A stretch of 36,909 nucleotides of DNA. Source: Actinobacteria bacterium HGW-Actinobacteria-5 (GTDB taxonomy: Bacteria > Actinomycetota > Actinomycetes > Propionibacteriales > Propionibacteriaceae). Of this stretch, positions 1 to 36,909 are shown in pieces. The notes under the pieces were generated by a model. It searched no databases and was not told where the DNA came from. It saw only the letters and a list, made by a program, of their open reading frames with translations. Within the stretch, counting starts at the first letter, position 1. Every line of letters begins with the position of its first letter. Position numbers and translations under genes: made by a program. The stretch lies in the NCBI GenBank assembly GCA_002843035.1, contig PHEV01000019.1, forward strand, positions 1 to 36,909, read 5' to 3'.

Positions 1-1
1 C

Positions 2-436
<435 letters not shown>

Positions 437-437
437 G

Positions 438-845
438 GTGGCGGTCCTGCTGGTCGAGGTGGTCTCGGCGGACGGCATCGCTTGGGAGGGTGAGGCGCTG
501 AGCGTGATCGCGCGCACCGTCGAGGGTGACGTCGGGGTCATGCCGGGTCATGAGCCGTTCCTGGCGATCCTGGTGCCGTGTGCCGCCGAGGTGCTGACCG
601 CGGACGGGCACCGCGAGGTGGTGGCCGTCGACGGAGGCTTCATCTCGGTGGCCGACAACCGCGTCTCGCTGCTGTCGCAGTTCGCGAAGATCGCCAAGGA
701 GATCGACCTGAACGCTGCCGAGCACGAACTGGCCGCGGCCGAGCGTCGGCTCAACGCCGGCGACCTGGACGAGGAGACGCGGCAGCACTTCCTGCGCGCG
801 CAGGCCCAGGTACGGGCCGCACACCTGGCGCAGAGCGCGAAGTAG
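438..845 (+). CDS. atpC: ATP synthase F1 subunit epsilon
   Basis: This 135-residue protein is the epsilon subunit of F1Fo ATP synthase, part of the central stalk that couples rotation to catalysis and inhibits ATP hydrolysis. The N-terminal beta-sandwich is recognisable from 'EVVSADGIAWEGEA', 'GDVGVMPGHEPFLAIL' and 'VDGGFISVADNRVSLL'. The C-terminal helical hairpin, about residues 90-135, is Ala/Glu/Arg-rich. The start is GTG one base after the atpD stop, so the two are probably translationally coupled. Length and composition are normal for actinobacteria. No irregularity is seen. Confidence 0.95.
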   Translation: MAVLLVEVVSADGIAWEGEALSVIARTVEGDVGVMPGHEPFLAILVPCAAEVLTADGHREVVAVDGGFISVADNRVSLLSQFAKIAKEIDLNAAEHELAAAERRLNAGDLDEETRQHFLRAQAQVRAAHLAQSAK

Positions 846-863
846 GGCTCAGGGTCGACGCGG

Positions 864-1304
864 ATGGACTGGGTTGGCTACACCGAGTGGGTGGCGCTGG
901 CGTTGGTCCTCCTGCTCCTGGCGCCCGTGGTGTTCCTCGGCGTCCGGCGGCGTTGGCTCTCCCGGCAGGGTGGACTGTTCGACTGCTCGGTGCGCCTGTC
1001 CGGCAAGTCGCCCGGCTCGGGGTGGGCACTCGGAGTGGCCCGCTACTCCGGCGACAACCTGGAGTGGTTCCGGGTGTTCTCGATCGCGCTGCGTCCCCGG
1101 CTGATCTTCCCGCGCTCGCAGGCGCGTGCGGGCGCGCAGCGGGACCCCGACCCGATCGAGTCGGTGTTGCTCTATGACGAGCAGCGCATCCTCACCCTCG
1201 AGCTCGCGGACGGTCGGTCCTGGGAGCTGGCCATGTCGACGGCGTCCCTCACCGGCCTGCTCAGCTGGCTGGAGTCCGCACCGCCCGGCGCGCGTTACCG
1301 CTGA
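864..1304 (+). CDS. DUF2550 family membrane-anchored protein
   Basis: This 146-residue protein belongs to the DUF2550 family, which in actinobacteria usually lies directly after atpC, as here. A single hydrophobic helix, about residues 8-27 ('VALALVLLLLAPVVFLGVRR'), anchors the N-terminus. The rest, about residues 35-140, is a small soluble domain with 'FDCSVRL', 'GWALGVARYSGDNLEWFRVFS' and 'LELADGRSWELAMS'. No catalytic motif is visible and the function is unknown. The start is an ATG 18 bases after the atpC stop, so it may be cotranscribed with the atp operon. Its stop codon is followed after one base by the first REP hairpin, which marks the left border of the RAYT element. Confidence 0.85.
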   Translation: MDWVGYTEWVALALVLLLLAPVVFLGVRRRWLSRQGGLFDCSVRLSGKSPGSGWALGVARYSGDNLEWFRVFSIALRPRLIFPRSQARAGAQRDPDPIESVLLYDEQRILTLELADGRSWELAMSTASLTGLLSWLESAPPGARYR

Positions 1305-1305
1305 T

Positions 1306-1338
1306 AGACCAGGTTGGGGACGGTTCCGAACTCGGTCC
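1306..1338 (-). repeat. REP-like imperfect palindrome, left copy 1
   Basis: This 33-nt element starts at 1306, two bases after the DUF2550 stop codon. Its ends can pair (GGTCC with AGACC, one G-T), and the interior pairs with a few mismatches around a 3-nt loop. It matches the next copy at 32 of 33 positions and repeats with a 38-nt period. It contains the core GGGGACGGTTCC shared by all copies in the window. Strand is given relative to the orientation of the copies right of the transposase gene. Confidence 0.85.
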
Positions 1339-1343
1339 AGGTT

Positions 1344-1376
1344 GGACCAGGTTGGGGACGGTTCCGAACTCGGTCC
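1344..1376 (-). repeat. REP-like imperfect palindrome, left copy 2
   Basis: This is the second tandem copy of the 33-nt element. It has perfect GGACC/GGTCC ends and the core GGGGACGGTTCC. Folded on itself it gives a roughly 15-bp stem with three mismatches and one G-T pair. Read inward toward the transposase gene it matches the right-hand copies (read inward from the other side) at 27-28 of 33 positions. Confidence 0.88.
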
Positions 1377-1406
1377 ACCTCCCCTTCGGGCCCGGCGATC
1401 GCGAAG

Positions 1407-1415
1407 TTATCCACA
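1407..1415 (+). promoter_or_regulatory. Isolated DnaA-box-like nonamer
   Basis: TTATCCACA is a perfect match to the classical DnaA-box nonamer, 77 bases upstream of the transposase start and inside the element bounded by the REP hairpins. One isolated 9-mer can occur by chance. No cluster of boxes or AT-rich unwinding region is nearby, so this is not an origin. Confidence 0.3.
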
Positions 1416-1491
1416 GATTGCGTATGGACCTCTCCCGCCGGCGGATCGCGCTGCATAGGCTCACCGCTCAACACGATGAGCGAGGGGCGAC

Positions 1492-2262
1492 ATGCCGCGG
1501 CGGGCACGACGGACGGCTGGTTCGGGGATCTATCACGTGATGTTGCGTGGGGTGAATCGTGACCCGATCTTCCTCGACGATGCGGATCGGACCTACTTCC
1601 TCCGGACGCTGGGGACGGTCAGGGATGCCTCGGGGTGTCGGGTGCTGGCCTACTGCCTCATGGACAATCACGTACACCTCGTGCTGCGCACGGGCGCGGA
1701 GCCGCTCGGCGCGATCGTGAAGAGGCTGGGCGTGCGGTACGTGCGCTGGTTCAACCGTAGGTACGATCGCGTGGGCCACCTCTTCCAGGATCGCTTCAAG
1801 AGCGTTCCCGTGGAGACGGACCCGCACTTCGTATCGCTGCTTCGCTACGTGTGGAACAACCCCGTCAAGGCAGGGCTGGTCGTCCGTCCGGATGAGTACC
1901 GGTGGAGCAGTCGGCGGTGCTTCGGTGGTCCGTCCCATCTGATCGACGCGGACGAATTGGACGCTCTGCTGGCGTCCGACCCGCTTGCCGACGACGTGGG
2001 GGAGGAGCTGCCGCTGTGGGACGGCCCTCGCAGCCCTGGCTCGCGTCCCAGGTACTCCGACGAGCAGGCCGCGGCCCTTCTCGAACAGGCGTGCGGCGCG
2101 GTCAGTCCGGACGAGTTCCTCCGGCTGGCCGAGCGCACCCAGCGAATGGCGATCCGTGAACTCCGCGTCCGCTCGGTCAGCTTCAATCAGCTGGCCGCGA
2201 TCACCGGGATCAGCGCCACCACGCTCAAGCGCCGACATGCCACCCGGAGCGCGGCCAACTAG
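1492..2262 (+). CDS. REP-associated tyrosine transposase (RAYT, Y1/HUH family)
   Basis: This 256-residue protein is a single-tyrosine HUH nuclease related to IS200/IS605 TnpA. Such proteins cut and rejoin single-stranded hairpin DNA through a 5'-phosphotyrosine link. The family signature 'GIYHVMLRGVNRDPIF' lies at residues 12-27. The metal-binding HUH motif is His60-Val61-His62 in 'YCLMDNHVHLVL', followed by 'RRYDRVGHLFQDRFKS' (89-104). The probable catalytic tyrosine is Tyr119 in 'LRYVWNNPVKAGLV', inferred from family layout. The C-terminal part, about 200-250, ends in a helix-turn-helix-like segment 'FNQLAAITGISATTLKRR', resembling the DnaA-like tail of some larger RAYTs. The ATG is preceded by GAGGGG. 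No frame damage is seen. The gene is flanked by two REP hairpins on each side in opposite orientation, the expected arrangement for a RAYT and its substrate. Confidence 0.93.
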   Translation: MPRRARRTAGSGIYHVMLRGVNRDPIFLDDADRTYFLRTLGTVRDASGCRVLAYCLMDNHVHLVLRTGAEPLGAIVKRLGVRYVRWFNRRYDRVGHLFQDRFKSVPVETDPHFVSLLRYVWNNPVKAGLVVRPDEYRWSSRRCFGGPSHLIDADELDALLASDPLADDVGEELPLWDGPRSPGSRPRYSDEQAAALLEQACGAVSPDEFLRLAERTQRMAIRELRVRSVSFNQLAAITGISATTLKRRHATRSAAN

Positions 2263-2266
2263 GAGT

Positions 2267-2299
2267 GGACCGGGTTAGGAGCCGTCCCCGATTTGGTCC
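2267..2299 (+). repeat. REP-like imperfect palindrome, right copy 1
   Basis: This 33-nt element starts 4 bases after the RAYT stop codon. It has GGACC/GGTCC ends and an imperfect stem containing several G-T pairs. It carries the reverse complement of the shared core, with one change (GGAGCCGTCCCC). It is inverted relative to the two left copies and repeats with a 45-nt period. Confidence 0.87.
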
Positions 2300-2311
2300 G
2301 CCGATCCGGGT

Positions 2312-2344
2312 GGACCGGGTTAGGAACCGTCCCCGATTTGGTCC
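2312..2344 (+). repeat. REP-like imperfect palindrome, right copy 2 (inside the adenosyltransferase gene)
   Basis: This is the second right-hand copy, with perfect GGACC/GGTCC ends. It overlaps the 3' end of the minus-strand cob(I)alamin adenosyltransferase gene. Read on the minus strand it encodes that protein's last residues PDQIGDGS and supplies the TAA stop. The repeat has therefore replaced or extended the original gene end. Confidence 0.88.
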
Positions 2345-2991
2345 GGGCGGGTGATGCGGGAGCGCTGGCGCCGTGCGCGGGGTTCGGTGACCTCGCGGTC
2401 CTTGCCGGGCACCCACAGCACCTCTCCGGCCGCCTGGCCGGCGGCACGGGCGAGGATGAACAGCAGGTCCGAGAGCCGGTTCAGGTAGCCCAGCGCGAGC
2501 GGGTTCACCCCACCGGGGCCGCCGTCGGAGGCCGGCTCGGTGCCGTAGACGTCGACAGCGGCCCAGCCGGCCCGCTCGGCACGCCGGACAACGCTGCGCG
2601 CCAGGTGCAGCAGTGCCGCGGTCTGGCTGCCGCCCGGCAGGATGAACGAGCGCAGCGGGGGCAGCGGGTCGCCGAACTCGTCGCACCAGCCCTCCAGCCG
2701 GTCGATGTAGGGCTGGATCACTCGCAGCGGCTCGTACGGGGGGTCGGCAGCGAGCGGGTTGGACAGGTCGGCACCGCAGTCGAACAACTCGTTCTGGACG
2801 TGTCGCAGCACCTCGCGGACCGGCTCCGGCAGATCCGGCTGGACGACGACCACGCCGAGCAGGGAGTTCGCCTCGTCCACGTGGCCGTACGCTTCGACGC
2901 GCGGATCGGTCTTGGCCGTTTCCGACAGGTCGGAGAGACGGGTTCGGCCGGCGTCCCCGGTGCGGGTGTAGATGCGGGTGAGGTTGACCAT
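2320..2991 (-). CDS. Cob(I)alamin adenosyltransferase, PduO type
   Basis: This 223-residue enzyme is predicted to transfer adenosyl from ATP to cob(I)alamin, giving the coenzyme B12 needed by methylmalonyl-CoA mutase. The ATP-binding N-terminus 'RIYTRTGDAGRTRLSDL' is at residues 5-21, followed by 'RVEAYGHVDEANSLLG' and the helical 'RSVVRRAERAG' segment, all typical of PduO/ATR proteins. I chose the ATG at 2991 because the family motif starts there and a TAGGTT box lies 7 nt upstream. Frame upstream is open but lacks family sequence. The usual end ('VLWVPG') is followed by about 25 extra residues, the last eight encoded by a REP repeat. It is divergent from the cyclophilin gene, with 49 bases between starts. 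A B12 role fits the methylmalonyl-CoA epimerase gene at 7973-8422. Confidence 0.92.
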   Translation of the reverse strand: MVNLTRIYTRTGDAGRTRLSDLSETAKTDPRVEAYGHVDEANSLLGVVVVQPDLPEPVREVLRHVQNELFDCGADLSNPLAADPPYEPLRVIQPYIDRLEGWCDEFGDPLPPLRSFILPGGSQTAALLHLARSVVRRAERAGWAAVDVYGTEPASDGGPGGVNPLALGYLNRLSDLLFILARAAGQAAGEVLWVPGKDREVTEPRARRQRSRITRPDQIGDGS

Positions 2992-2998
2992 GAACCCC

Positions 2999-3004
2999 AA
3001 CCTA
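2999..3004 (-). promoter_or_regulatory. Putative -10 box of a leaderless transcript (adenosyltransferase)
   Basis: TAGGTT lies 7 nt upstream of the ATG at 2991. This is the spacing expected if transcription begins at or next to the start codon. No convincing -35 is seen. Six other genes in the window show the same arrangement. Confidence 0.5.
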
Positions 3005-3040
3005 CCGGGCGAGCTTGGCGCACTGTGGCAGGGTTGGGGC

Positions 3041-3700
3041 GTGAAGAGACCCACCCTGCTGCTGACTCTCCTGCTCCTCGGGGGGAGCGTTTCCGCCTGC
3101 ACGTCCAGCACCCCGGCCGCACCGGCAGCGCAGGGCGGTACGACCTGCGCCTACCAGGCCGCAGGCACTGCAGCGAAGAAGGTCTCCCTGCCGCCCACCT
3201 CGGGCGTGCCGAACACGGGAACGGTGACCTACCACCTCCAGCTGAACCAGGCCAAGCTCGCCGTGGCCCTCGACCAGGCGCACGCCCCCTGCACGGTGAA
3301 CTCCTTCCTCTCGCTGGCGCGACAGGGCTATTTCGACAACACCTCCTGCCACCGCCTCGTGGACGGCAACGGGCTGTATGTGCTGCAGTGCGGCGATCCG
3401 ACGGGCACCGGCACCGGCGGCCCGGGCTACCAGTTCGCGGACGAACTCTCCGGCAACGAGACCTACACCGCCGGCACGCTGGCGATGGCGAATGCCGGGC
3501 CCGGCACGAACGGGTCACAGTTCTTCATCGTCTACGCCGACAGCCAGTTGACCGCGAACTACACCGTGTTCGGCCATGTCGATGCCGAGGGCATCAACGC
3601 GGTGGCCGGCATCGCGGAGGGAGGCCAGGACGGCAGCTGGGGCGACGGCAGCGGCAGGCCGCTGACTCCGGTCGTGATCAAGGCCGTGACGGCGGGCTGA
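3041..3700 (+). CDS. Cyclophilin-type peptidyl-prolyl isomerase, predicted lipoprotein
   Basis: This 219-residue protein is predicted to catalyse proline cis-trans isomerisation outside the cytoplasmic membrane. The GTG at 3041 gives a clean lipoprotein signal: Lys-Arg, a leucine-rich core (residues 5-13), then the lipobox Val-Ser-Ala-Cys with Cys20 as lipidation site. A Ser/Pro/Ala-rich linker follows. The cyclophilin domain, about residues 60-218, shows 'FLSLARQGYFDNTSCHRLV', 'QFADEL', 'GTLAMANAGPGTNGSQFFI' and 'YTVFGHVDAEG'. The 'GTNGSQFFI' segment is the core active-site motif. An upstream in-frame start would put residues before the signal peptide and is less likely. The 3' end overlaps the convergent hydrolase gene by 23 bases. 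Confidence 0.9.
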   Translation: MKRPTLLLTLLLLGGSVSACTSSTPAAPAAQGGTTCAYQAAGTAAKKVSLPPTSGVPNTGTVTYHLQLNQAKLAVALDQAHAPCTVNSFLSLARQGYFDNTSCHRLVDGNGLYVLQCGDPTGTGTGGPGYQFADELSGNETYTAGTLAMANAGPGTNGSQFFIVYADSQLTANYTVFGHVDAEGINAVAGIAEGGQDGSWGDGSGRPLTPVVIKAVTAG

Positions 3701-4481
3701 CCCGCTCGGCGAAGCCACGCAGCGCGTCGAAGGTGAACTCGGGCGCGTCCGCGTGTACCCAGTGGCCCGCACCGGGCACCACGACCTTCTGCACGGCAGG
3801 GAACAGCCGGCGCATCTCGGCCTCGTGCTCGGGACGGACATACGGCGAGCGCTCGCCGGCCAGCCATAGCACCGGCCCGGTGAAGGGGGCTGCGGTGACC
3901 TCGGGCCAGCCGCCAATGGCGTCCAGCGAATCGCCCAGCAGCGCCAGGTTCGGCTGCCAGTGCCAGCCGCCCTTGCGGCGCAGGTTCTGCAGCAGGAAGA
4001 GCCGCACGGCGTCATCGGGGACCTGCGCGCGCAGCCGCTCGTCGGCCTCGGCCCGGGAACCGAGAGTGGACAGGTCGAGCCCGCGCAGCGCGGCGACCAG
4101 AGGGGTGAAGGTGTCGACCTGGGCGGAGTGGCCGGGGGCGATATCCACGACGACCAGCCCCGCGACCAGCCCCGGATGGGCGAGCGCGGTGAGCATCGCG
4201 ACCTTGCCGCCCATCGAGTGCCCGACGAGGATCAGCTGGGCGGCGGAGCCCATCCGCAGGTCGATCTCCGCGGCGACGGCATCGGCCATCGACGCATAGC
4301 GGAACTCGTCGGTCCAGCCGCTGCGGCCGTGGTTCGGCAGGTCGAACAGGACCGCAGGGTAGCCGGCGGCGTCGAGCTGTTGCGCCAGCAGCGTCCAGTT
4401 CCGGCCGCGTCCGAGCAGTCCGTGCAGGAAGGCGAACCGGGGTCGTCCCGAACCCACGAGCTCGGTGTACAGCGCGGTCAT
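3678..4481 (-). CDS. Alpha/beta hydrolase (YbfF-like esterase family)
   Basis: This 267-residue serine hydrolase has the alpha/beta fold. Visible are the oxyanion-hole strand 'FAFLHGLLGRGRNW' (residues 17-29), 'VLFDLPNHGRSG', the nucleophile elbow 'LVGHSMGGK' with Ser89, a cap region, and the catalytic histidine in 'PGAGHWVHAD' (His240). The acidic triad member is not obvious; the usual place reads 'WLAGERSPYV'. The substrate cannot be predicted, but the layout matches YbfF-type carboxylesterases. The chosen ATG overlaps the stop of the upstream zinc-ribbon-like gene by one base (TGATG), which indicates translational coupling. Its 3' end overlaps the convergent cyclophilin gene. Confidence 0.85.
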   Translation of the reverse strand: MTALYTELVGSGRPRFAFLHGLLGRGRNWTLLAQQLDAAGYPAVLFDLPNHGRSGWTDEFRYASMADAVAAEIDLRMGSAAQLILVGHSMGGKVAMLTALAHPGLVAGLVVVDIAPGHSAQVDTFTPLVAALRGLDLSTLGSRAEADERLRAQVPDDAVRLFLLQNLRRKGGWHWQPNLALLGDSLDAIGGWPEVTAAPFTGPVLWLAGERSPYVRPEHEAEMRRLFPAVQKVVVPGAGHWVHADAPEFTFDALRGFAERVSPPSRP

Positions 4482-4756
4482 CAGCGCCGCCGCTGCCAGC
4501 AGGAGGTGTGCCAGTGGCGGCGCTCGTCGACCGCAGAGGTGGAACCGATGCTGGCCTCCCGGGGCCAGACGACCAGGTGTGCCGTTCCCGGGGCCAGCGG
4601 ACGCCCGCAGCCGGGACACTGGTAGGTCTTGGTGGCCGCATCGGCCGGCATGGTCTGTACCATCCACTCGCCGTCCTGCCGGCGCTCCAGTCGCGCGAAC
4701 GCACCCGAGGACAGGGGTCTGGGCGCGCGCAGATGCTTCGAGGGACGTCTGACCAT
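4481..4756 (-). CDS. Small conserved zinc-ribbon-like protein
   Basis: This basic 91-residue protein has a cysteine/histidine pattern that suggests one zinc site: 'YQCPGCGRPLAPGTAHLVVW' supplies CxxC and 'RRHWHTSCWQRR' at the C-terminus supplies His and Cys. I recall similar short proteins in many actinobacteria, often near nucS, sometimes labelled 'ATP/GTP-binding' without evidence. Function is unknown. An in-frame TTG two codons upstream is possible, but the ATG is preferred. Its stop overlaps the hydrolase start by one base, so the two form an operon. It is divergent from nucS across 83 bases. Confidence 0.75.
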   Translation of the reverse strand: MVRRPSKHLRAPRPLSSGAFARLERRQDGEWMVQTMPADAATKTYQCPGCGRPLAPGTAHLVVWPREASIGSTSAVDERRHWHTSCWQRRR

Positions 4757-4827
4757 ACCCAAGTCCTATGCCAGCGTGCGGGTCTCGGGCAAGTCGGCCA
4801 ACCGGTGGGTGGCGGGGCGGGGAGTAG

Positions 4828-4833
4828 TAGGTT
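4828..4833 (+). promoter_or_regulatory. Putative -10 box of a leaderless transcript (nucS)
   Basis: TAGGTT is separated by exactly 6 nt from the GTG start of nucS, and no Shine-Dalgarno sequence lies between. This is the classic actinobacterial leaderless arrangement. Confidence 0.55.
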
Positions 4834-4839
4834 GTCCGG

Positions 4840-5550
4840 GTGCGTCTGCTGATTGCCCGTTGCCAGGTCGACTATGCCGGACGACTCTCCGCGCACCTGC
4901 CGATGGCCACCCGCCTGATCATGGTGAAGGCGGACGGTTCGGTCTCCGTCCACGCCGACGACCGCGCGTACAAGCCGCTGAACTGGATGAGCGCCCCCTG
5001 CACGCTGACGGTGAGCCCTCCGCCGGCGGATGTCGAGGCGGTGCCGGCAGCCGACGAGGACGGCCTCACCGAGGTCTGGGAGGTCCACAACGGCGACGGT
5101 GACACCCTGCAGATCGCGATCGGCGAGGTGTTCCACGACTCCAGCCATGACCTCGGGGTGGATCCCGGGCTGCAGAAGGACGGCGTGGAGGCCCACCTGC
5201 AGGTGCTGCTGGCCGAGAACCCTGCCACCTTCGGCGACGGCTGGAGCTTGGTCAGGCGGGAGCACCCGACGCCGATCGGCCCGGTGGACATCCTGTTCCG
5301 CGACCACAACGGAACCTACGTTGCGGTCGAGGTGAAGCGTCGTGGCGAGATCGACGGCGTGGAGCAGCTGGCGCGCTACCTCGAGCTGATGAACGCCGAC
5401 CCGTTGCTGGCTCCGGTCCGAGGCGTCTTCGCGGCCCAGTTGATCAAGCCGCAGGCACGGACGCTGGCCGGCACCCGCGGGATCGACTGCCTGCTGGTCG
5501 ACTACGACGCCCTGCGCGGGCTGGACAACGCCGAGGATCGCCTGTTCTGA
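4840..5550 (+). CDS. nucS: Mismatch-specific endonuclease NucS/EndoMS
   Basis: This 236-residue protein is the NucS/EndoMS nuclease that actinobacteria without MutS/MutL use to cut both strands at mismatches. The N-terminal dimerisation/DNA-binding domain (residues 1-105) starts '[20 protein letters not shown]'. The C-terminal PD-(D/E)xK nuclease domain contains '[10 protein letters not shown]' (Asp150) and '[18 protein letters not shown]' (Glu164, Lys166), followed by '[19 protein letters not shown]'. The last residues, DRLF, fit the C-terminal motif that binds the beta sliding clamp in this family. The GTG start lies 6 nt after a TAGGTT box. All key residues expected for activity appear present. 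Confidence 0.95.
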
Positions 5551-5637
5551 TCGCTGTCCCAGCGAAGGCCTCCGTTCCGGTCGACGGCCCGTGCCCTGAC
5601 ACAGGCGCTCGACGCGAAGGGGGGCGCTCGGCGGGGG

Positions 5638-6858
5638 TCAGGTGCGCGCCAGGTGCGGCAGGAGCACCTCGCGGTACAGCAGGAGCAGGGCGGCAGTGAG
5701 CGGGATCGCGAGGACGGCTCCGATGAAGCCGAACACCACGCCCCCAGAGATCGCGGCCAGCATCACCAGGACGGCCGGGATCTTCACCGACCGGGAGAAG
5801 ATGCGGGGCTGGATGAAGTAGGCGTCCACCTGCTGGTAGGCCAGGAAGAAGAACAGCGTGATCAGCCCCGTGGTGGGGGAGAAAGAAAACCCGACGATCG
5901 AGAGGATGATGATCGAGATCGAGGTGCCGATCAGGGGGACGAAGGCAAGGATCCCCGCCACCACTGCCAGGGCCACCGCGTACTGCCCCATGTCCATGAC
6001 GCTGAGGAAGACGAACGACACGATCATCCACAGGATCACCACGATGAACAGCCCGGACACGTAGCCGCCGACCCGCTTGAACATCTCGTTGGCGAGGTAC
6101 TTCACGCGGGGGCGCCGGGAGGCCGGCGCCAGCTGGTAGATGACTTCCTTGATCGCGGGGAGCGTGGTCAGGAAGTAGAGGGTGAGCACGGTGGTGACAA
6201 TGACGGAGAAGATCGAGTTCGCCACCACCTGGCCCGCGCCGACCAGGCCGCCGAACAGGCCTGAGATCAGCTCACCGGAGGTGAGGAAGGTGACCGCCTT
6301 GTCGATCACGTGGAACTGTGCGTCGAGCGCCGCGATCTGGGGGTTCTGCCGGAGGTTGTCGAGGTAGGTCGGCGCGCGCAGCATGAGGATGTTCACCTGC
6401 TCGGACACGACCGGCACCAGCGCCCACCCGGCCAGGACGAGGAGGCTGATCAGGCCGAGTGCGACTAGGAGCACCGCGACGCCGCGGCGCACGCCGCGGT
6501 GGTGCAGCCAGTCCACGGCCGGGTTGAGCCCCAACGCGATCGCGAGGGAGAGAAGCACCAGCACGATCACGGTCTTGAGCGACACAGCGAGCGTGACCAG
6601 CCCGAAAGCCGTCATCGCGCCGATGGCCAGGAAGAAGCCGATCTGGAACGGATTGCGTTCGAGCAGGGAGACTCGGCGATCGAGGCCTGAGCCGAGCCCG
6701 TCCGCGAGGTCGGGCGTGGGTTGGGTGGTACGCCGCCACTTGCGCAGCCAGCCACGGGTGGCGGGGGGTGCCGGCGGGGTGTGCGCGGACGCGGGGGTTC
6801 GGGCGGACGGCGCCCGCGGCGGTGGGGGCGCGGGCTGCTCGGTCTCGTTGTCGCTCAC
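5638..6858 (-). CDS. AI-2E family transporter (YdiK/TqsA-like permease)
   Basis: This 406-residue polytopic membrane protein belongs to the AI-2E transporter family. The first ~75 residues are a Pro/Ala/Arg-rich cytoplasmic tail. Predicted membrane segments follow: 'FFLAIGAMTAFGLVTLAVSL' and 'VIVLVLLSLAIALGLNP', the family motif 'VDWLHHRGVRRGVAVLLVAL', a soluble region, then a C-terminal block with 'FVPLIGTSISIIILSIVGF', 'FFFLAYQQVDAYFIQPRIFS' and 'GGVVFGFIGAVLAIPLTAAL'. The order matches the family throughout. The substrate is unknown; family members include exporters of AI-2 and other solutes. The GTG start overlaps the stop of the DivIVA-like gene by 4 nt (GTGA), so the two are translationally coupled. 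Linkage to a DivIVA-like protein may hint at a polar or envelope role (inference). Confidence 0.9.
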   Translation of the reverse strand: MSDNETEQPAPPPPRAPSARTPASAHTPPAPPATRGWLRKWRRTTQPTPDLADGLGSGLDRRVSLLERNPFQIGFFLAIGAMTAFGLVTLAVSLKTVIVLVLLSLAIALGLNPAVDWLHHRGVRRGVAVLLVALGLISLLVLAGWALVPVVSEQVNILMLRAPTYLDNLRQNPQIAALDAQFHVIDKAVTFLTSGELISGLFGGLVGAGQVVANSIFSVIVTTVLTLYFLTTLPAIKEVIYQLAPASRRPRVKYLANEMFKRVGGYVSGLFIVVILWMIVSFVFLSVMDMGQYAVALAVVAGILAFVPLIGTSISIIILSIVGFSFSPTTGLITLFFFLAYQQVDAYFIQPRIFSRSVKIPAVLVMLAAISGGVVFGFIGAVLAIPLTAALLLLYREVLLPHLART

Positions 6859-7883
6859 GTGGTGGCGTCTTCGTCCGGGTGCGCGTCGGCGCTGCTGCGC
6901 GCGAGCGCGGACAGCTCACCGAGTTGCGCGACGATCGACATGCGCCGTTCCACCAGTTCGGCGATCTCGGCCTCGAGAGCGGCCTTGCGGGCCCGCGTGT
7001 CGGCGAGGGCCTCCGCGCTGGCCTTCTTCGCGGCGTTGTCGGCTGCAGTCGTGATCTGGGCGGCCTTCGCGTGAGCGGCCGCGACGATCTGGTCGGCCTC
7101 TGCGTGGGCGGCCTGGCGCCGCTGGTCCCAGGTGAGCGCGTCCTTCTCGAGCCTGCCGGCGTATTCCTCGGCCTGGCTGCGCGCCGTGGCCATCAGCTCC
7201 TCGACCTCTGCGGACGCGGCCTCATGGGCGGCCCTCAGTTCGGCAAGTGCGGTCTCCCGCTCGCGGGCGACGTCGCGGTGGTGCTCGGCAGCCTCAAGTT
7301 CAGCGTCGGCGATGCTCTTCTCCGCGGCGAGGCGGGCCTCCTCGGCAACCACCTTCGCCTTGGTCTCCGCCTCGACGAGGACCTGGGCTGCGTGTCGTTC
7401 GGCGAACTGGCGTACCGCCTGGGCCTCGTCCTTGGCGGCCTGCAACTCGGCGGCGGTCTGCTCGCTCAGCGTGCGCCGCAGTTGCTCGAGTTCGCTGGTG
7501 GAGGACGCCTGCGATGTGTCCAGGCTCAGCCTGGCTGCCGCCGCCACCTTCTCGGCGTCGGTGTGGGCACGGGAGAGGATCTCCTGGGCGCGGCGTTCCG
7601 CGGTGTGGACCAGCTCATCCGCCTGTGACTCAGCGGCCTTGAGTAGTGCCCGGGCATGCCCGCCGAGCCGCGCGAAGTCCGTGTCCCCGGCACGCGCGGC
7701 GGACTCGATGAGCTGCCGCTGCTGGTGCCGCAACTCGGTCTTGGCGCGAGCGAGCTGGGCCTCGACGTCGCGGACGTAGGCGTCCACCGCACCGCGGTCG
7801 TAGCCGCGCAGCGTCTGCGGGAAGTTGCCGACCGCGGAGGCGGTCTCGTCGAACAGGTCCAGGCCGGGCGTCACGTCGCTCAT
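6855..7883 (-). CDS. DivIVA-domain coiled-coil protein
   Basis: This 342-residue cytoplasmic protein is almost entirely coiled coil. The N-terminal segment 'FPQTLRGYDRGAVDAYVRDV' (about residues 21-40) matches the DivIVA lipid-binding motif, which recruits proteins to curved membrane at poles and septa. Residues 40-320 are Ala/Glu/Gln/Arg-rich with heptad spacing. It is shorter on recognisable C-terminal domain than Wag31 and may be a second DivIVA-like scaffold related to FilP/Scy-type proteins (inference). It has a strong AGGAGG ribosome binding site before the ATG. Upstream lies a 19-bp hairpin separating it from the epimerase gene. Downstream it overlaps the AI-2E permease gene by 4 nt. 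Confidence 0.85.
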   Translation of the reverse strand: MSDVTPGLDLFDETASAVGNFPQTLRGYDRGAVDAYVRDVEAQLARAKTELRHQQRQLIESAARAGDTDFARLGGHARALLKAAESQADELVHTAERRAQEILSRAHTDAEKVAAAARLSLDTSQASSTSELEQLRRTLSEQTAAELQAAKDEAQAVRQFAERHAAQVLVEAETKAKVVAEEARLAAEKSIADAELEAAEHHRDVARERETALAELRAAHEAASAEVEELMATARSQAEEYAGRLEKDALTWDQRRQAAHAEADQIVAAAHAKAAQITTAADNAAKKASAEALADTRARKAALEAEIAELVERRMSIVAQLGELSALARSSADAHPDEDATT

Positions 7884-7907
7884 TGCCAGCGTCCTCCTTC
7901 GTCCTTC

Positions 7908-7957
7908 CTCGATGCTACTGACCCGGCTCCCGGAAGATCCGGGTCAGCAGCATCGAG
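7908..7957 (-). terminator. Strong 19-bp hairpin between the epimerase gene and the DivIVA-like gene
   Basis: Arms 7908-7926 and 7939-7957 pair over 19 bp with one mismatch around a 12-nt loop. The loop itself contains CCCGG, which can pair with CCGGG and offers an alternative fold. It lies between the stop of the epimerase gene and the ribosome binding site of the DivIVA-like gene, both on the minus strand. It is therefore a terminator or attenuator. There is no T-tract, as is common in high-GC actinobacteria. Confidence 0.65.
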
Positions 7958-7972
7958 GCCGTACGAGATCGC

Positions 7973-8422
7973 TCAGTGCGCGGACGGGGCGGGCTCCACG
8001 ATCTCGAGCAGGATGCCGCCGGTGCTCTTGGGGTGCGCGAAGTTGATCCTCGAGCCGCCGGTGCCGATCTTGGGCGTGTCGTAGAGCAGCGTGGCGCCGC
8101 GCTCGCGCAGCTTCGCGCACGCGGCGTCGATGTCTGCTACCCGGTAGCAGACCTGCTGGATGCCGCCACGACCGCCGTTTCGTTCGAGCCACTTGGCGAT
8201 GGTGCTGTTCTCGTTCAGCGGCGCGAGAAGCTGGACCTGGGCGTTCTCGGGGAGCTGGTCACCGGTCCCGAGCATGGCCTCCTCGACGCCCTGCTCCTCG
8301 TTGGTCTCGCGGTGGAGAAGCCGCCAGCCGAAGACCTCGGTGTGCAGCTTGATCGCGTCATCGAGGTTGGGGACGGCGTAGCCGACGTGGTCGATGCAGA
8401 TGAAAATGTCGTCGTTGCTCAT
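7973..8422 (-). CDS. mce: Methylmalonyl-CoA epimerase
   Basis: This 149-residue vicinal-oxygen-chelate enzyme interconverts (2S)- and (2R)-methylmalonyl-CoA in the propionate/succinate pathway. The N-terminus 'MSNDDIFICIDHVGYAVPNL' closely resembles the P. shermanii enzyme as I recall it. Expected metal ligands are visible as His12, Gln64 and Glu140. At the fourth position, where the P. shermanii protein has His91 in a His-His pair, this protein reads 'GIQQVCYRV' (Gln89-Gln90). Either Gln can replace His, or the site is altered. 'GTGGSRINFAHPKSTGGILL' near the C-terminus is typical. It lies 22 bases after pgm but has its own TAGGCT box 6 nt before the ATG. Confidence 0.92.
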   Translation of the reverse strand: MSNDDIFICIDHVGYAVPNLDDAIKLHTEVFGWRLLHRETNEEQGVEEAMLGTGDQLPENAQVQLLAPLNENSTIAKWLERNGGRGGIQQVCYRVADIDAACAKLRERGATLLYDTPKIGTGGSRINFAHPKSTGGILLEIVEPAPSAH

Positions 8423-8428
8423 GGGTTC

Positions 8429-8434
8429 AGCCTA
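8429..8434 (-). promoter_or_regulatory. Putative -10 box of a leaderless transcript (mce)
   Basis: TAGGCT lies 6 nt upstream of the ATG at 8422, in the 22-base gap after pgm. It suggests an independent leaderless transcript in addition to any readthrough. Confidence 0.5.
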
Positions 8435-8444
8435 TTCCCATTGG

Positions 8445-10073
8445 TCAGGCCAGAACGCCGTCGACCACCTGCTTGGCCTCGGCCTGAACCTGTGCCAGGT
8501 GCTCGGGGCCCAGCAGGCTCTCGGCGTAGATCTTGTACACGTTCTCCGTACCCGAGGGACGGGCGGCGAACCACGCCGAATCCGTGGTCACCTTCAGGCC
8601 GCCGATCGCAGCGCCGTTGCCCGGGGCATGGGTCAGAGTGGCGGTGATCTGCTCGCCGGCCAGGGTCGTCGCCGTCACATCGGAGGCATCGAGCTTGGCC
8701 AGCTTGGCCTTCTGCTCGCGGGTGGCCGGGGCATCGATGCGGGCATAACTGGACGCGCCGAAGCGGGCCTCCAGGTCGGCGTAGTGCTGGCTCGGCGTCT
8801 TGCCGGTGACAGCGGTGATCTCCGAAGCGAGCAGCGCCAGCAGAATGCCGTCCTTGTCGGTGGTCCAGGTGGAGCCGTCCTTGGCTAGGAAGGACGCCCC
8901 TGCGGACTCCTCCCCACCGAAGCCGAGCTCGCCGCTGATCAGGCCGGGGACGAACCACTTGAAGCCCACCGGCACCTCGACCAGGGTGCGGCCGAGGTCG
9001 GCGGCCACCTTGTCGATCAGCGAGGACGAGACCAGCGTCTTGCCCACGCCGGCGTCGGCGCGCCAGTTCGGCCGGTGGCTGAACAGGTACTGGATGGCGA
9101 CGGCGAGGTAGGCGTTGGGGTTCATCAGGCCCGCGTCCGGGGTGACGATGCCATGCCGGTCGGAGTCGGCGTCGTTGCCGGTGGAGATCTGGAAGCGGTC
9201 GCGGTTGGCGATCAGGCTGGCCATCGCGTACGGCGAGGAGCAGTCCATCCGGATCTTGCCGTCCCAGTCGAGGGTCATGAACCGCCAGGCGGGGTCGACG
9301 GTCGGGTTCACCACCGTGAGGTCGATGCCCAGCCGGTCGCTGATGTACTGCCAGTACTGCACCGAGGCGCCGCCGAGCGGGTCGGCGCCGATGTGGACTC
9401 CGGCGGACGCGATGGCGTCCAGGTCCAGCGCGTTGCGCAGATCCTCGCAGTAGGCCCCCAGGTAGTCGACGCGAGCCACGTCGGGTGCGGCCTGCTCGTA
9501 GGGCGTCCGCTTGATCGCGCCAGGGTTGCGCAGCAGCTCGTTGGCGCGTCCGGCGATCCACCCGGTGGCGTCGGTGTCGGCGGGACCGCCGTGCGGCGGG
9601 TTGTACTTGAAGCCGCCGTCACGCGGCGGGTTGTGCGACGGGGTGACCACGATGCCGTCCGCGCGTGGTCCGGAGTGGGTCTTGTTGTAGACGATGATCG
9701 CCCGGGAGACCGACGGCGTGGGGGTGTAGTCCTCGTCGCGCTCGGCGCGGATCGAGACGCCCTGGGCGTGCAGCACCTCGATGGCGGTGCGCCACGCGGG
9801 AGCGGAGAGGGCGTGGGTGTCCTTCCCGATGTAGAGCGGTCCTGTGATGCCCTGCCCGGCCCGGTACTCGACGATCGCCTGGGTGGTGGCGGCGATGTGG
9901 GCGTCGTTGAACGCGGCGTCGAGGCTGGACCCGCGGTGGCCGGACGTTCCGAACACCACCTGCTGGTCGGGATTGTCGGGATCGGGGACGAGGTCGTAGT
10001 AGGCGGCGATCAGAGCATCGACGTCGATGAGGTCCTCGGGCAGTGCGACCTGCCCGGCGCGTTCGTGAGCCAT
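8445..10073 (-). CDS. pgm: Phosphoglucomutase (alpha-D-glucose phosphate-specific)
   Basis: This 542-residue enzyme interconverts glucose 1-phosphate and glucose 6-phosphate, linking glycolysis to the glycogen genes elsewhere in the window. The phosphoserine loop is 'GIVVTPSHNPPRDGGFKYNP' with Ser146, the same number I recall for E. coli Pgm. The metal loop is 'STGNDADSDRHGIV' (DxDxD). The sugar-binding loop is 'GFGGEESAGASFL' and the phosphate-binding loop 'FAARPSGTENVYKIYAES'. The ATG at 10073 begins 'MAHERAGQVALPEDLIDVDA', the expected family start. A much longer in-frame extension upstream has no homologous sequence and runs antisense to the thioredoxin-like gene. Complete and apparently intact. 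Confidence 0.95.
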   Translation of the reverse strand: MAHERAGQVALPEDLIDVDALIAAYYDLVPDPDNPDQQVVFGTSGHRGSSLDAAFNDAHIAATTQAIVEYRAGQGITGPLYIGKDTHALSAPAWRTAIEVLHAQGVSIRAERDEDYTPTPSVSRAIIVYNKTHSGPRADGIVVTPSHNPPRDGGFKYNPPHGGPADTDATGWIAGRANELLRNPGAIKRTPYEQAAPDVARVDYLGAYCEDLRNALDLDAIASAGVHIGADPLGGASVQYWQYISDRLGIDLTVVNPTVDPAWRFMTLDWDGKIRMDCSSPYAMASLIANRDRFQISTGNDADSDRHGIVTPDAGLMNPNAYLAVAIQYLFSHRPNWRADAGVGKTLVSSSLIDKVAADLGRTLVEVPVGFKWFVPGLISGELGFGGEESAGASFLAKDGSTWTTDKDGILLALLASEITAVTGKTPSQHYADLEARFGASSYARIDAPATREQKAKLAKLDASDVTATTLAGEQITATLTHAPGNGAAIGGLKVTTDSAWFAARPSGTENVYKIYAESLLGPEHLAQVQAEAKQVVDGVLA

Positions 10074-10160
10074 ATGGCCATCTTGCCCAATGCCGGGGCC
10101 GGGTGGGGCGCCGGTGGCAACATTCGCCCCGGTTGTGGACGGCTGGCAGAATGCACTCTC

Positions 10161-11048
10161 GTGACACCTGCAGGCTTCAATCCCTCCCGCGCCCTGGATC
10201 TCTCCGGACTGGTTGCGTCCGCGAAGGCTCCGCCGCCACCGCCCGGCGCCAGCTATGTGATCGATGTGACCGAGCCGATGTTCGAGGCGGTGCTCGCCCA
10301 GTCGGCGAAGTTCCCGGTCGTGCTCGAACTGAACTCGCCGCGCGCGAACGCCCAGGCGATGTCCGATGCGATGACCCAACTCGCCAACGAGGCGGGTGGT
10401 GCCTACCTGCTCGGCAGGGTCGACGTGGATGCCAGCCCGCAGATCGCGGCCGCGTTCGGCATCCAGGCCGTACCGGCGGTGATCGGCGTCGTCGCGGGCC
10501 AGCTCGCCCCGCTGTGGCAGGGCACCAAGACCAAGGAGGAGGCGCGGGCCTACATCGCGCAACTCCTGCAGGTCGCCTCCGCCAACGGCGTGGTCGGACG
10601 GGCAGAGCCGGTGAGCATCGACGTGGACGCCGGGCCGGACCCGCGATTCGCCGAGGCGGACGCCGCACTCGCGGAGGGCGATTTCACGCGCGCCGTCGCC
10701 GAGTTCGACAAGGTCCTCGCTGCCACGCCCAACGATCCGGAGGCGAAGGCGGGCCGTGCGCAGGCTTCGCTGCTGGAACGGGTCAGCAGGGCCGACCCGG
10801 CTGCGGTGCTGGCGAAGGCCGACGCGAACCCCACCGATGTGGATGCCCAGCTGGCCGCAGCGGACGCGGAGCTGATCGGCGGAGCCGTCGAGCCGGCGTT
10901 CAGCCGCCTGATCCGACTGATCCGCGACACCGCTGGTGCGCAGCGCGAATCCGTCCGGGTGCGCCTGCTCGAGCTCTTCGAGACCGTGGGGCCGGCCGAC
11001 CCGGCAGTGCTGAAGGCCCGGCGCGACCTGATGAGCGCCCTGTTCTGA
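10161..11048 (+). CDS. Thioredoxin-fold/TPR co-chaperone-like protein (YbbN/CnoX type)
   Basis: This 295-residue protein resembles YbbN/CnoX holdase-like proteins. A thioredoxin fold, about residues 35-145, includes 'VIDVTEPMFEAVLAQSAKFP', 'VDVDASPQIAAAFGIQAVPA' and the cis-proline strand. The usual CxxC is absent; the region reads 'LELNSPRANAQAM', so it is not a redox thioredoxin. The C-terminal half carries TPR-like helices ('ADAALAEGDFTRAVAEFDKV', 'NDPEAKAGRAQ'). I chose the GTG at 10161 because the sequence 'VTPAGFNPSRALDLSGL' is the family start. Longer upstream frame is antisense to pgm. A CAGAAT box lies 8 nt upstream, a weak leaderless candidate. Confidence 0.85.
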   Translation: MTPAGFNPSRALDLSGLVASAKAPPPPPGASYVIDVTEPMFEAVLAQSAKFPVVLELNSPRANAQAMSDAMTQLANEAGGAYLLGRVDVDASPQIAAAFGIQAVPAVIGVVAGQLAPLWQGTKTKEEARAYIAQLLQVASANGVVGRAEPVSIDVDAGPDPRFAEADAALAEGDFTRAVAEFDKVLAATPNDPEAKAGRAQASLLERVSRADPAAVLAKADANPTDVDAQLAAADAELIGGAVEPAFSRLIRLIRDTAGAQRESVRVRLLELFETVGPADPAVLKARRDLMSALF

Positions 11049-11122
11049 CCGCCCGGACCGGTGGCGTCGGGTGGGACAGGTCCTCGCGGACCGGTCGGGC
11101 GGCACTGCCGCAGGGCGCCCGC

Positions 11123-11128
11123 TAGTTT
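11123..11128 (+). promoter_or_regulatory. Putative -10 box of a leaderless transcript (cardiolipin synthase)
   Basis: TAGTTT is followed by six bases and then the GTG start, with no Shine-Dalgarno sequence. Same layout as nucS. Confidence 0.5.
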
Positions 11129-11134
11129 GTCCCC

Positions 11135-12604
11135 GTGCAACTCTCTGACCTTCTCCTGCACGGAGGCCTCGCCCTGGACCTGGTCGGGCTCGCCGTCCGG
11201 ATCGCCGCGCTGCTCTGGGTGCCGGTGAACCGGCGACCGTCGTCGGCGACGGCATGGCTGCTGGCGATCTTCCTGATCCCGTACGTGGGCGTGATCGCGT
11301 TCCTGCTGATCGGGAACCCGAAGCTGCCGAAGTCGCGCCGGGCCAAGCAGCGGGAACTGAACTCCCGGATCGCCGAGATCACCCGGGGCCTGCCCGAGGT
11401 CGCGCTGGCGCCGGAGGCCGGCTGGGTGCAGCAGGTGGCCCAGCTGAACCGCAACCTGGGTGCCCTGCCGCTCACCGACGGCAACTCCGCGACCCTGATC
11501 GAGGACTATGGGGAGTCGCTGCACGAGATGGCGGCGGAGATCGACACCGCCACGGAGTTCGTCCTGTGCGAGTTCTACATCCTCGCGGTGGACCCGACCA
11601 CGACCCCGTTCTTCGACGCGCTGGCCCGGGCCGTGCAGCGTGGCGTGAAGGTGTTCGTCCTGTTCGACCACATCGGGTCGAGGGGCGTCCCCCACTACCG
11701 CCGCACCACGGCGCACCTGGACCGCATCGGCGTGGAGTGGCGGCCGATGCTGCCGGTGATGCCGCTGAAGGGCAGGTACCAGCGTCCGGACCTGCGCAAC
11801 CACCGCAAGCTGCTGGTGGTCGACGGCCGGGTGGGCTTCATCGGCTCGCAGAACCTGATCGACCGCTCCTACAACAAGCCAGGGAACCTGAAGCGCGGCC
11901 TGCTGTGGCAGGAGCTGATGACCCGGGTGGAGGGTCCGGTCGTGCAGGCGCTGAGTGCGGTGTTCATCACCGACTGGTACAGCGAGACCGACGAGTTGCT
12001 CGGCGGTCGGGTGCCGGCGCTGGCCGCCCGGATCCCGGAGCCGGGGACGGGGGAGCTGGCCTGCCAGATCGTGCCGAGTGGACCGGGTTTCGATAACGAC
12101 AACAACCTGAAGCTGTTCGCCTCGCTGCTCTACGGAGCGCGACGCAGGGTCAGCCTGACCAGCCCCTACTTCGTGCCGGACGAGTCGCTGATCGCTGCCG
12201 TGACAACCGCAGCCGAGCGGGGCGTCGAGGTGGAGTTGTTCGTCAGCGAGCTGGGCGACGAGCCGATGGTCTACCACGCGCAGCGTTCCTACTACGAGGT
12301 GATGCTGCGGGCCGGAGTGCGGATCTACCTCTACCCGGCCCCGTACATCCTGCACGCGAAGCACTTCACCATCGATGACGACGTGGCCGTGATCGGCTCG
12401 TCCAACATGGACATGCGATCGTTCGGCCTGAATCTCGAGGTGGTGATGATGGTGAGCGGGCGCTCGTTCACCGACGCCATGCGCGAGGTCGAGGACCACT
12501 ACCGGGAGGTGAGCCGGGAGCTCACCCTCGAGGAGCACCTGCGCCAGTCGTTGCCCACGCGTCTGCTGGACAACCTGGCGAGGCTCACCTCTGCCCTGCA
12601 GTAG
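11135..12604 (+). CDS. cls: Cardiolipin synthase (phospholipase D family)
   Basis: This 489-residue membrane enzyme is predicted to make cardiolipin by phosphatidyl transfer. Two N-terminal membrane helices (about residues 12-28 and 38-58) precede a basic linker. The two catalytic HKD motifs are 'NHRKLLVVDGRVGFIGSQN' (His223, Lys225, Asp230) and 'LHAKHFTIDDDVAVIGSSN' (His407, Lys409, Asp414). Both are complete with the following G-S-x-N signature. Length and layout match bacterial ClsA-type enzymes. Many actinobacteria instead use a CDP-alcohol phosphotransferase cardiolipin synthase, so the physiological product is likely but not certain. It is convergent with the MFS gene across 23 bases. 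Confidence 0.92.
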   Translation: MQLSDLLLHGGLALDLVGLAVRIAALLWVPVNRRPSSATAWLLAIFLIPYVGVIAFLLIGNPKLPKSRRAKQRELNSRIAEITRGLPEVALAPEAGWVQQVAQLNRNLGALPLTDGNSATLIEDYGESLHEMAAEIDTATEFVLCEFYILAVDPTTTPFFDALARAVQRGVKVFVLFDHIGSRGVPHYRRTTAHLDRIGVEWRPMLPVMPLKGRYQRPDLRNHRKLLVVDGRVGFIGSQNLIDRSYNKPGNLKRGLLWQELMTRVEGPVVQALSAVFITDWYSETDELLGGRVPALAARIPEPGTGELACQIVPSGPGFDNDNNLKLFASLLYGARRRVSLTSPYFVPDESLIAAVTTAAERGVEVELFVSELGDEPMVYHAQRSYYEVMLRAGVRIYLYPAPYILHAKHFTIDDDVAVIGSSNMDMRSFGLNLEVVMMVSGRSFTDAMREVEDHYREVSRELTLEEHLRQSLPTRLLDNLARLTSALQ

Positions 12605-12627
12605 CGCGGCGTAACGTCGTCGGGGTC

Positions 12628-15111
12628 CTACTGATCCTCCGATTTCGCGCGGCGCGGGTAGAGGGTCAGCAGCAGGGCCGCCAGCAGAGCGGCTGCCATC
12701 GTGGAGAGGTAGATGCCCCGGAACCCGGTGTTGAGGGTGTCGGCGAACGTCTTCTCGAGGGTGGGGGAGAGCGCGTCGATCTCGGCGAGGTAGTCGTCCT
12801 TCGCCGTCTCGAACGCCCCCGGCACCGCGTCGCGCAGGACGATCAGCTTGTGCCGCGTGGCGGCGAGTTCGGTGCTCACCCCGGTGAGGTCGTCGCGGGC
12901 CCGCACCAGTTTCGCCCGGTCGGAGATCGCCGTGGCCAGCTTCCCCTCCAGCGTGGACAGCTTTCCCTGCAGCGCGGACCGTTCCGAGCGGACGCCCGCC
13001 CGGGATGCGACCAGGGCCGCCCGCTTGTGCTCCAGGGTGGTCCGCTTCCCGATCAGCGCCGCCCTGCCCTGCTTCGCGCCGGCGATCGCCGCGTCGAGCT
13101 GGTCGAGTTGCGCGTGCAGGTCCTGCGCCGGCGGAGGTTCGGGAGATCCCGGCGGCAGCGCGCCCATGATCGCGTCATAGCCGGCCTGCACCCCGGCGCG
13201 GGCCTCCCGCAACCCGGCGAGGTCGTGGTCGACCTTCGCGATCGCCGTGGTCATTCCCCGGACGCCCTTGGTCATGCCGGCGATGCCGGAGTCCATGCCG
13301 GCGATCGCCCTGGTCATGCCGGCGATGCCCGAGCGCATCCCCGTGCTCGCCTTCCGCATGCCGGCGATGCCCGAATCGATCCCCTTGACCGCCTTCACCA
13401 GTTTCGCGTGGGCCTTGTCGACGTCCTCCCTCGCCGTGTCGAGACTGGCGACGCCGGTGTTCACCCCTTCGGTGATGTCGCTGATCACGGACGGCGTCTG
13501 CTCGGCGAACATGCGCTCCGCGACGGTCTTCGTGCGGGCGGTGATGTTCGTCACGTCCGCCGTCCGGAGCAGCTCGACCAGGTCGTCGGGGAGCGTCCCG
13601 CCGCCGTTCGCGTCGATGTTGATGGTGGTCTGTGCGGCGAGGTCGGGGAAGGTGACGTCCTTGAGCTTGTCCTTGAGGTCGGGGTCGGTCTTGAGCTCTG
13701 CGAACGTCGCCTGGAGGTCCGCGGCGTAGGGGAGCGCGGGCGCGCTGACCTGCGTGGGGAGCACTGCGGTGAGGTTTGCCTGCAGGTCGGCGCCGGCGTG
13801 GGCGAGGAAGCCGACCAGGAACGCCGGGGCGAGGGTGGTGCCGATCGAGCGGACGAGCGAGAGCGTGGCGAGTGCCGAGTTCGACTCGGCGGCCGGCGTC
13901 CGGTCGAGCATCATGTAGTTCAGCGGGGAGCCGATCGTGAAGCCCAGGCCGAGCCCCATCAGGGCGAGGGTGGTGCACACGCTGGCCCAGGAGGGCGAGG
14001 GGATCGCCCACCACACCCCGACCGCTGCGGCGATCGCCGAGACCACTACGCCGAAGCCCAGCACGAGCTTCGGGCCGAAACGGTCGGTGAGGGTGCCGGA
14101 CAGGGGAGCGCCGATCCCGGAGGCGAGGCCGAGGATGATCACGAAGTAGCCGCCGTCGCCGGTGGGGATGCCCAGCGCGTTCTCGGCGAACTGGGGGACG
14201 AAGATCACCCCCATCAGGATCACCCCGGCGAGGAAGGCCAGCAGCAGGGTCACCACGATCGCGAAGTCGGTGAAGTAGCTGAGGTTCAGCACCGGGTCGG
14301 TGGCGCGACGCTCGGCGAGGATGAACAGCGGAAGCAGGACCAGGAAGCCGAGCAGGTAGGGGTAGACGTCGGTCCCTGTGATCGAGGCGCCGAGGTCGAA
14401 GAAGTCGATGTTGCGCAGCCCGTAGAGCAGCGAGAGGATCATCGCGACCAGCACGGTGATCCCGAGCAGGTCGATCTTCGCGACCTGTTCCACCTTGTGG
14501 TTGGGCAGGATGACCAGGCCGGCGACGATGATCACCAGGCTGATCGGCACGTTCACGTAGAAGATGAACTGCCAGTTGTGCGCGCCGAAGATGTCGAGGA
14601 TCAGGCTGCCCGCGCTGGACCCGAAGATGTTCGCCACCCCGTAGACGCCACCGACCAGGCCGAGCGCCATGCCGCGCTTCTCCGGCGGGACGGACGTGCC
14701 GAACTCCGCGGTCGCGATCGGGACGATTCCGCCACCGCCGACCGCCTGGATCGCGCGCGCGATGATCAGCATCTCGAAGCTGCCCACGTCCTGGCTGAGC
14801 CCGCACAGCAGCGAGCCGACCCCGAACAGGGTGATGCTGAGCAGGTAGATCGGCTTGCGGCCGTAGCGGTCGGCGAGCTTGCCCATCACCGGGATGGAGG
14901 CGGCGTAGGCCAGCGTGTAGATCGTGATCATCCAGATGCCGGTGGCGTCGTCCACCCCGAGGTCGTTCTGGATGATGGTGCGCGCCGGCGTCACGATGCC
15001 GGTATCGATCGCACCCATGAAGATGCCCAGCAGGTACACGGCCAGGAGCAGCCCCAGGCGCCGCGCCGGTGGTGTGGCGGTCGCGGGTTCGGGTGTGGTC
15101 GTAGTGGTCAT
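12628..15111 (-). CDS. DHA2-type MFS exporter with a large heptad-repeat insertion
   Basis: This 827-residue protein begins as an EmrB/QacA-like 14-helix drug:proton antiporter. Visible are 'VYLLGIFMGAIDTGIVTPAR', motif A 'GKLADRYGRKPIYL', 'GVGSLLCGLSQDVGSFEMLI' and motif C-like 'GVYGVANIFGSSAGSL'. After about helix 13 (to residue ~437) a roughly 355-residue hydrophilic region is inserted before the last helix (about 799-820, 'IYLSTMAAALLAALLLTLYP'). By topology the insertion should lie outside the membrane. It contains seven near-perfect heptads (residues 577-625) and a second helical region rich in Lys/Arg/Leu (about 690-760). Substrate unknown. Normal DHA2 proteins are about 450-550 residues, so this is an unusual architecture. 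A palindrome sits 7 nt upstream of the ATG. Confidence 0.88.
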   Translation of the reverse strand: MTTTTTPEPATATPPARRLGLLLAVYLLGIFMGAIDTGIVTPARTIIQNDLGVDDATGIWMITIYTLAYAASIPVMGKLADRYGRKPIYLLSITLFGVGSLLCGLSQDVGSFEMLIIARAIQAVGGGGIVPIATAEFGTSVPPEKRGMALGLVGGVYGVANIFGSSAGSLILDIFGAHNWQFIFYVNVPISLVIIVAGLVILPNHKVEQVAKIDLLGITVLVAMILSLLYGLRNIDFFDLGASITGTDVYPYLLGFLVLLPLFILAERRATDPVLNLSYFTDFAIVVTLLLAFLAGVILMGVIFVPQFAENALGIPTGDGGYFVIILGLASGIGAPLSGTLTDRFGPKLVLGFGVVVSAIAAAVGVWWAIPSPSWASVCTTLALMGLGLGFTIGSPLNYMMLDRTPAAESNSALATLSLVRSIGTTLAPAFLVGFLAHAGADLQANLTAVLPTQVSAPALPYAADLQATFAELKTDPDLKDKLKDVTFPDLAAQTTINIDANGGGTLPDDLVELLRTADVTNITARTKTVAERMFAEQTPSVISDITEGVNTGVASLDTAREDVDKAHAKLVKAVKGIDSGIAGMRKASTGMRSGIAGMTRAIAGMDSGIAGMTKGVRGMTTAIAKVDHDLAGLREARAGVQAGYDAIMGALPPGSPEPPPAQDLHAQLDQLDAAIAGAKQGRAALIGKRTTLEHKRAALVASRAGVRSERSALQGKLSTLEGKLATAISDRAKLVRARDDLTGVSTELAATRHKLIVLRDAVPGAFETAKDDYLAEIDALSPTLEKTFADTLNTGFRGIYLSTMAAALLAALLLTLYPRRAKSEDQ
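13237..13383 (-). repeat. Seven tandem GMxxxIA-type heptads within the MFS protein
   Basis: These 147 bases encode seven consecutive heptads: GIDSGIA, GMRKAST, GMRSGIA, GMTRAIA, GMDSGIA, GMTKGVR, GMTTAIA. Alternate units are nearly identical, so the real period is 14 residues (42 nt). The DNA repeats visibly, so slippage could change copy number. The pattern recalls the Leu-x-x-Gly heptads of YhgE/Pip-type proteins (inference). Confidence 0.85.
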
Positions 15112-15117
15112 CGAAAG

Positions 15118-15132
15118 TTAGCCTCAGGCAAA
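15118..15132 (-). promoter_or_regulatory. Possible repressor operator before the MFS gene
   Basis: TTAGCCT-C-AGGCAAA is a 15-nt palindrome with one mismatch. It lies just upstream of the MFS start codon and directly after TACTAT (15132-15137 on the complement), a plausible -10 hexamer. An operator here would cover the transcription start. The half-site AGGCTAA also matches the DtxR/IdeR iron-box half-site, but the full match is only partial. The binding protein is unknown. Confidence 0.4.
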
Positions 15133-15186
15133 TAGTAGCTCTGATGCCAAGCATTCATGTCAGCGGGTGGGTACTTCTCCTGCCGC

Positions 15187-15965
15187 TCAGCTGATCCGCT
15201 CGCCGGCCTCGAGGTAGAGCGTGCGACCCGCCTCACGGGCCTCGAGGGCGGCGAGCAGGCGTCCACGGGCGAACGGTGCCATCGTTGCGGCGGCGTCGCC
15301 GGGCGGGAGCCAGTGGACGGCGCGGATCTCGCGAAGGTCGGCCTGGAGCAGGTGAACGGACGCGGGGGGCATCTCGCGTCCGTCGAAGATGAGTTCGACC
15401 GCGTCCTCCCAGCCCAGGTAGGGAGCGAGCCAGTCCACCACCAGCAGACGCCCGACGCTGACGGTGTGGCCGAGTTCCTCCTCGACCTCGCGGACCAGGC
15501 CGACGCGTGGGCTCTCGCCCACCTCGAGGATGCCGCCCGGCAGCTCGAAGTCGGGCTTGAAGGTGGTCTCGAGAATGCACACCCGACCGTCCTCGTCGGT
15601 GAGGAGCAGGTGGCTGATCACTCGCTTGCGGGCGGTCACGGTGTTCATCACCGCGGTGAACGCCTCCCTGCCCTCGGCAGGGTCGTCCCTGAGCCGGGCG
15701 TACCAGGCCTGGTCGTCACGCCCCTCCGCAGTGATCCAGCGGTCCCGGGCCACGCCCTCGAGCCGGAAGCCCGCGCGGTGCAGGGCCCGCCGCCGCGCCC
15801 GGTCGGACAACGCGACGCTGGTCTCCACCCGGATCACTCCGGGCTCGTCGAAGGCCAACTGGCAGGTGTTCACCAGCAGCAGGTGCATCCGCTCGGATCC
15901 GTCGTCGCCGCCGAAGTCCACCATCGCGTTGCCGTCCGCGACCACGAACGGCAGGGAATCCCGGA

Positions 15966-15969
<4 letters not shown>
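15187..15969 (-). CDS. GNAT-like/Nudix hydrolase fusion protein
   Basis: This 260-residue protein seems to be a fusion. Residues 110-230 form a Nudix domain with a full Nudix box at about 146-167: 'GGILEVGESPRVGLVREVEE' followed by ELG. The catalytic REVEEE is intact. Residues 28-97 look like the C-terminal half of a RimJ/RimL-type GNAT acetyltransferase: 'RVETSVALSDRARRRALHRA', then 'GFRLEGVARDRW' and 'DDQAWYARLRDD'. The acetyl-CoA P-loop half is not seen, so acetyltransferase activity is doubtful. The GTG start overlaps the glgB stop (GTGA), so it is coupled to the glycogen operon, although no glycogen role is evident. Nudix substrates cannot be predicted here. An alternative start further downstream would remove the GNAT-like part. 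Confidence 0.75.
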
Positions 15970-17863
<1,894 letters not shown>

Positions 17864-17864
<1 letters not shown>

Positions 17865-19171
17865 TACTGCTCCTTGTCAGTCGGTGCCGGAGGATTCAAG
17901 GAAACCCTCCTTGCTTCATCTTGGACCGCTCGCCACGGGATGTGTGCCCAATTGGGCCGATTGCGTACTTCGTAGACAACCTCGTAAACGGCCTTGTCGA
18001 GCTCGTAGGCGCGGAGAAGGGCCGGCTCGGCCCGGTGCTCGCCCGAGTACCCGTCGAGGAAGGCCTCGCGGGCTGCCGCGCACCACTGCCGGGCCTCGTG
18101 CCCGTCGGGATCCGCGTGGGCGCTGCGGGCGTAGTCGAGGCTACGCAGCAGGCCGGCGACGTCACGCCAGACCGAGTCGAACTCCCTGCGCTCGGCCAGC
18201 GTCTTGAGTGGCTCGCCCTCGAAGTCGATGATCACCCACGGGCTGCCGCCGGGGGCACTGCGGTGCAGCACCTGGCCGAGGTGGAAGTCGCCGTGCACGC
18301 GCTGGGTTGCCAGCGCCTGTCCGCTCGGCGCGGAGAACAGCAACTGGGCGGCATGCCGGTACTCGTCGAGTTCGTGTACCGCCTCCGCCGCCTCGGCGAA
18401 CCGGCGGACCATGTCCGCGGTGAGGTCCTCCCCGGGTCGGGAGGCGGTACCGAAGGAATCCGCCAGGCGGGCGTGGAGGTCACGGAGCTCCACCCCGAGC
18501 TGGAGGCACTCCGCCGAGATGTCGCGTCCGGCGGCACAGGCGTCCGTGGCGTACACCCAGCCGTCGGTGATGCCGGTGATGCGCTGGCAGAACAGGCCGA
18601 GGTCGTAGTCGTCGTGCGAGAGCAGGCCGTACAGGTCCGGGGTGATCCCGGAGCCGCTGAGCGCGCCGAGCACCTCGGCGTCCAGGTTGCGCCCCGCTTC
18701 GAGCTTGCGGAAGAGCTTGAACAGGGTGGTCTCGCCGACCATGACCGTTGTGTTGCTCTGCTCGCCGGTGAACAGGCGCATCGCGGCGGCGGCGTCCACC
18801 GGTCCGGGGTCGCGCCAGGTCATGCCCGCCGGTGGGTCGGCGAGCAGCGCTCCGACGAGGGCGGCCATGGCCGCCGGGTGGGTGGTTGCATCCACGATGT
18901 CCACCTCGCCGAGGCCGGCGAGCGTGGCTCGTCCGACCGGCAGGCCGGCGGGGGCGCTGCCCGCAGGGACGTAGGCGACGAGCAACTGGTAGATCTCGGT
19001 GCGGCCGTCGTCGTAGGCAATTTCGGCGAGCTCGGAGCGCACCGCCGGCCAGGTGCCGTCGGGGGTGTACCAGGGCAGGGCAGAGATGCCGGCGATCCGG
19101 GCGCCCAGGCCCTTGCCGCCGAACCAACGGGCCTGGCGCAGGTAGGTCTCCCAGGCGGCCGCGGTGGTCAT
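17864..19171 (-). CDS. Maltokinase (Pep2/Mak type)
   Basis: This 435-residue kinase is predicted to phosphorylate maltose with ATP to give maltose 1-phosphate, the donor used by GlgE. The N-terminal cap contains 'YLRQARWFGGKGLGARIAGI'. The kinase-like fold shows 'GEQSNTTVMVGETTLFKLFR' (Lys for ATP), catalytic 'QRVHGDFHLGQVLHR' (Brenner-type HxD) and metal-binding 'WVIIDFEGEPLKTLAERR'. I chose the ATG at 19171 because GAGGTG lies 6 nt upstream. An in-frame GTG three codons earlier overlaps that site. In many actinobacteria Mak is fused to, or adjacent to, TreS; here it stands alone between glgE and glgB. Confidence 0.92.
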
Positions 19172-19181
19172 GGCCGTCACC

Positions 19182-21284
19182 TCACCGGCGCAGCACGTGT
19201 AGGACCATGGCCGGGCTGGCCGGATGTAGCCGGACGAAGTTGCGATCACCCCAGGTGAACGTGGCGCCGGAGAGTTCATCCCGCAGGTCGACCGTCGGAC
19301 CGCTCACGCCGAGCCAGCCGAGGTCGAAGTGGACGTCGGTCTCGACTCCCTGGTTGGGATCGAGGCTGCAGATCACGACGACGGCGTCGTCCCCGTCGCG
19401 CTTGGCGAAGGCGAGCACGCCGTCGTGGGGGGCGTCGAGGAACCGGATCTGGCGCAGCTGTTGCAGTGCCGGGTGGTCGTGCCGGACCTGGTTGAGACTG
19501 CCGAGCAGGACGTTCAGATTGGGCTGGGCGGAGAAGTCGCGGGGCCGGTACTCGAACTTCTCGGAGTTCTTGTACTCCTCGCCGCCGGGCTTCAGCGGTT
19601 CGTGCTCGAAGAGCTCGAAGCCCGAGTAGACACCCCAGGACGGGGACAGCGTCGCAGCAAGGATCGCCCGAATCGCGAAGGCCGCCGGGTTGCCGGACTG
19701 CAGGAAGAACGGGTTGATATCCGGGGTGTTGACGAAGAAGTTCGGCCGGTAGAAGGCGTCCATCCCGGTGGAGAGTTCGGTGAGGTACTCCTGGAGTTCC
19801 GCCTTGGTGTTGCGCCAGGTGAAGTAGGTGTAGCTCTGATGGAAGCCGACCATGCCGAGGGTGTGCATCATCTCCGGCTTGGTGAACGCTTCGGCGAGGA
19901 AGATCACGTCCGGGTCGGTCTCGCGGACCTGCCGCATCACCCACGCCCAGAACTCGACCGGCTTGGTGTGCGGGTTGTCCACCCGGAAGATCCGGACGCC
20001 GTGGGACATCCAGAGCTTCAGGATGCGCAGCACCTCGCGGTAGATGCCGTCGGGGTCGTTGTCGAAGTTGATCGGGTAGATGTCCTGGTACTTCTTCGGC
20101 GGATTCTCCGCGTAGGCGATCGTGCCGTCCAGCCGGGTGGTGAACCACTCCGGGTGGGCCGAAACCCACGGGTGGTCAGGGCTCGCCTGCAGGGCGAAGT
20201 CGAGGGCGACCTCCAGGCCGACTTCCTTGGCCTTTGCGACGAACCGGTCGAAAGCATCCCAGTCGCCCAGATCGGGGTGGATGGCGTCGTGGCCGCCCTC
20301 GGGGCCACCGATCGCCCAGGGGGACCCGGGGTCGCCGGGGGCGGGGATCAGGGTGTTGTTGCGGCCTTTCCGGAACGCGGTGCCGATCGGGTGGATCGGG
20401 GGCATGTACACGACGTCGAAGCCCATCGCAGCCACCTGCTCGAGGCGCTCGTGGCAGGAGTCGAAGGTGCCGGACGTCCACTTCTTCGTCGCCGGGTCGT
20501 AGCTGGCTCCGATCGAGCGGGGGAAGAACTCGTACCAGCTGGAGAACAGGGCCCTCGCCCGGTCGACCTGGACCGGGAAGTCGGCCGTGGGAGTGAGCAG
20601 TTCGCGTGGCCCGTACCGTTTCATGGCCCGCTCGATTCCGTGGGCGGTGGCCACCTCGATCAGGTCGTCGGCCGGGCGTTCGGGGATCAGCAGCATCGCC
20701 GTCGCCTTGAGGATGGAGGCCGCGACCGGGTCGCCGGCCTGTTCTGCGATGACTGCCGTGCGCTCGAGCAGGTCGCGTCCCTCGAGGCAGACCAGGTCGA
20801 TGTCGACACCGGCAGGGAGCTTCGCCTCGGCGTTGTGCAGCCAGGTGGCCCACGGGTCCGACCAGCCCTCGACCCGGAACGTCCAGGCGCCCTCGGTGTC
20901 CGGGCGCACCCATGCCTCCCAGGGGTCGAGCCCGCGGGGCTCGACCGGCGTCATGTCGACCCGGGTCTCCTCGCCCGTCGGGCTGGTCAGGATCACCGAG
21001 GCGTTGACGGCGTCGTGTCCCTCGCGGAAGACCTTCGCGCGCACCGGGAAGAGCTCTCCGGCGACCGCCTTCGCCGGGTAGGCGCCGCCCTCGATGACGG
21101 GGCTCACCTTGGCGACTGGAATGCGGCCGAACCCGCGGGGCAGTGTCACTGTGGGACGCAGGTCGAGGGGGGCGGTGGGCACGGGAGCAGGGGCGGGAGC
21201 CGGCGTCGGTGCCGGCCCCGCGGCAGCCGGCGTTGCCGGCGTGCGCTGCTGACGCTTGCGGGACGGGTTTGCGGTTGCGCTCAC
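19182..21284 (-). CDS. glgE: Alpha-1,4-glucan:maltose-1-phosphate maltosyltransferase GlgE
   Basis: This 700-residue GH13_3 enzyme extends alpha-1,4-glucan chains by two glucose units from maltose 1-phosphate. The first ~40 residues are a Pro/Ala-rich disordered tail. The N-domain starts near 'LPRGFGRIPVAKVSPVIEGG'. The catalytic barrel holds 'VYMPPIHPIGTAFRKGRNN', nucleophile Asp436 in 'VRIFRVDNPHTKP', acid/base Glu465 in 'DVIFLAEAFTKPEMM', and 'GFHQSYTYFTWRNTK', all GlgE-specific. The GTG start lies 6 nt after a TAGGTT box, so transcription of the glgE-mak-glgB-Nudix block may begin at the start codon. Maltokinase follows 10 bases downstream. Confidence 0.96.
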   Translation of the reverse strand: MSATANPSRKRQQRTPATPAAAGPAPTPAPAPAPVPTAPLDLRPTVTLPRGFGRIPVAKVSPVIEGGAYPAKAVAGELFPVRAKVFREGHDAVNASVILTSPTGEETRVDMTPVEPRGLDPWEAWVRPDTEGAWTFRVEGWSDPWATWLHNAEAKLPAGVDIDLVCLEGRDLLERTAVIAEQAGDPVAASILKATAMLLIPERPADDLIEVATAHGIERAMKRYGPRELLTPTADFPVQVDRARALFSSWYEFFPRSIGASYDPATKKWTSGTFDSCHERLEQVAAMGFDVVYMPPIHPIGTAFRKGRNNTLIPAPGDPGSPWAIGGPEGGHDAIHPDLGDWDAFDRFVAKAKEVGLEVALDFALQASPDHPWVSAHPEWFTTRLDGTIAYAENPPKKYQDIYPINFDNDPDGIYREVLRILKLWMSHGVRIFRVDNPHTKPVEFWAWVMRQVRETDPDVIFLAEAFTKPEMMHTLGMVGFHQSYTYFTWRNTKAELQEYLTELSTGMDAFYRPNFFVNTPDINPFFLQSGNPAAFAIRAILAATLSPSWGVYSGFELFEHEPLKPGGEEYKNSEKFEYRPRDFSAQPNLNVLLGSLNQVRHDHPALQQLRQIRFLDAPHDGVLAFAKRDGDDAVVVICSLDPNQGVETDVHFDLGWLGVSGPTVDLRDELSGATFTWGDRNFVRLHPASPAMVLHVLRR

Positions 21285-21290
21285 GTCCCC

Positions 21291-21296
21291 AACCTA
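21291..21296 (-). promoter_or_regulatory. Putative -10 box of a leaderless transcript (glgE operon)
   Basis: TAGGTT on the minus strand lies 6 nt upstream of the GTG at 21284, with no Shine-Dalgarno sequence between. It gives the glgE block its own promoter separate from glgX. Confidence 0.55.
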
Positions 21297-21395
21297 GCGG
21301 CTGGCACTTTCGCGCGGGAGGGAATGCGCAGGGCTTCCCATCGAGGCGTCGAGCGGCGGTTCAGGGCGCAGCGACCAGGCATGTGCCGTGGCCGG

Positions 21396-21413
21396 GTCCG
21401 GGCAGGGCCGGAC
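21396..21413 (-). terminator. Weak hairpin after glgX
   Basis: GTCCGG and CCGGAC form a perfect 6-bp stem with a 6-nt loop, 15 bases past the glgX stop on the minus strand. There is no T-tract. It is the only likely terminator in the 144-base gap between glgX and glgE. Confidence 0.35.
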
Positions 21414-21428
21414 GGCGAGAGCGTCCGA

Positions 21429-23642
<2,214 letters not shown>

Positions 23643-23690
23643 AGTTTGTCCTAACCTTCGCGGAGAACCAATTTGCGACCCACGGATGCG

Positions 23691-23702
23691 GGAAACGTTT
23701 CA
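23691..23702. promoter_or_regulatory. LacI-family/CRE-like operator between glgX and the cysteine desulfurase gene
   Basis: GGAAACGTTTCA contains the perfect 10-nt palindrome GAAACGTTTC centred on CG, the hallmark of LacI-family operators. It differs at one base from the fully symmetric TGAAACGTTTCA. It lies 49 bases upstream of glgX and 24 bases upstream of the cysteine desulfurase start. Control of glgX by a sugar-responsive LacI-type regulator is plausible; no regulator gene is in the window. Confidence 0.45.
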
Positions 23703-23725
23703 CGATGTTCATAGGAGGCGGACGG

Positions 23726-24847
23726 ATGACCGGAAGTACCTATCTGGACCACGCCGCGTCCTCTCCGGTGCTGCCGGAGGCCGCTGCGGCGATGGCCGCG
23801 GAGCTGGGTCGTCCAGGCAATCCGAGTTCGCTGCACGCGGCCGGCCGGGCGGCCCGACGAGCCCTCGAAGAGGCGCGGGAGTCGCTCGCAGCCGACCTCG
23901 GCGCGAGGCCGGCCGAGGTCGTGTTCACCTCCGGCGGCACCGAGGCCAACAACCTCGCGCTACTCGGGGCGAGGGCCGAGGGACGTGGAGAGGTGGCGGT
24001 CTCGGCGATTGAGCACCCGTCCGTCGCGGCCGTCCGGCAGCGCCTGGCCGAGGTGGCGGTGCTGCCGGTGCACGAGACCGGGCACCTCGATCTCGACCGC
24101 GCCACCGGGCTCCTGGGACGGCGGACGGGGCTGGTCTCGGTGATGTGGGTGAACAACGAGACGGGCGCCGTGCAGCCGGTCGCCGCCGTGGCGGAACGCG
24201 CGCACGCGGTCGGAGCCCTCGCACACAGCGATGCCGTACAGGCCTTCGGCCGCCTGCCGGTGGGCTTCGCTCGCTCCGGGCTGGACCTGCTCAGCGTGTC
24301 GGCGCACAAGCTGGGTGGGCCGGTGGGGATCGGTGCGCTGGTGGTGCGTCGCGGCGTGACCGTGGTGCCGACGGGGTTCGGAGGCGGCCAGGAGGCCCGG
24401 CTGCGCTCGGGAACGGTGCCGGTGGCGCTGGCGGCGGGCTTCGCTGCGGCGGCCAGGGTCGCCTGCGGGCGTCTCGAGGCGGAGGCCCGGCGTCTGTCCG
24501 CACTGCGCGACCGCCTGATCGCGGGTGCGCTCGCGACGATTCCGGACACCAGGGCCAACACCGCAGAGCCCTGCAGCCCGGCGATCGTGAACCTCACCTT
24601 CGCCGGCGTGCGCGCGGACGACGTGCTGTTGTTGCTGGATGCCGCGGGCTTCGACGCGTCCACGGGTTCGGCGTGCACAGCTGGCGTGCACCAGCCGAGC
24701 GAAGTCCTGCTGGCGATGGGGCGCACCTCCCACGCCGCGTCCGCGAGCCTGCGGTTCTCCTTCGGACCCGACACCACGACCGGGGCGATCGACGCGCTGC
24801 TCGGCCTCCTCCCCGGCATCGTGGAGCGGGCCCGATCGGCTTCCTGA
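23726..24847 (+). CDS. Cysteine desulfurase (NifS/IscS class)
   Basis: This 373-residue PLP enzyme removes sulfur from cysteine and holds it as a persulfide, here most likely for MnmA, encoded next. The fold starts with 'YLDHAASSPVLPEA'. 'VVFTSGGTEANNLALL' binds the cofactor, His97 lies in 'SAIEHPSV', the PLP lysine is Lys195 in 'SVSAHKLGGPVG', and the catalytic cysteine is Cys317 in 'ASTGSACTAGVHQPSEVLLA'. The long loop around Cys marks the IscS/NifS group rather than SufS. I chose the ATG at 23726 because AGGAGG lies 7 nt upstream. The same gene order, iscS-like then mnmA, occurs in M. tuberculosis (from memory). Confidence 0.93.
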   Translation: MTGSTYLDHAASSPVLPEAAAAMAAELGRPGNPSSLHAAGRAARRALEEARESLAADLGARPAEVVFTSGGTEANNLALLGARAEGRGEVAVSAIEHPSVAAVRQRLAEVAVLPVHETGHLDLDRATGLLGRRTGLVSVMWVNNETGAVQPVAAVAERAHAVGALAHSDAVQAFGRLPVGFARSGLDLLSVSAHKLGGPVGIGALVVRRGVTVVPTGFGGGQEARLRSGTVPVALAAGFAAAARVACGRLEAEARRLSALRDRLIAGALATIPDTRANTAEPCSPAIVNLTFAGVRADDVLLLLDAAGFDASTGSACTAGVHQPSEVLLAMGRTSHAASASLRFSFGPDTTTGAIDALLGLLPGIVERARSAS

Positions 24848-24853
24848 ACCGCT

Positions 24854-24886
24854 GGACCGAGTTCGGAACCGTCCCCAATCCGGTTC
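24854..24886 (+). repeat. Solitary fifth copy of the REP-like element
   Basis: This 33-nt copy matches the left-flank copies (reverse complemented) at 30 of 33 positions, about 22 kb from the RAYT gene. The stem extends outward by GCT/AGC. It lies in the gap between the cysteine desulfurase stop and mnmA, and ends just before a TAGGAT box. There is no T-tract. It shows that the repeat family is dispersed. Confidence 0.85.
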
Positions 24887-24890
24887 AGCG

Positions 24891-24896
24891 TAGGAT
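24891..24896 (+). promoter_or_regulatory. Putative -10 box of mnmA abutting the REP hairpin
   Basis: TAGGAT lies 24 bases before the mnmA ATG, leaving a short leader with a strong AGGAGG site (24909-24914). The REP hairpin occupies the place of the -35 region, so the repeat and promoter are physically joined. Confidence 0.4.
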
Positions 24897-24919
24897 TCCC
24901 GGGTTCGAGGAGGTGAGCG

Positions 24920-25996
24920 ATGCGCATACTGGCTGCGATGTCCGGCGGGGTGGACTCCGCCGTCGCTGCCGCGCGGCTGGTGGACGCGGGTCACGACGTC
25001 GTCGGGGTGCACCTGGCGCTGTCGAAGAATCCGGAGGCATACCGCAGCGGTGCGCGTGGGTGCTGCTCACTGGAGGATTCCCACGACGCCCGCCGGGCCG
25101 CGGATGCGCTCGGGATCCCGTTCTACGTGTGGGACTTCGCCGAGCGGTTCGCCGAGGACGTGTTGGCCGATTTCGTCAACGAGTATGCGTCCGGCCGCAC
25201 CCCGAACCCGTGCCTGCGCTGCAACGAGAAGATCAAGTTCGCCGCCGTGCTCGAGCGGGGCCGGGCCCTGGGCTTCGACGCGGTCGCGACCGGTCACTAC
25301 GCCCGCCTGGAGCCCTCGCCCGCCGGGGTGTCGCTGCACCGCTCCGCCGAGCCGGCGAAGGACCAGTCCTACGTTCTCGGGGTGCTGGACGCCGACCAGT
25401 TGCGGCACTCGCTCTTCCCGCTCGGCGCCGACACCGCGAAGGCAGCAGTGCGGGCCGAGGCCGCCGCGCGCGGCCTGACCCTGGCCTCCAAGCCCGACAG
25501 CCACGACATCTGCTTCATCCCGACCGGCGACACGGCGGGTTTCCTGAGCGCGCGCCTGGGCCGGCGTCCCGACGACATCGTGGACGAGCGCGGCGAGGTA
25601 CTCGGTGCCCACGACGGCACCCACCGGTTCACCGTGGGCCAGCGGCACGGGCTGCACCTGTCGGTGCCCGCCGGTGACGGGCGGCCCCGCTACGTACTCG
25701 GGGTCGACCCGGTGCGGAACACCGTCACGGTGGGGCCGAAGCAGTCGCTGGCGGTGCGCGTGATCGAGGGCATCCGTCCGACCTGGACCGAGCAGCCCGT
25801 GTCCGGCGCCTGGCGGGGTCTCGTGCAGGTGCGGGCCCACGGGGACGCGATGCCTGCGACCATCGAGGTCGCGGCCGGCCGCGTCCGGATCGAGCTGGAC
25901 GAGCCCGCCTACGGCATCGCCCCCGGTCAGGCCGCGGTCTCCTACGACGGCGATCGCGTGGTTGGCAGCGCCACGATCTCCTCGACGGGCGCGTGA
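24920..25996 (+). CDS. mnmA: tRNA-specific 2-thiouridylase MnmA
   Basis: This 358-residue enzyme thiolates uridine 34 of Glu, Gln and Lys tRNAs, using sulfur from the cysteine desulfurase encoded just upstream. The ATP-pyrophosphatase P-loop is '[16 protein letters not shown]' (residues 5-20). The catalytic cysteines are Cys98 in '[16 protein letters not shown]' (with Cys101) and Cys198 in '[14 protein letters not shown]'. 'GHYARL' and 'FTVGQRHGL' are family motifs, and the C-terminal tRNA-binding domain is complete. The ATG is preceded by AGGAGG. Its stop overlaps the MetE-like gene start. Intact. Confidence 0.96.
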
Positions 25997-27018
25997 TGGT
26001 CGCCTTCACCGGCCTCGGTTCGCTGCCCGGCACCGACTTCGCCGCTGCGGCCCGGATGACCTTCGACAAGGTGCCCGACCTGCCCTACCTGCCCGAACTG
26101 CCGGCGCGGGGGCCGTGGGCTGCGATGATCGGACGCGGGCTGGGCCTGCCGTCCGGACTGCCCGCAGAGCTCGGCGCGGGGGAGTGGCGACTGGCCGACG
26201 CCCCGGGCGCCGACCAGCGCAGGGCGCGAGCCACGTGGCGCGACGACCTGGACCAGCTCGAGGAGGTCGCGGACGGCTACGCCGGACCGTTCAAGGTCGC
26301 GGTCACCGGGCCGTGGACGCTGGCCGCCTCGCTCGGGGTGGCCCACACCGGACGCGTGCTGGCTGACGTCGGCGCACGGCGCGATCTCGCCCAGGCGGTC
26401 GCGGAGGGCGTTGGAGAGCTGCTTTCCGAGCTCGCCCGGCGCCTGCCCGGGGCCGGGCTGGTGCTGCAGGTTGACGAGCCGTCGCTGCCGGCGGTGGCGG
26501 CGGGTGCGGTGCCGACGCCCGGCGGCTTCTTCCGGCACCGCGCCGTGGACCTGCCCGAGCTGTGCCGGGCGCTGTCCTGGGTCACGGGCGAACCAGCCCG
26601 CCGGGGCCTGGCGGTGCCCACAGTGCTGCACAGCTGCGCCCGGTGGGACGGCGGGTGGCCGCTGCGGTCCCTGCTCGGTGCCGATGCGACTGCCGCCGGC
26701 TTCGACGGCGTGTCTGTGGATCTCGACCAGCTCGGCACACCCGACTGGGATGCCTTGGCCGACGCCGCTGACGCCGGGGCGACGCTCTACCTCGGCTGCC
26801 TGCCGACCGCAGGCGAGACGCACCCGCTCGGCGTGGATGCCGTGCGGCGCCGGGCGCTGGCGGCGCTCGATCGGATCGGGGCACCCAGCGATGTCTCCGA
26901 CCGCCTGGTCCTCACCCCGTCCTGCGGGCTTGCCGGGTGGACCCCCGGCGAGGTGAGCCGGGGGTTCGAGGTGTTGGCGCGGGTGCGGGAGCAGGTGGCG
27001 GCGGAGCTCGGCGCCTGA
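25996..27018 (+). CDS. MetE C-terminal-domain-like (UROD/MetE-fold) protein
   Basis: This 340-residue protein resembles the catalytic C-terminal half of cobalamin-independent methionine synthase. Zinc-ligand motifs are visible: 'VLHSCARWDGG' (His212, Cys214) and 'LTPSCGLAGWTPGEV' (Cys310). 'VTGPWTLAASLG' and 'VLQVDEPSLPAV' also fit. It lacks the N-terminal half of MetE, so a standalone methionine synthase role is uncertain; it may transfer methyl from another donor. I recall the M. tuberculosis homologue (Rv3015c) in the same mnmA-to-ligA neighbourhood. The ATG at 25996 overlaps the mnmA stop by one base (TGATG). A GTG one codon earlier is also possible. Confidence 0.8.
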   Translation: MVAFTGLGSLPGTDFAAAARMTFDKVPDLPYLPELPARGPWAAMIGRGLGLPSGLPAELGAGEWRLADAPGADQRRARATWRDDLDQLEEVADGYAGPFKVAVTGPWTLAASLGVAHTGRVLADVGARRDLAQAVAEGVGELLSELARRLPGAGLVLQVDEPSLPAVAAGAVPTPGGFFRHRAVDLPELCRALSWVTGEPARRGLAVPTVLHSCARWDGGWPLRSLLGADATAAGFDGVSVDLDQLGTPDWDALADAADAGATLYLGCLPTAGETHPLGVDAVRRRALAALDRIGAPSDVSDRLVLTPSCGLAGWTPGEVSRGFEVLARVREQVAAELGA

Positions 27019-27038
27019 GCGGGCCGCCTCCTCAGCGC
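27011..27038. terminator. Weak bidirectional hairpin at convergent gene ends
   Basis: GCGC-TGAG (with one bulged C) pairs with CTCA-GCGC around an 11-nt loop. It spans the stop codons of the MetE-like gene and of the convergent reductase gene. It could end both transcripts, but part of the symmetry follows simply from both genes ending in TGA. Confidence 0.35.
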
Positions 27039-27580
27039 ACGACCTCGTAGCGGGCTGCGACGAACTCGCCGCTCGGCACGGTCTCCCGGCAGCGCAGGTC
27101 GACCCGCCGCGGCAGCAGGGGCCTGCCGGAACCCAGCGTCACCGGCGCGATGTTCACCACGACTTCGTCGAGCAGCCCGTGGTCGAGGAACTGACCGGCC
27201 AGGTCACCGCCCCCGACCACCCAGATCACTCCGTCCCCGACGCGCGCCGCGAGCCGGGCGTGGACCGCCTCGACGGGGTCGGCGGTGAACTGGACGTCCG
27301 CGCCCGGCCACGTGGGCAGCTCCCTGTGCGTGAACACCACGCAGGGCTGGGTGTACGGCCAGGGCTGGGTGGCAGCCCCGCCATCGTCGTGGAGCTCGCG
27401 GTACATCCAGCGATAGGTGTTCGCACCCATGCACAGCGCACCGACGTCTGCGATGAAGGTCTCGTAGTCGAGCGGTCCGCCCGAGCCCGCGGTGCGGGAC
27501 AGCAGCCAGTCCAGGGAGTGGTCTTCGGTGGCGAGGAAGCCGTCGAGGCTGGTCGCGGTGTAGTAGATGGTGCGGCCCAT
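27032..27580 (-). CDS. RibD C-terminal/dihydrofolate-reductase-like protein
   Basis: This 182-residue protein is a member of the RibD-C/DHFR-like reductase superfamily. Visible are 'IYYTATSLDGFLATEDHSLD' (N-terminal strand and loop), 'ALCMGANTYRWMY', 'CVVFTHRELP' and the nucleotide-binding 'IWVVGGGDLAGQFLDHGLLD'. The family binds NADPH; the substrate is unknown, and it is not the housekeeping DHFR. I chose the ATG at 27580 because the family start 'MGRTIYYTATSLDG' is there. The frame is open further upstream, but that part is antisense to ligA. It is divergent from ligA, with 88 bases between the starts. Confidence 0.85.
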   Translation of the reverse strand: MGRTIYYTATSLDGFLATEDHSLDWLLSRTAGSGGPLDYETFIADVGALCMGANTYRWMYRELHDDGGAATQPWPYTQPCVVFTHRELPTWPGADVQFTADPVEAVHARLAARVGDGVIWVVGGGDLAGQFLDHGLLDEVVVNIAPVTLGSGRPLLPRRVDLRCRETVPSGEFVAARYEVVR

Positions 27581-27638
27581 CGCACCAGTCAATCCGACGC
27601 CACCGACACCGGCCAATCGGCAATCCTCGTGGCCGTGA

Positions 27639-29735
<2,097 letters not shown>

Positions 29736-29744
29736 GATGTCGGC

Positions 29745-29948
29745 GTGCCAGAGGGCCTGAACTCCGACCTGAACCTGAACGTGGGCGCCCCGCCGCGGGT
29801 GCGTCCGCAGATGGGCGAGTGGGGTCCGCTTGACGTGCCGCCGACGCGCAAGAAGCGGCGAATGCGCTGGTGGACGATCCTCGCCGTCGTCCTGGTGACG
29901 GCCGCCGTCGTCGGCTACGGGTACTGGATCTACACGATCATCCGCTGA
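29745..29948 (+). CDS. Small single-pass membrane protein of unknown function
   Basis: This 67-residue protein has a polar Pro-rich N-terminal half and a basic stretch 'RKKRRMRWW' (about residues 36-44). One membrane helix follows, about 45-65 ('ILAVVLVTAAVVGYGYWIY'). The positive-inside rule puts the N-terminus in the cytoplasm. I do not recognise a family. It starts with GTG 9 bases after the ligA stop and has its own TAGGAT box at the leaderless distance, which supports it being real. Third-position GC is high across the whole frame. Confidence 0.7.
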   Translation: MPEGLNSDLNLNVGAPPRVRPQMGEWGPLDVPPTRKKRRMRWWTILAVVLVTAAVVGYGYWIYTIIR

Positions 29949-30023
29949 GTGTGCTCGGCGGGAGGCCTCGACCCCCGCCAGACGGGGGCAATTCTCTCCA
30001 CCGGCCCGGCACGCGCGAGAGAC

Positions 30024-30056
30024 GTTCACCTGTGAGTCGACTGTGGGTCACTTCCA
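30024..30056 (+). promoter_or_regulatory. PHO box: three 11-nt direct repeats upstream of the phosphatase gene
   Basis: Three adjacent 11-mers read GTTCACCTGTG, AGTCGACTGTG and GGTCACTTCCA. Positions 3, 4 and 8 (T, C, T) are invariant. Compared with the Streptomyces PhoP direct-repeat consensus G(G/T)TCAYYYR(G/C)G, units 1 and 3 match at 10 and 9 of 11 positions and unit 2 at 7. The array ends 40 bases before the phosphatase ATG, the right place for PhoP activation under phosphate starvation. Confidence 0.7.
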
Positions 30057-30072
30057 CCTGCCTAGCTGGGCG

Positions 30073-30081
30073 TTGTCCACA
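30073..30081 (+). promoter_or_regulatory. Isolated DnaA-box-like nonamer
   Basis: TTGTCCACA is identical to the DnaA-box consensus used in GC-rich actinobacteria. It lies in the leader or promoter of the phosphatase gene, 15 bases before the ATG. It stands alone and may be chance. Confidence 0.25.
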
Positions 30082-30096
30082 CGAGAGGAGACAGGA

Positions 30097-32034
30097 ATGT
30101 CCAAACGAGCGTTGGCGGCGGGAGTCGCCTTCGGGCTGGTGGCCACCCTGGCCGGCGGCCAGGCGGCTCTGGCCGGCCCGGGCCGGAACACCGGCGGAGA
30201 ACACCCCGGCAAGGGCAGGGACGGGGCCGCGGTGAAGTCCGTCGAGTTCATCGGCATGGATCCCCCGGCCACGCCCGAACAGAAGGCCGACATCTACTCG
30301 TCAGCGAAGATCAAGGTCACCTATGCCAACCGGCGGACCCAGATCCTCGACCTGGCGTATCACCAACTGATGGCCACTGGCGAGACCGTCAACGGCAAGG
30401 TCGTCGGCGGTCTTTACGACGTGAACGACCAGCCGCTCACCGACGACAACGGGCAGATCGCCTCCGATGCCCCGGACGGGAACTCGCTGATCAAGGTGCC
30501 GGGTGCACGCGGCTCCAGCCGGTCGAGCAACCCACTGTCGCTGGTCACCCAGTACGAGTACCGCAGCAAGCCCCCGGCCGGCTCGCAGTTCACCGAGAGC
30601 GACTACTGGAGCCGCCTACCCGCCACCATGAGCGTCGCCGGCATCGACCAGGACAAGCGCACCGGCGCCCTGAAGGTGAACGACTACGACAACATCAGCT
30701 TCGCCGCCGAGAACGGGCTGTGGGTGCCGTGCGCGGCGTCCCTCACTCCGTGGAACACCCACCTCTCCTCTGAGGAGTACGAGCCGGACGCCAAGACCCG
30801 CGAGGGCCTGCCCGCGGCCGCCGACACCCAGGACGGGACCGACATCTCCGGCTTCAGCAAGGCCTTCTTCGGCGACCCGGCGACGGCGAACGCGTACAAC
30901 TACGGGCTGGTCCCCGAGGTGCGCGTGCACCGTGACGGCAGCACCTCGGTGCAGATGCACTACGCGCTCGGCCGGATCGCCCGCGAACTCGCCGACGTCC
31001 AGCCCGACGGGCGCACCGCGTTCATGGGCGACGACGGTGGGTTCACCGGCATGTTCATGTTCGTGGCGGACCGTGTCGCGGACCTCTCCAGCGGCACCCT
31101 CTACGCTGCGAAGTGGAGGCAGACGAGCCCCGCCGGTACCGACGGCGGATCGGCGAAGCTCAGCTGGATCCGGCTCGGGCACGGTTCGGACCGCGAAATC
31201 CGGAGCCTGGTCGAGGGCGGCATCACCTTCAGCGACATCTTCGAGGTCAGCAACACCGACCCGGGTGACCCGGGCTTCACCAAGGTGCACACCTACGCCG
31301 GCACCGAGTGGCTGAAGCTGAACCCGGGCATGGAGAAGGCCGCAGCCTTCCTGGAGACCCGCCGTTACGCCGCGCTGCGCGGCGCCACCACCGAGTTCAA
31401 CAAGTTCGAGGGCGTGACCCACAACGCGCGCGACAAGAAGGTCTACCTGGTGATGTCCCGCGTGGAGGGCGGCATGGCCGACGGCACGGGCGACGTCCAG
31501 CTGGCCCAGAACAAGGGCGGCGCGGTCTACCAGATGGATCTCGCCCGGGGCGTGCGGGACAGCTCCGGCGCCCTGATCCGGTCGCGGTACGCGGCCACGG
31601 GCATTCGCGCCCTGCCGGCGCTGCTCGGCCAGTACTCCTCGACGCCGGACCTCAGCGGGAACAAGTGCGATCAGGACCACGTGTGCGGCGGGGACAACCT
31701 CAAGTACTCCGAGGGCATGCGCACGCTGTTCATCGGTGAGGACACCAGTTACCGCAACAACAACTACGTGTGGGCCTACAACGTCGACTCCGGCAAGCTC
31801 TCCCGCATTCTCTCGGTACCGATGGGTGCCGAGGCGACCGGCCTGCAGGTGGTCGACAACTACAACGGCTCGGCCTACGTCATGGGGAACTTCCAGCACC
31901 CCGGCGAGTTCGGCAGCAGCGATCCCGACTGGGCGCAGATCGAGCCCCTGCTGGAGAGCAGGTGGAACGGCCTGCTGAAGACCACGATCGGGTACCTCGG
32001 CACGAAGGACGGCGCCCTGCCGGGCCTGCGGTAA
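30097..32034 (+). CDS. Secreted PhoX-type (DUF839) phosphatase
   Basis: This 645-residue exported protein belongs to the PhoX/DUF839 family, calcium/iron-dependent phosphatases that release phosphate from organic esters outside the cell. A Sec-type signal peptide is clear ('MSKRALAAGVAFGLVATLAG' followed by GQAALA, residues 1-26). I see no twin-arginine motif, whereas classical PhoX proteins use Tat. Family segments include 'GGFTGMFMFVADRV', 'GTLYAAKWRQTSP', 'FNKFEGVTHNARDKKVYLVM', 'QVVDNYNGSAYVMGNFQHPG' and a late 'FIGEDTSYRNNNYVWAYN'. I chose the ATG at 30097 because GAGGAG lies upstream and the signal peptide begins there. The PHO box upstream supports a phosphate-starvation role. A strong hairpin follows the stop. 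Confidence 0.8.
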   Translation: MSKRALAAGVAFGLVATLAGGQAALAGPGRNTGGEHPGKGRDGAAVKSVEFIGMDPPATPEQKADIYSSAKIKVTYANRRTQILDLAYHQLMATGETVNGKVVGGLYDVNDQPLTDDNGQIASDAPDGNSLIKVPGARGSSRSSNPLSLVTQYEYRSKPPAGSQFTESDYWSRLPATMSVAGIDQDKRTGALKVNDYDNISFAAENGLWVPCAASLTPWNTHLSSEEYEPDAKTREGLPAAADTQDGTDISGFSKAFFGDPATANAYNYGLVPEVRVHRDGSTSVQMHYALGRIARELADVQPDGRTAFMGDDGGFTGMFMFVADRVADLSSGTLYAAKWRQTSPAGTDGGSAKLSWIRLGHGSDREIRSLVEGGITFSDIFEVSNTDPGDPGFTKVHTYAGTEWLKLNPGMEKAAAFLETRRYAALRGATTEFNKFEGVTHNARDKKVYLVMSRVEGGMADGTGDVQLAQNKGGAVYQMDLARGVRDSSGALIRSRYAATGIRALPALLGQYSSTPDLSGNKCDQDHVCGGDNLKYSEGMRTLFIGEDTSYRNNNYVWAYNVDSGKLSRILSVPMGAEATGLQVVDNYNGSAYVMGNFQHPGEFGSSDPDWAQIEPLLESRWNGLLKTTIGYLGTKDGALPGLR

Positions 32035-32047
32035 CCCACCTCGTAGC

Positions 32048-32077
32048 GGTCCCGGCGCCGGTCACGGCGCCGGGACC
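32048..32077. terminator. Bidirectional 13-bp hairpin terminator
   Basis: Arms GGTCCCGGCGCCG (32048-32060) and CGGCGCCGGGACC (32065-32077) are perfect complements around a 4-nt loop GTCA. It lies 13 bases after the phosphatase stop, between two convergent genes. It has no T-tract, which is usual for actinobacterial terminators. Confidence 0.8.
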
Positions 32078-32209
32078 GGCGCACATGCGGTCGGGCACGA
32101 CCTGGCGCAGCCGGAGGCCGACGGAGCAAGAGGGAAGCGGGGTCGGGCAACCGTCCCGAACGCGACCGGTGTGCGTGCCGGAGCCGGGCCCCGGTGGCCC
32201 GACCAGGAG

Positions 32210-32830
32210 CTACTGCGCGAGCGCGGCGAGGTGCCGCAGCCGAGCCAGCTCCGACTTGAGGAACTCCGGCCCGCCCCGGCGCGCCAGCACGATCGTGGCG
32301 TTGCTGCGGAACGGGGCCACGGCGATCATCGTCTCGCCCCAGCCGGGCAGCCACCCGTCCGGCAGCTCGTCATCCCGCGGCACGGCGAGGTCACCCAGCG
32401 CGCGGACGCCGTCCGCATCCAGCTCCGGAGCGAGGTCGGTGTGCGCGAGCAGACGACCCGCGACCCGGTCGACCAGGACCGCCCAGGTCACCCGGAACAC
32501 CTGTGGCGACTCCCGGGTGAGGATCACCTCCGCGTGCGCCGGGTTCTCGGTCATGGCGTTGAGCACATCCACGTCCGCCTGCAGTCCCCACGCCTCCGGG
32601 TAGTGGGACAGCCAGACCACCTCGACGCCCGGGACGGAGGTGCAGGCCGTGATCAGGGAGTCCGGCGGAACGCCTCCCGGCAGTTCGAGCATGAAGTCGT
32701 CAACGGCGTAGCCCTCGTACTTCTCCACGATCTCGACGGCGTTGATATCCGCGCCGACCGTGCCCATGGCAGTGGCTACCGCGCCCAGGGAGCCGGGTCG
32801 GTCTGGCAGGGCCACGCGCATCAGGAACAC
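32210..32830 (-). CDS. ACT-domain-containing protein
   Basis: This 206-residue protein has an N-terminal ACT domain, about residues 3-75: 'RVALPDRPGSLGAVATAMGT' then 'VGADINAVEIVEKYEGYAVD'. ACT domains bind amino acids and regulate partner enzymes, so it is likely a sensor of unknown target. The C-terminal half is an uncharacterised domain without enzymatic motifs. The GTG at 32830 includes 'VFLMRV', which fits the family start; the ATG three codons later is an alternative. A CAGACT box lies 6 nt before the GTG. I recall a similar ACT protein (Rv3013) between ligA and gatC in M. tuberculosis, also on the opposite strand. It is divergent from gatC. Confidence 0.8.
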   Translation of the reverse strand: MFLMRVALPDRPGSLGAVATAMGTVGADINAVEIVEKYEGYAVDDFMLELPGGVPPDSLITACTSVPGVEVVWLSHYPEAWGLQADVDVLNAMTENPAHAEVILTRESPQVFRVTWAVLVDRVAGRLLAHTDLAPELDADGVRALGDLAVPRDDELPDGWLPGWGETMIAVAPFRSNATIVLARRGGPEFLKSELARLRHLAALAQ

Positions 32831-32930
32831 CCCGACAGTCTGGCGTATCGGTGTTACAACGGTGTCAAACCTCCCCGCTATTGTGAGATTCCCGCGGGCG
32901 CAGGCCCCCGGTTCGCAACAGGAGTTCGCC

Positions 32931-33227
32931 TTGGCCTTGACTGCCGCCGACGTGGCCCGACTCGGGGAATTGGCCCGAATCCGGCTCACCGATGAAGAAC
33001 TGGCCCATCTGGCGCCTCAGCTCGACGTGATCCTGGCCTCGGTCGCGCGCGTCACCGAGGTTGCCGGGGCGGACGTGCCGCCGACGTCGCACGCGCTGCC
33101 GCTGACCAATGTGTTCCGCGACGACGTCGTCATCCCTTCGCTTCCCGCTGAGGCTGTGCTGGCTGCCGCACCCGCGGTCGAGGACGGCCGCTTCCGCGTG
33201 CCCCGGATCCTGGGGGAGGAGGCATGA
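32931..33227 (+). CDS. gatC: Asp-tRNA(Asn)/Glu-tRNA(Gln) amidotransferase subunit C
   Basis: This 98-residue protein is the small stabilising subunit of the GatCAB amidotransferase. The family start '[20 protein letters not shown]' is present, then '[18 protein letters not shown]' and '[17 protein letters not shown]', with the C-terminal '[12 protein letters not shown]'. The start is a rare TTG at 32931, supported by AGGAG 6 nt upstream (caacAGGAGttcgcc). No ATG or GTG fits the family N-terminus. It overlaps gatA by 4 nt (ATGA). A TATTGT hexamer at 32879-32884 may be the operon -10, leaving a leader of about 40 nt (weak). Confidence 0.93.
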
Positions 33228-34750
33228 GCATCCTCACTGCTTCCGCAGCGGAGCTGTCGGCGAGGCTGGCATCGGGAGAACTCAGCGCGCGCGAGGTCGC
33301 GCAGGCCCACCTCGACCAGATCGAGGCCGTGGACGATCGGGTGAAGGCATTCCTGTACGTGGACGGCGAGCGGGCGCTCGCAGCGGCCGACGCCGTGGAC
33401 GCGAGGCGCGCCGCCGGCGAGCAGCTCGGCCCGCTCGCAGGCATCCCCCTCGCGATGAAGGACATCTTCACCATGACCGGCGCGCCGACCACGTGTGGCT
33501 CCCGGATCCTCGAGGGCTGGAGACCGCCCTACAACTCCACCATCACCCAGAAGCTGATCGATGCCGGCGTGGTGGTGCTCGGCAAGACCAACATGGACGA
33601 GTTCGCGATGGGCTCCTCCACCGAGAACTCGGGCTTCTTCACCACGCACAACCCGTGGGACAACACCAGGATCCCCGGCGGCTCCGGAGGCGGCTCCGCC
33701 GCCGCTCTGGCCGCCTTCGAGGCGCCGCTGGCCATCGGGACCGACACGGGCGGGTCGATCCGCCAGCCCGCCTCGGTGACCGGCACGGTCGGCGTCAAGC
33801 CGACCTACGGCGGGACCTCCCGCTACGGCGTGGTCGCGATGGCGTCGTCGCTGGACACCCCCGGCCCCTGTGCCCGGTCGGTGCTGGATGCGGCGCTGCT
33901 GCACAGCGTGATGGCGGGCTGGGACCCCCGCGACTCCACCTCGATCAACGCCCCGGTGCCGGACGTTGTCGGTGCCGCCCGCAGCGGCGACATCGCCGGG
34001 ATGCGGATCGGGGTCGTGACCGAGTTCGGCGGCGAGGGCTACCAGCCCGGTGTCGAGCAACGGTTCCGGGAGGCGCTGGCGATCCTGGAGGGCCTCGGGG
34101 CGGAGATCGTCGAGGTCTCCTGCCCGCACTTCGACTACGCGCTGGCCGCGTACTACCTGATCATGCCCAGCGAGGTGTCCAGCAACCTGGCCCGGTTCGA
34201 CGCGATGCGCTACGGCCTGCGGATCGGCGACGACGGGCAGCACAGCACCGAAGAGGTGATGAACCTCACCCGCGGTGCCGGCTTCGGCGCGGAGGCGAAG
34301 CGCCGGATCATCATCGGCACCTATGCGCTGTCCTCGGGCTACTACGACGCCTACTACGGCTCGGCCCAGAAGGTGCGCACGCTGATCACCCGCGACTTCG
34401 ACGCCGCGTTCGGCCAGGTGGACGTCCTGGTCTCACCGACCACGCCGACCACGGCCTTCACCATCGGTGAGCGGGTGGACGACCCGCTGGCCATGTACAA
34501 GGCCGACCTGTGCACGATCCCGTCCAACCTGGCCGGCAACTGCGCGGCGTCCATCCCGTGCGGGCTGAGCCCCGATGACGGGCTGCCGGTGGGGTTCCAG
34601 GTGATGGCGCCGCCGTTGGCCGACGACCGCCTCTACCGGGTCGGCGCGGCGCTCGAGCGCGAGCTGGCGTCCCGCTGGGGCGGCGGGCTGCTCGACGGGC
34701 TGGCGTCCTCGCCGGCGGGGGCGTACCTGAATGTGGGAGGCGTGCGATGA
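33224..34750 (+). CDS. gatA: Asp-tRNA(Asn)/Glu-tRNA(Gln) amidotransferase subunit A
   Basis: This 508-residue amidase releases ammonia from glutamine for transamidation of misacylated Glu-tRNA(Gln) or Asp-tRNA(Asn). The Ser-cis-Ser-Lys triad is visible: Lys79 in '[14 protein letters not shown]', Ser154 in '[14 protein letters not shown]' and nucleophile Ser178 in '[17 protein letters not shown]'. The glutaminase fold continues through '[20 protein letters not shown]' to a normal C-terminus. The ATG overlaps the gatC stop by 4 nt and the stop overlaps the gatB start by 4 nt. Complete and intact. Confidence 0.96.
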
Positions 34751-36187
34751 GCGTCGATGTGCTGGACTACGACGAGGCGCTGGCGGCGTTCGACCCGGTG
34801 CTGGGCCTGGAGGTCCACGTCGAGCTGAACACCGCGTCCAAGATGTTCTGTGGCTGCGTCAACGCCTTCGGTGCTGAGCCGAACACGCAGACCTGCCCGG
34901 TCTGCCTCGGCCTGCCCGGCTCGTTGCCGGTGGTGAACGGCAAGGCGATCGAGTCGGCCATCCGGATCGGGCTGGCGCTGAACTGCAGCATCGCCGAGTG
35001 GTGCCGGTTCGCCCGGAAGAACTACTTCTACCCGGACATGACGAAAGACTTCCAGACCTCGCAGTACGATGAGCCGATCGCCTACGACGGCTGGATCGAC
35101 CTCGACGTCGACGGGGAGACCTTCCGGATCGAGATCGAGCGCGCCCACATGGAGGAGGACGCGGGCAAGCTCGTCCACGCCGGCGGCAGCACCGGTCGGA
35201 TCGGGGATGCCGCGTACTCCCTGGTCGACTACAACCGGGCCGGCACGCCGCTGGTCGAGATCGTGACCAGGCCGATCACCGGCACCGGCGCGAAGGCGCC
35301 GCAGGTCGCGAAGGCGTACGTGTCGTTCCTGCGCGACCTGATGCTCAGCCTGGGCGTCTCCGACGTCCGGATGGAACAGGGCTCGCTGCGGTGCGACGCG
35401 AACGTCTCCCTGATGCCGAAGGGCGCCACCGAGTTCGGGCTGCGCACCGAGACGAAGAACGTGAACTCGCTGCGCAGCGTCGAGCGTGCGCTCACCTACG
35501 AGATCCAGCGGCAGGCCGCCGTGCTGTCCTCCGGCGGGAAGGTGCACCAGGAGACCCGCCAAGGACTACCGCTACTTCCCGGAGCCCGACCTGGTGCCGG
35601 TGGCGCCGAGCCGGGAGTGGGTGGAGGAACTGCGTGGCACCCTTCCGGAGTTGCCGAACCTGCGCCGGGCCCGGCTTCAGGGAGAGTGGGGGTTCACCGA
35701 CCTGGAACTGCAGGACGTGGTCAACGCTGGCGCGCTCGAGCTCGTCGTCGCCACCGTTGCTGCCGGGGCGAGCCCGCAGGCAGCCCGCAAGTGGTGGACG
35801 ACCGAACTCGCCCGGCGGGCGAACGAGACCGGTGTGGAGCTGGCCGGCCTGGCCATCACCCCGGCTCAGGTCGCCGAGCTTCAGGCACTCGTCGACGCGG
35901 GTACGGTCAACGACAAGCTCGCCCGGCAGGTGATCGACGGCGTGCTCGCGGGTGAGGGCTCACCCGCCGCCGTGGTCGCGTCCCGCGGCCTGGCCGTGGT
36001 GTCCGATGCCGGCGCGCTGTCGGCAGCGGTGGACGCGGCGATCGCCGCGAACCCCGATGTCGCCGAGCGGATCCGGGCCGGCAAGGTGCAGGCGGCCGGC
36101 GCCCTGATCGGCGAGGTGATGAAGCAGATGCGGGGCCAGGCGGACGCCGGCCGCGTGCGGGAACTGATCCTGGCGAAGCTTGCCTGA
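34747..36187 (+). pseudogene. gatB: gatB, interrupted by an internal out-of-frame deletion
   Basis: The gene encodes the GatB subunit, which binds misacylated tRNA and carries the kinase and transamidase site. The first 271 residues are normal: '[19 protein letters not shown]', '[18 protein letters not shown]', '[19 protein letters not shown]', '[14 protein letters not shown]', ending 'VHQETR'. The expected continuation, about 18 residues (S. aureus has 19 between QETR and DYRYFPEPD), is missing. From 35561 the sequence resumes in another frame as '[20 protein letters not shown]' and runs to a normal C-terminus at 36187. Frame bookkeeping gives a loss of 3n+2 bases, about 53-56. In the first frame translation would add about 131 wrong residues and stop at 35955. 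The flanks share CGCCA-type microhomology. Since GatB is normally essential, an assembly error is as likely as a real mutation. Confidence 0.9.
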
Positions 36188-36909
36188 GGATCGCACGCCC
36201 GTCGAGCCCCCCTCACGCCACGTCGCGGGAGGGGACGCCGCGAGGGGGACGGCCGCGCCGCGGCCGGGAGGCGGCGCCGCCGGAAGAGGGTGGCTGCCCA
36301 CCCTCGCCGGGCTGGCGCTGGTTGTCCAGCTGGTCGCCGTCTACCTTCCCGGCAGCCCGGGCGGCGGTCTCGAGCTGCCCTGGCTACCGGGCGCCGACAA
36401 GGCCGTTCACGTCCTGGTCTTCGGGGTACCGGTGTACTTGTTCGGCCGGCTCACCCGGCGTGTCGGGTTGGTCGCAGGGGTGTTCGCCGTCCACGCTGTG
36501 GTGAGCGAGCTGGTGCAGTGGCGGTTCATCCCGTACCGGGATGGTGACCCCTTCGACGCCCTGGCCGACCTGCCACCCGGGCTGCTGCTCGATCACCTCG
36601 GACCAAGGCACCGAGATGGCAAGGCACCTGGCCATCACCGCGTCCCCGGGTGTCGCCTCGAGCAGGCCGCGAGCCCGTTCACCGAGGTCGCCGGCTTCAT
36701 GAACTCCGGGCCCATGCCGGGGTCCACCACCCTGACCTCCAGGCGGCCGTCAGCGAGACCGCCGGCGGCGTCCGCCGCGACGTCCGCGACGGCGGGGACG
36801 CCGCTCGCCGTCCGCCGTCTGGTCGGCGTGAGCCGCACCGGGCTGCTCCTCGGATTCGTCTTCGTCGCCTTCGACGCCATCGGCCGGGCCTGGCAGCTGG
36901 GCACCATGC
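36180..36909 (+). CDS. VanZ-like family membrane protein (3' end outside window)
   Basis: The frame stays open to the right edge of the window. A predicted helix '[20 protein letters not shown]' is followed by VanZ-family signatures: '[20 protein letters not shown]', '[20 protein letters not shown]' and '[19 protein letters not shown]'. VanZ-like proteins are small membrane proteins of mostly unknown role; the name comes from teicoplanin resistance. No ATG precedes the domain, and the likely start is the TTG at 36180, overlapping the gatB stop, which would couple the two genes. After about 36600 the frame no longer looks VanZ-like, codon bias dips, then a hydrophobic stretch appears near the edge. 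It could be one longer protein, a frameshift, or the end of the gene followed by another. Confidence 0.6.

Follow-up and report, generated by a model that had tools for sequence, protein, structure and literature searches.

The window analysed here, i.e., a stretch of 36,909 nucleotides from Actinobacteria bacterium HGW-Actinobacteria-5 (contig PHEV01000019.1), carries a RAYT gene between inverted repeats that probably represents a RAYT-type TIRtron/TIRYT system, resembling TnpA-REP subclass 2.1, which spreads its cognate tagged repeats. This is the best explanation for what can be read from the DNA, namely the gene, the tag, the inward flanking, the dispersal, the dimer geometry, the association of gene and repeats, and the empty and filled insertion sites; activity of the transposase we infer. 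REP sequences are widespread bacterial repeats and the manner of their spreading is poorly understood. The spread of REPs was studied with GTAG repeats, as described in parts of two papers (PMC3733652; PMC6006769), and the window RAYT points to a little-studied branch of RAYT/REP systems. Here, a gene of the subclass 2.1 type goes together with hundreds of ordered copies, although the subclass is reported, in the relevant part of the source, to be without REP-like repeats (PMC6006769). Furthermore, one genome holds three gene-repeat pairs, amplification of the same core extends to genomes of other phyla, and natural swaps of tags and arms offer direct tests of recognition, cutting and target choice.

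The transposase gene and its flanking repeats

The locus comprises the following features, given in window coordinates together with one dispersed copy of the repeat:

864..1304, plus strand: DUF2550 gene (ORF; Pfam PF10739, 8.7e-40), with its stop directly before the first repeat
1306..1339 (1304-1339 at its widest), plus strand: left repeat 1, core 1316-1327, oriented toward the RAYT gene
1344..1377 (1342-1377 at its widest), plus strand: left repeat 2, core 1354-1365, oriented toward the RAYT gene
1492..2262, plus strand: RAYT gene (ORF; Y1/HUH transposase of 256 aa; Pfam Y1_Tnp; helical C-terminal domain)
2266..2299 (2265-2300 at its widest), minus strand: right repeat 1, core 2278-2289 with one mismatch, oriented toward the RAYT gene
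2311..2344 (2310-2345 at its widest), minus strand: right repeat 2, core 2323-2334, oriented toward the RAYT gene
2320..3111, minus strand: cobalamin adenosyltransferase of the PduO type (ORF; Pfam PF01923, 1.4e-54)
24853..24887, minus strand: dispersed single copy of the window repeat family, core 24865-24876, between two ORFs

The original prediction of a Y1/HUH transposase gene of the RAYT family with two tandem repeats on each side is borne out, with the gene at 1492-2262 and all four copies located. The predicted periods of 38 nt on the left and 45 nt on the right, with the two pairs facing inward, were recovered as well, as the starts of the four repeats are spaced by 38, 923, and 45 nt and the cores read plus, plus, minus, minus. 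The left and the right pair are mutually inverted, with repeats of 33-36 nt that are 85-86% complementary, and the core GGGGACGGTTCC faces the RAYT gene in all four flanking repeats, one copy having one mismatch. The placement between the ATP synthase operon and a B12 gene holds for the downstream side, where the adenosyltransferase is found, but directly upstream lies the DUF2550 gene and atpC is located one gene further. The stops at 1304 and 24847 are each followed immediately by a repeat, and the outer right repeat supplies the adenosyltransferase stop (TAA, minus strand, 2320-2322) and the last seven residues of this ORF; at 2320-2345 the repeat thus forms part of a reading frame. No Rfam family matched in 1200-2450 at E up to 1.

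The window protein matches Pfam Y1_Tnp at 2.5e-12, above the cut-off, and its nearest NCBIfam model is REP_Tyr_transpos with 70.9 bits, which is under the model cut-off of 80. It has the HUH motif, the catalytic tyrosine and the Y---NP signature, here as YVWNNP, and the residues H60, H62, and Y119 are invariant across 20 aligned homologues. A search of PDB sequences yielded weak matches alone, the best at 0.0051 to an unrelated-looking chain and 4er8 at 0.98; the usable structural result is the fold search. Starting from an AlphaFold model with a mean pLDDT of 82.1, its top PDB match, at E 1.1e-6 and with a TM-score of 0.71 by target length, was 4er8, a RAYT in complex with a REP hairpin, followed by the transposases of ISDra2 and IS608. 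The model contains C-terminal helices at 190-250, and helix-turn-helix families match weakly in the C-terminal part (e.g., HTH_23 in 11 of 20 members, best E 0.0015). No phage protein family was matched in a PHROGs search. Judged by the HUH motif, the signature, the fold and the dispersed flanking repeats, the protein is a putative RAYT/TnpA-REP transposase (class 2 Y1).

Repeat populations, tag and arms

The repeats are not confined to this locus. A genome-wide search of the 3.84 Mb assembly (295 contigs) found 337 copies of the core GGGGACGGTTCY, whose last position is C or T, and 242 copies of the exact 12-mer GGGGACGGTTCC, with a single hit for the reversed-pattern control in each case. 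The genome encodes three Y1_Tnp genes, each flanked by inward units that have the core in common (last base C or T) and differ in the arms; the other two proteins are 55-56% identical to the window protein, and near-identical transposase copies with ends were not found in this genome. Arms were read in 154 of the 337 copies and compared with family A, as in the window, family B, as at the C225 gene, and family C, as at the C256 gene. In total, 142 of the 154 copies belong to these families (52 A-like, 45 B-like, 45 C-like; 12 none), and a second pattern set returned the same 52, 45, and 45. Family A has 96 copies genome-wide at up to three mismatches (control 0), and 95 copies (control 0) were counted for GGGGACGGTTCT, the form that the core takes at the C225 gene.

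The copies are largely arranged as ordered dimers. Among the 44 neighbour pairs of family A, i.e., copies within 150 bp, 18 are plus-minus, 10 minus-plus, 9 plus-plus, and 7 minus-minus; the spacing is 44-48 nt in 16 of the 18 plus-minus pairs and exactly 32 nt, with abutting left arms, in eight of the 10 minus-plus pairs. The GGGGACGGTTCT set has 42 neighbour pairs (22 plus-minus, 8 minus-plus, 8 plus-plus, 4 minus-minus). This pair order is a REP-dimer or REPIN-like geometry.

Inward units are also the rule at the RAYT loci of relatives, where they were counted by hand on both sides in 20 of 22 loci; the exceptions are L042, with a unit on one side only, and L049 without a unit. When one unit per locus was compared (18 units), GGGGAC and two further core positions were invariant and the arms variable; the invariance of GGGGAC is partly built in because the units were picked by near-core matches. 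Less conditioned support for the tag comes from the inward/outward contrast described below, which still relies on the pattern GGG[GA][AT]C[AG]. The distance between right arms follows the distance between proteins (Mantel r 0.26, p 0.005, 18 loci), and that between cores gave r 0.01 over the same 18 loci. In several genomes, tag and right arm recur in head-to-tail arrays (period 21-31 nt), and the right-arm end in these arrays, often TCAC, runs directly into the next GGGGAC.

The original prediction described the repeats as 33-nt imperfect palindromes that form four flanking hairpins. The four repeats are real, but the palindrome is weak: when eight single strands of the window copies were folded as DNA, their stability did not exceed that of shuffles (z -0.83 to +1.12), and hairpin stability was dropped as evidence. 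A stem is likewise not present in all repeat families, as a stem score of 5 or more was reached by 36 of the 52 A copies, 36 of the 45 B copies, and 5 of the 45 C copies. The two arms of a unit score higher in pairing than they do after swapping between loci (mean 3.87 vs 2.57, sd 0.12; 95 units from 21 of 22 loci), and the own genome shows the same when arms are exchanged among its copies (4.89 vs 3.64, sd 0.10; 154 copies). A score of 6 or more was reached by only 20 of the 95 units. Compensatory changes were absent within family A (358 of 495 pairs; permuted mean 354.0) and within family B (258 of 300 pairs; permuted 258.9). Since C copies have few stems, few units score high and covariation is absent, the conserved piece is better regarded as a tag plus right arm, to which some families add a left arm. 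A separate RAYT clade (L043, L050, L053) has as flanking core the perfect palindrome GGGGACAGTCCCC within long paired arms, and this core also flanks genes in L135, L141, L291, and L295.

Relatives, insertion sites and other phyla

A homologue of the window protein was detected in 15 of 116 genomes searched and each of these 15 has at least 24 cores. Within the genus, the 14 RAYT-positive genomes, the own included, have 24-337 cores (median 139.5), and the 16 RAYT-negative genomes have 0-79 (median 3), seven of them without any core (Mann-Whitney p 1.2e-5, uncorrected for kinship). The repeats are accordingly not equally common where the RAYT is lacking, although some negative genomes keep 18-79 cores. 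These are G004 (43), G009 (79), G011 (18), and G025 (32) in the genus; G045 from another genus has 72 cores and no detected RAYT. A Pfam Y1_Tnp search of these five genomes detected no gene. Because draft assemblies break at repeats, RAYT genes may be missing from drafts. G009, G025, and G045 are rated 98-100% complete, yet have 79, 32, and 72 cores and no detected Y1_Tnp gene; they possibly represent RAYT losses with surviving repeats, or assembly gaps. Units of family A were counted in 30 genomes: 91 are present in G000 and 147 in G024, the carrier of the sister gene; G012 (87), G005 (51), and G017 (26) contain them as well, and a RAYT with A-type flanks was not found there; G002, G009, and G027 have 1-5 and the other 22 genomes none.

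The interval in which the window RAYT resides was compared among relatives by reading 30 adenosyltransferase loci. In 18 of these, DUF2550 is convergent and adjacent; L077 was left out, as its genes are in another arrangement, and the remaining loci have no DUF2550 in the stretch covered. As the original prediction had suggested, empty sites exist: 15 of the 18 loci have no RAYT in the gap between DUF2550 and PduO, and in several of them (e.g., L059, L060, L071) the 3′ ends of both genes abut or overlap. No core-like match, allowing two mismatches, occurs in the gap of the 15 empty loci; elsewhere in these loci such matches were found twice in L061 and once in L065. The three filled sites are those of the window genome, of G024, with a sister gene of 74% identity in the same orientation as the window RAYT, and of G017 (L058), with a RAYT of another branch in opposite orientation and with the core GGGGACGGGTCC. 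The empty sites in relatives support that the unit of RAYT and repeats is an insertion, and the gap has received at least two independent RAYT insertions.

These sites could also have been filled by a conventional insertion sequence of the IS200/IS605 type, in which gene and ends move as one and the dispersed repeats are leftover ends. The HUH fold close to the IS608 and ISDra2 transposases fits this, as do the 15 genomes, out of 18 with these neighbours, that lack the unit and the insertion of two unlike RAYTs in one gap. However, the other two RAYTs of the genome share only 55-56% identity with the window protein, so recent copies are absent; repeats outnumber genes by 337 to 3 and lie in ordered dimers; and the sister gene of G024, at the same place with 74% identity, suggests long vertical inheritance. 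We consider a conventional insertion sequence unlikely.

Relatives beyond the genus were collected by an alignment scan of named genomes; of 553 loci, the best 80 were kept, and these come from many phyla. Ten of these 80 are identical to loci of relatives, including MAGs named Propionibacteriaceae and Propionicimonas. Flanks were compared in the 69 loci (11 of the window group and 58 others) for which 150 nt or more were available on each side, by counting the oriented motif GGG[GA][AT]C[AG], which replaces a control-free generic inverted-repeat scan of the 80 loci. In the window group the motif faces inward on both sides in 10 of 11 loci and outward on both sides in two. Among the 58 other loci it is inward on both sides in 19 and outward on both sides in two, and on at least one side it is inward in 37 vs outward in 18; RAYT relatives in other phyla thus carry inward GGGGAC/GGGGTC tags. 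In a sample of 396 genomes of the phylum, 92 match alignment A1 (E up to 0.001), where all matches listed except the own genome are labelled as outside the class; some of the 92 may be other Y1 subclasses. In 11 phylum loci that were read, GGGGAC tags are inward on both sides in seven and outward on both sides in none. The system is therefore not the lone actinobacterial unit as which it had been portrayed, given these matches in the phylum and the loci in other phyla.

Amplification of tagged cores (18-326 copies) was found in eight of 17 genomes checked from among those other loci, of which 15 were picked for tagged flanks and those of L126 and L127 for inverted-repeat flanks. A Micrococcales MAG has 253 copies of the window core, two Clostridiales MAGs have 326 and 63, a Pelotomaculum MAG has 72 and Desulfoscipio 18, compared with 0-10 in the remaining 12 genomes (reversed controls 0-4). 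For GGGGTCAGGTCT, two betaproteobacterial MAGs gave 37 and 45 copies and a deltaproteobacterial MAG gave 20, compared with 0-2 in each of the remaining 14 genomes (controls 0-3). The core amplified in Desulfoscipio and in the deltaproteobacterial MAG differs from the RAYT-flanking core seen (GGGGACAGGCTA). The densest case found is the genome of L127 (G118, a rumen Clostridiales MAG of about 1.9 Mb) with its 326 core copies.

Slightly less probable than a conventional insertion sequence is that the repeats are host elements, e.g., structured sequences behind genes, which are spread or kept independently of a RAYT that landed among them: the positions behind the stops at 1304 and 24847, the stop supplied at 2320, and the five genomes with 18-79 cores and no detected RAYT agree with this, but the gap of the 15 empty loci holds no core-like match at two mismatches, seven of the 16 RAYT-negative congeners have no core at all, the arms differ between the RAYTs of one genome, and flanks in other phyla face inward on both sides in 19 of 58 loci vs outward in 2 of 58.

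Proposed mechanism and known systems

For the preferred reading, a RAYT-type system that spreads its cognate tagged repeats, the following mechanism is proposed. The 256-aa HUH transposase most likely binds its cognate repeat in single-stranded form. It would read the GGGGAC tag together with a lineage-specific right arm, and in families A and B this right arm can form a stem with the left arm. Y119 would cut beside the repeat unit, and strand transfer would pass units to new sites, resulting in dimers and tandem arrays. One cutting point is suggested by the tandem arrays, as the right-arm end, often TCAC, and the next GGGGAC form a recurrent junction. Counted against this reading are the folding at shuffle level, the mostly stemless C copies, the lack of covariation in A or B, the RAYT-negative genomes with 18-79 cores, the A units without an A-flanked RAYT, and the loci L049 and L042. 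A wider proposal, for which we see about even chances, is that GGGGAC/GGGGTC repeats form a third, phylum-spanning REP superfamily beside GTAG and CGTC, served by subclass 2.1 (group 1) RAYTs. The nearly invariant tag would be recognised and the clade-specific arms would act as a changeable key, which would allow several RAYT lineages to maintain separate repeat populations in one genome.

The original prediction named the unit a REPtron. Like canonical RAYT/GTAG-REP systems (REPtron, REPIN), it combines repeats that flank the gene and dimers dispersed in the genome with an HUH fold whose nearest match is 4er8. Inspection by eye of the window units and the listed RAYT-flanking and genome units revealed no GTAG/GTGG tetranucleotide at the hairpin foot, and without a GTAG foot the system is therefore not a canonical REPtron. 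Unlike there, the middle of the unit is where the tag is conserved, and the left arm is mostly absent in one repeat family of the window genome. With IS200/IS605 elements the window protein shares the Y1 HUH catalytic fold; in contrast to these, the gene is not multiplied, it has an extra C-terminal domain, and the repeats far outnumber it.

Closest are the TIRtrons, described in part of the work of Di Nocera, De Gregorio and Rocco 2013 as a RAYT-like gene (TIRYT) between inverted repeats unrelated to GTAG REPs (PMC3733652). There, the motif GGGGWSAS is common to some TIRs, the repeats occur as dimers or clusters in some genomes, and TIR families are termed moderately abundant (PMC3733652). 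The window RAYT likewise lies between inverted repeats that are unrelated to GTAG and form dimers; its tag GGGGACGG is off by one position from GGGGWSAS, and four of 18 units carry the fitting GGGGACAG. Different from the TIRtrons in that account are the 337 cores, the actinobacterial host, and the presence in one genome of three gene-repeat pairs that share the core but not the arms (PMC3733652). Within the sections of Quentin et al. 2018 that treat these classes, most TIRtrons are equated with TnpA-REP subclass 2.1, the second largest subclass, to which 291 of 292 Bertels group-1 RAYT sequences are assigned; no REP-like sequences were found near subclass 2.1 genes and Actinobacteridae are given subclass 1.1 only (PMC6006769). 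The window protein resembles subclass 2.1 as characterised there by its length, its C-terminal helix-turn-helix-like extension and the Y---NP signature, whereas its REP-like repeats and its actinobacterial host depart from the reported subclass (PMC6006769). In the open-access library searched, no paper listed ties the core to RAYTs in its title or the opening of its abstract; figures, such as the TIR sequences in Figure 9 of PMC3733652, and supplements were outside the scope of that search. By protein layout and repeats, TIRtron or subclass-2.1-like RAYT seems the better-fitting label for the window system, and the present case extends this thinly described kind by the number of repeat copies, the order of the dimers, three gene-repeat pairs in parallel, the range of hosts and the history of insertion.
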